In this document: one piece after another, positions 1 through 64,000 of the stretch
How the letters are laid out: each line of letters starts with the position of its first letter
Position numbering within the stretch: position 1 is the stretch's first letter
IMG/VR virus record: IMGVR_UViG_3300018432_000001
Coordinates: 78,478 to 142,477 of that record
From: a virus
Length of the DNA stretch: 64,000 nt
Strand: one strand, 5' to 3'
Notes under the pieces: model-generated
The model's input: only the letters and a program-made list of their open reading frames with translations
Database searches by the model: none
What the model was told of the DNA's origin: nothing
Program-made: the position numbers and the translations under genes

Positions 1-111
1 TTTGACCGGCGCACCAACCTGCGTTCGGCCGTGGCGGAACGGACTATCGCCGCCGCTGACGACTGCCTGGAACCGGCGGTCGTCTATGTCGATCCGGCGG
101 CTTCCCCATGA
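1..111 (+). CDS. C-terminal end of an unidentified gene cut by the window edge
   Basis: Frame 1 is open from the first base and stops at a TGA ending at 111. The visible 36 residues (ending VVYVDPAASP) do not identify the protein. It lies immediately upstream of the major tail protein in the late region, so a head or connector protein is a reasonable guess, but this rests on position only. Confidence 0.55.
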   Translation, partial: FDRRTNLRSAVAERTIAAADDCLEPAVVYVDPAASP

Positions 112-117
112 CCATCG

Positions 118-139
118 ATGTCCGATTTATCCATGTAAG
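118..139 (+). promoter_or_regulatory. Late promoter-like element, copy 1
   Basis: The sequence ATGTCCGATTTATCCATGTA lies 36 bases before the major tail protein start. It shares the ATGTCCGATTT core with elements near 7253, 11116, 12225 and 20128, all upstream of plus-strand virion genes. A phage-specific promoter or operator is inferred from the repetition; activity is not shown. Confidence 0.45.
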
Positions 140-174
140 CACCGCTTTGACGGTGTTCAGCGGGGAGGGCCGAC

Positions 175-1704
175 ATGGCTGAGACTTCTACCGTCCGAGG
201 CCGGATGGCCCGGTTCACGCGCCTGGACGACATGGGTCGTCCGCTGTACGGACCGGGCAACCAGGCCGTCACCAAGGGCATCATTTCGGTCACCTACACC
301 CCGAACGTCACCGAAGGCGAAGCCACCTCGGTCACGAACTTCGCGGGCGAACAGTGCATCTCGGCCCCCGCGCCGTGCGCGACCATCGACAACTGGACCG
401 TCGGCGTCGAATTCTGCGCCGTCGACCCTTGTGTCGTCCTGATGATCTACCCGTCCTGGATTCCGATTTATGACGATTTCGGGTCGATCAAGGGTTTCCA
501 GATCGTCGGCGGCCTGTCGTGCGACGTCGGTTTCGCCCTGGAGATCTGGGGCCAGATCGGATCGGCAGGGTCGGCCATCCAGTGCGGACCGGGCGCCGTC
601 TCGGGCTCCACGTACTGGCTCGCGCCGCGCCTCGTGGGCGCCGCTCCCGGCGAAATCACGATCAGTAACGAAGCGACTTCATTCACGTTCAACGGGACCA
701 CCACGAGCCCCGTGGGTTGGCGCCGTGGCCCGTACCTGGTCGACATCGTCAACGGCGTGCCCTCGGTCCTGCGCGACCCGGTCGACTCGGCCGCGCAGCT
801 CGTGGAGTTCACCACGCAGGTGCGTCCGCCCGAGCCCACCAACGGCTGCGTGGAGCTGCCGCGACCGGTCCCGGAGGAAGCGAGCGTCATCATCGACCGC
901 GTTCCCACCGACGACACCGGCATGTGCGCGCGCTTGATCATCGACAACCATGGATTTGGCCCGGTGACGGTGAACTGGGGCGACGGTTCGGACCCCGAGA
1001 CCAGCGGCGACTGCTCGACCATCACCCACTGCTACGCCACGCCGGGCACCTACACGGTGTGCGTCGCCGACCAGCAGACTCCGGCAATCTCGACCTGCCG
1101 CGACATCGTCGTGCCGATGCCTGCCGACCAGCCGACCATGACGCTGGCCGTCGACCCGACCGACGACATGTGTGTCATCGCCACCATCGACATGCCGCCG
1201 CAGTCCGATGGACGCGTCGAAGTCACCTGGGGCGACGACACTGCCGCGTCCACGGTCGAAATCACGCCGGGCACGCCAGTGGAAGTGCGCCACTGCTACG
1301 CCACGCCGGGCGTCTACACCGTCCGTGCCGTGCGCGTGGAGCAGCCGGACTACTACACCACCGCAACCGTCGTGGTGCCGGTCATCGCCAACCCCATGGT
1401 GTCGGCCGCCGTCGACGGCCAGGTGGTCACGCTGACCGTTGACAACAACGGCAACGGGCTGACCACTGTGGAGTGGGGCGACGGCACCACGACCTCCGGT
1501 CCGAACACGGACGGAGGCAACGTCCAGCACACCTACGCCGCCGACGGCACCTACTCGATCACGGTCACTTCGGTGTCCAACCCACTCTCGACCACCACGG
1601 TGCAGGTCACCATCGGTGCCGCTCCAGGCCTCCAGGCCGGAGTCGATGCCGATGAAGGCGATGTGTCGGGCATGACGGTCGAAGTCACCTGGAACAACGC
1701 CTAG
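175..1704 (+). CDS. Major tail protein with C-terminal PKD domains
   Basis: This 509-residue protein forms the tail tube. Residues about 1-230 follow the actinophage major tail protein pattern: an early RxTRLDxxGRPxYGP-type motif, cysteine pairs in the middle, then an ISNEATSFTF-like strand and a WRRGPY motif. The rest holds about three PKD/Ig-like repeats, recognisable by WGDG and the YATPGTYTV motif near 290, 380 and 460. Such domains usually project from the tube surface. The start is preceded by GGGAGGG at good spacing. The gene lies before the head-to-tail adaptor rather than next to the tail chaperones, an unusual order. The last 25 residues resemble the C-terminus of the protein at 9953-10618. 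Confidence 0.85.
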   Translation: MAETSTVRGRMARFTRLDDMGRPLYGPGNQAVTKGIISVTYTPNVTEGEATSVTNFAGEQCISAPAPCATIDNWTVGVEFCAVDPCVVLMIYPSWIPIYDDFGSIKGFQIVGGLSCDVGFALEIWGQIGSAGSAIQCGPGAVSGSTYWLAPRLVGAAPGEITISNEATSFTFNGTTTSPVGWRRGPYLVDIVNGVPSVLRDPVDSAAQLVEFTTQVRPPEPTNGCVELPRPVPEEASVIIDRVPTDDTGMCARLIIDNHGFGPVTVNWGDGSDPETSGDCSTITHCYATPGTYTVCVADQQTPAISTCRDIVVPMPADQPTMTLAVDPTDDMCVIATIDMPPQSDGRVEVTWGDDTAASTVEITPGTPVEVRHCYATPGVYTVRAVRVEQPDYYTTATVVVPVIANPMVSAAVDGQVVTLTVDNNGNGLTTVEWGDGTTTSGPNTDGGNVQHTYAADGTYSITVTSVSNPLSTTTVQVTIGAAPGLQAGVDADEGDVSGMTVEVTWNNA

Positions 1705-1714
1705 GAGGGCTGCC

Positions 1715-3016
1715 ATGACCGTCACCATTCAATGGGACGCCGATGCTCCATTGACGGCCCAGCCCGACGCGGGCACCGCAACGAAGGTGTACACGACTGC
1801 AGGGCCCGGAACCGTGACCATCACCGACGAGGCCATCGGCGGTGACAGCGTCACGCTGGACTACACCGTGCCGCTGGAAATGACCACAGTGGTGCCGACT
1901 CCGAACACGGCCGATTCGGCCGGGACCGCCGAAGAGCGCACCATCTCGGTCGCTGGCGAGGGCTTCCCGGCCAGCATGGCGGGCACCGTGGCCATCGCCA
2001 CGGGCGTGCCCGGCGCGTTCGGGACCACGCTGGTGTCGACCTCGGCCACCACCAACACCGCCGGGATCTTCACCGACGTCGACGTGGTGGTGCCAAGCGA
2101 TGCTGCCGCCGGTGACTACCACCTGGAAGTCAGCTTCGGGGCCATCGTGGACCTGTCGGCTGCGATCACGCTCACCAACACCGAGCTCGCTGCGCCGACG
2201 TCGCTCGCGTCGCCGTCGCAGACCTCGACCACGGTCACCCTGACCTGGGCGGCAGTGACCGACGCCGAAACGTATGTGGTCCGTTCCTCGCCTGCAGGCG
2301 CTGGTACTTGGGTCGAGCGTGCCCCGGTGGCGGTTCTGACCGACACGGTCTCGGCGCTCACCGCGTTGACGAGCTACGACTTCCAGGTCAAGGCGCAGGC
2401 CACGGGCTCGACCGATTCGCCGTGGTCGACCACGCTCACGCAGTCCACGACCGCGCAGCCGGTGCTGGACGCACCGGCGAACCCATCGGCGGGCACGCCG
2501 ACGACCACGACCATCCCGTTCTCCTGGGATGCGGTCACCGACGCCGAAACGTACACCGTCGAATGGCGGATCAGCCCGGCCGGAGCCTGGACCGCAATCG
2601 ACAGCATCGCCACCACCAACACCACGGTCAGCGGCCTGGACCCGAATACGACGTACGACCTGCGGGTCAAGGCCGTCGCTGATGGATTCACGGACTCTCC
2701 GTTCTCTGCAGTCGTCACCGAGTCCACCGATTCGCTGGGCACGTTGGCCGCTCCGACCGGTATCGCCAGCCCGTCGCAGACGGCCACGACGATCGACCTC
2801 ACGTGGGACGCGGTTCCCAATGCCACCAGCTACGGCATCGAACGGTCGCCTGCGGGGGCCGGGACGTGGGTCGAAGTGCAGACCGCTGGGACGAACGCTG
2901 CGACGGTGACCGGCATGGTCGCCAGCACTTCATATGACTTCCGGATTTCGGCTCGCGCCGCCGGATGGGTCGACTCGGACTGGTCGGCCACGTTCACCCA
3001 AGCCACCACCGCTTAA
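1715..3016 (+). CDS. Virion-associated protein with three fibronectin type III domains
   Basis: This 433-residue protein starts 10 bases after the tail protein behind an AGGAGGG site. Residues 1-50 look like half a PKD domain (IQWDAD then a VYTTAGPGTV strand), followed by an Ig-like segment to about 155. Three fn3 repeats of about 90 residues follow, each with a SPSQT-type linker, a TW(D/A)AV strand and a TSYDF(Q/R)VKA strand. No catalytic motif is visible. Phage fn3 domains are commonly surface adhesion modules on tail or capsid, so a decoration role is inferred. Confidence 0.7.
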   Translation: MTVTIQWDADAPLTAQPDAGTATKVYTTAGPGTVTITDEAIGGDSVTLDYTVPLEMTTVVPTPNTADSAGTAEERTISVAGEGFPASMAGTVAIATGVPGAFGTTLVSTSATTNTAGIFTDVDVVVPSDAAAGDYHLEVSFGAIVDLSAAITLTNTELAAPTSLASPSQTSTTVTLTWAAVTDAETYVVRSSPAGAGTWVERAPVAVLTDTVSALTALTSYDFQVKAQATGSTDSPWSTTLTQSTTAQPVLDAPANPSAGTPTTTTIPFSWDAVTDAETYTVEWRISPAGAWTAIDSIATTNTTVSGLDPNTTYDLRVKAVADGFTDSPFSAVVTESTDSLGTLAAPTGIASPSQTATTIDLTWDAVPNATSYGIERSPAGAGTWVEVQTAGTNAATVTGMVASTSYDFRISARAAGWVDSDWSATFTQATTA

Positions 3017-3034
3017 GCAGAGAGGAGAGCCGCT

Positions 3035-5260
3035 GTGCCTATCGTGTTGCAGCCTGTCGACCAGCTCGCGCACAACGAGCTGGCGCAGCGGCTCGCCTGC
3101 TGGGCCAAAGCCGAAGACGGCTTCACCGACAATGCCCTGATCTACCAGTCCTGCTGTGTCTCCCCCACCGGGCAGACGCTGGGCCGGTGGGTCGTTGACG
3201 AAGCGCTGTGCGCCGAGTACGGGCCGTTCGACTTCACCGCCAACGAAGGCGACGTTATTGTCTGCCCGACGCCGGGTTCGGCCGAGTACACCAACTACTA
3301 CATCTACGACGACGACGTCCACGCTATCGACCCGAACACCTGCATCGAGCAGCTGCTCGCGGCGCCGACAGGCCTGAACTCGCCCACGCAGGGACCCACC
3401 ACCGTGGACCTGGCGTGGGACGCCGTCCCTGACGCTCAGCGGTACGTCGTCCGCTGGTCTTTGGCTGGTCAGGACGACTGGACGGAGCTGGCGCCCACGT
3501 TCCTGCTGACCGCCGAGGTCACGGGCCTGACCGACGAAACGAGCTACGACTTCCAGGTGCAGGCGATCGCCGTGGGCTTCGTCGACTCGCCGTGGTCGGC
3601 CACGCTCACGCAGGCCACCACCTCGCTGGGGACGCTCGCAGCGCCTACGGGGCTCGCGACCCCATCGGCCACCGGTACCACCATCGACGTCACCTGGAAC
3701 GCCGTCGACAACGCCACCGGGTACACCGTGGAATGGTCGCCCACCGGCGCTGGAACGTGGACTCCGGCGACCACGGCCACGAACTCGTACACGATCACCG
3801 GTCTGACCTTGGACACGTCCTACGACATCCGCGTCAAGGCGACCGCACCGGGCTGGACCGACTCGCCGTATTCGGCCCAGATCATCGGCTCTACCGAGGC
3901 GCAGCTCGCCACTCCGGCGGGGCTCGCGTCGCCCTCGCAGACCGGCCTGACCGTGAACCTCACGTGGTCGGCGGTCACCGACGCCAACGAGTACGTCGTG
4001 CGCTGGTCTCCGGCCGGTGCGGGCACCTGGACTGAACTGGCGCCAGTAGGCATCACTAGCGCGACGGTGTCCGGTTTGACCGCCTCTACCAGTTACGACT
4101 TCCAGGTCAAGGCCCAGGCCGAGGACTTCGTCGACTCCGCGTGGAGCACCACGCTGACCCAGTCCACGGCGGCTGTCCTGGCGACGCCGGTACTGACGAG
4201 CCCATCGCAGACGGACACCACGGTCGCTTTGACCTGGGGTGCAGTGCCGAATGCGACGTCGTACACCGTGCAGTGGTCGCTGGCGCCGTCCGGTTCCTGG
4301 AACGCCATGCCGGACGTGTCGGGTACCGGGCAGACCGTCACGGGCCTGACCGCTGCCACGTCCTACCGGTTCCGGGTGCTGGCGCACGCTGCCGGTTGGA
4401 CCGACTCCGCGTGGTCGGCCGAGCTGACTCAGGCGACCGATGCCGCCCTGGCAGCGCCGACCGGGGTGAACAGCCCATCGCAGACCGCCTCGACGATTGA
4501 CGTCGCATGGACTGCCGTGGCGGGCGCGGACGGGTACACCGTCGAATGGTCCCCGGCGGGTGCGGGCACGTGGACGCCTGCGACGAACGCGGACACCACA
4601 TACACGATCATCGGGCTCGCGGCCGACACCGCCTACGACATCCGCATCAAGGCCACCGCGACCGGGTTTGCCGACTCGGCGTACTCGACGGTGCTCACGC
4701 AGTCGACGCTGGAAGTGCAGCTCGCTGCACCGACCGGGTTCGCGAGCCCCTCGCAGACCGACACGAGCATCAACACGTCCTGGGACGCCGTTGACGACGC
4801 CGAGTCCTACGTCGTGGAGTGGTCCCCGGCGGGTGCAGGCACGTGGACCCCGGTCCCCGCTGCCACGACTACCCAGGAGATCACGGGTCTCTCAGCCGCC
4901 ACCAACTACGACCTTCGGGTCAAGGCGATCGCAGACGACCACATCGACTCGACCTACGCAACGCTCACGCAGGAAACGCATGGGCCGCTGCTCGCGCCGA
5001 CCGGTCTCGCCAGTCCCTCCCAGACGTCGACCACGGTCGACCTCACCTGGAACGCGGCCATCAACGCCGATTTCTACGTCGTGCGCTGGTCGCCTGCGGG
5101 GGCCGGGACCTGGACTGAGGAACCGCAGGTGTCGGGGACCTCGGACACCGTCTCGGGGTTGACGGCCTCGACTTCATATGACTTCCAAGTCAAAACCATT
5201 GCGGACGGTTTCGCCGACTCTGGCTGGTCCGGCTCGCTTACCCAGTCAACTACCGCCTAG
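3035..5260 (+). CDS. Virion-associated protein with about seven fibronectin type III domains
   Basis: This 741-residue protein begins at a GTG behind GAGGAG. Residues 1-105 form a cysteine-containing head domain (MPIVLQPVDQ, then LACWA, CCVSPTGQTLGRW and SAEYTNYYIYD) shared with the next gene. From about residue 108 to the end there are seven consecutive fn3 modules of about 90 residues with strongly similar DNA. The near-identical tandem modules suggest expansion by unequal recombination. It probably acts as an elongated decoration or adhesin on the virion. The function of the N-terminal domain is not recognised. Confidence 0.7.
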   Translation: MPIVLQPVDQLAHNELAQRLACWAKAEDGFTDNALIYQSCCVSPTGQTLGRWVVDEALCAEYGPFDFTANEGDVIVCPTPGSAEYTNYYIYDDDVHAIDPNTCIEQLLAAPTGLNSPTQGPTTVDLAWDAVPDAQRYVVRWSLAGQDDWTELAPTFLLTAEVTGLTDETSYDFQVQAIAVGFVDSPWSATLTQATTSLGTLAAPTGLATPSATGTTIDVTWNAVDNATGYTVEWSPTGAGTWTPATTATNSYTITGLTLDTSYDIRVKATAPGWTDSPYSAQIIGSTEAQLATPAGLASPSQTGLTVNLTWSAVTDANEYVVRWSPAGAGTWTELAPVGITSATVSGLTASTSYDFQVKAQAEDFVDSAWSTTLTQSTAAVLATPVLTSPSQTDTTVALTWGAVPNATSYTVQWSLAPSGSWNAMPDVSGTGQTVTGLTAATSYRFRVLAHAAGWTDSAWSAELTQATDAALAAPTGVNSPSQTASTIDVAWTAVAGADGYTVEWSPAGAGTWTPATNADTTYTIIGLAADTAYDIRIKATATGFADSAYSTVLTQSTLEVQLAAPTGFASPSQTDTSINTSWDAVDDAESYVVEWSPAGAGTWTPVPAATTTQEITGLSAATNYDLRVKAIADDHIDSTYATLTQETHGPLLAPTGLASPSQTSTTVDLTWNAAINADFYVVRWSPAGAGTWTEEPQVSGTSDTVSGLTASTSYDFQVKTIADGFADSGWSGSLTQSTTA

Positions 5261-5273
5261 TTAGGAGATAGCC

Positions 5274-6161
5274 ATGCCTATCGTGCTCCAGCCGATCGAT
5301 CAGATCGCTAAAAAGGAGTTGGCTCAGCAGCTGGCCTGCTGGGCGCGGGCCGCCAACGGCCTGACCGACGTCGCCGTCCAGTACGGTACCTGCTGCGTCT
5401 CGCCGACCGGCGAGACGTTGGGGCGTTGGACGATCCCCAACGACCTCTGCACCACGTACGGTGAGCTTCCGTTCACCGGAAATAACGGGGAGACGATCGT
5501 CTGCCCGCCCGTCGGGTCGGCCGAGTACGTCTCGTACTACATCTACGACGAAGACGTCGACCCGATCGACGTGGACACCTGCACGCCGCTGGTGGCGCTC
5601 GATGCGCCGACTGCGCTCGCGGCCGGGACCCCGACCGACACCACCATCCCGCTGACCTGGGTCGCCTCGGCGAACGCCAACGGATACACGGTGTCGTACT
5701 CCTCGGACTCGGGCACGACCTGGCTGGAGGTACAGGCCACCGGCAGCCCGTTCACGCTGACGGGGCTGACGCCGGAGACGACGTACACCATCCGCATCCG
5801 CGCGACCGACTCGACGAATACGTTCGCGAAGTCGCCGTGGACGAGCACGGTCACCGCCACCACGGAGTCTTCGCTGCCTGAGCTGGACGTCCCAGAGAAC
5901 CTGGCGACCGGTACTCCAGCGGCGACCGAGATGCCGCTGACCTGGGATGCGGTCACGAACGCCGTGTCGTACCACGTCCAGTACAAGACGACGGCATCGT
6001 CGACGTGGCTGGACTTCGCGACCGAGCCGGTCACGCCGTCGACCACGGTCACGGGCCTGGTGACCGCAACCAGCTACGACTTCCGGGTGCGCGCCAACGC
6101 CGACGACATCTCGTTCTCGGACTCGGACTACAGCGCGCCGGTCACCGAGACCACCGCGTAA
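5274..6161 (+). CDS. Paralogue of the preceding protein with two fibronectin type III domains
   Basis: The first 105 residues of this 295-residue protein closely match those of the gene at 3035 (MPIVLQPIDQ, LACWA, CCVSPTGETLGRW, YYIYDEDV). They are followed by only two fn3 modules instead of seven. AGGAG lies 8 bases before the ATG. The two genes are clearly duplicates that differ in fn3 number. The shared head domain probably attaches both proteins to the same site on the particle. This is inferred from homology between the two, not from a known family. Confidence 0.7.
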   Translation: MPIVLQPIDQIAKKELAQQLACWARAANGLTDVAVQYGTCCVSPTGETLGRWTIPNDLCTTYGELPFTGNNGETIVCPPVGSAEYVSYYIYDEDVDPIDVDTCTPLVALDAPTALAAGTPTDTTIPLTWVASANANGYTVSYSSDSGTTWLEVQATGSPFTLTGLTPETTYTIRIRATDSTNTFAKSPWTSTVTATTESSLPELDVPENLATGTPAATEMPLTWDAVTNAVSYHVQYKTTASSTWLDFATEPVTPSTTVTGLVTATSYDFRVRANADDISFSDSDYSAPVTETTA

Positions 6162-6168
6162 GCGACAT

Positions 6169-6211
6169 GGAGGTGCCCGGCTCTCCTCGAAAGAGAGAGC
6201 CGGGCACCTCC
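6169..6211 (+). terminator. Strong hairpin, possible terminator
   Basis: A perfect 17-bp inverted repeat (GGAGGTGCCCGGCTCTC and its complement) with a 9-base loop lies between two structural genes. There is no T-run after it, so it may attenuate transcription or protect the upstream mRNA end rather than fully terminate. Confidence 0.6.
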
Positions 6212-6244
6212 AGTTCCAACTTATCGTCCCTTTTGGAGGGGTAT

Positions 6245-6997
6245 ATGCCGAGTATCAAGTGGTACCCGGACCGTACGGTACCGCGCAAGGGCAAGGCCCG
6301 CGTCATCGATGTGCCGCAGGCGTACACGCTGTCCTTCGGGGATGGCAACACGATCGCGAAGGACGCCGACGACGTCTACCCGTACACCTATGCGGCGGCA
6401 GGCCCGTACGCGTTGAACGTGACGCTGGTCGGCGAGACCGAACCGGCGGCGTCGCTGCTGCTGAACGTGCTGGACGCAACGGTCCCGAACGTGACTATCT
6501 CGGCTCCGGCCAACACGCAGAAGATCCGGGTGGCGTTCAACGACCCCGAGATGCCCGTCGTGGGCCGCTACACGGTGGACTGGACGTCGACGGAGAGCGA
6601 AGATGTGCTCGCCGAGCCGGACAAGTACGTGGAGCGGCTCTTCGCGCCGGGCACGTATCCGATCCGGGTCACCGACCACTGGTCGGGACTGTCGGTGGTG
6701 CAAGACGTGGTGGTGGCGGCGGTGGCTGACGATCCGGGTTTTAGCCTCGCCGAGGACACGTCCGATGTCTCGCGGATGACAGCAGAGCTCGAAGTGCTCG
6801 CGGTTCCCTCGGCAGAACCCGAAGAGACTCTCACCGTCGACTGGGGCGATGGCCAAACCGAGACGCTCGCCGCCATCGTGGGCACAACGGCCTCACATGC
6901 TTACGCCTATGACGATGAGTACATGGTGGAGCTCGCGTACACCGCTGAGCCCGCGAAGAACACCACGCAGTTCGTGTGGCTGCCGTTCACGGATTAG
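6245..6997 (+). CDS. PKD-domain virion protein
   Basis: The start is the ATG at 6245 behind TTTGGAGGGG; the longer open frame upstream overlaps the hairpin and previous gene and is not used. The 250-residue product has PKD/Ig-like folds throughout: LSFGDGN with a YPYTYAAAGPY strand near the N-terminus, VDWTSTE with FAPGTYPIRV in the middle and VDWGDGQ with HAYAYDDEY near the C-terminus. It has no signal peptide or membrane segment. It closes the fn3/PKD block and is followed by a terminator. A virion surface or tail role is inferred from domain type and position. Confidence 0.65.
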   Translation: MPSIKWYPDRTVPRKGKARVIDVPQAYTLSFGDGNTIAKDADDVYPYTYAAAGPYALNVTLVGETEPAASLLLNVLDATVPNVTISAPANTQKIRVAFNDPEMPVVGRYTVDWTSTESEDVLAEPDKYVERLFAPGTYPIRVTDHWSGLSVVQDVVVAAVADDPGFSLAEDTSDVSRMTAELEVLAVPSAEPEETLTVDWGDGQTETLAAIVGTTASHAYAYDDEYMVELAYTAEPAKNTTQFVWLPFTD

Positions 6998-7011
6998 TCC
7001 CGGAAGCAAGG

Positions 7012-7044
7012 AGCGGCCCTGACGTTGCGCACGTCAGGGCCGCT
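7012..7044 (+). terminator. Rho-independent-type terminator
   Basis: A perfect 14-bp stem (AGCGGCCCTGACGT and complement) with a 5-base loop is followed by TTTG. It ends the first late transcription block and lies directly beside the 3' end of the opposing tRNA-Met gene, so it could stop transcripts from either side. Confidence 0.75.
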
Positions 7045-7047
7045 TTG

Positions 7048-7121
7048 TCGCGGGGAGCGGATTTGAACCGCCGACCTTCAGGTTATGAGCCTGTTGAGCT
7101 ACCGAACTGCTCCACCCCGCT
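7048..7121 (-). tRNA. tRNA-Met (CAT), initiator-like
   Basis: On the minus strand the 74 bases fold as a complete cloverleaf: D-arm GAGC/GCTC, anticodon loop CTCATAA, T-loop TTCAAAT, discriminator A. Positions 1 and 72 are A and G and cannot pair; an unpaired 1:72 is the hallmark of bacterial initiator tRNA. A11:U24 is also present. The three G:C pairs normally found at 29-31/39-41 are reduced to two, as 29:41 is A:U. The 3' CCA is not encoded. The gene is isolated inside the late region and opposite to it. Confidence 0.85.
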
Positions 7122-7252
7122 GCGCGTCTCTGAGTGTAGCTGGTGTGCGGTGACGTCCTTTTCGAGTTGGTCCATGAGGGCGACCGACGAGGTCGTGCCC
7201 ACGTACAGGCACGCCATCCGAGAATTCGGCAAAGAGTATACACAACACCCTC

Positions 7253-7280
7253 ATGTCCGTTTTGTCGTCTATAGTATGAA
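7253..7280 (+). promoter_or_regulatory. Late promoter-like element, copy 2
   Basis: ATGTCCGTTTTGTC followed by a TATAGT hexamer lies 40-60 bases before the tail fibre gene. It matches the element at 118 and others, and here contains a clear -10-like box. Transcription from it would yield a leader of about 35 bases containing an AAGGAGG site. Confidence 0.5.
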
Positions 7281-7315
7281 TGACGTGGGTTTTTATTGCT
7301 AAGGAGGTCAGGCTG

Positions 7316-8884
7316 ATGGCGATCGCCCAGTACTCCGACCTGTTCTGGTATCCCTCAGGCACGCTGGCCACCGGCATCCAGGTACGCATCTTCGAACTCA
7401 ACGACAACGTGTTCGCCCCGCTCTTCTCCGACCCCGCCGGAACCATTCCCCTTGCCAACCCGATGACCACCAGCGCCACCGGCACCATCTCGTTCTACGC
7501 CGAGCAGGGCGAGTACTGGATGCACGCCGACTCCGAGAGTTTCCGGATCGGCGTCGGCCTGTCCCCGGTGACCCCGGAGACGATCGCCGCCATCGAAGCG
7601 GACGTGGCTGCGCTGCAAACCGACATGACAGCGGTCGAAGGCGACGTCACGGGCCTGCAAACCGCCGTAGCTACTGCGCAGGGCGACATCACGGCACTTC
7701 AGGGTGATGTAACGGCAGCGCAAGGGGACATTACTGCCTTGGAAGGGAACGTCGGAACCCTCCAGACCGACATGACCACCGCGCAGGGCGACATCACCGC
7801 GCTGCAGACCGGTTTGGGCACCGCGCAGGGCGACATCACCGCGCTGGAAGGCGACATGGCTACCGCGCAGGGCGACATCACCGCGCTGGAAGGCGACATG
7901 GCTACCGCGCAGGGAGACATCACCGCGCTGGAAGCGGCCATCGAGGTCACGGAAAAGGCGGCAGCATCCACACTGTCGACAGGCGTCTCTGCCGGTGGTG
8001 AGTTGAACGTCAACGGTGTGAGTTCTTCGGCGATTGATATCGCTCCGCTGGTCGGGTACATCACGTCGTTCGACATCGATCCGTTCAATCCTGCCATCAC
8101 CCGCATCGAATACCCCGGCGGGACTGTGGAGATGGACGCGGGCGCGCTCTCGCGGACCGCAACGGCGTGGTTGATGGACGTCAACCAGGTGATTACGCAG
8201 CAGGCGACGCCGCCCACGAATTCGCAGCGTCGCACCCACATCTTCTTGGGTATCACCGCGCAAGTCGGCGGCGTCATCATCGTCGACCAGACGTTGCAGA
8301 CCATTCTGCAACAACCCGCCAACCAACTGTCCGACCTGCTGAACTCGCTCGGCGCGTTCAACATCTCGGGGAACATCATCTCTGCCAACGGCGCGAACCT
8401 CATGATCAACCAAACGGCTGGAACGATGTTCGCCCAGTCGTTCAACCACTTCATGGGCCCCGTGCAGACCAACGACCCGCATGTGAACACGACGATGGCG
8501 CAGACCCCGGCGAACTTCCGGTACGCCACCCGCGACCCGAACACGCCGTTCGGGCTGCTTCGCAACACCATCGACGTCGCGAACTACGACAACGCAGGCG
8601 TCATCACGCCGATCGGCGGCGGCGCGAACTCCGCGACGATTCACCGCGTGTACCTGTTCGCGAACAACACCGCGAACGAGCAGATCGCCATCCAGTACGG
8701 GCAGAGCGTCTATGCGTCGCTGTCCGCAGCCGTCAACGCCATCGGTTCGGGCACGTTCGTGCAGAACCCGCTCATGAACGCCGCTGCCCTGCTGGGGCAC
8801 ATCTGCGTCATCCGGACCGCAACCAGCCTCGCCGACCCCGCGCAAGCCATCTTCGAAACCGCCGGAAAGTTCGACACCCCGTAA
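7316..8884 (+). CDS. Tail fibre with tandem coiled-coil repeats
   Basis: Translation is set at the ATG at 7316, 8 bases after AAGGAGG; an in-frame start at 7280 lacks a site. The 522-residue product has an N-terminal beta domain (about 1-85), then about 115 residues of heptad-like repeats of the type TAQGDITALEGDMA, which predict a trimeric coiled coil. A C-terminal domain follows (TNSQRRTHIFLG, then a long beta-rich region with GTFVQNPLMNAA) and probably binds receptor or ends the fibre. This fibrous layout is typical of phage tail fibres. The exact receptor is unknown. Confidence 0.7.
   Translation: MAIAQYSDLFWYPSGTLATGIQVRIFELNDNVFAPLFSDPAGTIPLANPMTTSATGTISFYAEQGEYWMHADSESFRIGVGLSPVTPETIAAIEADVAALQTDMTAVEGDVTGLQTAVATAQGDITALQGDVTAAQGDITALEGNVGTLQTDMTTAQGDITALQTGLGTAQGDITALEGDMATAQGDITALEGDMATAQGDITALEAAIEVTEKAAASTLSTGVSAGGELNVNGVSSSAIDIAPLVGYITSFDIDPFNPAITRIEYPGGTVEMDAGALSRTATAWLMDVNQVITQQATPPTNSQRRTHIFLGITAQVGGVIIVDQTLQTILQQPANQLSDLLNSLGAFNISGNIISANGANLMINQTAGTMFAQSFNHFMGPVQTNDPHVNTTMAQTPANFRYATRDPNTPFGLLRNTIDVANYDNAGVITPIGGGANSATIHRVYLFANNTANEQIAIQYGQSVYASLSAAVNAIGSGTFVQNPLMNAAALLGHICVIRTATSLADPAQAIFETAGKFDTP
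7670..7935 (+). repeat. 42-base tandem repeats inside the tail fibre gene
   Basis: The unit GCGCAGGGCGACATCACCGC and its flanks recur about six times in phase at 42-base intervals, encoding 14-residue units (TAQGDITALEGDMA). The last three copies are nearly identical at DNA level, which points to recent expansion and possible length variation. Confidence 0.75.
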
Positions 8885-8895
8885 GGAGATAGGTC

Positions 8896-9735
8896 ATGCC
8901 GGTCATCAACGTCGCGCCGACCGTCGCGGACGGTGAGGGAAACGCGCTGTACCCGTGCGAGCCGTGGCCGATCAACCCTGTGTGCTGCCCAGGGTGGCCT
9001 GCCGACCCGGCCGAGTGGGACCCCGCGCATTATGACGCTCAGTGGCTGGCCACGGTCGAGCTCTGGCGCGCGGTCGCCGGAGTCATCGGGCTGTGCCGGA
9101 CCACTGAGCTGCCGTGTCTGGACCAGTGCGTGGCGCGCCCGCTGGAGGCGTACTGGATGCGTCCCTACCGGGACGTCAACGGCGCCTGGTTCAACTCCAA
9201 GTGCGGATGCCGCGATACGTGCTCGTGCTCGCAGCTGTGCACGGTAACCCTCCAGGGGCCGGTGTACTCGATTGAGTCGGTCACCGTCGACGGCGTCGCC
9301 CTGGAGAGCGATGAGTGGAAGCTGCTCACCAACAACCGGCTCGCCCGCTGCGGCGGATGCTGGCCCGCCTGCCAGGACTACTGCACCGAGGACGGTCTCG
9401 TCGTCACCTACCTGCGCGGCATTCCGCCAGGCCTGGACGCCATCCGCGCCGTCAGCATCCTCGCCTGCCGCCGACTCCAAGAATGCCCACCAAGTGGCGG
9501 CGACTGCGGCACACTGCCCTCCGGCGTCACCAGCATCAACCGTGAAGGGCTGAACATGCAGCTGGACTCGACCATCGGGGCCGGGGAAGACGGCGTCATC
9601 CACTTCACCGGCATCGCCCGGGTTGATCGATGGATCGCTTCGATCAACCCCTACGGCGTCACCTCGAACCCATCCGTGTGGTCGCCCGACGTCGACACCT
9701 CGCAGGTCTGGCGCACCGGCACGGTGACGCCATGA
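8896..9735 (+). CDS. Head-to-tail adaptor
   Basis: This 279-residue cysteine-rich protein matches the actinophage head-to-tail adaptor pattern. It has an early WPINPVCCPGW motif and a helical LWRAVAGVIGLC segment. Then come RPYRDVNGAWFNSKCGCRD and CTVTLQGPVYSIESVTVDG, followed by a WPACQDY motif and a YLRGIPPG strand before a cysteine-rich helix. The adaptor ring sits under the portal and starts the neck. AAGGAG lies before the ATG. The stop overlaps the next start (ATGA). Position before the tail completion genes agrees with the role. Confidence 0.8.
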   Translation: MPVINVAPTVADGEGNALYPCEPWPINPVCCPGWPADPAEWDPAHYDAQWLATVELWRAVAGVIGLCRTTELPCLDQCVARPLEAYWMRPYRDVNGAWFNSKCGCRDTCSCSQLCTVTLQGPVYSIESVTVDGVALESDEWKLLTNNRLARCGGCWPACQDYCTEDGLVVTYLRGIPPGLDAIRAVSILACRRLQECPPSGGDCGTLPSGVTSINREGLNMQLDSTIGAGEDGVIHFTGIARVDRWIASINPYGVTSNPSVWSPDVDTSQVWRTGTVTP

Positions 9736-9956
9736 TCCCGTTGATCGTGAGTCTGGTCTACACCGTTGCCATGCTGTTCACCGCACGCATGCTCTACCGC
9801 AACGCCGTCACCAGCGGCTTCGACGTCACCACTCCCGCGCGCCTATTCATGGGCGTCGGCTTCGCCCTGATCTATGCGCTGGCATGGCCGCTGCTGCTGC
9901 TGGGCATCGGGGCGGTGCGTTTCATCGTGCACCGCGCCAAGGGAGACGTCGCGTGA
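9732..9956 (+). CDS. Small membrane protein between neck genes
   Basis: This 74-residue product starts at an ATG overlapping the adaptor stop. It has two hydrophobic segments, about 2-20 and 38-62, separated by a short polar loop, and a basic C-terminal tail. Both ends overlap neighbouring genes by 4 bases, so translation is probably coupled. No family is recognised. A membrane protein inside the neck gene set is unusual; a lysis or entry role is possible but unsupported. Confidence 0.65.
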   Translation: MIPLIVSLVYTVAMLFTARMLYRNAVTSGFDVTTPARLFMGVGFALIYALAWPLLLLGIGAVRFIVHRAKGDVA

Positions 9957-10618
9957 ACGTCCTGGACTACCTCGAAGACGAGCTGCTGTCGTGCCTGTGC
10001 TCGATGCTGCGCACCGAAGGGCGTCCAGCTTGCGAGTGCCATCACTTCGGCGGTGACGTGCCGCCAGTCGGGGACCGCTGCCAAGCCAACACTGCCGGAG
10101 AGAACGGTCAAGTCTGGGTTCGCCGCATCTCGCAGGCGATCGAGGTCGATCCCGAAGACATCACGTTCGGTGGCCTCCCGTGCGCGAGTTCCTGGCAGGC
10201 GCAGATCGAGCTGGGCATCTACCGGTGCATCACCGCCATCCCCGACGACAACGGGAATGCACCATCACCGGCGGCCTACGACGCCGACCGGGATCTGCTC
10301 GTCGCTGATCGGGCGACCCTCGCGCAGGTGCTGTGCTGCTGGCCACTGGTCGGTGAGGCGCCCACTCCGGTGCCCTTCGACCTGCCTATCTCGGTGATCG
10401 CGGCGCAGATCCTGCCACTGGGGCCCACCGGAGGGTGTGCCGGTTCGATCTTGACGCTCGTTGTCAACGCGCCGCTCATCGTCGAAGAGCCCGTGGCGCA
10501 GCTGGTCGCCGGTGTCGATGCCGATCCTGCCGACCCGAGTGGTCAGACCGCCGTGGTCACCTGGCGAAACGAACCTGCGGAGGAGGTCTTCATTTCGCGT
10601 CCAGCCGGAGGTGGTTAA
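9953..10618 (+). CDS. Probable neck / head-to-tail connector protein
   Basis: Translation probably starts at a GTG overlapping the previous stop (GTGA), giving 221 residues. The protein is rich in cysteine (LLSCLCSMLRTEG, CECHH, ASSWQAQIELGIYRCI) with a helical middle and a beta C-terminus. Its place between adaptor and tail-completion protein suggests a stopper or other neck component. The C-terminal segment QLVAGVDADPADPSGQTAVV resembles the end of the major tail protein. No family signature allows a firmer call. Confidence 0.55.
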   Translation: MNVLDYLEDELLSCLCSMLRTEGRPACECHHFGGDVPPVGDRCQANTAGENGQVWVRRISQAIEVDPEDITFGGLPCASSWQAQIELGIYRCITAIPDDNGNAPSPAAYDADRDLLVADRATLAQVLCCWPLVGEAPTPVPFDLPISVIAAQILPLGPTGGCAGSILTLVVNAPLIVEEPVAQLVAGVDADPADPSGQTAVVTWRNEPAEEVFISRPAGGG

Positions 10619-11100
10619 TGGTCATCCGGTTGCGCGTAACGCGCGTCGACATCAACATGGCCGAAGCCAACCGGTTGCTGAACTCTCCGCAGGGCGAAGT
10701 GGCGTCGTTGGTGGTGCTGACGTCGCAGCGGGTGCGGGCGATGTGCGTGCAGCAGACCCCTGTGCAGGACGGCGACATGAAGGCCAGCTACGGGTTCGCG
10801 CTGCGTGTGCGGCCCTTCCGGTACATCATGGGCCGCGTTATGAACTTCGACGAGGCGGCGCTGTGGGTGCAGATCGGCACCGGGATCTATGGCAAACGGG
10901 GACGACCGATCACGCCGAACACGAAGCGGTTCCTGCGGTTCGAAGGCAAACGAGATGGTGCGCTGCTGTATCGGCGGTCGGTGAAAGGACAACCGGCAAA
11001 CCCGTTCATGTTGCGTGGCCTGATCAGGGGGACGTCGGGGCGCCAGCGGTGGGTGATCACGCCCGGTTCGGGGGTGCGGAACATCGGGTCGGGACCGTGA
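10618..11100 (+). CDS. Tail completion / HK97 gp10-like neck protein
   Basis: The ATG at 10618 overlaps the previous TAA, giving 160 residues. The pattern is that of HK97 gp10-like tail-completion proteins. A helix with VVLTSQRVRAM leads into TPVQDGDMKASYGFAL, a strand with an IGTGIYG motif follows, and PANPFMLRGL lies near the C-terminus. These proteins join the head connector to the tail terminator. Its position directly before the chaperone genes agrees. Confidence 0.7.
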   Translation: MVIRLRVTRVDINMAEANRLLNSPQGEVASLVVLTSQRVRAMCVQQTPVQDGDMKASYGFALRVRPFRYIMGRVMNFDEAALWVQIGTGIYGKRGRPITPNTKRFLRFEGKRDGALLYRRSVKGQPANPFMLRGLIRGTSGRQRWVITPGSGVRNIGSGP

Positions 11101-11115
11101 CACACCGGAACCCAA

Positions 11116-11142
11116 ATGTCTGATTTAGTCGCATTAGTAGGG
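11116..11142 (+). promoter_or_regulatory. Late promoter-like element, copy 3
   Basis: ATGTCTGATTTAGTCGCATT precedes the first chaperone frame. A TTAGAT hexamer just downstream is 7 bases from the GTG start, which would give a nearly leaderless message. The core matches the other late elements. Confidence 0.45.
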
Positions 11143-11155
11143 TTAGATCCTTTAT

Positions 11156-11668
11156 GTGACTGATGATCTGTTTACCTCGCGTCCGCTGGCCGATGCCCAG
11201 AAGCAGTACGCCAAGACCAGCCCCGCCGCGCAGCCGCAGAACGGGGCCCAGCCGCAGCGGGCCATCCGGCCGCAGCCCATTCTCGACATCAACCTCGACG
11301 ATGTTCCCGAGACTTCCTACGCCGAATTCGTGTTCCAGCTCAAAGGCAACATCTACACCCTCGGCATCGACGACGACACCGTGCTGTTCGACATCGCCGA
11401 GATGAGCATGGACGAGGTCAGCCCCACCGACCTCTTCGAGTACTTCTTCGAACGCACTTTCCGGCGCGCCGTCGACGAGAACGGCGACGAGATCGACGAC
11501 GGCCTCGGCGTGCTCCTGCGGGCCACCGCCGCCCGCCCGCGCGACAACTCCCGTCCGGTGCCCAGGCAGCAGCTGCTGCGGATCATGAACACGGCCGTCG
11601 AGGACTGGATGGGCGAGCTCACCGACACGAACATGCGGCCTAAGCGCCGTTCGGGTCGCCGTCGTTGA
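11156..11668 (+). CDS. Tail assembly chaperone, first frame
   Basis: This 170-residue acidic protein sits directly before the tape measure region, where siphoviruses encode the gpG/gpGT chaperones that coat the tape measure during tail assembly. It has a proline/glutamine-rich N-terminus, a YAEFVFQLKGNIYTLGI beta segment and an acidic helical C-terminus ending in RRSGRRR. The start is a GTG without a clear ribosome binding site and with a -10-like box only 7 bases upstream. Its end overlaps the second frame. Confidence 0.7.
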   Translation: MTDDLFTSRPLADAQKQYAKTSPAAQPQNGAQPQRAIRPQPILDINLDDVPETSYAEFVFQLKGNIYTLGIDDDTVLFDIAEMSMDEVSPTDLFEYFFERTFRRAVDENGDEIDDGLGVLLRATAARPRDNSRPVPRQQLLRIMNTAVEDWMGELTDTNMRPKRRSGRRR

Positions 11669-12195
11669 TCTCCTCGTTCGCCACCACTGTCCACATGCCT
11701 GGGATCTCGCCCGACCGCGTGCTGCTGCGCATCGACGACGAGGACTTCGAGTTGCCGGTTCCAGGCGCGCAGCGCCTCCTGGACATCGGTGCCTCCTACG
11801 GATGGCGCCATCTCATGCCCGACGGCCTGGTCACGGTGGACAAGGAGCGCATGTACGAGCGCCTGAAAGACCCCGAGGACTTGATGAGCTGGAAGCGGCT
11901 GCACGTGATCGCGCAGCCGCTGGGGCTCTATCTCTACGGGTTCCCGTTCTTCGTGGCCTCGCGCGCGCTGGGAACGCTGCGGCACTACCTCACGTCGTTT
12001 CGCATGTGGTCGGTATGCAACCTGCGGATCGATCTGGCCACGGCGAGCGCGGCCGACTGGTGCGCGGCGGCGGTGACGTGGCTGGTGCAGACCGGTGACA
12101 AGGAGGAGAAGCGGCTGGAGATGTGGGCGCAGCTGACGACGCCGGGGGTGTTGCCCATGGAAGCGCCGGGGGTGAGCCCCGATTGGATGGCTTAA
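11665..12195 (+). CDS. Tail assembly chaperone, second frame
   Basis: The frame is open from 11644, after a TAA at 11641, to 12195 and lies -1 relative to the first chaperone. It can be reached either by a TTG at 11665 that overlaps the first stop (TTGA) or by a -1 shift within 11644-11668. No classic slippery heptamer is evident; the GGGT at 11653-11656 is the best candidate. The product is helical, with YGWRHLMPDGLVTVDKERMY and a tryptophan-rich C-terminal half. A second chaperone frame before the tape measure is standard in siphoviruses. Confidence 0.65.
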   Translation: MISSFATTVHMPGISPDRVLLRIDDEDFELPVPGAQRLLDIGASYGWRHLMPDGLVTVDKERMYERLKDPEDLMSWKRLHVIAQPLGLYLYGFPFFVASRALGTLRHYLTSFRMWSVCNLRIDLATASAADWCAAAVTWLVQTGDKEEKRLEMWAQLTTPGVLPMEAPGVSPDWMA

Positions 12196-12224
12196 CTAAC
12201 CACAAGACGTACCATAATACCCGT

Positions 12225-12250
12225 ATGCCCGATTTGTGATCTAATGAGAA
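12225..12250 (+). promoter_or_regulatory. Late promoter-like element, copy 4
   Basis: ATGCCCGATTTGTGATCTAA lies just before the tape measure gene, with CTAATG as a possible -10 box and the start at 12263 behind GGGGGG. The core matches the elements at 118, 7253, 11116 and 20128. Confidence 0.45.
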
Positions 12251-12262
12251 CTTGGGGGGGTT

Positions 12263-15200
12263 ATGGCAGTAATTGCGACTGCAGAAGTTCGCGTTGTCGC
12301 CGACACCTCCCGGTTCCTCTCCAACCTGCGGCGCCAACTGCGCGGTGCCTTCAGCCAAATCGGCGCCCAAGCTGCCCAGCAGTTCACCAACGCCTTCAAC
12401 CAGAACATCGGCAACCAGTTCACCGGCGGTCTTCGCCGCGCAGGCCAGCAAGGTGGCGTCTCCTTCACCGACGGATTGCGCACCGCCCTGCGCCGAGGGC
12501 TGCGCGGCATCCAGATCCTCGGCTTCCTCAACCTCGCCATCGTCCAAGGCCTCCAAGGGGCTGCGCAGCTGGTCTCCAGGGGGTTGCGCGTTGCCTTCGT
12601 GGAGGGTGGCCGTGGCATCGTCACCGCGTTCCAGAACGCCGTGGTCAACCCCCTACGCACCTTGATCGGGAACCTCTTCGGCCGGGCGCTGAACGCCACG
12701 CTGTCGCGTCTGGCACCCCTGTTCGCCGCTGCCGGAGCCGCAGCCCGCAACGCCTTCTTCAGCCAGATGGCCGGAATCGGCGCGGCCATCACGAATTTCA
12801 TCAACAGCCCCGTCGGCCAGGCACTGGGTCGCATCCCGGCGCTGTTCCGCGCCGCAGGCGACCTCGCTCGTGAGGCGTTCTTCCAGCGTATGGCCGGAAT
12901 CGGCGCGGGCATCATGAACATCATCGAAGGGCCGATCGGGCGCGCCGCCACCCGCATCGGGCAGCTCTTCGGCGCGGCCGGTGACCTGGCGCGCGAGTCG
13001 TTCTTCCGCAGTATGGCGGGCATTGGCGCCGGGATCACGAACTTCATCGAGAGCCCGGTCGGCCGGGCACTGGGCAGGCTTCCCGCGCTGTTCCGCGCCG
13101 CAGGCGACCTGGCCCGCGAGGCGTTCTTCCAGCGCATGGCGGGCATCGGTGCGCTCATCACCAATGTTCTGGAAAGTCCGATCGGACGTGCCCTGGGTCG
13201 CCTCCCGGCGCTGTTCCAGGCGTTCGGCACCCGTGCCAGTGATGCGTTCGGGCGCGGTCTGCTGCGGTTGCGCACAGCGGGTACGACGGCCGTCAACAAC
13301 ATCACGCAGGCGATCAACCGTGCAGGTCCACGTATTCAGGCAGCGGCCACCCGTGCGTTCGGTCCCGCTGCGCAGAGCGTCCAGCGGGCCTTCAACCTCA
13401 TCCCCTGGGCACGCATCGGCCAGGGCATCGGCCAGTTGTTCGGCCGGGGTGTCGGCGATGGAGCTGAGGAGGAGACGCAGCGGCGCGGCCAGAGCATCGG
13501 CGCGCGCTTCGGATCGGCCATGACCCGAGGCCTCACCGCCGGGCTGCGCGGCCTCAGCACCGCACTTGCGTCCATCTCGCTGCGGCCCTTGCAAGCCTTG
13601 GCCGGAATCTTGGGCAACGCCACCAGCGAGATGATCTCCATGGCGGCTCAGGCCCTGGTCGTGGTCGGCCTCCTGGAGTCGCTCTCAGGCGCCCTGTTCG
13701 CACTCCCCGCCGTGCTCAACGTCGTAGGCGCCGGTGTCGCCACCGTCGCCATCGCCTTCAACGGCTTCGGCGCCGCTATCGGCGCGGCCTTCGAAGACAC
13801 CGCCGCCTTCGAAGAGGCGCTTGAAGGCCTCGCTCCAGCGGCCCAGAGCGTCGCCCGCGAGTTCCAGGCCATCGCCCCCGCGCTCACCGACATGCGCCTG
13901 GGCGCGCAGGAGGCACTGTTCTCCCAGCTCGCAGGCACCATCACTGCCGTTGCCGATAACCTGCTCGGCCCCCTCAGCGAGGGCCTGAACCTCGCTGCCG
14001 CGTCTTTCGGGGGGATCGTCGCCGGGATCGGCGAGTTCCTCGCCCAGAGCGCCACCGCTGGCACCGTTACCGCCACGTTCGCGACGCTTTCCGCCATCTT
14101 CGACGCGCTCGCGGTGTCCACAGTGCCATTCCTGGAGGCGATGCGCCTCCTGGCCGACACCTTCCTGCCTCGAATCGCCGAAGCAGCCGGTCCCCTCGCC
14201 GGGCTCGGCGCCCAGTTCCAGGCCTGGACTGAGCAGGTCGTCGCCTCCGGCGACGCCATGGCCGCCTTCGACTTCGCCATTCAGGTGTTTCAGCAGCTCG
14301 CCGGGGTAGTCGGCAGTCTCGCCGGGATCTTCCAGGCAGTCTTCTCAGCTGCCGAGCTCGCCGGTGTCGACGCGCTGGGCGCCATCGGCGAAGGACTCGA
14401 AGTCGTCCGCACCACCTTCGAATCGTTCGAGGGGCAAGCGGCCCTGGCAAACGTGTTCGCGGCCATCGGCACCACCGTGCAGGCCCTAGCGCCCGTCTTC
14501 GCCACCCTGGTGACCCAGCTCGGCCTCGTCTTCCCGATCGTCGGGCTGATCGCCGAGGCGCTGGGCCCCAGCTTGTCGGTCGTCCTCGAAGGACTCGGGC
14601 AGGCCCTGCTCGCCCTCGGCCCCGGCGTCGTCGAGGTCTTCGCCGGGATCGCCGCCGCCGCTGAAGCCATTGCCCCCTCCCTCGCCCCCCTTGGCGCGGC
14701 CATCGGCGCCGTACTGACAGCGATCGCACCGATACTCCCTGTGATCGGCGAGCTGATCGGGATCGTCGTCACCCTCGGTGCGCAGATCCTCTCAGTGTTG
14801 GCAAGCGCGATCATGCCGATCGTGCAGGCGCTCGCAGGCGCCCTAGCTCCAGTTTTGCCCCTTATTGCCGATTTGTTCACCAGGCTGGTCACGGCGCTCG
14901 CGCCCGTGATCGAGGCTCTGGGCGCCGGGCTGGCAAGCGTTATCGCGACCCTGCTGCCGCCGATTCTGCAGCTCGTCGCCGCGCTCGCGGAGGCCTTGAT
15001 GCCGATCATCGAGGCGCTTTTGCCCGTTTTGACCCCAATTATTGAGATTTTCTTCCAACTGGTCAATGTGATCGGTTCGTTGCTCGTTCCCATCATTTCC
15101 CTGCTTTTGCCCATTATTGAGGCACTTAGTCCGGTTTTGCAGCTGGTCGGGCTCGTCCTCGCTCCCCTGCTGGAGCTCTTCTCGGCGATCCTGGAGCCGA

Positions 15201-16051
15201 TCACCACGCTGATCACGCTGATCGCGGGCCTGCTCACGCCCGTGATCGAGTTCCTGGCCGAGATCATCGGCGCGATCATCGGTGCCGCGCTGACGCCGCT
15301 GACCGCCGCCTTCGGGTTCCTGGCCGACATCCTCGCTGACCACGTCATTCCGTGGTTCGAGGAGAGCACCGCGATCCTGAAGCTGTTCTGGGAGACCGCG
15401 ATTGAGCCGCTGATCGAGTGGATCGGTCGGCTCAGCAGCGGGGTCACCGAGCGATTCGGCACTATCCGTGACGCAGTGACCACTCTCTGGAATCTGTGGA
15501 AAAACCGGTTCGACCTCATGGAGAGCCTGATCGAGACCGTGGTCGACGTGGTCTCCGACGCGGCAGGCAACATCGGTGACTTCTTCAGTAACATGGGCGA
15601 CACGATCAGTGACGTCTTTGACAACATGCTGGACGGCCTGCGCAGCGCCCGCGACACCATCTCCGGCATCGTCGACTCGATCGTCGGATTCGTCCAGGAC
15701 GCCATCAACACCGCCCAGAACCTCGGCGACATCGACCTCAACCCGTTCGCCAACGGCGGCATCGTCAACGGACCCACCGCCGCGCTCATCGGCGAAGCGG
15801 GACGCGAGGTCGTCATCCCCCTCACCCGGCCCCAGCGCGCCGCCGAACTCGCCCAGCAGTCGGGACTCATCGATCTGCTCGCTGCCCAAGGCGCTCTTGG
15901 TGGAGCTTCCATCAGCGGCACACCAGCCGGTCCTGTCGTCGGTGAGATGCACGTCCACTCCCAAAACGCCGATCCCGAGCAGGTCGCTCGCAAGGCGCTG
16001 CGAATCATCGAGCGCCGCATGGGCGGCCGGGGATTGGAGCGACTCTCATGA
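12263..16051 (+). CDS. Tape measure protein
   Basis: At 1,262 residues this is the longest gene in the window and the standard third member of the chaperone-chaperone-tape measure order. It sets tail length and takes part in DNA ejection. The N-terminus (VRVVADTSRFLSNLRRQLRG) resembles other tape measures. Residues about 160-330 carry four 42-44-residue repeats. Residues about 450-1040 contain many hydrophobic helices likely to enter the host membrane. Near 1160-1190 the motif ANGGIVNGPTAALIGEAG, typical of tape measure C-termini, is followed by REVVIPL. The stop overlaps the next gene (ATGA). Confidence 0.92.
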   Translation: MAVIATAEVRVVADTSRFLSNLRRQLRGAFSQIGAQAAQQFTNAFNQNIGNQFTGGLRRAGQQGGVSFTDGLRTALRRGLRGIQILGFLNLAIVQGLQGAAQLVSRGLRVAFVEGGRGIVTAFQNAVVNPLRTLIGNLFGRALNATLSRLAPLFAAAGAAARNAFFSQMAGIGAAITNFINSPVGQALGRIPALFRAAGDLAREAFFQRMAGIGAGIMNIIEGPIGRAATRIGQLFGAAGDLARESFFRSMAGIGAGITNFIESPVGRALGRLPALFRAAGDLAREAFFQRMAGIGALITNVLESPIGRALGRLPALFQAFGTRASDAFGRGLLRLRTAGTTAVNNITQAINRAGPRIQAAATRAFGPAAQSVQRAFNLIPWARIGQGIGQLFGRGVGDGAEEETQRRGQSIGARFGSAMTRGLTAGLRGLSTALASISLRPLQALAGILGNATSEMISMAAQALVVVGLLESLSGALFALPAVLNVVGAGVATVAIAFNGFGAAIGAAFEDTAAFEEALEGLAPAAQSVAREFQAIAPALTDMRLGAQEALFSQLAGTITAVADNLLGPLSEGLNLAAASFGGIVAGIGEFLAQSATAGTVTATFATLSAIFDALAVSTVPFLEAMRLLADTFLPRIAEAAGPLAGLGAQFQAWTEQVVASGDAMAAFDFAIQVFQQLAGVVGSLAGIFQAVFSAAELAGVDALGAIGEGLEVVRTTFESFEGQAALANVFAAIGTTVQALAPVFATLVTQLGLVFPIVGLIAEALGPSLSVVLEGLGQALLALGPGVVEVFAGIAAAAEAIAPSLAPLGAAIGAVLTAIAPILPVIGELIGIVVTLGAQILSVLASAIMPIVQALAGALAPVLPLIADLFTRLVTALAPVIEALGAGLASVIATLLPPILQLVAALAEALMPIIEALLPVLTPIIEIFFQLVNVIGSLLVPIISLLLPIIEALSPVLQLVGLVLAPLLELFSAILEPITTLITLIAGLLTPVIEFLAEIIGAIIGAALTPLTAAFGFLADILADHVIPWFEESTAILKLFWETAIEPLIEWIGRLSSGVTERFGTIRDAVTTLWNLWKNRFDLMESLIETVVDVVSDAAGNIGDFFSNMGDTISDVFDNMLDGLRSARDTISGIVDSIVGFVQDAINTAQNLGDIDLNPFANGGIVNGPTAALIGEAGREVVIPLTRPQRAAELAQQSGLIDLLAAQGALGGASISGTPAGPVVGEMHVHSQNADPEQVARKALRIIERRMGGRGLERLS
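12748..13240 (+). repeat. Four degenerate 42-44 codon repeats in the tape measure gene
   Basis: The peptide unit AFFQRMAGIGAGI followed by ESPIGRALGRLPALF and RAAGDLARE recurs four times. Helical repeats of this kind set tape length, so copy-number change would alter tail length. The copies have diverged at DNA level but keep the same phase. Confidence 0.75.
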
Positions 16052-17259
16052 TAACCGACCGCGCCGGATGGATGAGCTTCGACGGCACCGAGGTCATCAA
16101 CTCCGCACGTCTGGCCGCCTACCTCGCGCACAGCCCGTGCGACCCCGGGGCGGTCACCATCTGCGTGCCGTGCCCCGAGCTCGTCGCCGAAGTCTCTGAC
16201 CCCCCGTTCATCTCCCCCCAGGCCGATGTCGCCCCCTGGTACGACCTGGCAGTACCGGTGTCGGCCGAATTCCTCGGCATCGGCGGCGTCGACATCGAGG
16301 GCCTGTGGATGCATCCTTCCGAGGTCGTCGACGGCGTCATCGTCCGCGACATGACCATCCGCGTCATCCTCGCCGGACTGTCCGAAGCCGCCGTGTCGTA
16401 CGGCTTGGCGTGGCTGTCGATGGCACTCACCGGCTCCTACTGCCCCACAGGCTCGTGCATCGGCGGCCAGATGTGCGTCGCTGTGGCATGCCCGACTGCG
16501 ACCGCACCCGACCCGGTTCGCACGCTCGTGGACGTCTCAGCGCTGGAGCGCCCGCAAGTCCTGTCGATCTGGCGCTCAGGACTGGTGACGTTCTGGGAGG
16601 TCGAGTTCGTCATGCGAAGCCGCAATGTCGGATTGTTCCAGGACGCGGACATCAACCTGGTGTTCAACGCGGCGAGCGCGGAGCGGACCACCGTCAACCT
16701 GCTGGACGCCTACGAGAACTGCGCGATTGTCACGCCGTGCGCGACTGATCCCGAATGCCCGCGCCCGATCATCCCTGAAGTGCCCGAGGCGCCCCTGGAC
16801 GCCTGCTACCCGGTCGAAGACTTCGAGGCCTACCACCAGATCGCGTCTGTGGAGGGCACGAGTGTCCCCTCCTGGCTGGAGCTGGTGCCGGTGATCCGCA
16901 TCCGCGCCGGAGACGCGGACCTGCGCAACGTGACCATCCGGTTCTACCAGAACCCGCTCGGTCTGGACTGCACCGATCTGATCGCGGTCGATCCGTGTAT
17001 GGCCTGCACCGACATCACGGTCTTGTTCGTTCCTTCCGGGGGCGAGACGGTCATCGACGGACGCGTCTCACGCGCCCAAACCGTATGCCTCGGCGGCGAT
17101 GTCGACGTCCCGGCACTCTACGGACCCGGCGGTCGCACGTTCTCCTGGCCGACGTTCTCCTGCGGCTACGGACTCTGCGTCGAAGTACTCGCCGCCGTCG
17201 GCGCCGACATCGAAGCGCAAGTCGACGTCGCCCTCTACACCCGATGGGAAGCCGCCTGA
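16048..17259 (+). CDS. Minor tail protein, distal tail-like
   Basis: This 403-residue protein starts at an ATG overlapping the tape measure stop. The gene right after the tape measure in siphoviruses is normally the distal tail protein that forms the ring at the tail tip. It has a beta-rich N-terminal half with WMHPSEVVDGVIVRDMTIRV and a long insertion of cysteine-containing segments. The C-terminal half carries SWLELVPVIRIRAGDADLRN, similar to galectin-like tail domains. The call depends mainly on position and size. Confidence 0.65.
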   Translation: MITDRAGWMSFDGTEVINSARLAAYLAHSPCDPGAVTICVPCPELVAEVSDPPFISPQADVAPWYDLAVPVSAEFLGIGGVDIEGLWMHPSEVVDGVIVRDMTIRVILAGLSEAAVSYGLAWLSMALTGSYCPTGSCIGGQMCVAVACPTATAPDPVRTLVDVSALERPQVLSIWRSGLVTFWEVEFVMRSRNVGLFQDADINLVFNAASAERTTVNLLDAYENCAIVTPCATDPECPRPIIPEVPEAPLDACYPVEDFEAYHQIASVEGTSVPSWLELVPVIRIRAGDADLRNVTIRFYQNPLGLDCTDLIAVDPCMACTDITVLFVPSGGETVIDGRVSRAQTVCLGGDVDVPALYGPGGRTFSWPTFSCGYGLCVEVLAAVGADIEAQVDVALYTRWEAA

Positions 17260-18476
17260 TGGTGTCGCTATCGCCGCTGCTGGGATGCGCCGGGCAGTAC
17301 CGTGTGGAGGTCTACCTCCTGCAACGCACTGACAACAACGACAACCCGCTGCCGGTACCGGAGATGCGGTTCATCGGCGTCCTTGAAGGCATCACCCAGG
17401 TCACCTGGACCCGGCGGCTTCGCGCCTTCTCCGAAGCGATCATCACGCTCGACTTCAACCAAGCGTCACCGGAGTGCTGCCGCCTGTTCGACATCGTCGC
17501 CAACTCGGTGCGCGTGGCGCAGCTGCGCATCTGGCGTGACGACGTCCAAGTGTGGGAGGGCGAGGTGATGCAGGCGATCGAGACCACGGGTTCCACCGTG
17601 AAAGAGATCAACGCCCGCGACGTCATCCAGCGCTTGGAAGACACCGTCAACAACTTCGACCTCGAATACCTGGAGATGCCCGTCACCGACATCGCGTTCG
17701 ACATTATCGAACGAAATCTGCTCAACCCAGCGTTCTCCGACCCGCTCGACGACACCCTCATCCTGCCGCAGATCGTGGTCGAAACCGTCACAGACCCCGA
17801 CGACACCATCAACTACCGTCCGGGCGCCAAGGTCGCTACTGTCGGGGAGCTGCTGCGTGCCCTGGGACAGTCGTACGGATTGGACTTCACCGTCATCAAC
17901 CGGTCCCTCCGTCTGCAGCGGCGACGAACCACCCAGGACCAGACCTACGCCAGACTGAACACCCATCACCTCATCGGCGAGGCCGAAGCCCGCTCGAATG
18001 GCAACGAAGCCGCCACCAGAGGCTGGGCCACCACCCAGAAAGAAGACGACACTGAACCACGGGGCCTGGAAACCAACGAGTACTGGCCTGGCATCACACA
18101 GAACTTCGGCGTCACCGGCACACGGTACGGACGCATTGACGTGCTTAACCGGGTCCAGGACAACAACGCAGACGTAGGCGACGTCCTGTCCTCGGCGAAA
18201 CGTGCCGTCTGGGGACGCAACCCGCCGCCGTCGGAGATCCTGCTGCCGACCACGGCCCAGCTCTCCCCATCCGCACCGCTGACAATGCCCGAACTCGTTC
18301 CGGGCCTGAGATTCGACTTCTTCGCCGAGGAAGGCCTGTGTAGGCCCATCCGACAGGGCATGCGGCTCCTGGGGGTGGAGGTCACGTGGACACCGTCAGG
18401 TGCCAACACCGAGGAAGGCGAAGAAGTTGCCGTGGAACTGTCGACGCTGTCGGACGTTACCGGGGTAGAGCCATAG
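17259..18476 (+). CDS. Minor tail protein, baseplate hub-like
   Basis: The ATG overlaps the previous stop (TGATG), giving 405 residues. It has the features of tail-associated hub proteins: an early MRFIGVLEGITQVTWTRRL segment, a central domain with INARDVIQRLEDTV, and a C-terminus with a RLLGVEVTWTPSG strand. It follows the distal tail-like gene and ends this plus-strand block. No lytic enzyme domain is visible. Confidence 0.65.
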   Translation: MVSLSPLLGCAGQYRVEVYLLQRTDNNDNPLPVPEMRFIGVLEGITQVTWTRRLRAFSEAIITLDFNQASPECCRLFDIVANSVRVAQLRIWRDDVQVWEGEVMQAIETTGSTVKEINARDVIQRLEDTVNNFDLEYLEMPVTDIAFDIIERNLLNPAFSDPLDDTLILPQIVVETVTDPDDTINYRPGAKVATVGELLRALGQSYGLDFTVINRSLRLQRRRTTQDQTYARLNTHHLIGEAEARSNGNEAATRGWATTQKEDDTEPRGLETNEYWPGITQNFGVTGTRYGRIDVLNRVQDNNADVGDVLSSAKRAVWGRNPPPSEILLPTTAQLSPSAPLTMPELVPGLRFDFFAEEGLCRPIRQGMRLLGVEVTWTPSGANTEEGEEVAVELSTLSDVTGVEP

Positions 18477-18531
18477 CAAGAACGGACCCACCCGCTTTCG
18501 CGGATGGGTCCGTTCGAAGGTCTTGCTATGG
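18471..18531. terminator. Two-part convergent terminator hairpin
   Basis: An inner stem (AACGGACCCA with its complement, then CCGC/GCGG around a TTTC loop) lies inside a second 10-bp pair, CCATAGCAAG and CTTGCTATGG. The structure overlaps the ends of the plus-strand tail gene and the minus-strand partition gene. It is therefore placed to stop both transcripts. Confidence 0.75.
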
Positions 18532-18672
18532 GTTCTTTTCTTGACGCTTCGACTTCACGAACACGTCTAGCGCTTCGACCATCAGGGCGTTCATCGGGCG
18601 CTTTGTCTCAGCCGCCATCACCTTGAGATCCGTGTGGAGTTGATCGGGGAGCTCAATCGTCGTTCTCTTCAC
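18526..18672 (-). CDS. Small ribbon-helix-helix protein of the partition operon
   Basis: The 48-residue product reads MKRTTIELPDQLHTDLKVMA and continues with a helix ending MVEALDVFVKSKRQEKNP, a canonical ribbon-helix-helix DNA-binding fold. The start is a GTG overlapping the upstream gene's end. In plasmid type Ib systems such small proteins bind the centromere and repress the operon. Together with ParA two genes upstream it probably forms the partition complex. The larger open frame covering it is rejected because its upstream part is unlike a protein. Confidence 0.7.
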   Translation of the reverse strand: MKRTTIELPDQLHTDLKVMAAETKRPMNALMVEALDVFVKSKRQEKNP

Positions 18673-19153
18673 CAGATCCCCAATCGTTCTCCCTGGCGTT
18701 GACACGCTCACAAGCTTCACCGTAGTAGTACTCGGCGTAGGGATCTCCCGCGAGACCGCGCTTGAACGTTTCCGCGATGATGTCGGCAGCCGGGCGCTTC
18801 TCCACCTGCGACTTCTTACCGATGGTCTCGATGACCCACACAGGCCACCGGTGGCTGACGCTCGAACGTTCCAGCTGAGGGTGACCGTGGTGTGCACGCA
18901 CGCTGTCAAGCATGCCGATGATCTCAGCGGCAGTGTTCTTAGCAGCGTTTTCTGACGTTTGTCCGTTCGTGCGTGCACGCGTGCGTGCACTACTGGACGA
19001 ACCGGACTTCTTATCCCTCTTCAGCTGCTCGCTTGCCTGCGGTTCCTCGGTTCGAACCTCGACAGTTGGGGGTTCGGCGCTGTCGGTCGGTTCCGACATG
19101 GGGGGGATCTGCGGGGGAGGGGGGGCCGGGACGTTCATGTTGTCACGCGCCAT
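18653..19153 (-). CDS. Partition operon protein of unknown function
   Basis: Its ATG overlaps the ParA stop, giving 166 residues. It has a proline-rich N-terminus (VPAPPPPQIPPM), a low-complexity serine/arginine stretch, then a helical domain with NAAKNTAAEIIGMLDSVRAH and an acidic C-terminus. Sandwiched between ParA and a ribbon-helix-helix protein, it may be an adaptor or a second DNA-binding partner. No family is recognised. Confidence 0.6.
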   Translation of the reverse strand: MARDNMNVPAPPPPQIPPMSEPTDSAEPPTVEVRTEEPQASEQLKRDKKSGSSSSARTRARTNGQTSENAAKNTAAEIIGMLDSVRAHHGHPQLERSSVSHRWPVWVIETIGKKSQVEKRPAADIIAETFKRGLAGDPYAEYYYGEACERVNARENDWGSGEENDD

Positions 19154-20018
19154 TGGGGCTTTCCTCCTGCTCTTCCATGCCACGGGAGATGACCACGTCA
19201 GTCAGCGCGTCGATGGACTCGATGACACCTTCGCGCTCGGACGGACGGAATGAGGTGATCGGCAGGCTCTCCGATTGGGTCTCGGCCAGTCTGGCGCGGA
19301 AGGGGATGACGTGGGGGAGTACCGGCACGGGTGCGCCCTGGTCGATCGCCTTGAATGAGATGGGCATCTCTTCGATGTACCGGTTGTGGAGCTTCAGGCG
19401 GATGTCCGCCTTGTTGATGATGACCCCGCCGAACTTCAGGTTCGGCACCATCAGGTGCTGACGGAAGTTGGAGACGAAGGTGGCCATGCGCAGGCCCCCC
19501 TTGATCTCGTTCCGTTCGGGGATGACGGTGATCCAGACGCGGTCCTCCTCGCCGTCGAGCGCGGCGATGCAGTTCTGCACGAGGTGTCCCAGGCTCGGGT
19601 CGGCGTTCAGCAGGACGTGGTCGTACATGTCGGCGGGAAGGGCGTCGAGGGCGCGGCGCAGACGGAACTGGGCACCGGCCTTGTCGGTTTCGTGAAGCCG
19701 GTCTTCGAGCATGTAGCCACCCTGGGCGACGTGGATGTAAGAGGCTTCGGGGACATCCCATCCGCAAGCGGTGATGGCGTCGGTGATGGGGCGCGGGTTG
19801 TGGTGGTCGAGCACTTCGGCCATGGTCAGGCGCGTGGGGTCTCCGGCGTCGAAGCGGTCGGCGGTGTCGTCCTGCGGGTCGACCTCGACGACGAGCACGC
19901 GCTTGTTGCGTCGGGCGAGGGCGTGTGCGATCTGGACGACGCCGAACGTCTTGCCCGAGCCGCCCTTGCCGTTGAGGAAGGCATCCCGAGGGGGGCGCAC
20001 AAAGAGGTTAGAGGACAT
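19143..20018 (-). CDS. parA: ParA family partition ATPase
   Basis: The 291-residue product carries the deviant Walker A motif NGKGGSGKTFG at about residues 17-27. A VLVVEVDPQDD Walker A'-type aspartate segment follows, then a VLLNADPSLG Walker B strand near 140 and a GGVIINKADIR strand near 215. ParA ATPases move DNA cargo over the nucleoid so that low-copy replicons are inherited. GGAAAGG lies before the ATG. Downstream genes overlap it. Partition genes suggest a plasmid-like stage, although no integrase or lysogeny module is visible in this window. Confidence 0.85.
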   Translation of the reverse strand: MSSNLFVRPPRDAFLNGKGGSGKTFGVVQIAHALARRNKRVLVVEVDPQDDTADRFDAGDPTRLTMAEVLDHHNPRPITDAITACGWDVPEASYIHVAQGGYMLEDRLHETDKAGAQFRLRRALDALPADMYDHVLLNADPSLGHLVQNCIAALDGEEDRVWITVIPERNEIKGGLRMATFVSNFRQHLMVPNLKFGGVIINKADIRLKLHNRYIEEMPISFKAIDQGAPVPVLPHVIPFRARLAETQSESLPITSFRPSEREGVIESIDALTDVVISRGMEEQEESPNGA

Positions 20019-20033
20019 GCTGAACCTTTCCGA

Positions 20034-20049
20034 TCATGTGAATACATGA
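20034..20049. promoter_or_regulatory. Palindrome upstream of parA, possible operator or centromere
   Basis: TCATGTGAATACATGA is a perfect 6-bp inverted repeat with a 4-base spacer, 16 bases before the parA start. A second CATG-containing half follows at about 20070. It is a plausible binding site for the ribbon-helix-helix protein, for autoregulation or as a centromere. A related TCATGTGAATA sequence occurs near 46256. Confidence 0.45.
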
Positions 20050-20127
20050 GCAAATAAATATTGATGCGAACATGAGGAATCTACACCCTACGAACCAGTC
20101 AGGGTTTTGGGCTATTTCGTGCCGGGC

Positions 20128-20154
20128 ATGGATGATTTGCGCTACTGATGAGAG
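20128..20154 (+). promoter_or_regulatory. Late promoter-like element, copy 5
   Basis: ATGGATGATTTGCGCTACTG followed by ATGAGAGG lies about 45 bases before the first receptor-binding-type gene. It keeps the GATTTG core and the TA-TGAGA downstream part of the other late elements, though the 5' bases differ. Confidence 0.35.
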
Positions 20155-20190
20155 GATGTATTTGTTCTAGTTGACCGTTTTGGGGGAATC

Positions 20191-22050
20191 GTGGCGAGAT
20201 GTGGTTGCAACGCCGCTAGTGCGACAACGTGCGACGCGATCGTGCTGTGCGTGGCGGCGAATCTCGGTCCGGGTCTGCGGTACGACAGCATCACCGGCCT
20301 GTTGTCGGTGCGGATCTCTGGCGACGTGGGCAACGCGGCCAGCTTCGGTTCCGACAGCGGCATCTATGTTCCCGGCGGCGACACCGTTCCCGATCCGGCC
20401 TCGGGTCGCCGGACGATCGCCGGGCTTCCCGTTCGTGCGGCCGGTGGTGCTGCTACCGGGGGCGGCTCGATGACCCCGTTCGGTTCCCCCGAGGGCATAG
20501 ATTACGCGGTAGCCAACCGGCTCGACATCATCAACATCTCCAACTTCGCCCTTGCTGACGGCGTCTCCATCGCCCGCTGGGATGGCCCGGGGGCGGACCT
20601 GGAGAACCGGACCGACAACCCCGCGACTATCGACACCCAGTTGATCAGTTCGGTGCAGCTGCCCAGCCTGCTGGTCGACGCGGGCGCGCGTGACACGCCG
20701 ACCGGCCGCGACTCGGGGGCTCCGGCAGTGTTGTTGAGCCCGGACGGGGGGTGGTTCGGGTTCTACGCGAACAACTTCACCCCCATGACGCTCACTGATG
20801 CCCTGTTCAAAGTCGCTGCTCGGGCCGTCGTGTACCTGCCGGTCATCGGAAGTCAGATCGAGTCCGATACGGAACGGCACCTGGCCGGTGCCGCTCGGGC
20901 GATCCTCCAGGCGCAGTCGCAAGCCTGGACCCTGTGCGGCGTCCCGGGCTATATCGACGACGGCGCGGGAAACATCATCCCGAGTCCGATCAGCACCTGG
21001 GTCGGCGATATCGCCGCCGCCGGGATCACCCCGGTCGTCGACTTGTTCGACGACAGCGCTGGAGGCTTCGTCGTGACCCCGGCCGAAGTCGTGGCAACCG
21101 GCGCCGAATGGGTTCGCCTCGCTCAAGCCGAAGGCGGTACCGGTGGTACCTCGCGCGCACGAATTCAGACGTTCCTTGACGCGGGCCTTCAGGTGTATGT
21201 GCAACCCCGCAGCTCACGGCAGTGGGATGCCGAACAGCTGTGGGACATGGGTGTCCGCGCGGTCTCGTCGGACTCCCCGGTCTACACCCGGGGTGCCCGT
21301 GGTGAAGCGGGCGATCTGGACTACCGCAAAGAAATCGTCATCCCCGGGCTCATCACCCGCACCATGATGGAAGGGTCGCTGACGCGCCGTACAAACCTCG
21401 GTATGGACCCCTCCGATATCGGCTGGGCACGCCAGTCGGACGTTGGCCGGAACTTCAGCGCCCAGTTCGGTTGGGAAGGCGGCATCGGTGCGCACCTGCA
21501 CTCGCAGCTACTCGGCGAGCTGTGCCCGTACGAGGTCACCGCGAACTACCGGCTGCGCCTCCGGTTCCGCGTCGACCCCACCCAGGCCAGCGCACCCGCC
21601 GGGGCGCTACCCAAGCTGGGCATCTTCTTCAACTCACCCGACGACCGGGACATCACCTACTTCGAACCCGATGACGGACCAGAACACGTCAATGGGTACT
21701 GGTTCAACATCCGCGTCGGCACCTCCAACCCCGGCCTGGTCACGATGGGCAAGTTCAACAACGGGAACTTCACCGTCTTGGACACTTCGATGGACTTCCC
21801 CACCATCACCATCGGCAGTTGGATCAACTTCAATATCACCGTGACGCCAACCACCGTCTCGCTCGGCGTCGGTGTCAGCGGCACGGAGTTGTCGGCCACG
21901 ATCAACGACAGTGACCACCGGGGACCCTACGCGTTCTACGCGTGGGAGGACGACTACATCGCGCCTGCCGACAACGCCGGATTCGCGCACGGGTACAGCG
22001 CCTACGAACTGTTCGCGACGACGTCGCCGATGTACGAGGACCAGTCCTGA
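20191..22050 (+). CDS. Minor tail / receptor-binding protein with phosphodiesterase-like barrel, copy 1
   Basis: The start is a GTG behind GGGGGAA. Residues 1-60 form a cysteine-rich head (MARCGCNAASATTCDAIVLC) seen in many Streptomyces phage tail proteins. Residues about 100-390 look like a glycerophosphodiester phosphodiesterase-type TIM barrel, with strands GITPVVDLFDD, AGLQVYVQPRSSR and GVRAVSSDSPVY. The clear metal-binding H-R-G pattern of active enzymes is missing or altered. The C-terminal 200 residues are beta-rich like lectin or concanavalin domains. A role in binding the cell envelope is inferred. The next gene is a paralogue. Confidence 0.65.
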   Translation: MARCGCNAASATTCDAIVLCVAANLGPGLRYDSITGLLSVRISGDVGNAASFGSDSGIYVPGGDTVPDPASGRRTIAGLPVRAAGGAATGGGSMTPFGSPEGIDYAVANRLDIINISNFALADGVSIARWDGPGADLENRTDNPATIDTQLISSVQLPSLLVDAGARDTPTGRDSGAPAVLLSPDGGWFGFYANNFTPMTLTDALFKVAARAVVYLPVIGSQIESDTERHLAGAARAILQAQSQAWTLCGVPGYIDDGAGNIIPSPISTWVGDIAAAGITPVVDLFDDSAGGFVVTPAEVVATGAEWVRLAQAEGGTGGTSRARIQTFLDAGLQVYVQPRSSRQWDAEQLWDMGVRAVSSDSPVYTRGARGEAGDLDYRKEIVIPGLITRTMMEGSLTRRTNLGMDPSDIGWARQSDVGRNFSAQFGWEGGIGAHLHSQLLGELCPYEVTANYRLRLRFRVDPTQASAPAGALPKLGIFFNSPDDRDITYFEPDDGPEHVNGYWFNIRVGTSNPGLVTMGKFNNGNFTVLDTSMDFPTITIGSWINFNITVTPTTVSLGVGVSGTELSATINDSDHRGPYAFYAWEDDYIAPADNAGFAHGYSAYELFATTSPMYEDQS

Positions 22051-23873
22051 TGGCCCGCTGCGGATGCAACACGGCCATGTCGACCACGTGCGACGCGATC
22101 ATGACGTGCATTGCCGACAACCTCGGTCCTGGCCTGGACTTCAACGAGTCGACCGGGCAGATCGACTTGGAGATTTCCACCGACGCCGGAAACACTGCGA
22201 CCATTGGGACCGACGGCGGATTCTACGCCCCCGCTTCCACCGGGCCTGGTGAGATCGTCTGGCCTGTCACTGTGGCGACGCTGCCCGAGCAGGCCATCGG
22301 TGCGACCGGCGGCGGTATCGGTGTCGGCCCTTCAACGTCGCCGTACCTCATCGAGTACTGCATCGCCAACGGCATCGACATGTATTCCACCACCGTGCTG
22401 CTCGGGTCCGACGGCGTCGCGCTGGAAACCATTCAAGGCGCTGGCAGCTCGATCACCGCCTTCACCGACAACCCCGGGTCGATCACATGGGGCCAGTCGT
22501 CGTCGTTGACGATGACCGCGATCAATTACGACGCCGGGACCCGCGATAACCCCACCGGCGACAACTCCAATGCGCCCGCAGCGCTGCAGATCCCGTACGG
22601 GGGCTGGGCCGGGTTCTATCAGAACCAGTACACCGGGCGTCAACTGGCAGAAATGCTGCGGCTCGTCCGGGGCCGGATGGTTGTGGACCTGCGCGTCAAC
22701 CGCAATGGGGTGACACCCGATGAGATCGAGGCAGCGATCGTCACTACCGTGCAGACAGTGGTAGATGCGGGCGCCCAGGACTGGTGCATCATCAATGTTC
22801 CCGGATACCTCGATGACGACTCGCCTTCCCCGATAGGAACGTGGGTTCCTCTTGTAACCGCAGCGGGGATCACGGCGGCGGTCAACCTGATCACGGAGGC
22901 GAGCGCGACGGGCATTCAGCCGGTCGCCACCATCGTCGCGTCGGGGGCGACCTGGGTCTCGGCCATCCGCGACGACGGCATGGACGGCACCTTGAACGAT
23001 GCGCGGATCACCGAGCTTGTCGCCGCCGGACTTCAGGTGATGGCACGTACGACCTCGCGGCAGTACTGGACGACCCACAATTTCACTACGTTGGGTGTTC
23101 GGGCCGTCGAAGGCCAGGACGCGGTCTACGCCCGAGGCTCCCGTGGGGAGACCGGGGACCTCAACTACCGTCAGACGCTCATTCCCGGTTTGGGTACGCG
23201 AACTGCCATCATCGGCGCGTTGACGCACGTCACCGATGACCAGCGTTCGCTGTGGCACGGCGGTTTCGCCCGGCTGGACCTGTCGGGTCGCTGGTTCCCG
23301 ATGCGGTATGCGTGGAACGGGCTACTCATTCCTACTGAGGCCAATCAGCTGCTGGGCACCATCTGCCCGATCCCGAACGCCACCGACTACGAGATCCGAC
23401 TACGGGTACGCCGCGATCCGGCCGCTGTTATGAGCTCCAGCCAAGAGGTCGGCATCTTCTTCGCGATCCCCGATGACCGCGACATCACCACCCCCAGCGG
23501 CACTACGAACCCGGTCAAGGACGGGTACATGGCCCGGTTGACGTCCCAGAGCACGGGAACGTCGTTCCGGCAGCTGTCCATCCGCCGGTTCACGAACGGT
23601 GGCTTCACCACCATCGCTACCGAGAGCAACACCGTCGCGTTGCCCACTGACTCGTGGGCCGATCTGACCGTGCGCGTGGAGGGGTCCCAGCTGACGTTCA
23701 TCGTGACCGTGGCAGGGGTGACACGGACACTGTCGGTCGCCGATGCCACTTGGCGGGGGCCCTACGCGGCCTACGCCTGGCGCGATGAACCATCGGCGGC
23801 GTCGGGGGCGTACCCGGGATTCGTCCACGGTTACACCAATCCGGAAGACCTGGTGATGTACGCGCCGCTCTAA
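22050..23873 (+). CDS. Minor tail / receptor-binding protein with phosphodiesterase-like barrel, copy 2
   Basis: The ATG overlaps the previous stop, giving 607 residues. The product aligns along its whole length with the preceding protein: MARCGCNTAMSTTCDAIMTC, a barrel with GITAAVNLITE, AGLQVMARTTSRQYW and GVRAVEGQDAVYARG, and a C-terminal beta domain with the shared VGIFF-IPDDRDIT segment. The copies are clearly diverged, so they may bind different receptors or form a hetero-oligomer. The gene ends before a strong hairpin. Confidence 0.65.
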   Translation: MARCGCNTAMSTTCDAIMTCIADNLGPGLDFNESTGQIDLEISTDAGNTATIGTDGGFYAPASTGPGEIVWPVTVATLPEQAIGATGGGIGVGPSTSPYLIEYCIANGIDMYSTTVLLGSDGVALETIQGAGSSITAFTDNPGSITWGQSSSLTMTAINYDAGTRDNPTGDNSNAPAALQIPYGGWAGFYQNQYTGRQLAEMLRLVRGRMVVDLRVNRNGVTPDEIEAAIVTTVQTVVDAGAQDWCIINVPGYLDDDSPSPIGTWVPLVTAAGITAAVNLITEASATGIQPVATIVASGATWVSAIRDDGMDGTLNDARITELVAAGLQVMARTTSRQYWTTHNFTTLGVRAVEGQDAVYARGSRGETGDLNYRQTLIPGLGTRTAIIGALTHVTDDQRSLWHGGFARLDLSGRWFPMRYAWNGLLIPTEANQLLGTICPIPNATDYEIRLRVRRDPAAVMSSSQEVGIFFAIPDDRDITTPSGTTNPVKDGYMARLTSQSTGTSFRQLSIRRFTNGGFTTIATESNTVALPTDSWADLTVRVEGSQLTFIVTVAGVTRTLSVADATWRGPYAAYAWRDEPSAASGAYPGFVHGYTNPEDLVMYAPL

Positions 23874-23884
23874 CGGTTGAGGAG

Positions 23885-23926
23885 GGGTCCGGAGCCTGCC
23901 GCCGGGAGTGATCGACTCCGGAACCC
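23885..23926. terminator. Convergent terminator hairpin
   Basis: GGGTCCGGAG pairs with CTCCGGAACCC (one bulged base) around a 21-base loop, between the plus-strand tail gene and a converging minus-strand gene. Confidence 0.6.
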
Positions 23927-23930
23927 TCGG

Positions 23931-24197
23931 TCAGGGAAGGTCGTTGTGGATGATGCCGTATCGGGTGATCCCGAATTTCGTGCCTTCGATGGTGATGTTC
24001 TCGCCGACGTCAGCGCCGACCGCGTCGTAGAACTCGGTCGTGTCGCATTCGGTCAGCTCCCCCGTGACGTTGTTGTAGATACCGATCGATGACACGGTGT
24101 AGTGAGAGGGGATGGCGACGTCGCAACCCAGGGCGGCAGCGAGAAAGTCCCTGATGAAGCTCGCGCGGATCAGGGCCGGGGTGGTTGTCGGCGTCAT
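23931..24197 (-). CDS. Hypothetical protein
   Basis: The start is the ATG at 24197, giving 88 residues. A CACAAT -10-like box lies 6 bases upstream, which predicts a leaderless message. The product has an N-terminal helix (IRASFIRDFLAAALGC) and a beta-rich remainder with GIYNNVTGELTE. No family is recognised. It faces the tail gene block and overlaps no neighbour. Confidence 0.55.
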   Translation of the reverse strand: MTPTTTPALIRASFIRDFLAAALGCDVAIPSHYTVSSIGIYNNVTGELTECDTTEFYDAVGADVGENITIEGTKFGITRYGIIHNDLP

Positions 24198-24205
24198 GGC
24201 CCTAT

Positions 24206-24222
24206 TGTGACTGATGATCACA
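24206..24222. promoter_or_regulatory. Inverted repeat overlapping a promoter
   Basis: TGTGA and TCACA half-sites are separated by 7 bases, immediately upstream of and overlapping the CACAAT -10 box of the gene at 23931-24197. Position and symmetry suggest a repressor or activator site. Confidence 0.4.
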
Positions 24223-24265
24223 GCCTGACGCAATCCGCATTCGTGTCACGTTTTCGCGGCGCGGC

Positions 24266-24805
24266 TCACTTTACGCGTGGCATCCGCTCGCGGCGCACGA
24301 CCGCGTGCTGGGGCCACTCATCGCCCGAGTCGTCCCATGTCCACAGAATCCCCTGGTAGTCGTTGCCGGTGAACCAGTTCCGGGCCAGCGCCCACAGGCT
24401 CGTGGTGGGCACGTGCTTGAAGTCGTCGCGCTCGTCGGCGCGGACGAGTCCGTGGCGGATGATCGTGGGCCGTTCCAGGCCGTGGGGGTTCTTGGCGAAC
24501 TTGGGGCCGATGAGTTCGTAGTAGGCGGCGCGGTCGGGTTGGAAGCCTTCACCCATGGTGGGGAGGTCGTCGGGGCTGCCCATGGCGGCTCGCAGGGTTT
24601 TCGGGGCGTCGTCGAGTGGTTTCCAGACGGCTTTGGCGTCGGCGCTGGCGGGTCCGAACTCCCAGCCGCGCTCGGGGGAGAAGCGGAGGGTGCGGCCGAG
24701 GTACAGCGGGCTCGGGGTCCCGTGTCGGCCGATCCAGTCGACGGTGACATCGGAGGTGTAGGTGCCCTCGGTGTCAGTGGCGAAAACGTCAGGCGCAGCA
24801 ATCAT
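24266..24805 (-). CDS. Hypothetical protein with weak RNA ligase-like C-terminus
   Basis: This 179-residue product has the segment YYELIGPKFAKNPHGLERP followed by IIRHGL, and later GILWTWDD and a basic VVRRERM strand. These recall motifs III to V of nucleotidyltransferase-type RNA ligases. A clear motif I (K-x-D-G) lysine is not found, so catalytic activity is doubtful. A -10 box TATAGT 6 bases before the ATG, with CTGACA 16 bases further up, predicts a leaderless transcript. Confidence 0.55.
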   Translation of the reverse strand: MIAAPDVFATDTEGTYTSDVTVDWIGRHGTPSPLYLGRTLRFSPERGWEFGPASADAKAVWKPLDDAPKTLRAAMGSPDDLPTMGEGFQPDRAAYYELIGPKFAKNPHGLERPTIIRHGLVRADERDDFKHVPTTSLWALARNWFTGNDYQGILWTWDDSGDEWPQHAVVRRERMPRVK

Positions 24806-24858
24806 GCCCTCACTATATCGCTTTGTCGCGTTTTGTCAGTGACGGTGCGGCACCGAAC

Positions 24859-25305
24859 CTATTGGGGAGGCAGCCCCGCACCGTCTCTTTCACCGTATAG
24901 GGGTTCGCCGAGGAGGTGCACATCGTGTGCGATGATCTCGTTTATCTGCTCGGCCATCGATGCATGGGCACCTTCCGAGATCCATTCGAGCGTGGAGCAC
25001 AGATCGAACCAGGTGGTGAGGAGCAGACTGGTCGGCGGCGGCAGCGTGTCCGGATCAGTGCCGCGTATGCCCCTGAAGGCAAATGCGTTCATGGCGATGT
25101 AACCGGTTTCCAGGTGCGTGAGGGTCAGGCGGCTGAATCCGTCGCGGGGGCGCCAGTCATAGGACAGCTCATCATTCTCAACATGCTTGCGGTGCATGTA
25201 AGGAGGATGATGGATGTGGATGTCGTTGATGTACCAGTTGAAGAACCCGATGGTCTTGGAGCGGATCTCGTCGGGAAGTCGCAAGCGCTTGGCGGGGCTG
25301 TCCAT
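24859..25305 (-). CDS. Hypothetical protein
   Basis: The start is set at the ATG at 25305 because a TATGAT box lies 6 bases upstream; the longer frame beyond it is arginine-rich and not protein-like. The 148-residue product is helical with aromatic stretches (FFNWYINDIHIHHPPYMHRK, then SLLLTTWFDLCSTLEWISEG). No family is recognised. Confidence 0.55.
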   Translation of the reverse strand: MDSPAKRLRLPDEIRSKTIGFFNWYINDIHIHHPPYMHRKHVENDELSYDWRPRDGFSRLTLTHLETGYIAMNAFAFRGIRGTDPDTLPPPTSLLLTTWFDLCSTLEWISEGAHASMAEQINEIIAHDVHLLGEPLYGERDGAGLPPQ

Positions 25306-25343
25306 ACGCGCATCATATGAGTGGTTTGCGTCTGATCGTCGGA

Positions 25344-25709
25344 TTACTCGCCGGTGATCGCGGCTTGCCGAGCGGCGCTGATCTGGTCGCGCATACCCGT
25401 AAGTCGGTCGATTTCGGCGTCGAGGTCGTCCATGAGCTCGTCGAGGACGGCTGAACGGTAGGTCAGGAGCCATACGGCGACGTCACCGATGACGTAGTAG
25501 CGCGTGGGACCGGGACCGGCGATGACCTCTTTGACCGGCCTGGGGAAGTGGGGATGGGTGCGCGCCCACACGTTGACGGTGCTGGTGTCGCGGCGCGCCA
25601 TCTCGGCGATCTCGGGGACAGAGACGAGTTCAGCCTCACGCCCCCGGTAGGTCTCGTCGAGCCAGCGCGTTTCGAAGCTCTTGGCGGGGCGGGGGCGGGG
25701 GCGGGGCAT
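25344..25709 (-). CDS. Helix-turn-helix DNA-binding protein
   Basis: This 121-residue protein carries a MerR/excisionase-type winged helix: VSVPEIAEMARRDTSTVNVW is the helix-turn-helix, followed by THPHFPRPVKEVI, a wing with RYYVIGDVAVWLL and a C-terminal helical coil. AAGGAG lies before the ATG. The gene is directly upstream of the recombination set in the opposite reading direction of translation order. It could be a regulator or a recombination directionality factor. Confidence 0.7.
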   Translation of the reverse strand: MPRPRPRPAKSFETRWLDETYRGREAELVSVPEIAEMARRDTSTVNVWARTHPHFPRPVKEVIAGPGPTRYYVIGDVAVWLLTYRSAVLDELMDDLDAEIDRLTGMRDQISAARQAAITGE

Positions 25710-25721
25710 GGTGCTCCTTCG

Positions 25722-26792
25722 TCATTCGATGCGGTAGTGCCCGTCGACGCGGGTCTGCGGGACGTATTTTCCGAGTGATCGTAGTATTTTCGCTGATGCG
25801 GGTCCGTCGTCTTTGTCGTACCCCGGCCGGTACTTCAACTGGTGGACGGCGCCGTTCGCGTCGTAGGGTCCCTCTTCGAGCCCGAGGTGGTTGATCACCT
25901 CCATGACGTGGGCTTTGCTGCGTTTCGGTTTGTCGACGTTCGCGCGCAGGCGAAGGAACTCCATGAGGTCGTCTTCGGCGGCGCGCAGCTGCTTACCGAA
26001 GTGTGCTCCGGCTTCGACCAGTTCGGTTGCCGCCTCGTCCCGGAGGGGGTCGGCGTTGTCTTTTCCCAGGCAGCCGGATTTGAATTCGCAGGAGATGCAC
26101 GGGGAGTAGGGCGCGAACGCGTCGGAGGTGTGCTTGCCGAACCAGCGCGGTGCGACCTCGTCCCCGGCGAGGGACAGCCCGTGCTCGAAGCGGGCGGTGG
26201 CCGCTTGGACTTCCGCGTCGGTCCAGGCGCGGGTGGTCATCTCCCAGTTGTGCTCGGGGTCTTCGATGTCGATGTAGTAGATCCAGTAGCCGCGCATGGG
26301 CGCGCCCGTGTGGTATTCGGCCAGGAGGCCGCCGACGCGGCACTGGTCGAGGTGGGAGCGTTTCGGTTCGCCGCTCTTGGCGGCTTTCACGATGTACTTC
26401 GCGCCGGTTTTGAGTTCGAGAATGGCGAAGGAGCCGTCGGTGAAGATGACGACCATGTCGGGATGGGCGACCAGGGGCCCGGCGCTCACTTCGGTGCTGT
26501 GGGCTTCGTCGTCGATGAGGACTTCCTCGACCTCGGGGTCGGCCGCCCACTGCTCGGCTAGCAGCCGCAGGTAGTAGTTGTGGATGGCGGTCCCGATTTG
26601 GGCGCGGAGGTTCAGGCGCACGGTGATTTCGTCGGTTGCCGGGGTGCGCCGGTACCGCAGCTGCACTTGGCGCGGGCATTCGTGCAGGGCCGAGGCGTGG
26701 ATCTTGCCGTCGTTGAAGTGCTCGCGGTTGCGGCGCGAGGCGGTGCGCCACGCCTCCGTGGCGTGGCGCACCGCGTGCTCTCGGCTGATCAT
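25722..26792 (-). CDS. Cas4-like PD-(D/E)XK exonuclease
   Basis: This 356-residue protein matches the Cas4/RecB nuclease family. It shows ALHECPRQVQLRYR (first cluster cysteine near 38), GTAIHNYYLRLL, the catalytic aspartate in VAHPDMVVIF and the ELKTG motif near 125-130. CISCEFKSGC near 232-241 supplies the remaining iron-sulfur ligands. Such enzymes trim DNA ends for recombination. The start overlaps the end of the RecA-like gene (ATGA). With the ATPase and SSB it forms a recombination operon. Confidence 0.8.
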   Translation of the reverse strand: MISREHAVRHATEAWRTASRRNREHFNDGKIHASALHECPRQVQLRYRRTPATDEITVRLNLRAQIGTAIHNYYLRLLAEQWAADPEVEEVLIDDEAHSTEVSAGPLVAHPDMVVIFTDGSFAILELKTGAKYIVKAAKSGEPKRSHLDQCRVGGLLAEYHTGAPMRGYWIYYIDIEDPEHNWEMTTRAWTDAEVQAATARFEHGLSLAGDEVAPRWFGKHTSDAFAPYSPCISCEFKSGCLGKDNADPLRDEAATELVEAGAHFGKQLRAAEDDLMEFLRLRANVDKPKRSKAHVMEVINHLGLEEGPYDANGAVHQLKYRPGYDKDDGPASAKILRSLGKYVPQTRVDGHYRIE

Positions 26793-28063
26793 TCAGGGTC
26801 CTGGTGTGGTTGGCCGCTGCCGGAGACACTGTCCGTGGCGTTGAGCTCTTCCTTGCGGTTGTTGACGTACCCGATGACGTCGTCGAGACGCTCGTGGAGG
26901 GCGGCGTGAGCCTCGAACTTCTCCAGTTCGTCGTGTTCGGCGTCGAGGATCTTTTCGGCCGCGTCCATCCATTCTTCGACACGGGAATTGATGGTGAGGG
27001 AGCCCCACGCGTACGGCACCTCATCCGCCGCAGCGGCCGGTGCGGGGGCGGGGGTACCGGTGGCGAGGGCGTTGATGGCGGTCTTTACCGTGTCCTTGAC
27101 TTCTTCGGGCCACCAGGCGCCGTCGCGGACCCACAGCCACGCTTCGCGCAGCACGTGCTGGTCGGCGGTCTGCAGCTGCTCCAGGTAGGCGCTGGTTTCG
27201 GCTTCGAGGGTGTTGTCGATGCCGTCCAGCTCGGTGAGCATGAGGTCGGCCAGTTCGGGGCCTGGGTCGATAAACACGGTACCGGTCGGCATCGGGTATT
27301 TGAAGTCGACCATGCCGTCGTCCTTGGGGCGCAGTTTCACCAGCGCGGTCTTTTCGACGATGGCGCGGTGGACGTCGGTAGCGCCCTGTTTCACGTTCGC
27401 CTTGTGCTCGATGTCGGCCTGGGCGAGGTGGCGGTCCATGCGGAAGATGAAGTCGGCTTCGTGGGTGATGCCTTTGCGGGCGTCCACCTTGACACCGATC
27501 TGCTCCTGCTGCTTGTTGAAGGAGTTGGCCTGTTCGAGGCAGCAGATGACATGCGCGTGCTGGCGCAGTCGCAGGAGATTCATGAACAGGGCCTTCTCCT
27601 CGGCCTTGACCGGGCCCCAGCCGCGCAGCTTGGCTTTGCCGTCGGTGGTGGTGCCGCCGTACTCCTCGGCGCGGTCCTTGAAACCGTGCGGGTCGTTCCA
27701 GAAGCGGGTCATGCCGTCGATGATGACCACGATCGGAACCGTGGCCACGGCGGCGGCGTCGGCCAGCTCCCCGACGATCTTGGTGAGCCGGTCAGGGTTG
27801 GCAGTGGGGAACTTGATCGGCCGCCAGGTGAAGCCGGTGCCGTCGGGGCGGCGGGCGTGGTGGCGCATGCGGTCGCCGTCGGCTTCGATGGCGACGATGT
27901 GGCCCCCGTGAGGGGCGGTCAGGCGGTGGGCAATGCGCAGGGCGAGCTGCCCTTTGCCGGTGCCGCCTTCGCCGTAGATGAGAGCGTAGATGTTCAGGCG
28001 GGGGCACTGCTGGATCGGCAGTGCGGTCAAGTCCATGGGGACTTCACGGGTGATGGTGGCCAC
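26789..28063 (-). CDS. RecA-like ATPase, Sak4-type recombinase
   Basis: A GTG start behind AAAGGAG gives 424 residues. A Walker A motif GEGGTGKGQ lies near residues 31-39, a Walker B strand VPIVVIIDGMTRFWND near 112, and a VICCLEQANS strand near 175. This is the single-domain RecA-core layout of phage Sak4 proteins, which anneal or pair single-stranded DNA with SSB. The C-terminal 120 residues are a helical extension. It stands between the Cas4-like nuclease and SSB, as in many phage recombination cassettes. Confidence 0.75.
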   Translation of the reverse strand: MATITREVPMDLTALPIQQCPRLNIYALIYGEGGTGKGQLALRIAHRLTAPHGGHIVAIEADGDRMRHHARRPDGTGFTWRPIKFPTANPDRLTKIVGELADAAAVATVPIVVIIDGMTRFWNDPHGFKDRAEEYGGTTTDGKAKLRGWGPVKAEEKALFMNLLRLRQHAHVICCLEQANSFNKQQEQIGVKVDARKGITHEADFIFRMDRHLAQADIEHKANVKQGATDVHRAIVEKTALVKLRPKDDGMVDFKYPMPTGTVFIDPGPELADLMLTELDGIDNTLEAETSAYLEQLQTADQHVLREAWLWVRDGAWWPEEVKDTVKTAINALATGTPAPAPAAAADEVPYAWGSLTINSRVEEWMDAAEKILDAEHDELEKFEAHAALHERLDDVIGYVNNRKEELNATDSVSGSGQPHQDPE

Positions 28064-28074
28064 GGGGGCTCCTT

Positions 28075-28335
28075 TCAGAAGGTGAGCGGTGCGACGGTGA
28101 CGGTGGTGCCATCGGCGCAGTGACTGACGAGAGGCTGCCCGCCGATCAGGCGCGCGAGGGCGTTCTCGTCGTTCACGTCATCGGGGTCGGCCGGGCCGTG
28201 AAGCGCGAGCTTCCAGCGGGCTTCGCTCAAGGCTCGGTCGGGTTCGACCTGGCGGCCGTAGTAGGTGCGTTCGCCGCTGACGATGATGACCTCGAAGGAG
28301 CGCCAGCGGGTGGTGCGGTGGTGGTAGGCGTCCAT
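28075..28335 (-). CDS. Hypothetical protein in the recombination operon
   Basis: The ATG at 28335 overlaps the end of the SSB gene, giving 86 residues. The product (FEVIIVSGERTYYGRQVEPD, then RLIGGQPLVSHCADGTTVTV) is a small alpha-beta protein with no recognised family. Overlap on one side and a 12-base gap on the other place it firmly in the operon. Confidence 0.6.
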   Translation of the reverse strand: MDAYHHRTTRWRSFEVIIVSGERTYYGRQVEPDRALSEARWKLALHGPADPDDVNDENALARLIGGQPLVSHCADGTTVTVAPLTF

Positions 28336-28337
28336 GG

Positions 28338-28787
28338 CTAGAACGGTGCGCCGAAGTTGTCGCCCGCGCCGGGGACGGGCGGTGGTGCTGGAACGTAGGT
28401 GGATCGGGTGTCGCCGCCCCCGGTGCGGGGGGTGTCGGTGATGGTCGCGGTGGCGTAGCGCAGGGCCGGGCCGGTTTCGTCGATGTCGACTTTCCAGCGG
28501 CGGATGGTCTGGCCGTCTCGTTCGTAGGAGTCGTCGACCAGTCGGCCGCGCACCCACACGTGCATGCCCTTGGTAAAGGTGTGCGCGATGTTCTCGGCGT
28601 AGGCGCGCCAGGCGGCGCAGTCGAAGAAGAGGGTGGTGCCGTCCTCCCAGGCGTCGGTGTGCTGGTTTTTCAGCCGTGGGGTGACGGCGACGGAGAAGTT
28701 GACGACGGGAATGCCGGAGGGGATGTGGGCCAGTTCAGGGTCGCGGACGACGCGTCCGACGAATTCGACGATGGGTTCGCCAGCCAT
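28338..28787 (-). CDS. ssb: Single-stranded DNA-binding protein
   Basis: The start is the ATG at 28787 behind AAGGAAG. The 149-residue product has the OB-fold pattern of SSB: EFVGRVVRDPELAHIPSG, VVNFSVAVTPR, TTLFFDCAAWRAYAENIAHT and VWVRGRLVDDSYERDGQTIR. A proline/glycine-rich tail ends in GAGDNFGAPF, with a terminal phenylalanine like the partner-binding tip of SSB proteins. It binds single-stranded DNA in replication and recombination with the neighbouring ATPase. Confidence 0.88.
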   Translation of the reverse strand: MAGEPIVEFVGRVVRDPELAHIPSGIPVVNFSVAVTPRLKNQHTDAWEDGTTLFFDCAAWRAYAENIAHTFTKGMHVWVRGRLVDDSYERDGQTIRRWKVDIDETGPALRYATATITDTPRTGGGDTRSTYVPAPPPVPGAGDNFGAPF

Positions 28788-28806
28788 GTGACTTCCTTGG
28801 GTAGTT

Positions 28807-28833
28807 TCGGACATGCATGATGCGCATGTCCGA
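28807..28833. promoter_or_regulatory. Perfect inverted repeat upstream of ssb, probable operator
   Basis: TCGGACATG and CATGTCCGA are perfect 9-base inverted arms with a 9-base spacer, 20 bases upstream of the ssb start. Each arm contains the ATGTCCGA core also found singly at 118 and 49461. The likely function is a repressor operator controlling the recombination operon. Confidence 0.5.
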
Positions 28834-28894
28834 TGAGACTACCTTTGGGAGCTGACATCGGGTTTGTCCGAGTTTTGCTCGGCGTGGTGTGCGG

Positions 28895-29188
28895 TTACGG
28901 CAGTAGCGCAGCGACGAACAGCTTTCGGCATGCCGCCAGCGGTCCCTCCTCGACGGTGTCAACGGGATGACGCAGGTCGACAGTGCGGAAGACGCTGGCG
29001 TTGGTGGGGATGAGGTACCCCTGCACGCGGGTGCCGATGGTGTGCAGCGGCGAGGGTACTGCCGAGGCGTAAGCGTCCGATACGGCGATGTGCACGGCGA
29101 TGACATAACCGGGCACCACCTCGCGAGAGATGACGGCAACGAAAGCTCCTGGCCGGTCAGCGCGCTCGGCAACGTCCCCGGGACTCAT
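28895..29188 (-). CDS. MazF/PemK-like toxin
   Basis: The start is the ATG at 29188, overlapping the antitoxin stop by 4 bases, for 97 residues. It has the MazF-type order: MSPGDVAE at the N-terminus, FVAVISREVVPGYVIAVHIA beta strands, then GYLIPTNASVFRTVDL and a final helix GPLAACRKLFVAALL. MazF proteins are mRNA interferases. Sequence similarity is modest and the catalytic residues cannot be assigned with certainty. A small ribbon-helix-helix gene directly upstream supports a toxin-antitoxin pair. Confidence 0.65.
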   Translation of the reverse strand: MSPGDVAERADRPGAFVAVISREVVPGYVIAVHIAVSDAYASAVPSPLHTIGTRVQGYLIPTNASVFRTVDLRHPVDTVEEGPLAACRKLFVAALLP

Positions 29189-29397
29189 GCGGCGTCCTGT
29201 CCACGCAAGGCCGCATCGGATCGCCACTGCGGACCGTCACCTGTGGCTTCACTGATGTCAGCCAGTCGCGCCGCCTCCACGCGGAGCCGAGCCAGATCAT
29301 GCGTGAGGACGGCTTCGCTGATGTATTTGGAGGCGTTCCCCGAGGCCATGGCGATAGCCCACACGTCATCGTCAATACTGATCGTACGTCGTTTCAT
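29185..29397 (-). CDS. Ribbon-helix-helix antitoxin
   Basis: The 70-residue product starts MKRRTISIDDDVWAIAMASG, a standard ribbon-helix-helix beta strand and helix, continues NASKYISEAVLTHDL, and has a variable C-terminal tail suited to bind a toxin. Start 29397 is chosen because a TACAAT box lies 6 bases upstream, giving a leaderless message; upstream in-frame starts fall inside the operator. A perfect palindrome overlaps the promoter, so autorepression is expected. The toxin start overlaps its stop. Confidence 0.7.
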   Translation of the reverse strand: MKRRTISIDDDVWAIAMASGNASKYISEAVLTHDLARLRVEAARLADISEATGDGPQWRSDAALRGQDAA

Positions 29398-29402
29398 ATC
29401 AT

Positions 29403-29426
29403 GATTGTACATCAAGTCTGATGTAC
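29403..29426 (-). promoter_or_regulatory. Toxin-antitoxin promoter with palindromic operator
   Basis: GTACATCA and TGATGTAC form perfect 8-base arms with an AGTC spacer at 29407-29426. The minus-strand -10 box TACAAT (29404-29409) overlaps one arm. Binding of the antitoxin here would block transcription. Confidence 0.6.
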
Positions 29427-29458
29427 TCTGCTGTGGGGGTGTTCCCGGGCAGCAAAAA

Positions 29459-29489
29459 GGGGGCTGGGGTGATCCAGTCCCCAGCCCCC
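29459..29489 (-). terminator. Rho-independent terminator
   Basis: On the minus strand GGGGGCTGGGG and its complement form an 11-bp stem followed by TTTTTGC, just after the stop of the gene at 29500. Confidence 0.85.
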
Positions 29490-29499
29490 AACCCCAGAG

Positions 29500-30405
29500 T
29501 TAAGTTGATGCGATCTCGACGTTCGTCCAGATCGGAGCCGGGTTGGGCATGATGCCGTCCTCCGGCTTGAGCTCGTATCCCTTGTGCAGGTGGTAGTACG
29601 CGGCGAAGCCTTTCGCGGCCACATCGTCGACCGCTTCGAAGCACGGAACCACGCCGTTATCCCACCCGAACGCGGGCATCAGCCACCGGTAAGAGAGGTA
29701 GCCCACCTCCCGCCAGTGCAGATCCACGCACCCCATGAAGGAATGGGGAACGGGCCCGGGGGCGACGGCGACGTCCAGAAGCACCTCAGTGGCCATGCCG
29801 GTTGCTTCGCCTGCGCTGACCCGGATGACTAGGTCCCCGTGCGGGAAGTAGGCCACAGTGCACCCGGCCGCGAGGGCAGTGCGCCCCCGGCGCTGGCGTC
29901 TGCGCCGCAGTTCAATGATGCCTTGGTCGAGTACACCGGGGCCTTTGCTGCGGTGTCGGCCTTGCGTAGAGTGTGGGGACATCAGAACCTGAGCCTTTCG
30001 CGTAGAGGTGGTTCTGGTGGGCCGCTGCCGGATGTCGCGCCCGGCGGCGGCCATGCAATGTGATTGTCGCTCATGGCAAAACGGTAACGGTCCCGAGTGG
30101 ATCACCCAGTCAGGTAGGTCACCTGATTCCAGCCAGCGGTTCATCTCTCCTTCGACTTCGCGCACGTCGATGCCGGTGTGCATCCAGAAGTTGAAGTTGG
30201 CGATGTGGAACTTCGCGAGGAAGTGGCCTTCGCCGAAGCTGATGGGGGCGTGCGTGCCGTCGCATTCACAGCAGTGCGGCCAATGCAGGCCGTAGACCCA
30301 CATCGTCTGCAGGCCGCTGTGCGACCGGACGGTGGTCATGGCCTCGAATTGGCCGCCACCGATGGTGAACGTGCCGCCGGGTCCCCGGTGTAGTTCATCG
30401 AACAT
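29500..30405 (-). CDS. Hypothetical protein of two domains joined by a basic linker
   Basis: The ATG at 30405 behind GGAGG gives 301 residues. Residues 1-120 form one alpha-beta domain (MWVYGLHWPHCCECDGTHAP, EMNRWLESGDLPDWVIHSG). Residues 120-185 are arginine-rich and low in complexity. The C-terminal 115 residues are another domain (MGCVDLHWREVGYLSYRWLM). The linker region contains a separate 30-residue frame that ends exactly on an internal ATG, so two genes joined by an open frame are possible. No family is recognised. Confidence 0.5.
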   Translation of the reverse strand: MFDELHRGPGGTFTIGGGQFEAMTTVRSHSGLQTMWVYGLHWPHCCECDGTHAPISFGEGHFLAKFHIANFNFWMHTGIDVREVEGEMNRWLESGDLPDWVIHSGPLPFCHERQSHCMAAAGRDIRQRPTRTTSTRKAQVLMSPHSTQGRHRSKGPGVLDQGIIELRRRRQRRGRTALAAGCTVAYFPHGDLVIRVSAGEATGMATEVLLDVAVAPGPVPHSFMGCVDLHWREVGYLSYRWLMPAFGWDNGVVPCFEAVDDVAAKGFAAYYHLHKGYELKPEDGIMPNPAPIWTNVEIAST

Positions 30406-30502
30406 GCATCCTCCGACTCGGTGCCGTAAGCGTCTGGGCACCGACGGTCATCGTACGACAGGGGCAAGCAGATGTGTACCTCGTTCACCAATGCGATCTA
30501 CA

Positions 30503-31231
30503 TCAGCGCGGGCCCAGGGGGGAGAGGTCGATGATGCGCATCCATACGATGCCGTCGAGCGGTCCTTTGTACTCCTCGTCGAACCAGTCCAGGAACGCAC
30601 CGCCTGCGGCCATGTGGCTGGGGTCGTCCCCCACATAGACCCCCAGGCCCGGCTCGTGCACCCACTTGCCTTTCACCTGGTAGGTCCGGGAGGGACCGAA
30701 TGCGTCGACGATCGGCTTCGCCGTGGGACCGAGGTTCGCGTTGTCGCGCAGCCCATAGGTCTTGACCTGGAACTGCAGGTCGACCTTGACATACTCCAGA
30801 CCCTGAGGGAGCCGCTTGCGCTCCCCGAGCGCGATCGCATAAACGTGCTGGCGCCATTGGGACCGCAGCCGGGAGGCGACGTTGCGGTCGAGGCTCTTGT
30901 TGGAATTCAGCCACCCGCACGGGGCAGCGGGGATCTTGATCTGCCACTCACCCGGCCGCAGACTCCCCTCGACCTCACGAGGAGTCCCTCGGGTAACCAG
31001 GGCCGCCAGCCGCGTCTTGATCTTCGCCCACAGCCACCGGCGGTGATTGGGAGCCAGCTTGCGGCACAGCCTCCGGACCGGCACCTCCAGACGCTGGTCG
31101 CGGACGATGCCGTAGAACGGCTCAGCGCGCATCTCGGCATTTAGCTCAGCATCAGACTTCACCGTGAGCGCCCACGTGGCCTCCCAGGCCTCGATCTGAG
31201 CAACCAGGTCCAGGAACGCCGCCCCGTTCAC
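30503..31231 (-). CDS. RusA-like Holliday junction resolvase
   Basis: A GTG overlapping the previous gene's stop gives 242 residues. The C-terminal 135 residues match RusA-type enzymes: CGWLNSNKSLDRNVASRLRS before a helix, then RDNANLGPTAKPIVDAFGPS, the aspartate-containing motif of the family, and a later VYVGDDPSHM acidic pair. RusA resolves four-way junctions and debranches replicating phage DNA. The N-terminal 100 residues are an extra helical region of unknown role. Confidence 0.75.
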   Translation of the reverse strand: MNGAAFLDLVAQIEAWEATWALTVKSDAELNAEMRAEPFYGIVRDQRLEVPVRRLCRKLAPNHRRWLWAKIKTRLAALVTRGTPREVEGSLRPGEWQIKIPAAPCGWLNSNKSLDRNVASRLRSQWRQHVYAIALGERKRLPQGLEYVKVDLQFQVKTYGLRDNANLGPTAKPIVDAFGPSRTYQVKGKWVHEPGLGVYVGDDPSHMAAGGAFLDWFDEEYKGPLDGIVWMRIIDLSPLGPR

Positions 31232-31602
31232 GGGCCCGGGACCGTGAAGCTCAGCTCGGAGACGGCCGAGAACGAGCCGTCGGCCGCGCTGATCTCGGTA
31301 CGCCGTCCCATGATCGTGCGGGGGATGTCGCACCGGTACATGAGGCCGCCAGCGAACTTGAACATGAGGTCGCACGCCACGGTGACGTAGTAGCGGGGCC
31401 AGTCGTCTTCGCGTCGGTCGATGAAGCCGTGGAAGGACAGCTGTTGTTTCCCCAGACAAGCGCCCATGTCGAGGTCGCCAATCTGATCGGCCAACGTCGC
31501 GTACTCCTTGAGCGTGCCCTCGAAGTCGTCGAAGCCCCGCTGGATATCCTCCCTCGTCGCCTCAGGGAAGGTGTAGCAGTCGTCGATGTAGATGCGCAGC
31601 AT
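31228..31602 (-). CDS. Hypothetical protein
   Basis: This 124-residue acidic protein begins MLRIYIDDCYTFPEATREDI and continues with a beta-rich part (LSFHGFIDRREDDWPRYYVT). GGAAAG lies before the ATG. Its stop overlaps the GTG start of the RusA gene, so translation is coupled. Its length and beta content resemble the protein encoded just upstream at 31619, but no clear homology is visible. Confidence 0.6.
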   Translation of the reverse strand: MLRIYIDDCYTFPEATREDIQRGFDDFEGTLKEYATLADQIGDLDMGACLGKQQLSFHGFIDRREDDWPRYYVTVACDLMFKFAGGLMYRCDIPRTIMGRRTEISAADGSFSAVSELSFTVPGP

Positions 31603-31618
31603 CGCGTATCGCTTTCCT

Positions 31619-32038
31619 TCAGGACGCAGCCGGAGCGGGGTGCTCGGGCGCCGGTGGGGTTACAGCGACCAGCACCTTGAGCGACCGGTGGTTGGTGGCG
31701 ACGACCTCGTTGTGGTCATCGCGGAACTCAGTGACCACCTTCATCGTCATCCCACCCAGGTCGGTGCCGTTGAAGAAGGTCATCGGCAGCAGCTGCAGCA
31801 GCGCGTGCGCGGAGTCGACACAGGCAGCGAGGGAGGGGTAGGGGAACGTATCGACCCGCACCCGGAACGTCAGGGCGCACCGGCCCGGGTCGGGCTCCAG
31901 CACCAGATCGCGCAGACCCCCGCGCTGCAGCGCCGGACCGCGCAGGGCCGTGACGTCGTTGACGGTCGCGTAGAACGCTTCAAGCACCCGGCGCCCCTCG
32001 GGGACGAACAGGTACGTGTGGTTGATGTGCAGTTGCAT
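31619..32038 (-). CDS. Hypothetical protein
   Basis: The ATG at 32038 lies behind GAGAGG, giving 139 residues starting MQLHINHTYLFVPEGRRVLE. The product alternates beta strands and short helices (LTFRVRVDTFPYPSLAACVD). It ends in a proline-rich tail. It is in the same operon as the RusA gene. No family is recognised. Confidence 0.6.
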   Translation of the reverse strand: MQLHINHTYLFVPEGRRVLEAFYATVNDVTALRGPALQRGGLRDLVLEPDPGRCALTFRVRVDTFPYPSLAACVDSAHALLQLLPMTFFNGTDLGGMTMKVVTEFRDDHNEVVATNHRSLKVLVAVTPPAPEHPAPAAS

Positions 32039-32213
32039 CGGTGTGCCTCTCAATCAGGGCAGCGTCGATCTCGCGCCGGACGGCACGGGCCTCAACGCGC
32101 TTCGTGCGTCGCTTGCGGGTGGACCGGCGGCTGTCACTGCCGCCTTCACAGCAGATGCCCGCGCACAGGCGCCACCAGGCGCGGCGTCCGGGCAACGGTG
32201 CATGATCGGCCAT
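31980..32213 (-). CDS. Small basic protein, doubtful
   Basis: This 77-residue frame starts MADHAPLPGRRAWWRLCAGI and is rich in arginine. It overlaps the next gene by 59 bases in another frame, more than usual here. An ATG with a CATAAA-like box four bases upstream is the only start signal. It fills an otherwise empty stretch, so it may be real, but the evidence is thin. Confidence 0.35.
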   Translation of the reverse strand: MADHAPLPGRRAWWRLCAGICCEGGSDSRRSTRKRRTKRVEARAVRREIDAALIERHTDATAHQPHVPVRPRGAPGA

Positions 32214-32252
32214 AGCGTTTATGATGCTGCGCCGAGCCCCTGCAGGGCGTTA

Positions 32253-32293
32253 GGCTGCTGCGCGTATCGGTCATCGGCCGGGCCGCAGCAGCC
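32253..32293. terminator. Hairpin between minus-strand genes
   Basis: GGCTGCTGCG and CGCAGCAGCC form a perfect 10-bp stem around a 21-base loop, just after the stop at 32314 on the minus strand. No T-run follows. Confidence 0.5.
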
Positions 32294-32313
32294 GAACGGG
32301 CTGCCCCGGCCGA

Positions 32314-32781
32314 TCAATCCTGCAACCACCCCAGCTGACGTGCCGTATTCTCCAGCACCCCCATCAGCTCATCGCCGATGGCGAATCGGTCCTGCTGGAT
32401 GACCAGGCTCTTAGCCAGGTCACCGTCGTCGTGACGCTGGCTGGCGGCGTACCAGTCGGCGAGCATCTCGCACAGATCCAGCAGCGTCATGCCGCGCACG
32501 CCGTCCTCGAAGTGTTCGGGGTGGTGCCGGTTGTGCGCATAGTGGTGTTCCAGGGCCGGGCCCAGTTCCGCGAGGCTGGCCTTGTACTCCTCGCTGCCGT
32601 ACGTCATGGTGCGCAGCCGTTCGGTGCAGCGATCGAACGCCGCTTTCTCCGGTTCAGCCAGCTTCGAGGCGTCGTGCGTGTAGGAGCGTTCCAGCAGATC
32701 GGCGATCATGGTCCCGAGGTAGCTTCCTACCTTCTGGCTGTGGGCCAGGGTGTCGGCGGCGCTGTCGTAGTCCTCAGGCAT
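32314..32781 (-). CDS. DUF5662-like phage protein
   Basis: The 155-residue product shows the conserved pattern of this phage family: SYTHDASKLAEPEKAAF, then YGSEEYKASLAELGPALEHH, YAHNRHHPEHFEDGVRGM and LLDLCEMLADWYAASQRHDD. The spaced histidines and aspartates resemble a metal-binding HD-like site. The biochemical role is unknown. Translation is coupled to the upstream small gene, whose stop overlaps its start. Confidence 0.75.
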   Translation of the reverse strand: MPEDYDSAADTLAHSQKVGSYLGTMIADLLERSYTHDASKLAEPEKAAFDRCTERLRTMTYGSEEYKASLAELGPALEHHYAHNRHHPEHFEDGVRGMTLLDLCEMLADWYAASQRHDDGDLAKSLVIQQDRFAIGDELMGVLENTARQLGWLQD

Positions 32782-32980
32782 CCGCTGCCGCCTCCAGCCG
32801 GGCGGCGGCTTCTTGGGCTTGTTGCACCAGTTCGGTGACCGGTGAATAGCGTACGGGCGCCAGGTGCACCACAGCGTTCATCCGGTCGCGCTGCGCGAAG
32901 TACTGTTCGGAGGCGTCCAGCGCGCGGGCGATGGCCCTCCGATCCTGGTCGCTGCCGGAGGGCTGCTCGGGTGTGTTCAC
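32774..32980 (-). CDS. Small helical protein
   Basis: The start is a GTG overlapping the previous stop (GTGA), for 68 residues. It is helical and alanine-rich (RAIARALDASEQYFAQRDRM, then VTELVQQAQEAAARLEAAAD). Its stop overlaps the next start. No family is recognised. Confidence 0.6.
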   Translation of the reverse strand: MNTPEQPSGSDQDRRAIARALDASEQYFAQRDRMNAVVHLAPVRYSPVTELVQQAQEAAARLEAAADA

Positions 32981-33264
32981 GTTAGGTCCCTTTCCCCGTC
33001 GAGGTAGTAACCGGGGAAGTATAGGACTGATTCGACGGTGCCTGGGTCAGGCTTGGCGAGGAGCGCTCGCACGCTGCCGTCAGTGCCGATGCGATCGGCC
33101 ACGAACCGGTCGAGGAAGACCTCCAGGCGGTCGTAGTCGCCGACGACGGCGGTTCCGGAGGCCGCTTCGCGGCCGGGGAGGTCGTTTTCGATCCACTCGA
33201 ACGGGCTGAGCCGCAGGCCTTCGGCGGCGGCCGAGGCGCCCAGGTGCGGCGGGAAGATGGCCAT
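32977..33264 (-). CDS. Hypothetical protein
   Basis: This 95-residue product begins MAIFPPHLGASAAAEGLRLS behind GAGAGGC and contains YDRLEVFLDRFVADRIGTDG. It is alpha-beta, acidic and without membrane segments. It overlaps the downstream gene by 4 bases. No family is recognised. Confidence 0.6.
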   Translation of the reverse strand: MAIFPPHLGASAAAEGLRLSPFEWIENDLPGREAASGTAVVGDYDRLEVFLDRFVADRIGTDGSVRALLAKPDPGTVESVLYFPGYYLDGERDLT

Positions 33265-33276
33265 GGTGACTGCCTC

Positions 33277-33576
33277 TCAGGACTGCAGCATCTCCTCGCG
33301 GAGCTGCTCGACTTCGGCTTCGGTGTAACCAGTGCAGGCGAGATGCGCGGCAACGCAGCCAGCGTTGCTCCAACCCGAGTCCTTGCGGTCGTCGGGGCTG
33401 ATGCCGATCGGGACAAGCACGATGCGTCCGTCAACGGCCAGCGGTTCATCGCAGACCGGGCAGTAGTGCTCGGCGAGCGGATGCATCTTCCCGGTGTCGG
33501 GATCAGGGTCAGCGATGTTGAACAGTCGCGGTGCGATGTGGGGCCTGAAAGCGGCTGGGATGCGGACGAACAGCAT
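33277..33576 (-). CDS. Small zinc-ribbon-like protein
   Basis: GGAGGCAC directly precedes the ATG. The 99-residue product has a CPVCDEPL pair and later CVAAHLAC, with HYC just before, which could bind one zinc ion. The helix TEAEVEQLREEMLQS closes it. Function unknown. Confidence 0.6.
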   Translation of the reverse strand: MLFVRIPAAFRPHIAPRLFNIADPDPDTGKMHPLAEHYCPVCDEPLAVDGRIVLVPIGISPDDRKDSGWSNAGCVAAHLACTGYTEAEVEQLREEMLQS

Positions 33577-33590
33577 GTGCCTCCGTTCGG

Positions 33591-33616
33591 GCCGGGCCCC
33601 CGAGTGGGGGCCCGGC
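33591..33616. terminator. Terminator hairpin
   Basis: GCCGGGCCCCC and GGGGGCCCGGC form a perfect 11-bp stem with a GAGT loop between two minus-strand genes. The strong stem suggests a transcription unit boundary, although no T-run follows on either side. Confidence 0.6.
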
Positions 33617-33625
33617 GTCTGGTTC

Positions 33626-34012
33626 TCAGTATTCGAGGCAGGCCAGGTCGACCTGCAGGCGCGCGGTGGCGTCGGCGGCGAGGCTTTCGAGGGCCATCAC
33701 CTTGCTGTCGCGGTCGGTCTTGTTGTTCGACCAGTGCTTCGCCCCGAGTCGGGCGCTGTGCAGCGCGCGCTCGAACGCGATCAGCGCGACCGCCGAGGAG
33801 CTCGCCGCAGCGAGCTGCAGGATCTCGTCGGCGATCTGGCCGCCGCGTTCGTCGCTGAGCGTACCGGTGCGGGCCGCCTCCGTCAGCGCCGCACGGTACT
33901 TCTCGACCTGGACGGCCGTGCCGTCGTGGATCGATGCCATCATGGCCTCCCGCTCGGCGTGTATCGCCAGCGGCAGACCGGTGTAAGCCTGAGCATCCGT
34001 CTCCATGCTCAT
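33626..34012 (-). CDS. Helical hypothetical protein
   Basis: AGGAGGG lies 3 bases before the ATG. The 128-residue product is almost entirely helical (IHAEREAMMASIHDGTAVQV, QIADEILQLAAASSSAVALI, DSKVMALESLAADATARLQV). It could form a helical bundle. No family is recognised. It is bracketed by hairpins at 33591 and 34092 and is probably a single-gene unit. Confidence 0.6.
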   Translation of the reverse strand: MSMETDAQAYTGLPLAIHAEREAMMASIHDGTAVQVEKYRAALTEAARTGTLSDERGGQIADEILQLAAASSSAVALIAFERALHSARLGAKHWSNNKTDRDSKVMALESLAADATARLQVDLACLEY

Positions 34013-34091
34013 GCTCCCTCCTCTGTTGTGTTGTTTTACCTGGACAATAGGGTCTTCCCCCGCTTGTCACTCATGAAGATCCTACACATGC

Positions 34092-34127
34092 GGATCGGGC
34101 CCGTCATCGCAGTAACAGGCCCGATCC
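34092..34127. terminator. Terminator-like hairpin
   Basis: GGATCGGGCC and GGCCCGATCC form a perfect 10-bp stem with a 16-base loop, shortly after the minus-strand stop at 34146. Confidence 0.55.
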
Positions 34128-34145
34128 GTGCCGGGAGCGTCCCGC

Positions 34146-34679
34146 TCACCTCATGGCGTTGCGGTGGGCTTGGCGGTTGATCCAGCGCAGGGCTGACTCA
34201 GCGTCGAGGAAGAGGATGCGGTCCTCTGTGGGGTGCAGGACCGCTTCGAGGTCGCCTTCGTTGACCTGGTGGAGGACTTGGGTGGCGTTCATGCCGGTCA
34301 TGGCGGCGAGTTGGTCGGCGGTGGGGTCACCGATGAAGCGGATCTCTCGGCGGGCTCGCCGCCTCGGGCCTGGTGGTGAGCCGTCCATCCCGTGTTTGAG
34401 AAATCTCTTGATGCGCCATTTCGGGTACTCGTAGATGATCTGCTCGCGACCGGCGACGATCTTGCGGCCCCGTTCGCGCCGGGCGTCCTTGAGCCCGCAG
34501 GCGTTGGCGTTGGCCCCCTTCTGCAGGGTGTCGCGGCTGTACCAGCCGAGGCTGCGGTCGGCGGCGAACTCCTGAGGAGTCAGCCACTCCTCTTCGAGGA
34601 GGTCGCGCGCGGCGGCGACCTCGGGTGGAATTTCGATGCGGGTCTCCGGTCGCTGGGAAGCGGTAACAGTGCTGCTCAT
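34146..34679 (-). CDS. DNA-binding regulatory protein with helix-turn-helix segments
   Basis: The start is set at the ATG at 34679, where TAGACT lies 7 bases upstream (leaderless pattern). The 177-residue product has WLTPQEFAADRSLGWYSRDT, a basic middle (RRARREIRFIGDPTADQLAA) and a C-terminal module with MNATQVLHQVNEGDLEAVLH and SALRWINRQAHRNAM. This C-terminal order resembles excisionase or AlpA-type DNA-binding domains. It is divergent from a small membrane protein gene. Confidence 0.55.
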   Translation of the reverse strand: MSSTVTASQRPETRIEIPPEVAAARDLLEEEWLTPQEFAADRSLGWYSRDTLQKGANANACGLKDARRERGRKIVAGREQIIYEYPKWRIKRFLKHGMDGSPPGPRRRARREIRFIGDPTADQLAAMTGMNATQVLHQVNEGDLEAVLHPTEDRILFLDAESALRWINRQAHRNAMR

Positions 34680-34766
34680 ATCGGCGAGTCTAGCCCGCGC
34701 AGATGGCAACGGCCCCTTCACAAAAGGAGACAAAACACCCACGAAGGCTGTGACATGATGAGATCT

Positions 34767-34901
34767 ATGAACCGTATTGGGCTGTTTTGCAGGATAGCGT
34801 GGTCGCTCATCGGCGCCATGGTCGGCATCCTCACCGTCACCGTTATCATCGGCCTCGCCCTGGCGTTCGCAACTGCCGCTTTGGCCACCATGCTTGGTTA
34901 A
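34767..34901 (+). CDS. 44-residue membrane protein
   Basis: The product MNRIGLFCRIAWSLIGAMVG continues as one long hydrophobic helix to the C-terminus. A CATGAT box 7 bases before the ATG predicts a leaderless message. It is divergent from the regulator at 34146. A single-helix membrane protein near another one could be holin-related, but nothing proves it. Confidence 0.5.
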   Translation: MNRIGLFCRIAWSLIGAMVGILTVTVIIGLALAFATAALATMLG

Positions 34902-34910
34902 ACTCCGCGC

Positions 34911-35081
34911 GTGGGACAACACAGCCAGAAACCGTCACCGTATCCAATCAGCGACCGGCTTCGCCTTCGCCACCGGCTGCGCCTGCGCATCCCCAGCGGC
35001 ACCGAAGTACCCCTGGGCATCTTGGTCCTCACCTCGGTGATCGGCCTACTGCTGGGCTTCCTGCTGGGCCTGCTGATATGA
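34911..35081 (+). CDS. 56-residue membrane protein
   Basis: A GTG start gives a basic N-terminus (SDRLRLRHRLRLRIPSGTEV) and a C-terminal hydrophobic helix (VLTSVIGLLLGFLLGLLI). It begins 9 bases after the previous small membrane gene and overlaps the end of the converging minus-strand gene by 36 bases. Coding is supported by natural composition; the start is uncertain. Confidence 0.45.
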   Translation: MGQHSQKPSPYPISDRLRLRHRLRLRIPSGTEVPLGILVLTSVIGLLLGFLLGLLI

Positions 35082-35453
35082 CCACCGCCGCGCCCACCAG
35101 TCGACGGCCGCGCCCACCCCCAGCACCGACCCGATGTAGGTGGCGCCGACAGCGCCCACGCCCCACCAGAAGGGCAGCAGCGGCGGCGCTACTACATCGA
35201 CCAGGAGCACCGGCGGTGCGACGATCATCGCGCCCCAGGTGCCCACGCGCCACTGCAGCCACCCGTCCACGACCGGGTTCGGTTCCCGGAACGCCAGCGG
35301 CGTGCACGCCATGGCCACCAACACGGGAGCCGACCACGTCGGGAATCCCGCTGCCGCCAGCAGATGGGCGGCGCACGAGGTGCCCAGGCTGATGGCGAAC
35401 AGCACCATCAGCATGATCAGAAACCAGTTGTGCGCCTTCGTCTTTTTCGCCAC
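35046..35453 (-). CDS. Membrane protein with three to four helices
   Basis: A GTG behind AAGAGGAAC gives 135 residues beginning MAKKTKAHNWFLIMLMVLFA. Hydrophobic segments lie near 8-30, 40-58, 72-98 and 100-118. No signal peptidase site or known family is seen. It follows the sulfotransferase gene in the same direction with a 16-base gap and may be co-transcribed with it. Confidence 0.6.
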   Translation of the reverse strand: MAKKTKAHNWFLIMLMVLFAISLGTSCAAHLLAAAGFPTWSAPVLVAMACTPLAFREPNPVVDGWLQWRVGTWGAMIVAPPVLLVDVVAPPLLPFWWGVGAVGATYIGSVLGVGAAVDWWARRWSYQQAQQEAQQ

Positions 35454-35469
35454 GGTGTTCCTCTTCCTC

Positions 35470-36723
35470 TTAGGCGTTGAACGTGCGCACCATGCCCATG
35501 TAGTCACCGAACGCACGGTCGATCTGCTGGTCGTCGATGCCGTAGCGGGCGTGCCCGTATTCGTGTCGGCGTCCCTTGCCGTCCCTGGGGCGCTCCAAGG
35601 CCGTGTTCAACCGGTCGGCCTCGGCGTCGTCCCATTCGAGCCCGAGCCGCCGGTACAGCGCGGCCACCTCCTCGTGCGGGTCGGCCATGAGGCGGGCGTA
35701 GGGCAGATCGACGAACGCCGCCGCCCCGTGCTTCGCCCGGGGCCGCTCGCCGCCGGTCAGCGCCGCGCGGTCGTTGCGCGCCTTCTCGATACCGTACGAC
35801 AGCACCTGCAGCCACGACTGGCCGATGTCGCGGGGCTGAACCTTGTGGGCGAACATGTGGAGGTGGTGCAGACTCTCGGCCATCGAACACATCGACCCGA
35901 ACACGGTCACCGGGTCCCGGTGAGTCCACACCACCTGCGCATCCGGGAAGACCTCGAAGATCTCCGGGAGATGGTAGAGGTTGCCGGGGTGCTTGAGCAC
36001 CCACCGCCGCTGCGGCTGACCGTACGAGAGCACCTGCAGCGCCTGCTTGACGAACCGCCAGTCCGCTCCGGCGTCGTAGTCGCCGGTGAGGTAGCGCCAA
36101 TAGCCCGGCATCGGCGCCGTCCCCAGGTCCATGATCGAGTGGTCGAGGAGGAACGCGTTCTCCTCCACCGCCAGGGGGTCGTCGATGCGGTGGATGAGGT
36201 CCCAGTCGGGCGAGAACTTCAGATGGGCCCGCAGGGTGCGCCGCACCCGCCGCTGCACCTTCGCCTCCTCCGCGCGCGTGCGCGAGCCCGGCACCGCCAT
36301 GTCGAACATCTCCCACAGCTCTGGCCCCCGGCAGCCCTTCGCCCAGGACAGGACGTTGTGCGACAGCGTCGTCCCCGTGCGCGGCAGCCCCACGACGATG
36401 ATCGGCGCCTGGACGAGCACATCGACGAGCTCGGGATGGGCGGCGTGGAGCTTGGCCACGCGCTTGCGGTTGCCCATCCGGTGGGCGGTGGTCTCCAGTG
36501 CGATCCGCCAGCCCAGCCCAGACAGGCCGTCGGTGGCGGCGTAGGCCCGCAGACGCCGCCGGTAGCCCTCGGCCACCGGTTCCTCCAGGAAGGCGAAGCC
36601 GTCCATCTCCCGGCGCATCTTCGTGTACATGCGCTCGAAGGCGCGGTCGGGGTCGCTGCGTTGGAGCAGGAGGGGGGCGGTGGCGATCTGGCCTGCATAG
36701 AGCAGGGCAGAGGTGCGTTGCAT
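35470..36723 (-). CDS. PAPS-dependent sulfotransferase
   Basis: The start at 36723 lies behind AGGAGAC, giving 417 residues. It carries the sulfotransferase 5'-phosphosulfate-binding motif in VVGLPRTGTT near residue 108 and the 3'-phosphate-binding region HRDPVTVFGS near 268. Conserved HPELVDVLVQAPIIV precedes the first, and a WVLKHPGNLYHLPEI segment sits near 240. Family members move sulfate from PAPS to hydroxyl or amino groups on lipids, sugars or small molecules in the cytoplasm. PAPS would come from the host. It has no signal peptide. The substrate is unknown. This is an uncommon phage gene and may be host-derived. Confidence 0.85.
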   Translation of the reverse strand: MQRTSALLYAGQIATAPLLLQRSDPDRAFERMYTKMRREMDGFAFLEEPVAEGYRRRLRAYAATDGLSGLGWRIALETTAHRMGNRKRVAKLHAAHPELVDVLVQAPIIVVGLPRTGTTLSHNVLSWAKGCRGPELWEMFDMAVPGSRTRAEEAKVQRRVRRTLRAHLKFSPDWDLIHRIDDPLAVEENAFLLDHSIMDLGTAPMPGYWRYLTGDYDAGADWRFVKQALQVLSYGQPQRRWVLKHPGNLYHLPEIFEVFPDAQVVWTHRDPVTVFGSMCSMAESLHHLHMFAHKVQPRDIGQSWLQVLSYGIEKARNDRAALTGGERPRAKHGAAAFVDLPYARLMADPHEEVAALYRRLGLEWDDAEADRLNTALERPRDGKGRRHEYGHARYGIDDQQIDRAFGDYMGMVRTFNA

Positions 36724-36782
36724 CAAGGGGGTCTCCTTCGGGTGATAGGCCGGGGAAGCGGCCGGTGAGGTGGGGAAATGAC

Positions 36783-36810
36783 AGTGGCCGGAGGTCCCCC
36801 TCCGGCCACT
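36783..36810. terminator. Terminator hairpin upstream of the sulfotransferase
   Basis: AGTGGCCGGAGG and CCTCCGGCCACT form a perfect 12-bp stem around TCCC. It separates the sulfotransferase unit from the gene at 36880, so the sulfotransferase probably has its own promoter. Confidence 0.65.
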
Positions 36811-36879
36811 TATCCCCATCTGACACCAGGTCAGATCCTTCCTCCTTGCGGACTCAGCGTAGCAGAGCGCGTGGAGTGT

Positions 36880-37341
36880 TCACTTTGTGTGCCAACGGTT
36901 CAGCTGGCCGCACCAGCATGGCTGCAACTTGGCGACGAGGCGCCCGGTGTTGCGGCGGTGGATGGAGGCGGCGACGTGCGTGCCGTGCTCGTCGATGACG
37001 GCCGACGCCAGGTGCTCGGTGCCCACCGCTGACTTCCGAGCCCAGATGCGCAACGCCTGCATGGTCGCGTCGCCGAGCATGACCGTCATCTCCACTGGCT
37101 GGCGCTCGTAGGTCTGGGGGTGGTGGAAGGTGGCGACGCCCTCCATGCGGGGGACGGTGTCGGCTTCAGAGCGCGGCCACGTCGCCGGATTGCGGCTCCA
37201 CCGCTCGATCCAGACCACCGCCATCTCCTCGCGGGTGTCGGCGTACCCCAGATTGCACATCTCGTCGAGGGCGATGGCGGCATCGTTGCCCACGCGCAGT
37301 GGCACGGGCGGGAGATGCTGTTCAGCCGGTGTAGGTTCCAC
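36880..37341 (-). CDS. Hypothetical protein with ribbon-helix-helix-like N-terminus
   Basis: A GTG behind GGGAGGC gives 153 residues. Residues about 10-50 (VPLRVGNDAAIALDEMCNLG, then YADTREEMAVVWIERWSRNP) resemble a ribbon-helix-helix repressor. The rest is alpha-beta with a CWCGQLNRWH end. A regulatory role is possible. A hairpin follows it. Confidence 0.5.
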   Translation of the reverse strand: MEPTPAEQHLPPVPLRVGNDAAIALDEMCNLGYADTREEMAVVWIERWSRNPATWPRSEADTVPRMEGVATFHHPQTYERQPVEMTVMLGDATMQALRIWARKSAVGTEHLASAVIDEHGTHVAASIHRRNTGRLVAKLQPCWCGQLNRWHTK

Positions 37342-37499
37342 GGCGCGCCTCCCTTCGGTACCGCAGCGGGAAGGGGCGGATGTCGGTGCCGAGCAATGCA
37401 TATGACATGGCAACCCGTTCTCATCGCATGACGGATACGTTGCGAGCCGGACTCGGCTTTTCGCTGCTGGGCGTGTAGGCTGATCGCAAGCAAAAAGAA

Positions 37500-37523
37500 A
37501 GCCGGGGACGGTACTCCCCGGCT
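37500..37523 (-). terminator. Rho-independent terminator
   Basis: On the minus strand AGCCGGGGA and its complement form a 9-bp stem followed by TTTCTTTTTG. It lies downstream of the gene at 37626 and resembles the terminator at 29459 in its TTTTTGCT end. Confidence 0.8.
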
Positions 37524-37625
37524 GGTTGGTTGTAGCAAACAAACCGGAGCCGACTCTACCGGAAACGAGAGTACCTCGTCAAATCCGTAGGGCGTGTCCG
37601 GTGTCACCGAAAGGACATGATGCCC

Positions 37626-38096
37626 TCACGCCGCCTCCGGGCCGCCGATCCCCATCGCCTCGCACCACTCGCGGTGGCGCTGCACCACGGTGAAGTCCAG
37701 GACGTACCAGCCCTTCCCTGCGCGGCGCACCATCTCCTCGGGCGCGACCGCCTCCTTACCCCCGCACAGGGCCTTGAACAGGATCTGGTCCCACGTGCCC
37801 TCGATGTCGACGGCATTCGGGTCGTGGCGCGCTGCGCAGCCGGGGATGGTGCCGATGACCGGGTGGAAGCACGAGGCGTCGACCTTGATGACCGCCCCAC
37901 CGGGCGGGCGTCCGTTGAACGTCAGCAGCAGATGCGCTCCCGGCTCCAGCTTCGGCAGCCAGTTGCGCAGTATCCCCGGCACCACCATCGACGTCTTCTC
38001 GCCTTTGCAGACCGCGACGGCCGACCGGCGTCCCATGGCCATGCCCCGCAACTGCGGATTACTCCATACCGGCGGCGGGTGCTGAACGGTACCCAT
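37626..38096 (-). CDS. Hypothetical protein
   Basis: Start 38096 (MGTVQHPPPVWSNPQLRGMA) is preferred, with a TACTAT box about 20 bases upstream; an ATG at 38150 is possible. The 156-residue product contains a beta region with HLLLTFNGRPPGGAVIKVDA and a C-terminal KGWYVLDFTVVQRHREWCEA. No family is recognised. Confidence 0.55.
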   Translation of the reverse strand: MGTVQHPPPVWSNPQLRGMAMGRRSAVAVCKGEKTSMVVPGILRNWLPKLEPGAHLLLTFNGRPPGGAVIKVDASCFHPVIGTIPGCAARHDPNAVDIEGTWDQILFKALCGGKEAVAPEEMVRRAGKGWYVLDFTVVQRHREWCEAMGIGGPEAA

Positions 38097-38226
38097 GTGT
38101 TGCAAGCTCACTTTCCCATAGTAGCGTCTAGTCACTGCTGTACTACTCATCGAAACAGACGAGGAGTCGTTATGTTCTACTAACGTGTACTGTGTCCGTA
38201 TTAGACCGATTTCAAGCAAAACTAAA

Positions 38227-38252
38227 GGCCGGGAACTCCTACATTCCCGGCC
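38227..38252. terminator. Hairpin upstream of the replication initiator
   Basis: GGCCGGGAA and TTCCCGGCC form a 9-bp stem. On the minus strand it is followed by TTTAGTTTTGC, like the two minus-strand terminators at 29459 and 37500. It may block antisense transcription leaving the replication region. Confidence 0.55.
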
Positions 38253-38377
38253 CTGAAACTCACCGCGCAAGGACCAACACACACGGGTAGCTAATGCTGT
38301 ACGGCTCCCAGGGTACCGGAGGCGAGCAATGCTCGTCAACCGGATCAGGTCGTTGGCGCGGTGGAAAGGACCACACC

Positions 38378-39607
38378 GTGACCACCGCTGGTTTCACCAT
38401 CGGTCTCCACGACTCCTGGGGCACATTCGCGGAACTCTTCGTCCGCTACCCCCGGCCCTTCGCGCGGATGAAGCTCACCGCCGATGAGACCGCCATCATC
38501 ATCCAGATGCTCTCGCACAAACGCGACCACCGCGTCAACGTCGAGTACCTCCGCGCCAACATCGAGGGCCTCTCACGCGACAAGTGCTACGCCGCCCTCA
38601 AGCGCCTCGCCGAACGCGGCATCCTCGACCGCAAACGCCTCCAGGACGACAAGGGCGTCTTCACCGGCATGCACTACGAACTGCTGCCCCCACCGGAATA
38701 CCTCACCATCGCCAAGGCCCTCGCCGCCGGTGAAGACACCGCAGACGCGAACCCACTTCCTGAAACCCAGGAAATGGACAAACCTCCCGTTTCTCCTCCA
38801 CTTCCTGAAATCAAGGAAGTGGACGCCACCTGCGAAAACACCCCTGAAGTCGAACAAAACCCCAGCTCAGATCCACTTCCTGACCATCCAGATATGGCTC
38901 ATCCAGATATGGCTGAGCCGACACAAAGAGAGAGTATTAAGAAGGAGATTAAAAAAGAAGAAGAACAAGATCTCTCTCTCTCAGACCGTGACGCGCGCGC
39001 GCCCGAGACAGAGAACGAGGAACCGGACAACAGCGGCACCCCCCCGCACGGCGGCCACCTCCTCACCGCCCGCCAAATTCTCAACGCCGTCGTCGACCGC
39101 GCCGTCGCCGCCAAGCTCGGTACCGAACAACGCGAGCACGTCATCGGCCTCGTCGCCGACCTGCTTTCGGCCGGATGGACCAGCGCGGCCCTGCGCGTCC
39201 GCTTGGACGGCAAGGTCACCACCGGCGCTTATGACCCCTACGCCATCTTCTGCCAGTACCTCAAGTCACTCGCCGCTCAGACCCCGCAGGACATCACCGC
39301 TCCAGCGAGGGACCCCTGGGGCACCGGCAGTGCGCAAACGCCCTCCCAGGACGACGCTGGGGGCGCTCCTGGTACCCGCCTGCTGCCCGACGGCAGCAGG
39401 GATATCCGTTACTCCTCCTGCGGCGGACGTGACTGCACCGGCGGCTCTGGAGCCGGGCGCGGCATCGGCACCTACCGCCGCCGCATCGACCCCGAAGACG
39501 GCTCCACCAAGCAGTACTGCGACACCCTCGTGCCCCTGAGGAGCGGCGGCGGCACCACCACATGCCACCCCGACGCGCGCCGGAGGCACGGTGACGCCGC
39601 TGCCTGA
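38378..39607 (+). CDS. Winged-helix replication initiator protein
   Basis: A GTG 7 bases after GGAAAGGA gives 409 residues. Residues about 30-110 form a winged helix (KLTADETAIIIQMLSHKRDH, YLRANIEGLSRDKCYAALKR, LAERGILDRKRL), as in phage and plasmid replication initiators. Residues 120-220 are low-complexity, acidic and repetitive, and their DNA carries inverted repeats and an AT-rich stretch. A helical domain (HLLTARQILNAVVDRAVAAK) and a cysteine-containing C-terminus follow. The layout resembles lambda O, whose gene contains the origin. It is the only plus-strand gene of this size in the region. Role inferred. Confidence 0.6.
   Translation: MTTAGFTIGLHDSWGTFAELFVRYPRPFARMKLTADETAIIIQMLSHKRDHRVNVEYLRANIEGLSRDKCYAALKRLAERGILDRKRLQDDKGVFTGMHYELLPPPEYLTIAKALAAGEDTADANPLPETQEMDKPPVSPPLPEIKEVDATCENTPEVEQNPSSDPLPDHPDMAHPDMAEPTQRESIKKEIKKEEEQDLSLSDRDARAPETENEEPDNSGTPPHGGHLLTARQILNAVVDRAVAAKLGTEQREHVIGLVADLLSAGWTSAALRVRLDGKVTTGAYDPYAIFCQYLKSLAAQTPQDITAPARDPWGTGSAQTPSQDDAGGAPGTRLLPDGSRDIRYSSCGGRDCTGGSGAGRGIGTYRRRIDPEDGSTKQYCDTLVPLRSGGGTTTCHPDARRRHGDAAA
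38753..38985. other. Probable replication origin inside the initiator gene
   Basis: CCACTTCCT occurs at 38753, 38798 and 38873. The first two copies are followed after 7 bases by the inverted arm AGGAA(A/G)TGG; at 38798-38822 the inverted repeat is perfect. The 15-base unit CATCCAGATATGGCT is then repeated in tandem at 38885 and 38900. An unusually AT-rich run (about 38921-38985, with TATTAAGAAGGAGATTAAAA) follows. Iterons next to an AT-rich stretch are the standard layout of an initiator-dependent origin. Confidence 0.6.
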
Positions 39608-39736
39608 TTGCTGCCAGCCGCGAAGCGGCGCTCCTTGACCGGAGCGCCGCAAAATGAATCCGCCTACCTTTCATATGCTGTACCCTCGCGTAAAGGTATT
39701 CGTGTTTGTGTGAGCGGTGAAAGGAAGGCGGCGAAG

Positions 39737-40000
39737 GTGAAGTTCTATCTGTGCACCAGCAGTACGGGGCGGTATCAGTCGCACGTGTCGGTGGGGCCTG
39801 ATCCGTTGGGGCAGTACTGGCCTGTGTGTTGTGTGGAGCGTCCGTTGAATGTGGTGTTGGGGGAGGGGTCGTTTGCTGCGTTGCGGGTGGATGCGGAGTG
39901 CAATCAGTGTCGGTCGGTGATGCGTGAGTATGGGAACTGGCGGTGGCGATGGGAGTCGAATATGCGGAAGTGGGGGCAAACGTGGCAGGCCCGGCGCTGA
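39737..40000 (+). CDS. Hypothetical protein with a CXXC motif
   Basis: A GTG behind GGAAGG gives 87 residues (MKFYLCTSSTGRYQSHVSVG). It is a small beta protein with CC, a later CNQC pair and a tryptophan-rich C-terminus (YGNWRWRWESNMRKW). The stop overlaps a terminator hairpin. No family is recognised. Confidence 0.6.
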   Translation: MKFYLCTSSTGRYQSHVSVGPDPLGQYWPVCCVERPLNVVLGEGSFAALRVDAECNQCRSVMREYGNWRWRWESNMRKWGQTWQARR

Positions 40001-40017
40001 ACATCAGCGCCGGGCCT
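39987..40017 (+). terminator. Terminator overlapping the stop codon
   Basis: AGGCCCGGCGCTGA and TCAGCGCCGGGCCT form a perfect 14-bp stem with an ACA loop, directly at the end of the gene at 39737. Confidence 0.75.
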
Positions 40018-40075
40018 GCTGTGGGTGGTTAGGCTGTGGGGGCATCTGTCTGATGCCACACGGTCCCCTGTGTGG

Positions 40076-40109
40076 AAGGCCCGGCGTTCTGGGGTAGGCG
40101 CCGGGCCTT
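40076..40109 (-). terminator. Terminator of the XRE-TPR regulator gene
   Basis: AAGGCCCGGCG and CGCCGGGCCTT form a perfect 11-bp stem with a 12-base loop, just after the minus-strand stop at 40117. Confidence 0.65.
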
Positions 40110-40116
40110 CGTTGTG

Positions 40117-41325
40117 TCAGGCGGCTTGGGCGATGTGGGTGTGAGCGGTGGCTTTGAGTTTGGCGATGCGGTGGGAGTTGATGCCTTCGAGGTGGGGGAG
40201 GACGCGCTGCCAGGTGGCGATGGCGTCGGTGAGTCGTCCTTGGTCGTATTGGGCTTGGGCGACGCGGGCGAGGGTGATGGCCCAGATGCGGGGGTTGGTG
40301 TCGCGGTTCCACAGTTCGAGGCCGTCGCGTGCTTTTTCTTCGGCTCCGGCGTGGTCGCCGAGGGCTTTGAGGGTGACGCCGATCTGGTTGTGGACGCGGG
40401 CGAGGAGGGGTCCTCCGGCGGGCCCGTTGGGGGCGGCCCAGCGGGGTGGGGTGTCGGGGGTGCGGTTGATGTGTTGTTCGGTGATGGTGATGGCGGTTTG
40501 GGCTTGGCGGTGGTTGCCTGCGGCGGCGTGGGCTCGGGCGGCGGTGATGGTGAAGAGGGCTTCGGTGTAGGGGTCGACGCGGCCTTTAGCGAGTCGGCAG
40601 GCTTCTTCGGCGAGGTCGATGTGTTCGGCGCCGTGGCCGAGGGCGAAGGCTTGGTGGCATTTGATGCGCATGACCCAGGCGGTGTGGGCGTGTGGGTCGG
40701 CGATGCGGGCGAGGTTGAGGGCGTTGTCGAAGTAGTGCTGGGCGGCGCCGTCGCGGCCGACGTCGTGGGATTTCCATCCGGCGAGGTAGACGGCTTCGGC
40801 GGCGGCGCCGAACATGTTGCGGCGGATGGTGTCGTTGGTGAAGGTGCCTTCCAGGAGTGGGGGGAGTTCGGTGGCGCAGAATTCGGCGACGGTGCTGCGG
40901 CCGAAGTTGCCGCCGAAGCGTTCGTCGAGGTCGGCGAGGGAGGTGACCCATTGGCGGACGCTGTCGACGTCGGTGGTGCCGACGTGGAGGTGTTTGGCGA
41001 TGGGGGTGGTGGCGGCGGGGATGGTGATTCCGGCGGCGATGTAGGCGGCGTTTCTGAAGAAGCCTCGGCGGTCCACGTCAGACCTTCCTAGTGTGGCGAG
41101 TAGGGCTACGGGGTCGCCTGTGGTGTCAAGCGTGATGAGGGTTTCGGCGACGCTCTCATATTTCTCTATCAGGCCTGGGGGCGGTGGGGTGCGGCCGGTC
41201 TCGTAGTAGGAGAGGGCGACGTGGCTGTAGGGGGCGTCGCGTTTGGCCAGCTCGTTGGCCATGGCGCGGAGGCTGAGTTGGGCCGACGCGCGGATACGAC
41301 GAAGGATGGCGGGGGAATCTTCCAT
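40117..41325 (-). CDS. XRE-family regulator with TPR body
   Basis: This 402-residue protein has an N-terminal helix-turn-helix (ILRRIRASAQLSLRAMANEL, HVALSYYETGRTPPPPGLIE). It then shows the DRRGFFRNAAYIAAG segment seen in Streptomyces regulators, followed by repeated 34-residue-type helical pairs (AEAVYLAGWKSHDVGRDGAA, LARVHNQIGVTLKALGDHAG). This architecture is shared with peptide-sensing RRNPP regulators such as AimR, and with many Streptomyces regulators of unknown ligand. It probably controls a phage decision gene. AAGGTG lies before the ATG. A divergent gene at 41541 may be its target. Confidence 0.75.
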   Translation of the reverse strand: MEDSPAILRRIRASAQLSLRAMANELAKRDAPYSHVALSYYETGRTPPPPGLIEKYESVAETLITLDTTGDPVALLATLGRSDVDRRGFFRNAAYIAAGITIPAATTPIAKHLHVGTTDVDSVRQWVTSLADLDERFGGNFGRSTVAEFCATELPPLLEGTFTNDTIRRNMFGAAAEAVYLAGWKSHDVGRDGAAQHYFDNALNLARIADPHAHTAWVMRIKCHQAFALGHGAEHIDLAEEACRLAKGRVDPYTEALFTITAARAHAAAGNHRQAQTAITITEQHINRTPDTPPRWAAPNGPAGGPLLARVHNQIGVTLKALGDHAGAEEKARDGLELWNRDTNPRIWAITLARVAQAQYDQGRLTDAIATWQRVLPHLEGINSHRIAKLKATAHTHIAQAA

Positions 41326-41449
41326 GGGCTGTGAACACCTTGTTAACGGGGAAGGGCTTCCGCTGGGGAAAGGGTGTGATCCAGACTAACACTCACGACT
41401 GGCTGTTCCGGCCTGGTCGCTTTAAGCCAATGGTGCTGCTCACCGTTGG

Positions 41450-41489
41450 GCCGGGCCGTGCGTCTCCCCCGTGAAAGGCACGGCCCGGC
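41450..41489. terminator. Hairpin in the regulator intergenic region
   Basis: GCCGGGCCGTGC and GCACGGCCCGGC form a perfect 12-bp stem with a 16-base loop in the 215-base gap between divergent genes. It may act as an attenuator or terminator. Confidence 0.55.
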
Positions 41490-41540
41490 TGTCCGCCCGA
41501 CCCAGTCTCATCCGTTTCCCGTGGAGAGGAAGGCCCCGGC

Positions 41541-42161
41541 ATGGCCAGTGTAGAGCCCGTGATGGTGTCGGCGTTGGAGCCGCACGCGTTCGCGCAGTGG
41601 TCGTTGGTGTTCAACCAGCAGACCGAGGATCGCGGGGAGATGTCGATGCTGTCGACGTGCCATGAGGGGACGCATGGGATCTGGATGTTGAATGCTCAGG
41701 TGGGGCGGGCGTGGCCGGTGGCGTGGCCGTCCGTTCGGGGGAGTTTGCTGGCCGACATGAAGTTCATCGTCCCTCCTGGGGGTACTGGCGGTTACTCTGC
41801 GTTTTGGAGGAGCTATGTGCGTGCGATGTTCTATCCGCGTCTGCTGGATCATCTGCCCGCCTGCAGGGCACGAGGAGTGAAGGAGAATGCGATGCCGAGT
41901 ATTTCGACGGTGGGGACGTTCGAGTTCGGCGGCCATGTGTATGCGGTGGAGTGGCATCCAGATGAGATCCGGGTGACCGATGCCGACGGCCAGGACGTGG
42001 CGTTCATGTCACTGAGTCGGGATCTGCAGGTGGGGGAGGCGGTGCCAGCGCGGTCGGCGCCGTCGACGTTGCTGGACCGGCTGCGTCAGGGTGCGGTCGA
42101 GGTGTTGCGGTCGGCGGCGGGGCACGATCGTGGGCCTTGGAGGCTGTCGAAGACGGCGTGA
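41541..42161 (+). CDS. Hypothetical protein divergent from the XRE regulator
   Basis: The ATG follows GAGAGGA, for 206 residues. The N-terminal 110 residues contain FAQWSLVFNQQTEDRGEMSM; the last 90 (MPSISTVGTFEFGGHVYAVE) look like an independent beta protein. A strong AGGAG site lies before that internal methionine, near 41875. Between the halves another short cysteine-rich frame has its own GGAGGAG. Two or three small genes instead of one are therefore possible. No family is recognised. Confidence 0.45.
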   Translation: MASVEPVMVSALEPHAFAQWSLVFNQQTEDRGEMSMLSTCHEGTHGIWMLNAQVGRAWPVAWPSVRGSLLADMKFIVPPGGTGGYSAFWRSYVRAMFYPRLLDHLPACRARGVKENAMPSISTVGTFEFGGHVYAVEWHPDEIRVTDADGQDVAFMSLSRDLQVGEAVPARSAPSTLLDRLRQGAVEVLRSAAGHDRGPWRLSKTA

Positions 42162-42212
42162 GGTGACGAGTGGGTTCCTCATTTCGGGGGTGCTGCCGGG
42201 TAGGCTCACGCC

Positions 42213-43145
42213 ATGAATACGCACAAATGCGAAATTAACGCCCAAATGGTGCATTCATGTCGGGTGCTGCTCGGTGCCCGCGCCGCCGGGTACCCCGACA
42301 CCCCTGACAACTTCGACGCCCAGCACCTGGCCCACGGCCGCCGCATCAAACGCAGCCTCGACCTCGCCCACGCCTTCGCCACCCCCCGCCAGCTTCCCTT
42401 CGAGGACCGGCACGTGCACCTGTGGGCCCGGGGCCACCGTGCCGGGCGCGTGGTCCACAACTGGAAGCCCGTGGTCCGCTGGAAAGACGCCGAGACGCCC
42501 GCCGCCCGCGAGCGCTTCCGTCTCGCCGCCCGGCGCGTGCACCTCCTCGACCGCCAGGTGGCGATCATCCTCCACCACGAACCGGAGAACGACCTGGGCC
42601 AGCGCGGGGTCCGCAAGATCGCGGCCGGGACTCCCGAGGAGTACCGGCGCATGTGGGCCATCGTCCGGGAGGTGTTCGCCCAGGAGGGGGCCGACGACGT
42701 TGCCTGGGGCATGGCGTACATGAACTACCCGAAGTGGGACTACGCCGTCGCGGACCTCTACCCCGGTGACGAGCTGGTCGACTGGGTCTGGTGCAACGCG
42801 TACGGGTCCCCCGAGCGGCCGGATCTGGCCGAGAACCTCGCGCACTTCGCGAATCTGATGCGCGCCTTCGGCATCGGTGAGGGAAAGCCGTGGGGGGTTG
42901 CGGAGTGGAGCACTCCGGGGTTGCCCCTCGACCTGGCGGCCGACTACTTCGAGCAGGCGCGAGCGTTCCTCGACACGCCCGACGCCGATGCGTTCAAGGC
43001 GTGGATGGTGTTCGACTCGCCTGGAGCGGAAAACCGGTCGGACCTGCGGTTGGGTTTCGACGCTCAGGGGGACCGGGTGGAGGACAAGCTGGAGGCCTAT
43101 CAGCGGTTCACGCGCCACCGGCGGTTCCAGTGCGCCGGGCGGTAA
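42213..43145 (+). CDS. Glycoside hydrolase, GH26-like
   Basis: This 310-residue protein matches the GH26/clan A barrel pattern. It has VAIILHHEPENDLG near 117-130, containing the acid/base glutamate, then EYRRMWAIVREVFAQEG, VAWGMAYMNYPKWDY and YPGDELVDWVWCNAYG. KPWGVAEWSTPG near 225-236 carries the nucleophile glutamate. Family members cut beta-mannan or related glycans. No signal peptide is present. TAGGCT lies 6 bases before the ATG (leaderless pattern). It may act in lysis or on capsular glycans, or be a virion enzyme; no structural neighbours support the last. Confidence 0.7.
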   Translation: MNTHKCEINAQMVHSCRVLLGARAAGYPDTPDNFDAQHLAHGRRIKRSLDLAHAFATPRQLPFEDRHVHLWARGHRAGRVVHNWKPVVRWKDAETPAARERFRLAARRVHLLDRQVAIILHHEPENDLGQRGVRKIAAGTPEEYRRMWAIVREVFAQEGADDVAWGMAYMNYPKWDYAVADLYPGDELVDWVWCNAYGSPERPDLAENLAHFANLMRAFGIGEGKPWGVAEWSTPGLPLDLAADYFEQARAFLDTPDADAFKAWMVFDSPGAENRSDLRLGFDAQGDRVEDKLEAYQRFTRHRRFQCAGR

Positions 43146-43240
43146 CATCAACACACATCCGATTCACTGAAGTTGCAGGGAATGGGGTTACCGAAGAAGC
43201 TCTGCAGGCGTTGAACTGTCGAGTGTTGCAAGATCGCTCC

Positions 43241-43267
43241 GGGGCCGCCACTGCCGCTGGCGGCCCC
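43241..43267. terminator. Convergent terminator hairpin
   Basis: GGGGCCGCCA and TGGCGGCCCC form a perfect 10-bp stem with a 7-base loop between the plus-strand hydrolase and the minus-strand gene at 43276. Confidence 0.7.
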
Positions 43268-43275
43268 ATCAACGT

Positions 43276-43626
43276 CTACCGCGTGCCGCCCAGCTCGCCG
43301 AGTTCACCGAGGATGTCACCGGTGATTCCCGGGCTCGGGCCGACGTAGTTCAGGCACACGCAGAGCACGGTGTGGTATCCGGTGATCGTTCCTTCGTCGT
43401 TCCACTGGTTGGGCTGCTGGAGCGGTTTGATGCAGGCGCCGCTGCGGTCGTGGAAGTTCGCGCCGTGCCCGCACTCGCAGATCGGCCGCTTCGCGTTCAG
43501 CCGGGCCTGTTCGAGTTCGAGCTTCTTCTTCTCCAACTCGAAGGCGCGCTTGAGCTGCGCCGCTTTGAGCTCGTGGCGGCCTTTGAACCGGGCGCCGGTG
43601 GAGGGACCCAGGATCATGGCCAGCAC
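43276..43626 (-). CDS. Membrane-anchored zinc-motif protein, N-terminus split off by an in-frame TGA
   Basis: Residues following the break read TIVVLAMILGPSTGARFKGR, the second half of a membrane helix. A charged coil (RAFELEKKKLELEQARLNAK) and a cysteine/histidine module (CECGHGANFH, later CVCLNY) follow. The GTG at 43626 has no ribosome binding site. In the same frame, a well-placed GGAGG and GTG at 43680 start MEPLIDAIFSEGFF and then meet TGA at 43636-43638, where TGG (tryptophan) would complete the helix. Either the gene is broken, the stop is read through, or the base is a sequencing error. Confidence 0.5.
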   Translation of the reverse strand: MLAMILGPSTGARFKGRHELKAAQLKRAFELEKKKLELEQARLNAKRPICECGHGANFHDRSGACIKPLQQPNQWNDEGTITGYHTVLCVCLNYVGPSPGITGDILGELGELGGTR

Positions 43627-43635
43627 GACGATAGT

Positions 43636-43680
43636 TCAGAAGAAGCCTTCGGAGAAGATCGCGTCGATCAGCGGTTCCAC
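43636..43680 (-). other. 14-codon N-terminal fragment in frame with the downstream gene
   Basis: A GTG with GGAGG at 7 bases encodes MEPLIDAIFSEGFF and ends in TGA. The frame then continues open into the gene at 43276-43626. It looks like the true beginning of that gene. Confidence 0.5.
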
Positions 43681-43770
43681 GGTCGGCCTCCGGGGGAGTG
43701 AGGTGTCATAATCATCTTTCTCGGGAGGGTGAGGGCCGCGCGGGTGAGGACACGGCCGCGCGGCCCGACA

Positions 43771-44304
43771 TCAGGATTCGACGCTGGCCGCTTCAGCAGC
43801 TTCCAGCTCCGCGATCTTAGCCTTGGCAAGCTTCTCGTTCTCCACCATGGCGTCCCACGCGGACAGCAGCTTCTCGCCGTCCAGCGCCTTCGGCTCGTAG
43901 GTGCGCAGATTGAAGCCGGTCAGGACGACCGGCCCGAACACCGGGGTGCCGTGCTGGAAGGGGGTGCGCGTCTCGTTCGCGATCAGCATGGCCGCGACCG
44001 CGTTGAACCGCTCGGGGTCGGCGCGGTGGTAGTCGGCGGTGTTGCAGAAGTACGCGTGCCCGCTGGCGCGGAACTTGAAGACCGTGTCGGCGTCGCCGCC
44101 GGTGACCTTGTCGAAGAACGCGAACCAGTCCCGGTGGTCGTCGCCCAGGCCGACCTTGTCGCAGTCGTAGAGGGTGACGTGCCGTTCCAAGTCGATGACC
44201 ATGATCGGGCGCGCAACGACCGCGAGGGTGTCGCGGAAGACGGGGTCGTCGATGGCCACCTGGCGCGTCGGCTCGGTCGCGGGGATTTCGGGGGTCTCAG
44301 ACAT
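43771..44304 (-). CDS. Hypothetical protein
   Basis: The ATG at 44304 overlaps the end of the helicase gene, giving 177 residues. It has an alpha-beta core (VVARPIMVIDLERHVTLYDC, WFAFFDKVTGGDADTVFKFR) and a C-terminal helical coil (EKLAKAKIAELEAAEAASVE). Being the last gene of the helicase operon it may assist it, but no family is recognised. Confidence 0.6.
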   Translation of the reverse strand: MSETPEIPATEPTRQVAIDDPVFRDTLAVVARPIMVIDLERHVTLYDCDKVGLGDDHRDWFAFFDKVTGGDADTVFKFRASGHAYFCNTADYHRADPERFNAVAAMLIANETRTPFQHGTPVFGPVVLTGFNLRTYEPKALDGEKLLSAWDAMVENEKLAKAKIAELEAAEAASVES

Positions 44305-45817
44305 GGTCGCCTGCTTTCTTGAGTTCACGTTGGTACCAGCGTTGCAGCTGGTCTTCGGTCGCCTCACCGGCGAGGTAGTCGTCGATCCAGGCGATGGCCT
44401 GGTCGTCGAGGTGCTGCTGGGCGCGGGTGACCGCGACGTAGCACAGCTGCAGCAAGGCGGGGTCCATCGGACGCAGCTTCCCTTCGCCGTCCAGTGACGG
44501 TTCGGGGAAGTCGGCGCCGATCTTGACCCGAGGGTACTGCAGGCCCTTGGCGCCGTGCCCGGTCATGACCGTCAGATCGACCGGTCCCTTGTCGGTGTCC
44601 TTGAACTGCTTGGCGATCTTCAGCAGCTGGGCGGCACCCCACTTCTCGACCAGGCGCACGAACACGGCCAGTTCACCGGCGGTCGGGTCGGACTCGACGT
44701 AGTGCAGCACCTCCCGCCAGGAGCCGAACGTCGCCAGCTCGGGGTAGTCGCATTGCAGTCCGGCCTGCAGGTCCAGGGCCGCTTTGCACATCTTCTTGAT
44801 GTTGTCCGACACCCGCTTGGCCATGCCGACACGCCGCCCGGCCACCAGCGCCGTGTGGGCGGCCTCGACGGCACCGGAGTTGGTGCGGCACAGGATGACG
44901 TCGGGCTCATGCAGGGGGCCGACCGTTCCACCGTCGCCTCGGCCCCTCAGGCGCAGGTCGCAGTCGAGGGCGGCCAGCCACTGGTTGGCGCGGTCGGCGA
45001 TGGCCGGACCGAACCGGAACGATTCGGTGAGGCTCAGGCGCTGGTCGGCGGGCCACTTCGCGAGCGCGTCCTGGGCACCGCGCCAGGCGTACAGGGTCTG
45101 GTTGACGTCGCCGACGGCGATGAGTTGGCACTGCTGGCGGGTGAGGACGTCGAGCATGAGCGCGTCGATGTCCTGCCCTTCGTCGAGCATGATGAAGTTG
45201 ACCTTGAGCTTGGGGTTCTTCAGTGCCCACATCTTCCGGTAGTGATCGTGGGTGAATTCGGCGCGGTCGGAGTGGGGGTCTTGCAGGTCGGTCCACATGG
45301 CTTTCGCGAACGGCAGCACGTGCGCTTTCAGCGCCTTGTGGGCGTCGGGGTCGATGCCCTCGACGGGGCCCACGTGCCAGGCGGTCAGCTCGCGGTCGGC
45401 CGAGCGCGCGAAGCGCTGCACCGCGAGCTTGGCGAGGATGGCGACGCCGATGGAGGTGATGGTGCGGTCGGGGGCCGGGGCGAACGGTTTCGTGCCGAAC
45501 GCGTCGGCCAGCTGTGCGCCGTTGCGCCCGGTGTCCCGGCCGCTCCAGCGGCGCGCGTAGTGGCGGCCGACGTCCATGGCCACGCTGTGGCTGGTGTGGC
45601 ATTCGACGGTGCCGGGGAAGTGTTGCTTCGCGTCGGCGCGGTTGTTCTTGCCGAACGCGATGTACAGGCCCATCTTCAGGCGCCGCTCTTTGGCTTGGGC
45701 GCCCAGCAGCAGTGTCGCGGTTTTACCGGTTCCGGCCAGGGCCTGCACGGCGACGTTCTTGCCTTCCTCGATCGCGGTGACGATCCGGTCCTGCTCATCG
45801 GTGGGCGTGAAGGTCAT
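44297..45817 (-). CDS. UvrD-like superfamily 1 DNA helicase
   Basis: GGGAG lies before the ATG; 506 residues. It contains the Q motif FTPTDEQDRIV, Walker A in VQALAGTGKTATLL near 24-37 and Walker B LDEGQDID near 208. Motif III/IV follows in AVGDVNQTLYAWRGAQ, then LTESFRFGPAIADRAN, and motif V/VI in MTGHGAKGLQYP with CYVAVTRAQQHL near the C-terminus. It is shorter than cellular UvrD, lacking most 1B/2B insertions. Role: 3'-5' unwinding in replication or recombination. Confidence 0.85.
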   Translation of the reverse strand: MTFTPTDEQDRIVTAIEEGKNVAVQALAGTGKTATLLLGAQAKERRLKMGLYIAFGKNNRADAKQHFPGTVECHTSHSVAMDVGRHYARRWSGRDTGRNGAQLADAFGTKPFAPAPDRTITSIGVAILAKLAVQRFARSADRELTAWHVGPVEGIDPDAHKALKAHVLPFAKAMWTDLQDPHSDRAEFTHDHYRKMWALKNPKLKVNFIMLDEGQDIDALMLDVLTRQQCQLIAVGDVNQTLYAWRGAQDALAKWPADQRLSLTESFRFGPAIADRANQWLAALDCDLRLRGRGDGGTVGPLHEPDVILCRTNSGAVEAAHTALVAGRRVGMAKRVSDNIKKMCKAALDLQAGLQCDYPELATFGSWREVLHYVESDPTAGELAVFVRLVEKWGAAQLLKIAKQFKDTDKGPVDLTVMTGHGAKGLQYPRVKIGADFPEPSLDGEGKLRPMDPALLQLCYVAVTRAQQHLDDQAIAWIDDYLAGEATEDQLQRWYQRELKKAGDHV

Positions 45818-46238
45818 CGGCTCCCTTTCTGCGGGCGGCGCGGCGCATTGACTGCTGCTGACATTGCAGCCGGTAGCGCAGCACCTGCAAGTCGGTGTAG
45901 GCCAGCTGGAGACGGTGCGTCGAGGGCGCCCACGCGCACCAGCGTTCAGCGCGCAGGTGCACGTGGGTGGCGTCGTGACGCGCGGACAGGCCCGAGCTGA
46001 TACCGAAGAGGTAGCCGTTCTCGGGGCTGAACTGCCACACGCTGCAGAACCAGCGGGTGGCGTCGCGCAGGACGGCCAGGATCGGTGCGACCTCGGCGCG
46101 TTCGATCGACCAGGCGGCGCCGGTGCGCCGGAAGCGGTGCTCGGGCGTGCCGTCGGCCCCCAGGGGGGCGTGCAGAATGAAACTGGCGGGGCGCATTTCG
46201 GCGCTCCAGCCGCCCATGTCCGGCTTCGGGTCGATCAT
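45795..46238 (-). CDS. Hypothetical protein
   Basis: The ATG at 46238 has AAGGA three bases upstream; an ATG at 46259 is the alternative. The 147-residue product (PASFILHAPLGADGTPEHRF, WQFSPENGYLFGISSGLSAR) ends in a basic coil that overlaps the helicase start by 23 bases. No family is recognised. Confidence 0.5.
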   Translation of the reverse strand: MIDPKPDMGGWSAEMRPASFILHAPLGADGTPEHRFRRTGAAWSIERAEVAPILAVLRDATRWFCSVWQFSPENGYLFGISSGLSARHDATHVHLRAERWCAWAPSTHRLQLAYTDLQVLRYRLQCQQQSMRRAARRKGADDLHAHR

Positions 46239-46366
46239 GGTTCCTTGTCGTGGCCTCATGTGAATAGTTCAGCGTAGACCTACCCGGCAGCGAATGCGCG
46301 TTCGACTCGCTACCGAATGTGAGGATCGTTAGCGGCCAGCATAGCGGCCCACGGGGGACAAGGAAA

Positions 46367-46398
46367 GGGCCCCGGAGACACCCCCACCTCCGAGGCCC
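46367..46398 (-). terminator. Terminator of the tRNA cluster
   Basis: GGGCCCCGGAG and CTCCGAGGCCC pair with one C/A mismatch. On the minus strand TTTCCTTG follows, a few bases after the last tRNA. Confidence 0.6.
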
Positions 46399-46401
46399 AC
46401 G

Positions 46402-46475
46402 TCGGGCTGACAGGATTCGAACCTGCGACCCCCCGCTCCCAAAGCGGGTGCGCTACCAAACTGCGCCACAGCCCG
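46402..46475 (-). tRNA. tRNA-Pro (TGG)
   Basis: The minus-strand cloverleaf has acceptor CGGGCTG/CAGCCCG, anticodon stem CCCGC/GCGGG with loop TTTGGGA, T-loop TTCGAAT and discriminator A. It is the last of six clustered tRNA genes. Confidence 0.9.
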
Positions 46476-46516
46476 GAAGGCGCCAGCGTGCGGGCGCTGG
46501 CGCCGGTCCCTGCGAG

Positions 46517-46587
46517 AGCCCTCGCGGGGAATCGAACTCCGGTCGCTCGCTTACGAGGCGAGTGCTCTGCCACTGAGCTACAAGGGC
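46517..46587 (-). tRNA. tRNA-Thr (CGT)
   Basis: Acceptor GCCCTTG/CGAGGGC, D-arm AGCTC, anticodon stem CTCGC/GCGAG with loop CTCGTAA, and T-loop TTCGATT complete the fold. It reads ACG, a codon common in GC-rich genes. Confidence 0.9.
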
Positions 46588-46588
46588 G

Positions 46589-46661
46589 AGCGGCAACCGG
46601 GGATCGAACCCGAGACCTTCTGGTTGGAAGCCAGACGCTCTACCAGCTGAGCTACTGCCGC
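46589..46661 (-). tRNA. tRNA-Gly (TCC)
   Basis: Acceptor GCGGCAG/TTGCCGC, anticodon stem TCTGG/CCAGA with loop CTTCCAA, and T-loop TTCGATC fold normally. One base separates it from tRNA-Thr, so processing is from a common precursor. Confidence 0.9.
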
Positions 46662-46662
46662 G

Positions 46663-46735
46663 TGCCCAAGGCAGGATTCGAACCTGCAACCTTCCGGTCC
46701 GGAACCGGATGCTCTGTCCGTTGAGCTACCTGGGC
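46663..46735 (-). tRNA. tRNA-Arg (CCG)
   Basis: Acceptor GCCCAGG/CTTGGGC, anticodon stem TCCGG/CCGGA with loop TTCCGGA, and T-loop TTCGAAT fold normally; discriminator A. It reads CGG. Confidence 0.9.
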
Positions 46736-46838
46736 ATTGTGTACAGCAGTTCCGGCTGCTGCACTGCTTCCCTTTCACGCCCTACCGCCGGAGCAGCTTT
46801 GCGGCAGTACCGCTGTGCGAGCCCAAGGAGCCGGGCCG

Positions 46839-46912
46839 TACCCAGGGTGGGACTTGAACCCACACTGTGCGGTGTTTGAAGCCGCTGCCTCTGCCGATTG
46901 GGCTACCCGGGC
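46839..46912 (-). tRNA. tRNA-Leu (CAA), short variable loop, ambiguous anticodon register
   Basis: Acceptor GCCCGGG/CCTGGGT (with G:U at 1:72), T-loop TTCAAGT and a five-base variable loop are clear. The anticodon stem GCGGC/ACCGC has a C31-A39 mismatch; the seven-base loop TTCAAAC puts CAA in the anticodon position. A one-base shift would give CTTCAAA with TCA (opal). Phage leucine tRNAs with short variable loops are known, so Leu is preferred. Confidence 0.7.
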
Positions 46913-46958
46913 GTGTTCCTCTACTGTCACCGTCACCCTACGCGATGCGGCGGTGGTG

Positions 46959-47030
46959 TGCTCAGGGAGGGATTTGAACCCCCAACCCTCGGTATGTGAC
47001 ACCGATGCGCTGCCATTGCGCCACCCGAGC
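46959..47030 (-). tRNA. tRNA-Val (CAC)
   Basis: Acceptor GCTCGGG/CCTGAGC, anticodon stem TCGGT/ACCGA with loop GTCACAT, and T-loop TTCAAAT fold normally; discriminator A. It is first in the minus-strand tRNA cluster and reads GTG. Confidence 0.85.
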
Positions 47031-47101
47031 CGGTCGCGGCCGGTCGCGCGCCGCCTGCTCACCATACCGCTCGTGGGTGCCAGCACCAACAGGTTTTTGG
47101 T

Positions 47102-47130
47102 GGGGCGCAACGGGTCGAAGGTTGCGCCCC
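47102..47130. terminator. Hairpin between the TM2 gene and the tRNA cluster
   Basis: GGGGCGCAAC and GTTGCGCCCC form a perfect 10-bp stem. No T-run follows, so it may be a processing or attenuation structure before the tRNAs. Confidence 0.5.
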
Positions 47131-47172
47131 GGATAGAGAAAGGCGATCCCACTGTAGCAGCAGGAAGCGCCG

Positions 47173-47454
47173 CTACAGCCGCTGCTGTTGCTGCTGTTGC
47201 TGCGCGATGAGCGCGGTGTTCGCGGCGGTGTTCTTCAGGTTGATGTCCTGGTTGGCCTCGCGCACCAGGCGGCTCATGCGGAACATGTCGACGAACCACA
47301 GGATGAACAGGCCGCCGAAGGAGACGCTGTACTTCACGCCGCGCGACGTGTCGCCCAGGTAGTAGTGGTGGGCGCCGACCCAGCCGAGAGTCCAGTACCA
47401 CAGGTAGGCGCGGCCAAGGGTCTTGTTCTTCTGGTAGCCGTGAACGGGGGGCAT
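47173..47454 (-). CDS. TM2 domain membrane protein
   Basis: GAAGGAG lies before the ATG; 93 residues. It shows the TM2 pattern: AYLWYWTLGWVGAHHYYLGD (first helix with the conserved G-H-YLG loop) then SFGGLFILWFVDMFRMSRLV (second helix ending in a D). The C-terminal tail is glutamine-rich (QQQQQQQ). TM2 proteins are small two-helix membrane proteins of unclear role, found in bacteria and phages. Confidence 0.8.
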   Translation of the reverse strand: MPPVHGYQKNKTLGRAYLWYWTLGWVGAHHYYLGDTSRGVKYSVSFGGLFILWFVDMFRMSRLVREANQDINLKNTAANTALIAQQQQQQQRL

Positions 47455-47514
47455 AAGAGCTCCTTCAGAGGGGCGCCGGGGCGCGGTGAGATTGTTTCAC
47501 CCATGGTACGACCG

Positions 47515-47543
47515 AGGGCCGCCAGCGCGGTGCTGGCGGCCCT
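47515..47543. terminator. Terminator hairpin
   Basis: AGGGCCGCCAGC and GCTGGCGGCCCT form a perfect 12-bp stem with a 5-base loop upstream of the TM2 gene. Confidence 0.65.
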
Positions 47544-47558
47544 AACGGGTCCATGGGT

Positions 47559-47589
47559 GGGGTGCAGCAGGTTTCGACTACTGCACCCC
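47559..47589. other. Second hairpin in the 290-base gap before the TM2 gene
   Basis: GGGGTGCAG and CTGCACCCC form a 9-bp stem, extended by partial pairing of CAG with CTA. The gap 47455-47744 holds this, the terminator at 47515 and a segment similar to DNA in the gene at 47745; no convincing gene was found in it. Confidence 0.5.
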
Positions 47590-47744
47590 GTTTCGAGCGG
47601 ACACCCATGATCAAGGCGTTTCTCGTCGCGCCCCGGGAGAGGCACGAGTAGGTGACCCGGGGGCGGCGGTTCGAACGCCGCTCCCGGGGGGAGCCCATCC
47701 TGTGTGCACCAGGGCGGTCTCCATTCGCTACTGCCAGGAGAAGG

Positions 47745-47981
47745 CTACGTAGCAGGGGCGGCGGTTGCAGTCGCCGCGCCTTTTTGCGAGTGATACCCAA
47801 GGTCAAGGCATCCATTCGGCCCCGCGTCCCGTGAGAGACGCAAGTAGTGGTGCGCCTGTGAAAAGACCGCGTCAATCCCATGAACCAGTCTTCCTTCGCA
47901 CAACGGGGGTCGTGCGTGCGCCAGGCGCGACGCAGCACCGACTGTACCGCACCCGTTGCAGATCAGGCGAACAACCCTCAC
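47745..47981 (-). CDS. Hypothetical protein with cysteine motif
   Basis: A GTG overlapping the previous stop (GTGA) gives 78 residues, MRVVRLICNGCGTVGAASRL first. A CNGC pair suggests metal binding. The C-terminal third is low in complexity (GAATATAAPAT). Translational coupling with two upstream genes supports it. Confidence 0.55.
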   Translation of the reverse strand: MRVVRLICNGCGTVGAASRLAHARPPLCEGRLVHGIDAVFSQAHHYLRLSRDAGPNGCLDLGYHSQKGAATATAAPAT

Positions 47982-48214
47982 GAGTGACGAGTCGAGCGGC
48001 GACGGGCCGCATCGTCGAGGCGCTCGGCCGATCGTTCCTGGGGCGCGTGCGCGCCTTCATGGGCGTCCTCGCGCAGGCACCCCTGCGGGTAGCGGGCCCG
48101 GAAGGCGCGGGCAGTGAGCGCACCGCACCGGCCCGCCTCGGCGGCGTCGCTGCGCCCCCGGGGGACGGTCTCGGTGAACTCCTCGATGGCGATCCGGTCA
48201 AGCCACGCAGTCAT
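47978..48214 (-). CDS. Hypothetical protein
   Basis: The ATG overlaps the previous stop (ATGA); 78 residues, MTAWLDRIAIEEFTETVPRG first, with a basic C-terminus. The longer open frame through it is a shadow of the gene upstream. Coupled on both sides by 4-base overlaps. Confidence 0.55.
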   Translation of the reverse strand: MTAWLDRIAIEEFTETVPRGRSDAAEAGRCGALTARAFRARYPQGCLREDAHEGAHAPQERSAERLDDAARRRSTRHS

Positions 48215-48720
48215 GCTTCCTCCAGCGGTGTCGGCGGCTCCCAGACCCAGTCGGTCGCGCAGACCGTGGCGGGAGGCTCGTAGGCCAACGGAGGACCGGG
48301 CATCGTGTAGGCATCGATGCTGGTACCGCTGGCGGTGAAGGCAAGGACGTAGTCCTCGGGGTCGAGACCCATCTGCTCCAGCTGCGGGCGCAGCAGGTCG
48401 CGGTAGAGCTCGTCGAGTCTCCCCGACATGGCCGTGGCAATCGGGTCCGGAAGCGGCTCGTTGTAGGGCGCGTCGAAGACCTCGCCGGTGGCAGGCACGT
48501 ACTGGCCACGGAACGGCGCGTGATCCATCCAGTGGTTGCCGACGCGCATAGGAGCAATGAGCTCGGGCGGCATCGCCACCATCAGTGCCAGCGGCAGCCG
48601 CTGCAGGTCGGGGTCGTCGCGCATGAGCCGCGCGGTGCGGGCGGTTCCCCACTCCCAGCACCCGCGCACGAAGCGGGCCCGCGCGCCTCGCCGTTCGGCC
48701 TTGGTCGTGCGCTGGCCCAT
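48211..48720 (-). CDS. Hypothetical protein
   Basis: The ATG at 48720 overlaps the previous stop (TGATG), giving 169 residues. It has a basic N-terminus (TTKAERRGARARFVRGCWEW) and helical segments (LDELYRDLLRPQLEQMGLDP). MRVGNHWMDHAPFRGQYVPA resembles strand-loop motifs of phage proteins but no family is recognised. Confidence 0.6.
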   Translation of the reverse strand: MGQRTTKAERRGARARFVRGCWEWGTARTARLMRDDPDLQRLPLALMVAMPPELIAPMRVGNHWMDHAPFRGQYVPATGEVFDAPYNEPLPDPIATAMSGRLDELYRDLLRPQLEQMGLDPEDYVLAFTASGTSIDAYTMPGPPLAYEPPATVCATDWVWEPPTPLEEA

Positions 48721-48956
48721 CACAGGGCCTCGTCGATCAGCAGCCGCTCGGTGGGCACGAAGAGGCCCGCGTCCCACCGCCAGACCACCCATTCGGGGGC
48801 GCTTCCTTCGGCGACGGCCGCTTTGATGGCGTCGTACAGCTGCGGCGGGACGATGGTGGGGCGCGGCTGCAGGCTGGCCGCGTACGCGCGACGGCAGTCC
48901 TCGGCGTAGGCCTCGATGGCGGCGAGCACGTCGCCCGTGCTCTGCGGCATGCTCAT
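48720..48956 (-). CDS. Small hypothetical protein
   Basis: This 78-residue helical protein (DVLAAIEAYAEDCRRAYAAS) overlaps both neighbours by a few bases. No ribosome binding site is obvious, so translation is probably coupled to the upstream DUF7448-like gene. Confidence 0.55.
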   Translation of the reverse strand: MSMPQSTGDVLAAIEAYAEDCRRAYAASLQPRPTIVPPQLYDAIKAAVAEGSAPEWVVWRWDAGLFVPTERLLIDEAL

Positions 48957-49408
48957 GGCCCGGTCACGTCCTTGGTGATGAGCTTGACGTGGGGTCCGAT
49001 GGCCGGGTCCGAGATGCGGTACATGTCGCCGCCGTAGTAGCCGTTGGAGGCGTTGCGGAAGGAGACGGCCGCCGAGACCGGGCCGAAGGCGACGCTGGTG
49101 GTGGTGAGGCGGTACCCGTAGACCTTGACCTCGTCGTAGTCGACGTTGCCCACGCCCTCCTCCCAGGTCTCGGGCCGGTAGCCCGGATCGCCGGGGGAGA
49201 GGTCGACTGCCTCGAAGCCGGTGACGAGTTCACGGGCGAGCAGGTTCTTGACACCGTAAAAATCATGGAAGTAGGAGCGGGAGCAGCAGTCACCTTCGAC
49301 GCAGTAGCCGACCAAGCCCCGGTCGGTGTCGAAGATGAGCTGCTCCTCGCCCATGTAGATCGCATAGATCCGTGCGCCGATGAGCGCGTCGTAGTCGCGG
49401 GGATACAT
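48953..49408 (-). CDS. DUF7448-like phage protein
   Basis: GAGAGG lies before the ATG; 151 residues. The pattern LIGARIYAIYMGEEQLIFDT, VGYCVEGDCCSRSYFHDFYG and VKNLLARELVTGFEAVDL is typical of a widespread actinophage family of unknown function. An element matching the ATGTCCGA core with a GATAAT box lies about 55 bases upstream, so this gene probably starts a transcription unit. Confidence 0.7.
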   Translation of the reverse strand: MYPRDYDALIGARIYAIYMGEEQLIFDTDRGLVGYCVEGDCCSRSYFHDFYGVKNLLARELVTGFEAVDLSPGDPGYRPETWEEGVGNVDYDEVKVYGYRLTTTSVAFGPVSAAVSFRNASNGYYGGDMYRISDPAIGPHVKLITKDVTGP

Positions 49409-49460
49409 GCCCGGCCTCTCACTGGAAGAAAACTCAAGACGCCACGAAAGCGGCGATGTC

Positions 49461-49476
49461 TCTCATTATCGGACAT
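49461..49476 (-). promoter_or_regulatory. ATGTCCGATAAT element with -10-like box
   Basis: On the minus strand ATGTCCGATAATGAGA lies about 55 bases before the gene at 48953-49408. It combines the operator-like core ATGTCCGA with GATAAT. Confidence 0.45.
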
Positions 49477-49499
49477 TCCAGTGTGATTGGGGTATTGCT

Positions 49500-51779
49500 T
49501 TAGCGGTGTGCCGCGAGCCTTTCGGCCAGGCCGGTATGGCGCTTCGTCGCGCTCATCGTTTTCACGGCTTTCGCCAAGGCCTTCGGGGAACCCACGAGCA
49601 CCACCCGCGACTGCGCGCGCGTGATGGCCGTGTAGATCAGGTTCCGCACCAGCATCTGGTACGACTGCATCGTCACCGGGATGACCACGCACGGGTACTG
49701 CGACCCTTGTGACTTGTGGATGGTGATCGCATACGCCAGCGCCAGCTCGCGGATCTCACCGGCGGCGTAGGCGATCGTGTGCCCTTCATCGGTTTCGATG
49801 ACGACGGCCTCGTCGCCGCCTGCCGGGTTGACGCTCACCACCCGCGCCGGGGTGCCGTTGAAGACCCCGGCGTGGCCGCCCCACTCCTCGGGGCCTTTCT
49901 CGTAGTTGTTCTTGACGACCATGACGCGGTCGCCGGGGCGGTAGAGGATCGTGTCCTCGCCGATGCTGGCGTCGTACTCGATGCCCTGGGAGGGGTTGAG
50001 CTCCTGCTGCAGGCGCGCGTTCAACGCGATGACCCCGCAGGAGCCTTTCCGCTGCGGGGTGAGCACCTGGATGTCGCCCGCTTCGATGCCGTCGGCGGCG
50101 AACTGCGCCGGGATGCGCTTGCAGACCATCTCCACCACCCCTTCCGCTGCCTTGTCGGCGTCGGTGAGGGACCAGAAGTGCAGGTCGGGCCAGCCTTTCA
50201 ACACCGGGTAGGTTCCAGCGTTGACCTGGTGAGCGACCTGGACGATCCCCGAAGCCGCCTTCTGCCGGAAGATCTGCGTCAGCGCGGTCGTACAGGCGCG
50301 CCCGGAGGCGATGAGGTCGCGCAGCACACTCCCGGGCCCGACCGAGGGCAACTGGTCGATGTCGCCGACCAGCAGCAGCCGCGCGCCGCGCTTGAGCGCC
50401 CGCGTCAGGTACCGCGCGAGCGAGACGTCGAGCATCGACGACTCGTCGCACACCACCAGGTCGGCGTCCAGCGGATCTTCAGGGCCGACACGAACGCCCC
50501 CGTTCTCGCCGGTGCCCAGGCCGATGAGGCGGTGCACCGTCGCCGCCGGTGCACCGTCGGCCAGCTCGGACATGCGCTTGGCGGCCCGCCCGGTGGGGGC
50601 GCACAACTCCACCCGCCACCGGCAGATCGCGGCGGCCAGCGCCACCGTGGCCACCGTGTGGGACTTGCCCACGCCGGGTCCGCCGGTGAGGACTGTCAAC
50701 GGCTGCTCCAGTACCGCCCGCACCGCCTGCTCCTGCTCGACTGTGAGGCCCCGCTCGCCCAGGAGCCGCTCGATCTGCGCCTGCTGCGGGGGCGAGGGCG
50801 GTGCCACGGTCGCTTCGGCCAGGCGCCGCAGATGCTGCGCCAGGTCGGATTCGAGGTAGTGCATGTGGCTGGTGTACGCCCGCTCCTCCTCCACGACCAG
50901 GCGTTCTTCGTCGACGGCCAGTGTCACAGCCGCCGCGCAGGCGTCGGGCCGCACGCCCAGCAGCCGCGTCGCCTGCTCGACGAGCACCGCGATCGGCAGG
51001 AAGCAGTGCCCCTCGGACTGTGCGGTCTCCAGCGTGTACGCCAGTCCGGCGCTCACCCGCCGGGGGTCGCTGCGCTCCCAGCCCAGGGCCCCCATGGCGA
51101 TCTTGTCGCAGGTGGTGAACCCGATGCCTTTAGCCTTGGTGAGCGCGTATGGGTTGGACTTGATCATCACCGCTCCGTCGGCACCGAACACCTCCCAGAT
51201 CGGGGGCGCCAGCGACGTGGACGCCCCCACTTCCATCAGCGCCAGCGCGATCGCGTGCTGCTTGGCGAGAAGGGTCCAGCCTTCGGCGATCACTTCCAGC
51301 TTCTTGGGGCTGATCCCTTTGACCTCGATCAGCCGCCCGATCTCCTCGTCGAGGATGCGGAGCGTGTCGTCGCCGAAGCGCTCGGCGATCCGCCGGGCGA
51401 TAACGGGGCCGATGCCCTTGATGCGGCCCTTGGCCAGGTACTCCTCGGCCTGTGCCGCATCGGCAGGTGGCTGCGGGGCATAGCTGGTGAACTTGAACTG
51501 GCGCCCCCACTTGGCGTCCTCAACCCACTCGCCGTGGAGGGCGACCATGTCGCCCTCGTGCGGGTCCAGCATCGGTCCGACGGCCTTCTCGATCTGGCCG
51601 TCGGGGCAGCGGATGGACAGGACCGACCAGCCCGACTCGGCCGAGGTAAACGTGACCCGTTCAACCACGGCGCGCATCGCCCCGCTGGTGTCGGCGGACG
51701 CCTCCCCGCCGGGGCGGGGCGCGTTCTTGAACAGCGGCAGGGGCTTTTGGACTTCGAAGGTGAAATCAAGGCCGTCCAT
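49500..51779 (-). CDS. RecD2-like superfamily 1B helicase
   Basis: The start at 51779 (MDGLDFTFEV) has GAGGT upstream; an ATG 15 bases earlier is possible. The 759-residue product has an N-terminal OB-like and helix-hairpin-helix region (GRIKGIGPVIARRIAERFGD, IEVKGISPKKLEVI). Walker A is VLTGGPGVGKSHTVA near 360, Walker B LVVCDESSMLD near 445, then LVGDIDQLPSVGPG. The SH3-containing C-terminal part has AYAITIHKSQGSQYPCVVIP and YTAITRAQSRVVLVG. RecD2 unwinds 5'-3' in DNA repair and replication. Confidence 0.88.
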   Translation of the reverse strand: MDGLDFTFEVQKPLPLFKNAPRPGGEASADTSGAMRAVVERVTFTSAESGWSVLSIRCPDGQIEKAVGPMLDPHEGDMVALHGEWVEDAKWGRQFKFTSYAPQPPADAAQAEEYLAKGRIKGIGPVIARRIAERFGDDTLRILDEEIGRLIEVKGISPKKLEVIAEGWTLLAKQHAIALALMEVGASTSLAPPIWEVFGADGAVMIKSNPYALTKAKGIGFTTCDKIAMGALGWERSDPRRVSAGLAYTLETAQSEGHCFLPIAVLVEQATRLLGVRPDACAAAVTLAVDEERLVVEEERAYTSHMHYLESDLAQHLRRLAEATVAPPSPPQQAQIERLLGERGLTVEQEQAVRAVLEQPLTVLTGGPGVGKSHTVATVALAAAICRWRVELCAPTGRAAKRMSELADGAPAATVHRLIGLGTGENGGVRVGPEDPLDADLVVCDESSMLDVSLARYLTRALKRGARLLLVGDIDQLPSVGPGSVLRDLIASGRACTTALTQIFRQKAASGIVQVAHQVNAGTYPVLKGWPDLHFWSLTDADKAAEGVVEMVCKRIPAQFAADGIEAGDIQVLTPQRKGSCGVIALNARLQQELNPSQGIEYDASIGEDTILYRPGDRVMVVKNNYEKGPEEWGGHAGVFNGTPARVVSVNPAGGDEAVVIETDEGHTIAYAAGEIRELALAYAITIHKSQGSQYPCVVIPVTMQSYQMLVRNLIYTAITRAQSRVVLVGSPKALAKAVKTMSATKRHTGLAERLAAHR

Positions 51780-52317
51780 GGACGACCTCGACATCGGGCC
51801 ACGGATCGGCGTCCTCGTCGCGCCACACCTCGATCAGCGGGTCCCCGAACGGCTGCCCGTTGTTGTAGACGGCGCCGTCAGGCGACACGGGCTCCAGGTG
51901 CCAGATGGTCCAGTCCACCCCGTTCCCGAACGAGATCGTCCGCTCCTCGGGCGCGACCAGGATCTGGGTCACCGACGGCGCCAGACCATCGGGGAACAAC
52001 CGCTTGTGCAGCTCGTCGAGGATGGGGTGGAGCTCGCGGCGCATCTGCGGCTGCGGCTCGTACGCCTTGGGTTCGGGCCAGTACGTCTGGGCGCCCCCGC
52101 GCTGCATGCTCATGAGGTTCTGCATGCGCTCCCACACCCCCGGGTCGGCCTCGAACAGGCGCTGGGCGTCCCGGAACAGGCTCAGGCGCCGCACTTCCTG
52201 CTCCTGGCCGTTCACGGCCGGGAAGCTGGCGTTCACCTGCGCGGCGTCCACGGTCATCGACTGCAGCGATTCGTCCCGCGTGCCGTCGTCCAGCAGCGGC
52301 ACCAGTTCTACCAGCAT
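51766..52317 (-). CDS. Hypothetical protein upstream of the RecD2 helicase
   Basis: AAGGAGGAAC precedes the ATG; 183 residues, starting MLVELVPLLDDGTRDESLQS. It is alpha-beta with helices (VRRLSLFRDAQRLFEADPGV) and a C-terminal strand region (SFGNGVDWTIWHLEPVSPDG). It overlaps the helicase start, so the two are co-translated. No family is recognised. Confidence 0.6.
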   Translation of the reverse strand: MLVELVPLLDDGTRDESLQSMTVDAAQVNASFPAVNGQEQEVRRLSLFRDAQRLFEADPGVWERMQNLMSMQRGGAQTYWPEPKAYEPQPQMRRELHPILDELHKRLFPDGLAPSVTQILVAPEERTISFGNGVDWTIWHLEPVSPDGAVYNNGQPFGDPLIEVWRDEDADPWPDVEVVHGRP

Positions 52318-52345
52318 GTGTTCCTCCTTGAAGTCGGGCGCGCAT

Positions 52346-52540
52346 CTACGCCAGCGGGTCCTTGTCGTCGGTCTCAGGTTGCTCGGCGCTCCAGCCACAC
52401 CAGGCGCACATCCCCCGGTACACACTCGTCGCCAGGTTCTCGCAGCCGCGCGCCGGTTGGCACGCGAAGCAGCGCACCAGGAAGAACCGGCCCTCCGCAT
52501 TGCGGAAATTCGGACGCCGGTCATTGACATGCGCGCTCAT
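52346..52540 (-). CDS. Small zinc-ribbon protein
   Basis: The 64-residue product has CFACQPARGC and later CAWCGWS, four to five cysteines arranged like a zinc ribbon. The ATG overlaps the previous stop (ATGA). Function unknown. Confidence 0.6.
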   Translation of the reverse strand: MSAHVNDRRPNFRNAEGRFFLVRCFACQPARGCENLATSVYRGMCAWCGWSAEQPETDDKDPLA

Positions 52541-52740
52541 GCGATCGCAGCAGCCGGTTCGTTCGCGACCATGACCTGCTCGGCGATCAGCTCCAGGCGC
52601 ACGAGGGAATGCCCACCTCGCGCGAGTACTTCGACGCTTTCCATCAGGACGCTGCGTCCGATCCCGGGGACCTCGACGCCGTCGATGATCAGCCGGAAGT
52701 TGCGCCGGTCAGCGTTGATGATGGTGATCTCTTTGGCCAT
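52537..52740 (-). CDS. Small beta protein
   Basis: The 67-residue product (ITIINADRRNFRLIIDGVEV) is beta-rich with two hydrophobic strands. TAAGTT lies 6 bases before the ATG and no ribosome binding site is present, so a leaderless start is likely. It begins the operon that runs down to the RecD2 helicase. Confidence 0.6.
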   Translation of the reverse strand: MAKEITIINADRRNFRLIIDGVEVPGIGRSVLMESVEVLARGGHSLVRLELIAEQVMVANEPAAAIA

Positions 52741-52760
52741 CGCGCGAACTTACCGCACAT

Positions 52761-53156
52761 TTAGGCCGATTCTTCACCATTGCGGGGTTCATCGACGTGG
52801 CGTCCCTGCGCGTTCCCGCACTCGCCGCGATGCTCGAAGCAGTACGTCGGCGAGATCGTGGCCGCATAGTTCTCCACCACCTCCTCGGCGACCGAACTGG
52901 CCGTCGTACCGAACGGCAGGCGCGCAGCGAACCGGCGCAACCGCGCCGCCGTCTCCGTATCCACGGTCAGCGCCAACGGGACCGGCCCGTCGTAGCCGGG
53001 GATGCGGCCGATCGCCAGCTCGGCGGCCACCCCCAGCGCCGCCGACAAGATCGCGATCTCCGAGGGCCCCAGCACGGCAACCCCGTTCTTGACGTGCAGC
53101 TCGATCTCGTTGTCGGCGGCGCGGCTCGTCACGCGCCACGGCGGGTCAAGATTCAT
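52761..53156 (-). CDS. Hypothetical protein
   Basis: Its ATG overlaps the previous gene's end; 131 residues. It contains IELHVKNGVAVLGPSEIAIL, then a helical region with RLRRFAARLPFGTTASSVAE and a CFEHRGECGN end. No family is recognised. Confidence 0.55.
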   Translation of the reverse strand: MNLDPPWRVTSRAADNEIELHVKNGVAVLGPSEIAILSAALGVAAELAIGRIPGYDGPVPLALTVDTETAARLRRFAARLPFGTTASSVAEEVVENYAATISPTYCFEHRGECGNAQGRHVDEPRNGEESA

Positions 53157-53364
53157 GATCGTCCTGTTCGCTGTCGATGGTGATCCGGCCGTTCGTGATG
53201 GTGAGGTCACCGTGGATGGTGTTGGCGGCGATGACCGTGCCGGGCCCGCTAGCCGTGATGATGACCGAGGCGTCCCCATTGCGGTATACGCGCCGCTGCT
53301 GCTCCTGACGGTCGAGCTTCGCGGCCTTGCGCCGCAGATGCCGCAGCCGCAACCAGCTAAACAT
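53146..53364 (-). CDS. Small protein with basic N-terminus and beta repeat
   Basis: This 72-residue product starts MFSWLRLRHLRRKAAKLDRQ and continues with beta turns (GTVIAANTIHGDLTITNGRI) like one turn of a beta-helix. It overlaps both neighbours. Confidence 0.5.
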   Translation of the reverse strand: MFSWLRLRHLRRKAAKLDRQEQQRRVYRNGDASVIITASGPGTVIAANTIHGDLTITNGRITIDSEQDDHES

Positions 53365-53686
53365 CGCGCTGGCCCCGGTACGCTGCGGCTTCGGCTTCGG
53401 CCGCCTGCCGGGCCTGCTCGATCTTCCGTTCGCGTTCAGGCCGCTCGCGCGCCTCGGTGCGCATCTCCCGGTGTGTCTCCACGACCTCGTTGACCGAGTG
53501 GATCAGCATGAACGCTCCGGCGCTCCCCATCAGATACGCGACTCCGTACACGCGAACCTCACTGGCCGAGTACGACACCGGGAGCAGAGCGCTGAACACG
53601 GCAAAGCACGCACCGAAACCGGCCATGCCGCCCAAGGTGATGAGGGCCGATTCGAACAGGCGCCTGCGGGGACTGCGCTCACGCAT
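53357..53686 (-). CDS. Membrane protein with charged C-terminal coil
   Basis: The ATG at 53686 overlaps the previous stop; 109 residues. Two hydrophobic segments (LITLGGMAGFGACFAVFSAL and VYGVAYLMGSAGAFMLIHSV) are followed by a highly charged helix (RTEARERPERERKIEQARQA). It is one of four consecutive membrane protein genes. Confidence 0.6.
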   Translation of the reverse strand: MRERSPRRRLFESALITLGGMAGFGACFAVFSALLPVSYSASEVRVYGVAYLMGSAGAFMLIHSVNEVVETHREMRTEARERPERERKIEQARQAAEAEAAAYRGQRDV

Positions 53687-54209
53687 CGGGTTCGACCTCG
53701 CCGTCGCGCAGCTCGCCCATTCGCTCCCGCAGCGCCTCCAGGTACTGCTCGCAGTCAGCTGCCTGGTGCGCCAGCAGTATGTATTCGGCGGCATCCTCGG
53801 AGCGCACGCCCACCACATCGAGCGGACCCTCCGGATTGAACGCCTTCACGAAGTGGTCGTTGCCTTCGGTGTGGCGCTGGCGCAAGCGTAGGAAGCACGC
53901 GACCGCGCAGTTCACGTGCGCGCCCTCCCGCAGCCCCGGGATACCGATCACGAGGTGGACGACGAAGACCGCCACCTGCAGGATCATCCACCCCAGCAGG
54001 AGACCGAGCCCTATCTCGCCGAGGCCGAACTGCTGGGCCGCATTGAATCCCAAGATGACGGCGAGGGCGACGCCGACCAGGATGTAAGCGATGGTCCACC
54101 GCCGCAGGGAGCGGGCTCGCCGCAGATGCTGCGTGGTGTCCTCGGGTGTGGGCGGCTGCAGCAGCAGCCACTGGCCCCGCCGTTCCATTGTGGTTTCCGG
54201 TTCAGTCAC
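53679..54209 (-). CDS. Two-helix membrane protein with soluble C-terminal domain
   Basis: A GTG overlapping the previous stop gives 176 residues. Hydrophobic helices lie at WTIAYILVGVALAVILGF and EIGLGLLLGWMILQVAVFVV; the C-terminal 80 residues are soluble (CFLRLRQRHTEGNDHFVKAF). Second of the membrane cluster. Function unknown. Confidence 0.6.
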   Translation of the reverse strand: MTEPETTMERRGQWLLLQPPTPEDTTQHLRRARSLRRWTIAYILVGVALAVILGFNAAQQFGLGEIGLGLLLGWMILQVAVFVVHLVIGIPGLREGAHVNCAVACFLRLRQRHTEGNDHFVKAFNPEGPLDVVGVRSEDAAEYILLAHQAADCEQYLEALRERMGELRDGEVEPDA

Positions 54210-54423
54210 TGACCCACTCCTCGATGAGGTACCAGCCGAGGAAGACGACGGCGAAGCAGATGAGGGCGCACAGCCACAGCGGCAGCACCGCCCCGAACAC
54301 CGGCTCGTCGAGCCACCACAGCAAGAAGGTCAGCGCTGCCGCCACCACCACCTTGAGCACGAACTCCAAGGCCTCCTCCATCAGGAACTCGGCGACGGCG
54401 CGGCGCCTGCGGTAGTACGCCAT
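54202..54423 (-). CDS. Small two-helix membrane protein
   Basis: The ATG overlaps the previous stop (TGATG); 73 residues. Helices VLKVVVAAALTFLLWWLDEP and LPLWLCALICFAVVFLGWYL are close together, with a short basic N-terminus. Size and topology would suit a holin, though nothing else supports it. Confidence 0.55.
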   Translation of the reverse strand: MAYYRRRRAVAEFLMEEALEFVLKVVVAAALTFLLWWLDEPVFGAVLPLWLCALICFAVVFLGWYLIEEWVSD

Positions 54424-54848
54424 CAGAACTCCTGCTCCCGTCGGGCCTGCTGCTCGGCGGCCAGCTGGGCACGCCGCGCCGCGTGCGCGCGCTGGATGTC
54501 GCGCCGTGCCATCCACCAGTTCGCCCCGATCGCCCCGGCCCAGCACGCGGCGAACATGCTCAACCGCACCACGATCGCCAGCTGCAGCTCCTCGGTCGTG
54601 AAGTCCGCGTCGCTGGGAACCGGTCCTCCCAGCAGGAACAGGAGGTTGACCAGGTAGTACACCCCCAGCATCAGGAACGCCTGGCACAACCCTCGGAAGA
54701 TGTGACGCCCCCACATCCAGCGGTTCTGGCGCCGGTTCTCATGGAGAACCTCTTCGAGGGCGTTGCGTTCGATCTCGTCGAACTGGTCTTCGGTCTCTTC
54801 CATAGTCCGCTCAAACGTCCGGTCTTTATCGTTGCTCTGTGTCATCAT
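54423..54848 (-). CDS. Two-helix membrane protein with acidic N-terminal coil
   Basis: The 141-residue product has an acidic coil (ERTMEETEDQFDEIERNALE), two hydrophobic segments near 55-75 and 90-112, and an alanine/arginine-rich coil at the end. AAGG lies before the ATG. It starts the run of four membrane genes. Confidence 0.6.
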   Translation of the reverse strand: MMTQSNDKDRTFERTMEETEDQFDEIERNALEEVLHENRRQNRWMWGRHIFRGLCQAFLMLGVYYLVNLLFLLGGPVPSDADFTTEELQLAIVVRLSMFAACWAGAIGANWWMARRDIQRAHAARRAQLAAEQQARREQEF

Positions 54849-54863
54849 GGCCTTTCTCGATCA

Positions 54864-55235
54864 TCACTGCGGTACCGCTAGGGTGTCGGCAAGCCCGACC
54901 AGCCACGCGCCAGCGAGCACGCGCTCGGGCGTCGGGTTAAGGACGTCAACGAGGACGAGGTCCAGAGCCCCCGGGGCGGCCATGGGCGTGTAGTTGAACG
55001 TCACCGTCCAATCCTCCGTCTTGATGGCCGCGCTCGACGACCACAGCGGCCTGGTGTACGTCCGCGCGCATGTGACACTGCCGAGGTAGGGCAGGTCGGT
55101 GACGCCGCGTCGGACTAGGGAGTAGTACGTCGTCTCGGAGGCGATCCTGCTGTCGCAGTATCTGCGTTCGAGGATAATCCCTGCGCGCAGCGCCCTCTCC
55201 AGCAGCGCCCGCCACTGCGCCGGGGCGTCACTCAT
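54864..55235 (-). CDS. Hypothetical protein
   Basis: The ATG at 55235 overlaps the previous stop (ATGAGTGA); 123 residues. It shows MSDAPAQWRALLERALRAGI and beta strands (DWTVTFNYTPMAAPGALDLV). An in-frame ATG at 55250 is the alternative. No family is recognised. Confidence 0.55.
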   Translation of the reverse strand: MSDAPAQWRALLERALRAGIILERRYCDSRIASETTYYSLVRRGVTDLPYLGSVTCARTYTRPLWSSSAAIKTEDWTVTFNYTPMAAPGALDLVLVDVLNPTPERVLAGAWLVGLADTLAVPQ

Positions 55236-55587
55236 CGCCGAGGTGCTCATCGACAGCCTGCGCCAGGACCGCGAACTGGTCGCCCAGCGGCAGCTCGATG
55301 TGCGCGAACCGTTCGGGAGTGGTCACGCAGCACTGGTGCGCGAACAGCTCGGCGAGGAACGCGTCCGTGCCCTGGCCGGGACAGGCGTGGGACAGGGCGA
55401 ACATGTCCCACTGCATCTGCGCCATCAGCGTCGCCGTGTAGGCCGCGAAGTGCTGCAGGTCGTCCTTGCCGCAGTCGTCGGGCTCACCGGGCAGGCAGCG
55501 GCCCACGGAGATGCCGAGCGCTTCGATCGCGGCACGCTTTGCCTCGGTGGCCTTGCGCCAGCTCTGCGCCAATGTGTCGCCGGTCAT
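55228..55587 (-). CDS. Helical hypothetical protein
   Basis: GAGAG lies before the ATG at 55587; 119 residues. It is largely helical (LAQSWRKATEAKRAAIEALG, LQHFAAYTATLMAQMQWDMF) with scattered cysteines. No family is recognised. Confidence 0.55.
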   Translation of the reverse strand: MTGDTLAQSWRKATEAKRAAIEALGISVGRCLPGEPDDCGKDDLQHFAAYTATLMAQMQWDMFALSHACPGQGTDAFLAELFAHQCCVTTPERFAHIELPLGDQFAVLAQAVDEHLGDE

Positions 55588-55615
55588 GATGATCTCTCTT
55601 TCCGTAATTGATTGG

Positions 55616-55873
55616 TTACCGGTAGTCGTTTTCAAGGGCTGTGTTGGCGAGACGCCGCAGGCAGTGGACGCAGTCCACCGGCTTCGCGACCTCGTCGAAA
55701 TACGTGTTGGTCTTGCGGACTTTGCCGCTGCGGCACAGCATGTACCGGGTGCGCAGCGGCCAGCCCTTCCCTTCCAGTGGTGGCCACTCGTCGACGAACC
55801 CGGCGTGGACGCGAGTCTCGCCGGAGCGGACGGTGGTGACGTTCTTCGTGCGGGTGGTGGTGGGGTGATCCAC
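55616..55873 (-). CDS. Small CXXC protein
   Basis: A GTG behind GAGAGGA gives 85 residues. It carries a basic beta middle (GWPLRTRYMLCRSGKVRKTN) and a terminal VDCVHCLRRL motif. Such short proteins are common in actinophages; function unknown. Confidence 0.55.
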   Translation of the reverse strand: MDHPTTTRTKNVTTVRSGETRVHAGFVDEWPPLEGKGWPLRTRYMLCRSGKVRKTNTYFDEVAKPVDCVHCLRRLANTALENDYR

Positions 55874-55883
55874 GGGGGTCCTC

Positions 55884-56291
55884 TCAGTCAGGGGCGTACG
55901 TGTGGGCGCAGTCGTGGGCACAGCACCGCGCGGGCCGAGGGGCGGAAGGGGGCACCACTTCGGCGTCGTCCAGCTCCCGCCACTGGGGTGTTTCCGTCAG
56001 GTAGATCACCTGGTCACCGCAGGCCTGGCAGCGGACGGCATAGTGGGTGCGAACCGGATGCGCCGGGTAGTGGTGGGGGACGGACTTCAGCCGCTTGCCG
56101 TCGGCGATCCGAGAGGGGCTCACTACGCGCCGACCGGTCCGCGCCGGAGCGACCGTGGTGCCGAAGCACTGCAGGAGCGGACCGGCGAAGTCGCAAACGC
56201 CGCAGGACAGGTCCAGGTGGGTGGCGCGGATCTGGCGGCTCCAGGGGCCCCAGTCGGGGGATTGCCGCCAGGCCCCTTCGATAACGGTCAT
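55884..56291 (-). CDS. Zinc-ribbon protein
   Basis: Start 56291 is chosen because GACAAT lies 6 bases upstream (leaderless pattern); a GTG at 56297 is possible. The 135-residue product has two cysteine pairs (CGVCDF and CQACGDQV) and a CCAHDC end, so it probably binds one or two zinc ions. Function unknown. Confidence 0.55.
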   Translation of the reverse strand: MTVIEGAWRQSPDWGPWSRQIRATHLDLSCGVCDFAGPLLQCFGTTVAPARTGRRVVSPSRIADGKRLKSVPHHYPAHPVRTHYAVRCQACGDQVIYLTETPQWRELDDAEVVPPSAPRPARCCAHDCAHTYAPD

Positions 56292-56311
56292 CCCCACATT
56301 GTCGCGCAGGC

Positions 56312-56674
56312 CTACGACACCGGGGGTTCCGTGTCCCGGTCGTAAACGTCACGGTAGAGCGTGGCCTTCTCGACCAATTCCTCGTGGTGGGCATCGAGGA
56401 TCGCCTTGGCCAGTACTTCGGCTTCAGGGTTGAACGCCCAGACCATGATGTTCTTGCGGGTGGCGTCGTACCCGGTGTGGACGGCCAGCTTGTGCCGCTC
56501 CAAGCGCGCGATCCCGTACCGCACGCCGGACTCGCTGATGCCGTTGAGGTCGGAGACCAGGTCACGGGCACTGCGGAACGGCAGGCCGCCTTGGTGGTAG
56601 TCGTGACGTAGCACCCATAGCACGGCCACGGCCGCCCCGGTGACCTTCGGATTTTTGGAGTCGCGCGCACGCAT
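56312..56674 (-). CDS. Winged-helix DNA-binding protein
   Basis: GGGAGC lies before the ATG; 120 residues. It has the layout of a winged helix: VTGAAVAVLWVLRHDYHQGG, then FRSARDLVSDLNGISESGVR YGIARLE as recognition helix region and KLAVHTGYDATRKNIMVWAF as wing. A strong hairpin just upstream isolates it from the GAF gene. A regulator of the small-gene operon is likely. Confidence 0.65.
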   Translation of the reverse strand: MRARDSKNPKVTGAAVAVLWVLRHDYHQGGLPFRSARDLVSDLNGISESGVRYGIARLERHKLAVHTGYDATRKNIMVWAFNPEAEVLAKAILDAHHEELVEKATLYRDVYDRDTEPPVS

Positions 56675-56705
56675 CGTTGCTCCCTAATGGTCGGTGATGG
56701 GGGAA

Positions 56706-56738
56706 CGGCTCCGGACGCCGTGGCGGCGTCCGGAGCCG
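56706..56738 (-). terminator. Terminator closing the GAF/DUF742/LC7 operon
   Basis: CGGCTCCGGACGCCG and its complement form a perfect 15-bp stem with a TGG loop, after the stop of the GAF gene. Confidence 0.7.
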
Positions 56739-56764
56739 TGGTCGAATCGGTGGGGTGGGTAGGG

Positions 56765-57340
56765 TCAGCCGGTGAGACCGGCGCGTTCGGCGACGCGGGC
56801 CTCGACCTTGCGCGCCCAGCCCTTGATCCATTCGAGGTGGGGCTGCTTCCATTCGTGCTCGACGTCGCTGATGACCCACACGGTCAGGACGACGTCGCCG
56901 TTAGGGGCGCAGACCTCCTCGCCGAGGTAGGAGCGGACGCCGAACTCGATGGCGACGATGTTCGTGGAGTAGCGGGGGTGGTCGTTCGTGTTGATCGCCA
57001 GCGGGCGCCGCCGCTCGGTCACCACGATGCCGCAGTAGCCCATCTTGCCGGTCATGGTCCGGTCGGCTTCGGTGATCGGGCCGAGGTCGGCTCGCTTGTC
57101 CAGGCCGATGAAGTACTGCTCGCAGCCCGGCATCACAAGGTTCACGCCGACCTCCATGGCATGGCCCTCACCCATCATGGCGTCGAACTCGGCGAGCATC
57201 TGCTCGGCGATCGCGTCGTACTCGGCGTCGGGTTCGGGTCGCAACCCGAGCTGGGTCTGCAGCGCGGCGCGTTCAGCGCCGTGCGGGTCCTCGGGGGCCA
57301 TCGAACGGAACTCGCCCTTGGATCGTTTCGGGTCGGTCAT
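56765..57340 (-). CDS. GAF domain protein of a conservon-like cassette
   Basis: AGGAGC precedes the ATG; 191 residues. The C-terminal two thirds match a GAF domain: GVNLVMPGCEQYFIGLDKRA, MGYCGIVVTERRRPLAINTN, DHPRYSTNIVAIEFGVRSYL and a final VVLTVWVIS strand. GAF domains sense small ligands or partner proteins. The next two genes upstream encode DUF742 and roadblock/LC7 proteins, the companions found in actinobacterial conservons. This gene ends the operon. The ligand is unknown. Confidence 0.72.
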   Translation of the reverse strand: MTDPKRSKGEFRSMAPEDPHGAERAALQTQLGLRPEPDAEYDAIAEQMLAEFDAMMGEGHAMEVGVNLVMPGCEQYFIGLDKRADLGPITEADRTMTGKMGYCGIVVTERRRPLAINTNDHPRYSTNIVAIEFGVRSYLGEEVCAPNGDVVLTVWVISDVEHEWKQPHLEWIKGWARKVEARVAERAGLTG

Positions 57341-57377
57341 GATGCGCTCCTAAACAGGGTGGGTGGGGTGTGTGGGG

Positions 57378-57752
57378 TCAGAGGCGGCGATGGAGCCCCG
57401 CGAGCAGGGCCTTCAGCATCTGCACGTCGGCGGGATCGGCCAGCTGCGGCGAACGCGCTTGTACCGCACCGGCTTTGATGAGATCGGACACCAGTACTTT
57501 AACAACTGATCGGGGCAGGTGCAGGTGAGCTGACACCTCCGCGACCGACATCGGCTCGCTGCGGCACAGCAGCAGCACCTGGCTGTGCTCCCCGCCCAGC
57601 TCGCCGACGCCGTCGGCGAACCGTGCCCCCTCAATCGCGGCGACCAGTGTGGTGATGTCGAGCTTCACGCTCGCCCTGGTGCGCCCCCCGGTAGCGGTGT
57701 AAGGGCGCCCCAGGGGGCTGTCGCGGACCGGCTCGTCATGGTCGGCGCTCAT
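57378..57752 (-). CDS. DUF742 protein (conservon CvnC-like)
   Basis: GAGG lies before the ATG at 57752; 124 residues. The family pattern is clear: LGRPYTATGGRTRASVKLDI, LGGEHSQVLLLCRSEPMSVA, EVSAHLHLPRSVVKVLVSDL and a final LKALLAGLHRRL. In Streptomyces conservons CvnC works with CvnB and the G protein CvnD downstream of a sensor kinase. No GTPase or kinase gene is present here, so the phage protein would have to act on host partners or on the adjacent phage proteins. Confidence 0.8.
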   Translation of the reverse strand: MSADHDEPVRDSPLGRPYTATGGRTRASVKLDITTLVAAIEGARFADGVGELGGEHSQVLLLCRSEPMSVAEVSAHLHLPRSVVKVLVSDLIKAGAVQARSPQLADPADVQMLKALLAGLHRRL

Positions 57753-57759
57753 GGCGTCC

Positions 57760-58209
57760 TCACCGCGCGGCGGGACGCTCAGGGGTGGGAAGGAAGGACC
57801 GGACGCTGGCGACGAACTTCTGCGTCTCGAACCCCACCAGCGCGGCATCGGCCTCGCGGGTGGTGACCACGGCCAGGACGGTGCCCAGACCGGCCGAGGA
57901 GATGAACAGCAGCATGTCGTCCAGCTCGACCAGCACTTGGCGGACGGTGGTGGACGCGGGCACCACGGGCGCTTCGCTGTCCGTAGCTGCCACGATGGCG
58001 GCGCTGCGCGCCAGGGAGAACAGGCCCGAGGCGGTGGCGGCGAGCTGGGCAGCCTGCTCGGTGCCCAGGCCGACAGCGCACCGGGTGATGCCGTCCGAGG
58101 ACAGCAGCATCGCGCCGTGGGAGTGGCGGATGTCGGTAAGCATCTGCTGCAGCCGCACGGTCAGGTCGGTGCCGTCGATGAGGGGGACGGTGAAGGAACG
58201 GTCGGACAC
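57760..58209 (-). CDS. Roadblock/LC7 domain protein (conservon CvnB-like)
   Basis: A GTG behind AAGGAG gives 149 residues. The LC7 fold is recognisable by RHSHGAMLLSSDGITRCAVG, LAATASGLFSLARSAAIVAA, VRQVLVELDDMLLFISSAGL and GTVLAVVTTREADAALVGFE. LC7 proteins regulate small GTPases; in conservons CvnB is the GTPase-activating-type partner of CvnD. It lies 7 bases upstream of the DUF742 gene, in the same order as in Streptomyces chromosomes. Confidence 0.82.
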   Translation of the reverse strand: MSDRSFTVPLIDGTDLTVRLQQMLTDIRHSHGAMLLSSDGITRCAVGLGTEQAAQLAATASGLFSLARSAAIVAATDSEAPVVPASTTVRQVLVELDDMLLFISSAGLGTVLAVVTTREADAALVGFETQKFVASVRSFLPTPERPAAR

Positions 58210-58254
58210 GGGAGTCTCCTTGATAGTGATCGGGATGGATGAGGTGGTTGAAAA

Positions 58255-58608
58255 TCAGGGGGCCGGGGGCAGTTCGTTGCGGTTGAAGCGGGGGACGTGT
58301 GCTTTCTCCAAATCGATCTTGCCCGCCCGCGTACCCCGGACGTATTCGATCAGCTGCCGTTCGATGATTTTGCACTGCTCGGTTTCGAACCGCTTGGCGA
58401 ACACGCGCACCGAAGCCGCAATGCCCTCACGCCAGCGGGCGACAACTTCCAGGGGCTGCCCGGGTTCATCGAGGATGGGGACCACAATGCGCCGGGCCTC
58501 GTTCTTGGCCTCGACCGTGCCGGTGAACCCCACCTGCATCTGCTCGTCGCCGATGCCGATGAGCAGGTCGATCTCCTCGACCGCTCGCCATTCGTCTTCA
58601 GGCTTCAT
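58255..58608 (-). CDS. Hypothetical protein
   Basis: AAGGGAA lies before the ATG; 117 residues. It has beta strands (EIDLLIGIGDEQMQVGFTGT, RRIVVPILDEPGQPLEVVAR) and a long helix (SVRVFAKRFETEQCKIIERQ). It is 45 bases upstream of the LC7 gene and probably co-transcribed. No family is recognised. Confidence 0.6.
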   Translation of the reverse strand: MKPEDEWRAVEEIDLLIGIGDEQMQVGFTGTVEAKNEARRIVVPILDEPGQPLEVVARWREGIAASVRVFAKRFETEQCKIIERQLIEYVRGTRAGKIDLEKAHVPRFNRNELPPAP

Positions 58609-58612
58609 GGGA

Positions 58613-59164
58613 TCAGTTCCCTTCCGGATCGGGCATCAGCAGCAGCGCATCGCGCAGGCGCCGCGCCGCTTCGGCCGGGGAGTGGCCGTCCCATTCGGGC
58701 GGTAGCGGCACCTCAGGAACGGCGAACAGGTTCCAGTCGGCGTTGGCGTAGTGGAAGCTGACCTGCCCGGTCGGCAGCTCGGCGACGACAATGAAGTACT
58801 TGCCGTCAAAGCAGCGCTCGCCGTCGTGATGACGGCGGGACTTGACGACCTTCCAGCCCTTTGCCAGCCACGCGGGCGTCGCGTGCGCGTGCAGCAGCAG
58901 CCGGGATTCGTAGAGCTCTTTGTGGGTGTGGAACCCGTCCGAAGCTTCCCCGGAGGCCAGTTCAGCACGAAGCCGGTGCACCTCGGCGCGGTAGCCGAGC
59001 AGCACCGCCAGCCCGTTCTCGGTGAGTTTCTGCGGAGGTTCGGCGAGATAGTCGGTGCCGCACTCCAGGCAGATCATGTGCGTGGTCTCGCGTGTCCGTC
59101 CCGAGCAGGTCAGACAGGCACTCCCGGCCCCCAGTTGCTGGACTTGGGCACTCTTTTCAGCCAT
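58613..59164 (-). CDS. Zinc-ribbon protein with WDGHSP tail
   Basis: The ATG at 59164 overlaps the previous gene's end; 183 residues. N-terminal CLTCSGRTRETTHMICLECG is a four-cysteine zinc ribbon. The C-terminal part reads FHYANADWNLFAVPEVPLPP, then WDGHSPAEAARRLRDAL, a motif common in Streptomyces and their phages. Function unknown. Confidence 0.6.
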   Translation of the reverse strand: MAEKSAQVQQLGAGSACLTCSGRTRETTHMICLECGTDYLAEPPQKLTENGLAVLLGYRAEVHRLRAELASGEASDGFHTHKELYESRLLLHAHATPAWLAKGWKVVKSRRHHDGERCFDGKYFIVVAELPTGQVSFHYANADWNLFAVPEVPLPPEWDGHSPAEAARRLRDALLLMPDPEGN

Positions 59165-59429
59165 GGCTCTCGCTCCTGTCCTGGTTGAGCCCGAAAGCGC
59201 GGATGCGGCTGTGCGGGCAAGCCGGTTCGGTCTCGAACCAGCCGTGCTCCTGGCAGTATCCATGGTGGTCGAACGTGCACAAGCTGTCCTCGTAGAGGTC
59301 GAGCACCAACGTGCGGAGCCGGTCGATCTCGGCGAGGAGACGCGGGACGCTGTCGTACTCATCGACGCCCCGATAGTCCTCACGGATTGCTTCCAGGTCG
59401 GCGTCGGTGAGCGATTTGGCGGACGTCAT
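59157..59429 (-). CDS. Small helical protein with Cys/His C-terminus
   Basis: The ATG overlaps the previous stop; 90 residues. A helical part (LEAIREDYRGVDEYDSVPRL, LLAEIDRLRTLVLDLYE) is followed by SLCTFDHHGYCQEHGWFETE and ACPHSRIR, which could bind zinc. Confidence 0.55.
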   Translation of the reverse strand: MTSAKSLTDADLEAIREDYRGVDEYDSVPRLLAEIDRLRTLVLDLYEDSLCTFDHHGYCQEHGWFETEPACPHSRIRAFGLNQDRSESHG

Positions 59430-59665
59430 CGGGCAGTGCCTTTCTCGGTGGAGCGGGAGACAGCGGCCATGCCGCACGTGCAGGTGCCGCTGCCTTCGAT
59501 CCGGCAGCGCTCGAAGTGCCACCAGTGGGTGGACTCCGGTCGCGCCGTCGACAACGGCCCCAGTACCACGGTGGAACCGTCCAGCGCGCACGAGCTGATC
59601 GCTTCGGCCAGGATCATTGGACCGAAATGCATCTGCAGGGCCCACATGGGGGGTATCGCTTTCAT
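59426..59665 (-). CDS. Small hypothetical protein
   Basis: The ATG at 59665 overlaps the previous stop; 79 residues, MKAIPPMWALQMHFGPMILA first. A CRIEGSGTCTCG segment lies near the end. The large open frame upstream is a shadow. No family is recognised. Confidence 0.5.
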   Translation of the reverse strand: MKAIPPMWALQMHFGPMILAEAISSCALDGSTVVLGPLSTARPESTHWWHFERCRIEGSGTCTCGMAAVSRSTEKGTAR

Positions 59666-60081
59666 CGCCTGGCTCCGCTCTGGGGGAGTGCGAGGGAGCC
59701 GCCCTCGCTCGGGAAATCTTCCGGCCGCGCCCGCGCCGCCGCGCTGGTGCCGGTGCCGATCCACTCGATGCGTTCGCTGCGGGTGACATTGCCTGCCTCG
59801 TTGTGCAGCTGCGCACCGTGGTAGCCGATATGCGGCCACCGGTCGCACTGGTAGACGTCATAGACAGCGTCGCACTTGTGGACCGGCTGCGCCAGCCCCG
59901 ACTTGCGGCCGATCGTCCACCGCGACCCATCGGCCGCGATGTGGTGGCGCGGACTGCGTGCCTTGCTCTGCTCGTGCCCCCGCTGGCGCTTGCAGCGGCT
60001 ACCCCCATGATGGGCCTCGCACCGAGGCCTGCCATCGGGCAGCGGGGCATCGTTGGGAAAATCGAAAGGAAGGGTGGACAT
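59662..60081 (-). CDS. Hypothetical protein
   Basis: The ATG at 60081 has AAGG nearby; 139 residues starting MSTLPFDFPNDAPLPDGRPR. It has CEAHHGGSRCKRQRGHEQS, a Cys/His cluster seen in several actinophage proteins, then KCDAVYDVYQCDRWPHIGYH. It overlaps the upstream gene by 83 bases, which is unusual. Confidence 0.5.
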   Translation of the reverse strand: MSTLPFDFPNDAPLPDGRPRCEAHHGGSRCKRQRGHEQSKARSPRHHIAADGSRWTIGRKSGLAQPVHKCDAVYDVYQCDRWPHIGYHGAQLHNEAGNVTRSERIEWIGTGTSAAARARPEDFPSEGGSLALPQSGARR

Positions 60082-60310
60082 GCGATAACGCTCCGCGCGG
60101 TAATGAGACCGGCCGGGTGGGAGGAACCAGCCGTACCTGCCGGGTGTACTGCCAGTTGGGCTCCCGCATCCCGATCGACCATTGCGTGTTGTAGTCGTTG
60201 GCCGCTGCCGCAGCCGCCTCAGAATCGACGTAGGCCAGCAGGGGATGATCCGGGCCGCCGTCAACGGCCAGCAGCACCGTGATCTCCTCAGGCCAGCCCC
60301 CGTCGTTCAC
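59999..60310 (-). CDS. Hypothetical protein overlapping the next gene
   Basis: A GTG overlapping the previous stop (GTGA) gives 103 residues. The first 65 residues (EEITVLLAVDGGPDHPLLAY,  then NTQWSIGMREPNWQYTRQVR) look like a real small domain. The last 28 residues lie in the other gene's coding sequence and are arginine-rich, so the original stop may have been lost. Confidence 0.5.
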   Translation of the reverse strand: MNDGGWPEEITVLLAVDGGPDHPLLAYVDSEAAAAAANDYNTQWSIGMREPNWQYTRQVRLVPPTRPVSLPRGALSHVHPSFRFSQRCPAARWQASVRGPSWG

Positions 60311-60582
60311 GATGCCCCCTGCTGTGACTCCAGCGCCAGCCGATTGCGCCGCTGGCGGTCGTAGCAGCAGGCCTCACGTGTGTGACCGGCTTCGATGTCG
60401 TCGGCGCCCTTCATGATCGCGTCGGTGACGGCGTCGATGAGGGCCCATCGGGACAGGTCGCCGTCGGGAAGGTCGTCGAACAGGCGCCCGTGCAGGGATT
60501 CGCATTCGAGCCATTCGGCGACGCTACGCCACTGCGGCGCATCGGCGGGAGGGCCGTAACCACCCCAAAGGTCGCGAGCCAT
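60307..60582 (-). CDS. Small hypothetical protein
   Basis: AAGGAGA lies before the ATG; 91 residues, MARDLWGGYGPPADAPQWRS first. It is acidic and helical (LSRWALIDAVTDAIMKGADD). No family is recognised. Confidence 0.6.
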   Translation of the reverse strand: MARDLWGGYGPPADAPQWRSVAEWLECESLHGRLFDDLPDGDLSRWALIDAVTDAIMKGADDIEAGHTREACCYDRQRRNRLALESQQGAS

Positions 60583-60637
60583 CACGGTCTCCTTCGACGT
60601 CGTAATCAGGTGCTTTCGCGTTGTTCGAGGCCAAATC

Positions 60638-61522
60638 CTACCGGGATGAGGTGTCGGCCTGCTGCGCTTTCGCGGCCTGGCGCGCCTTCTTCGCCTCCGC
60701 GCGTTCGGCGCGGACCTGGCGCCGATCCCCGGCATACCGCTGCAGCGCCCGCGTGACCACCAGCGACATCTCCGCACGGTTGCGCTTGGAGTGCAGCTCC
60801 TTGACGTCTCGCTCGCTGAGCAGCACCGCCACCTCCACGTAGTGCCACGTGCGCCCCGGCTCGGCGGCCTTCTCCGGCGGGGGCGGCGCGTCGCACTGCT
60901 CCCGCAGGAACGCGTTCAACACCCTGCCGATCCGTGCCCGCGCCGTCCCTTCAGCACCGGTCGCCCCTTCGGCGAGGATCTGCACGTCGACCTCGGGGAA
61001 GCGGTTCACCGTGAAGTACAGCCGGTACCAGACCCGCTTGCCTTTCGAGCCCGCCACGATCCCGGTCTCGGCCACGATGCGCATGATCTCGTGCAACGGC
61101 GCGCCCGGGTAGTCGAAGACGACCGTTCTGGCGGTGGCACCACCGGGCTCGGACGGCTCCAGTATCTCCCACTCGTACGGGGTCGGTCGCCGGTAGGCTC
61201 CCGGCAGTTTGAAGATCGGCTGCGGGGACAGCAGCAGGTGTTCCTCCTCGAACGACTGGCGCATCTGGATCGCACTGACCGGCGGCACCGGATCGGGAGG
61301 ATTCGCGCCGCGCCGCTTGCACCGCCCCAACAAGGCGATGAAGTCACCGGGCATGAGCCTGCCCAGGTTGCCCAGGCCCTGCTGACCGGTGGTCTTCTGG
61401 ATTTCGTGGGCGACCAGCCGCAAGTCGTACGCTTTCGGGTCCGACTGCCAGTCGATGATCATGGCGGCCAAGGTATCGAAATACGCCTCGCGCTCCAGCG
61501 CGGCCTTGATGTCGGGGTTCAT
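60638..61522 (-). CDS. Hypothetical protein of 294 residues
   Basis: AAGGCGG lies upstream of the ATG. The product has an N-terminal helical part (DTLAAMIIDWQSDPKAYDLR), a beta-rich middle (GKRVWYRLYFTVNRFPEVDV) and a C-terminal basic helix (RYAGDRRQVRAERAEAKKAR). No catalytic motif is recognised. It is among the largest unidentified genes in the operon, which makes it a useful search target. Confidence 0.6.
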   Translation of the reverse strand: MNPDIKAALEREAYFDTLAAMIIDWQSDPKAYDLRLVAHEIQKTTGQQGLGNLGRLMPGDFIALLGRCKRRGANPPDPVPPVSAIQMRQSFEEEHLLLSPQPIFKLPGAYRRPTPYEWEILEPSEPGGATARTVVFDYPGAPLHEIMRIVAETGIVAGSKGKRVWYRLYFTVNRFPEVDVQILAEGATGAEGTARARIGRVLNAFLREQCDAPPPPEKAAEPGRTWHYVEVAVLLSERDVKELHSKRNRAEMSLVVTRALQRYAGDRRQVRAERAEAKKARQAAKAQQADTSSR

Positions 61523-61592
61523 CGTTCAGCAACCGCCTTTCGCGGGGCCCGGGGGGAGGAGTGGGGGATCATACGGTTGACACATCATTCGT

Positions 61593-61976
61593 TCATTGCT
61601 TCCTGTTCTCGGGAGGAGCGGGGGCGACGGTGTAGACCGCCAAGTAGTCGAACACGGTCGAGCGCCCGATCAACACACCGGCCGTCCAACCATGGGCGGC
61701 GGCCTTGCGGTCGATCTCTTCGGGGCGCCACGATTCCAGCGGCACATTGTGGCACGAGCCCTCGATCCGGGCGCAGTACCCGCAGTACACGGTCATCTCC
61801 TTGCCCAGCAGCATCAGTCGCCAGCCGTCGCCGCTCAGGTCGATGCCGACCTCATCGGAGCGGCCACGGATGCAGTCCATGACCAGGGACATCGGCCGAT
61901 CTAGTAGCCCGCAGAACCGGCACGGGCTGGTCAGCTCGGCGATGAGCGCCAGGGTGTTGAAGTCGTCGTCATTCAT
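61593..61976 (-). CDS. Hypothetical protein with paired cysteines
   Basis: The ATG at 61976 has TACGCT 6 bases upstream (leaderless pattern). The 127-residue product contains CRFCGLL and CGYCARIEGSC pairs, possibly one zinc site, around an alpha-beta core (GDGWRLMLLGKEMTVYCGYC). It probably starts a transcription unit. Confidence 0.6.
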   Translation of the reverse strand: MNDDDFNTLALIAELTSPCRFCGLLDRPMSLVMDCIRGRSDEVGIDLSGDGWRLMLLGKEMTVYCGYCARIEGSCHNVPLESWRPEEIDRKAAAHGWTAGVLIGRSTVFDYLAVYTVAPAPPENRKQ

Positions 61977-62010
61977 GCGCGCAGCGTAGAGAGGATACCG
62001 AATCGGTGTG

Positions 62011-62430
62011 TCAGGGTGCGGGGTGCAGCAGGTGGGAGACGTCCTCGGCCGGGCCGAAGTCGGCGGTCGCGCCGGTGACGTGGGCCCACAGCAGGTCGTT
62101 GCCCCACATGGGCCAGTGGTCGTCGTACCCGATGCGGTGCTGCTCCCAGCGGCGACCGTCAGGGGTGCGCCACAGCGACCGGCGCACCTGCTGCTCCTCG
62201 GTTTCGCCGTCAATGCAGCGGCAGACCGAGACCGTGCGGGTGAACGTGGCCTCCCACGGGCCGTCGTCGCCGTGGGGTATGACCATCCGGTAGTGGAAGC
62301 CGTCGCCGGGGAGGGTGTCCTCGGGTGGCGATTCGGCGACCAGTCCCCAGGAGAGGTAGCCGTAGCGGCCGAACTCGACGATGTGGCCGACCACCGGGAC
62401 TACATGCGGGCCTTCCAGCCGTGTGGTCAC
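62011..62430 (-). CDS. Hypothetical protein
   Basis: A GTG overlapping the previous stop gives 139 residues. It is tryptophan- and beta-rich (YGYLSWGLVAESPPEDTLPG, HRIGYDDHWPMWGNDLLWAH). No family is recognised. Confidence 0.55.
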   Translation of the reverse strand: MTTRLEGPHVVPVVGHIVEFGRYGYLSWGLVAESPPEDTLPGDGFHYRMVIPHGDDGPWEATFTRTVSVCRCIDGETEEQQVRRSLWRTPDGRRWEQHRIGYDDHWPMWGNDLLWAHVTGATADFGPAEDVSHLLHPAP

Positions 62431-62912
62431 GACGCTACCTCAGCGAATCCGGCAGGCCACGCATGGCAGCCACAGGGGATATCCCCCCCGCGCCGCTGCC
62501 AGACGGCGTACGCGGTTTCGGCCTGCTCCTCGGACCACGACTCGGTGATGGTAAGGATCTTGATGGCGATACGCAACTGTTCGAGCGGCTGATGACGTTC
62601 GCTCGCCCAGTCGGGGTGCCCGTAATAATAGGCGGTGTCGTGCACCTGGTGACCTTCCGGCCATCCCACGTTGGGCACGAATTTCGTTGCTTCGGTGGGG
62701 ATGTCGCCAGCCTCAATGCGCGCGATGGCCCGGGTGAGGTACGTGATGGTGTTGCGTGCCTCGTCGCCGACCAACAGCTCGGTGTTGTGGTCTTCGAGGT
62801 GAACGTGCAGGGGGCCACCGAGTTCATCGAGTGCGAACAGGGAGCTAGCGAGGTCGCAGAAGGCGTCAAGGCCTGCGGGCTCAGCAACGAGCACGTCGTC
62901 AGTGCGGGTCAT
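62427..62912 (-). CDS. Hypothetical protein
   Basis: The ATG has TAAGGT 6 bases upstream (leaderless pattern); 161 residues. It is helical at the N-terminus (LDAFCDLASSLFALDELGGP) and contains TEATKFVPNVGWPEGHQVHD. No family is recognised. Confidence 0.55.
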   Translation of the reverse strand: MTRTDDVLVAEPAGLDAFCDLASSLFALDELGGPLHVHLEDHNTELLVGDEARNTITYLTRAIARIEAGDIPTEATKFVPNVGWPEGHQVHDTAYYYGHPDWASERHQPLEQLRIAIKILTITESWSEEQAETAYAVWQRRGGDIPCGCHAWPAGFAEVAS

Positions 62913-62929
62913 TCGCGTACCTTACGCTC

Positions 62930-63259
62930 TCATTCGTCGCTTTCGTCTGCACGACGTTCCCACAGCTGCCGGTAAGAAGGCTCCTCGTGCCAGCGGCGTG
63001 CGTGCTCGACCATGCGAGGCCCGGTGAGCAACGCGATGACCAGGTTCTCGAACACCATGGCAGCGGTCACAACGACATTGAACAGGCCTGCCACGACCGG
63101 CAGCACGGGCAGTATCGACACCAAGCCGATGAGTACGCAGGCCACGACCGCATAGAAGGTCATGGCGATGATGATTACGGCGCGCTGATGTCCGGGGGAG
63201 GGAGCCGGTACCGGCAGCCCGTGTGGGCCTACCCTCCGGCGCTGGGTTTTATCCTTCAT
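62930..63259 (-). CDS. Membrane protein with two helices
   Basis: The start overlaps the nucleotidyltransferase end; 109 residues. After a basic N-terminus come two hydrophobic helices (AVIIIAMTFYAVVACVLIGL and VVTAAMVFENLVIALLTGPR) and an acidic end. No family is recognised. Confidence 0.6.
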   Translation of the reverse strand: MKDKTQRRRVGPHGLPVPAPSPGHQRAVIIIAMTFYAVVACVLIGLVSILPVLPVVAGLFNVVVTAAMVFENLVIALLTGPRMVEHARRWHEEPSYRQLWERRADESDE

Positions 63260-64000
63260 CGGGATCGCAGTCCTTTCCGTGGGATCTCTCGATTGCCTGC
63301 CAGTGTCGCTGGTGTGCGCTTACCGACCATGCCGAGAGCCGCTCCCAGTCCGGCGCCGGAGCCAACGGCGTCCGACCCCTCTCCATTGCCTGCATCATCC
63401 GCGCCCGCAGCGACCGGATATCCCACAGCACCTGCTCCAGATCCGGCACGCCCCCCGACTTCACCTTCAATACGCACTGCCGTTCCGGCTCCGGCATCGG
63501 CAACGTGAGCCGCCCGTGCTCGGCGATCTCCAGCCCCTGATATCCCAGCCGCAGCGCATGCGAGGCGAACTTCGTGTCGTACCCGTACTTCGCCACCAGC
63601 TCCGGACGTTTCGGCATCGAACCCCGAGGGCCCTTTCCCAGCAGCTTCTGCACCTGGCTGTCGAGGTAATGCGCCGACCGGTCCACGACCTTCCCCGACA
63701 AGAACGCGGGCGCCAGCGCCCGCAGCTCCTCGCCCAGCTCGCTCGTGGCGTACACCGACTTCTCCGGCGCGAACAGCATCGACAGGACCGTGGGGTTCCC
63801 GTCCGTTGCCAGCCGCAGATACTTCCGCAGTGCATACAGCACTCGGTCGGTATCGCCTGGTTGCGAGCGGCGCCCTTCCGCCTGCGTCCGGTACGTGTAG
63901 GTGTCCATGGGTTTCGCCAGGCCGATCACACAGCCAGCAGGTTCGATGAACACCCCCATCTCGTCGTGGTCGTCGGTGCCCGCGATCGCGATGCCGTGCA
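63249..64000 (-). CDS. Nucleotidyltransferase superfamily protein, N-terminus outside the window
   Basis: The frame is open to the window edge. The visible N-terminal part reads LHGIAIAGTDDHDEMGVFIE, then PAGCVIGLAKPMDT. The D-x-D-E metal site and the following strands are those of the DNA polymerase beta-type nucleotidyltransferases common in actinophages. RVLYALRKYLRLATDGNPTV and a LDSQVQKLLGKGPRGS helix follow. The target, RNA ends or a small molecule, is unknown. Confidence 0.75.
   Translation of the reverse strand, partial: HGIAIAGTDDHDEMGVFIEPAGCVIGLAKPMDTYTYRTQAEGRRSQPGDTDRVLYALRKYLRLATDGNPTVLSMLFAPEKSVYATSELGEELRALAPAFLSGKVVDRSAHYLDSQVQKLLGKGPRGSMPKRPELVAKYGYDTKFASHALRLGYQGLEIAEHGRLTLPMPEPERQCVLKVKSGGVPDLEQVLWDIRSLRARMMQAMERGRTPLAPAPDWERLSAWSVSAHQRHWQAIERSHGKDCDPDEG

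Follow-up and report, generated by a model that had tools for sequence, protein, structure and literature searches.

A phage-borne module of CvnB, CvnC and CvnF homologues without the conservon kinase and GTPase

The window analysed here, a stretch of 64,000 nucleotides comprising positions 78478-142477 of a virus record of 142,477 bases (IMG/VR record IMGVR_UViG_3300018432_000001), carries on its minus strand three adjacent genes whose products are almost certainly homologues of the conservon proteins CvnB, CvnC and CvnF. The module and its immediate surroundings are laid out as follows.

58255..58608, minus strand: phage gene 5' of the module, syntenic and 68-81% identical in two relatives
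57760..58209, minus strand: CvnB homologue, roadblock/LC7, 149 aa, GTG start (from Pfam, model and tree)
57378..57752, minus strand: CvnC homologue, DUF742, 124 aa (from Pfam and identity to host CvnC)
56765..57340, minus strand: CvnF homologue, GAF fold, 191 aa (from homology and model)
56705..56739, minus strand: terminator-like hairpin closing the module (from folding energy and recurrence in relatives)

The LC7, DUF742 and GAF genes are real and consecutive, and the predicted gaps of 7 and 37 bases between them were confirmed. The DUF742 gene starts at the ATG at 57752; a longer open reading frame reaching 57848 is merely mechanical. The closing hairpin combines a 16-bp GC stem with a 3-base loop (-36.4 kcal/mol, z -7.4), and counterparts with an altered loop lie 3' of the GAF gene in both relatives. 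The strong terminator described in the original prediction is therefore indeed a strong and recurrent hairpin, but scans for promoters and for T-run terminators found none, and lacking a T-run the element can only be called terminator-like. Same-strand phage genes lie just 45 bases upstream of the proposed operon, so that the transcription unit may exceed three genes. The gene at 58255-58608 matches nothing in Pfam or PHROGs. Just upstream of the module and syntenic in the relatives, window positions 58613-59383 (minus strand) encode a protein with a C-terminal WDGH domain (PF25311, 1.3e-34).

The 142-kb record is a genuine phage: its portal, head-maturation, tail and 1262-aa tape-measure genes were recognised by PHROGs matches. 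The last 123 bases are an exact repeat of the record start, and two related contigs continue uninterrupted across the junction of the record's start and end; for both reasons, the phage genome is probably complete, which matters because the argument developed below depends on two absent genes, cvnA and cvnD. The listed relatives of the portal are phages of actinobacteria, and placing the host by the portal or by a RecD-like helicase leads to probable actinophage at most; the host is probably actinobacterial. The 64-kb window also holds seven tRNA genes.

46401-47030, minus strand: six-tRNA cluster (Pro, Thr, Gly, Arg, Leu, Val)
7047-7121: lone tRNA-Met

Other cargo on the minus strand includes a sulfotransferase family protein (window 35470-36819; PF13469, 3.6e-38; no PHROGs match), which is an odd gene to find in a phage, and, near the end of the record, an RlaP-type nucleotidyltransferase (window 63249-63959; PF10127; phrog_388, 4.2e-43) that is possibly an RNA-repair enzyme.

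Profile searches bore out the first two assignments, with the roadblock protein matching Robl_LC7 (PF03259) at E=3e-10 (40 bits against a cut-off of 23) and the second protein matching DUF742 (PF05331) at E=8.6e-31 (107 bits against a cut-off of 27). An AlphaFold2 model of phage CvnB (pLDDT 82) matches the S. avermitilis roadblock structure 3kye (44% identity) as well as 3leq (S. avermitilis roadblock/LC7; cvnB5) and MglB in MglA-MglB complexes. The loop that joins strands 1 and 2 carries, as D39-G40, an Asp-Gly motif of the kind discussed for MfpD as a GAP (PMC13015309), and this motif is invariant across the alignment of phage and host CvnB proteins. Compared with five plasmid conservons, the phage CvnC shares 35-48% identity with the CvnC proteins of four and 30% with that of the remaining one. 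It also shows a weak Pfam similarity to MarR/IclR helix-turn-helix proteins, and its winged-helix-like domain might act on DNA.

For the third gene, the GAF Pfam profile reached only E=0.015, under its cut-off. By tblastn, relatives of this gene were found on actinobacterial plasmids, adjoining the other conservon matches; at the S. fungicidicus p1 locus, the genes encode an ATP-binding protein (kinase), a roadblock protein, a DUF742 protein, an ATP/GTP-binding protein and a GAF protein, and four more plasmid loci have a similar gene order. The phage protein is 28-34% identical to CvnF of these plasmid conservons. CvnF is an accessory conservon component described for Cvn7 and Cvn8 (PMC8510531). 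We further scanned one genome per species for 84,980 species with a four-row alignment of CvnF relatives, and applied profiles for A, B, C, D and F to the loci of the best 80 cellular relatives. All of these 80 are CvnF genes of Actinomycetota (29-36% identity), and their loci have the order A-B-C-D-F, save where a contig end interrupts the locus. When modelled with AlphaFold2 (pLDDT 86.9), the phage protein matches GAF structures, the best being 4zmu (E=8.9e-9). Because of the CvnF homology and this structural match, the GAF assignment holds despite the sub-threshold Pfam score. The gene encodes a single GAF-domain protein and conforms to the pattern of the accessory cvnF, a GAF gene downstream of cvnB-C-D; the original prediction thus had the fold right but overlooked the identity of the gene as a known conservon component.

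The CvnB-CvnC order noted at the outset is that of conservons, and the host A-B-C-D-F loci extend the correspondence to B-C-F. Relative to these loci, cvnA, normally 5' of cvnB, and cvnD, normally between cvnC and cvnF, are absent from the phage. The A and D profiles matched nothing in the window or the rest of the record, whereas those for B, C and F found their genes, and a CvnD alignment search of the whole record was likewise negative. HATPase_c had no match in the phage genome or in its two relatives, with positive controls in 14 of 14 genomes, and PF03029 had none in the two relatives. The early statement that neither kinase nor GTPase is present therefore applies to the whole phage, in which no HATPase, no CvnA and no CvnD was found.

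In a CvnB tree, the phage proteins group with CvnF-type conservons (95/100), away from the remaining conservons of one Streptomyces and one Glycomyces. The grouping is less clear from CvnC by itself, but concatenated CvnB, CvnC and CvnF place the phage trio with CvnF-type conservons at 96/98. We also added Cvn8-like loci, recognised as in the published Cvn8 by an upstream glycosyl hydrolase (GH15), a CvnA of ~505 aa and a CvnC of ~136 aa. These form a clade of their own (99/94), and the phage falls on the opposite side (97/97), which is presumably Cvn7-like. The phage stem is long, at 1.8-2.4 changes per column, and the trees therefore fail to settle the donor lineage: the concatenated tree points to Nocardiopsidaceae/Actinoallomurus (65/69), the tree with Cvn8-like loci to Glycomyces (96/90).

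Two other viral contigs, of 138 and 141 kb, carry the same trio between the same neighbours, with 74-97% protein identity. For each of the three genes, dN was below dS in every phage pair by both methods, indicating that the module is under purifying selection in the three phages. The trio occurs in no further record among 2.9 million viral contigs and 50,697 annotated phages, within the limits of pattern and tblastn sensitivity. In IMG/VR, only the two related contigs were found besides this record, and no CvnD; INPHARED yielded no relatives of CvnB, CvnC or CvnD with phage or host queries, and none of CvnF with the phage query only. We found no report of phage-borne conservon parts in the open-access literature.

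Of the columns with a conservation of 95% or more among host proteins, CvnC, the best kept of the three, retains 33 of 43, CvnB 39 of 60 and CvnF 34 of 66. Helices 1 and 3 are where the losses in CvnB concentrate (Fisher p=0.006, in a test picked post hoc that ignores phylogeny), and what is retained, the sheet together with the Asp-Gly loop and a large part of helix 2, corresponds to the GTPase/dimer side in MglB and MfpD. In CvnF, losses cluster in the segment expected to cap the GAF ligand pocket (p=0.02, again chosen post hoc and with phylogeny ignored). As an alignment pattern, this uneven loss in the two proteins is suggestive only.

Three known systems help to interpret the module. CvnF-type conservons such as Cvn7 and Cvn8 of S. 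coelicolor encode homologues of all three phage proteins, likewise in the order CvnB, CvnC, CvnF, and the trees group the phage genes with them; the phage set differs in being carried by a phage, in lacking CvnA and CvnD, and in the divergence of the CvnF cap and CvnB helices 1 and 3. In the mycobacterial Mfp conservon (MfpE-D-C-B-A), MfpD and MfpC are the counterparts of CvnB and CvnC, and the structure 9hef of Rv3364c was matched by profile; unlike the phage module, Mfp includes both enzymes, kinase and GTPase, and its last component is the pentapeptide protein MfpA rather than CvnF. The MglA-MglB polarity switch of Thermus and Myxococcus likewise uses a roadblock dimer as GAP on a Ras-like GTPase, but it has no CvnC or CvnF, its GTPase comes from the same organism, and phage CvnB is only 12-14% identical to MglB. 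For the CvnD homologue of the Mfp system, MfpD is a GAP and MfpC the likely GEF (PMC13015309, PMC13343842); CvnF8 binds the kinase CvnA8 and stimulates its autophosphorylation, an activity known for CvnF8 only (PMC13343842). Given these published roles for the CvnB class, the CvnC class and CvnF8, the phage set reads as regulators of the very two enzymes that it lacks.

We consider it slightly better than an even chance that phage CvnB, CvnC and CvnF work in trans on the conservon of the host. In this scenario, a CvnF-type, Cvn7-like conservon would have been acquired by an ancestor of these actinophages, which kept cvnB, cvnC and cvnF. CvnB, of the GAP class, and CvnC, of the proposed GEF class, would determine whether host CvnD is in its GTP or GDP state, while CvnF would engage host CvnA with an altered ligand input, given the divergence of its pocket cap. 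Overall, the pathway would be kept in whatever condition favours the phage, perhaps with the mycelium staying vegetative or with antiviral or antibiotic clusters under control. If the host is Streptomyces-like, conservon partners are likely to be available, as CvnF homologues are present in 109 of 121 sampled Streptomyces genomes. Which host proteins are bound, whether the pathway is blunted or driven, and how the phage benefits are what we infer. The idea that the products act on host partners fares better than decay, because the trio is kept in order, conserved in three phages and under purifying selection, and is strengthened by the third gene as a kinase modulator; a change of host development is plausible by analogy with host conservons, through which actinobacteria regulate development and antibiotic production. 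Against the mechanism counts that, where the literature connects a CvnF system with a lanthipeptide named anti-phage, the system is Cvn8, whereas the phage genes are presumably Cvn7-like. The broader picture, in which a virus hijacks a bacterial Ras-like GTPase pathway with its own GAP, GEF and kinase modulator, minus both enzymes, and so controls development or chemical anti-phage defence, has in our estimate a little less than an even chance.

The same pattern of retained and lost residues could be read differently. The phage proteins might be dominant-negative decoys that bind host CvnA/CvnD or CvnB/CvnC non-productively and break the pathway instead of steering it; the kept sheet and helix 2 side of CvnB, with helices 1 and 3 and the CvnF cap lost, would fit partial retention of contacts. 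However, the Asp-Gly loop, proposed to be important for GAP action, is retained, and three separate genes kept in order exceed what a decoy needs, making this a minority prospect at roughly one chance in a handful.

Somewhat less probable still is a lysogen module, in which the phage persists as a plasmid-like prophage and B-C-F tune host development or metabolism, or inform the lysis-lysogeny decision, as might suit conservon systems that react to the environment. Such a state is hinted at by a ParA/MinD-like ATPase gene (window 19143-20018, minus strand; phrog_164, 1.3e-32; 94% identical in the two of three phages that have it) together with a search for tyrosine integrases that found none. 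A protein with HTH_31 and TPR (window 40117-41325, minus strand; phrog_10886, transcriptional regulator, 3.2e-49) is a possible lysogeny or host regulator. On the other hand, no ParB, repressor or centromere was identified, and the ParA-like gene was not found in the third phage.

The long stem and the loss of about half of the host-invariant residues of CvnF could also mean that the proteins were re-purposed. In the extreme form, they would work without conservon partners, with the CvnC winged helix regulating phage or host promoters and CvnB and CvnF serving as dimer and ligand partners; the weak MarR/IclR similarity and the absence of GTPase and kinase from the phage agree with this. Yet CvnC is the best conserved of the three, and the B-C-F order and joint retention suit a common conservon role, which renders this explanation improbable. 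Finally, a neutral, decaying fragment of a captured conservon would account for the two missing core genes, and GTPase-less partial conservons do occur in cells (PMC4316618), but three divergent phages share open frames, dN below dS, gene order and hairpin, leaving this reading scarcely any credit.

Development in Streptomyces restricts the spread of phages (PMC10117723), and the cluster repressed by Cvn8 encodes a peptide that has been named an anti-phage lanthipeptide (PMC8510531, PMC13343842). For these reasons, a connection of phages with conservons can be tested directly, even though the module is nearer to Cvn7. In S. coelicolor, Cvn8 sits beside the lanthipeptide cluster. A close tie of the phage module to Cvn8 and this lanthipeptide was considered and rejected, as the phage genes fall in the Cvn7-like clade, and Cvn8 serves as an analogy only; a scan of large genes at five Cvn8-like loci found no lanthipeptide synthetase.

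Conservons are common in Streptomyces; a phage set made up of regulators alone would mark the regulatory nodes as targets, and the phage proteins would be natural reagents for locking or releasing a conservon system. As far as the literature that we found goes, no earlier set of viral genes directed at a small-GTPase pathway of bacteria has been described. Separately, a group of Streptomyces loci has a CvnF-like GAF gene that is oriented away from a CvnA homologue and separated from it by large genes, and possibly represents a further conservon variant.
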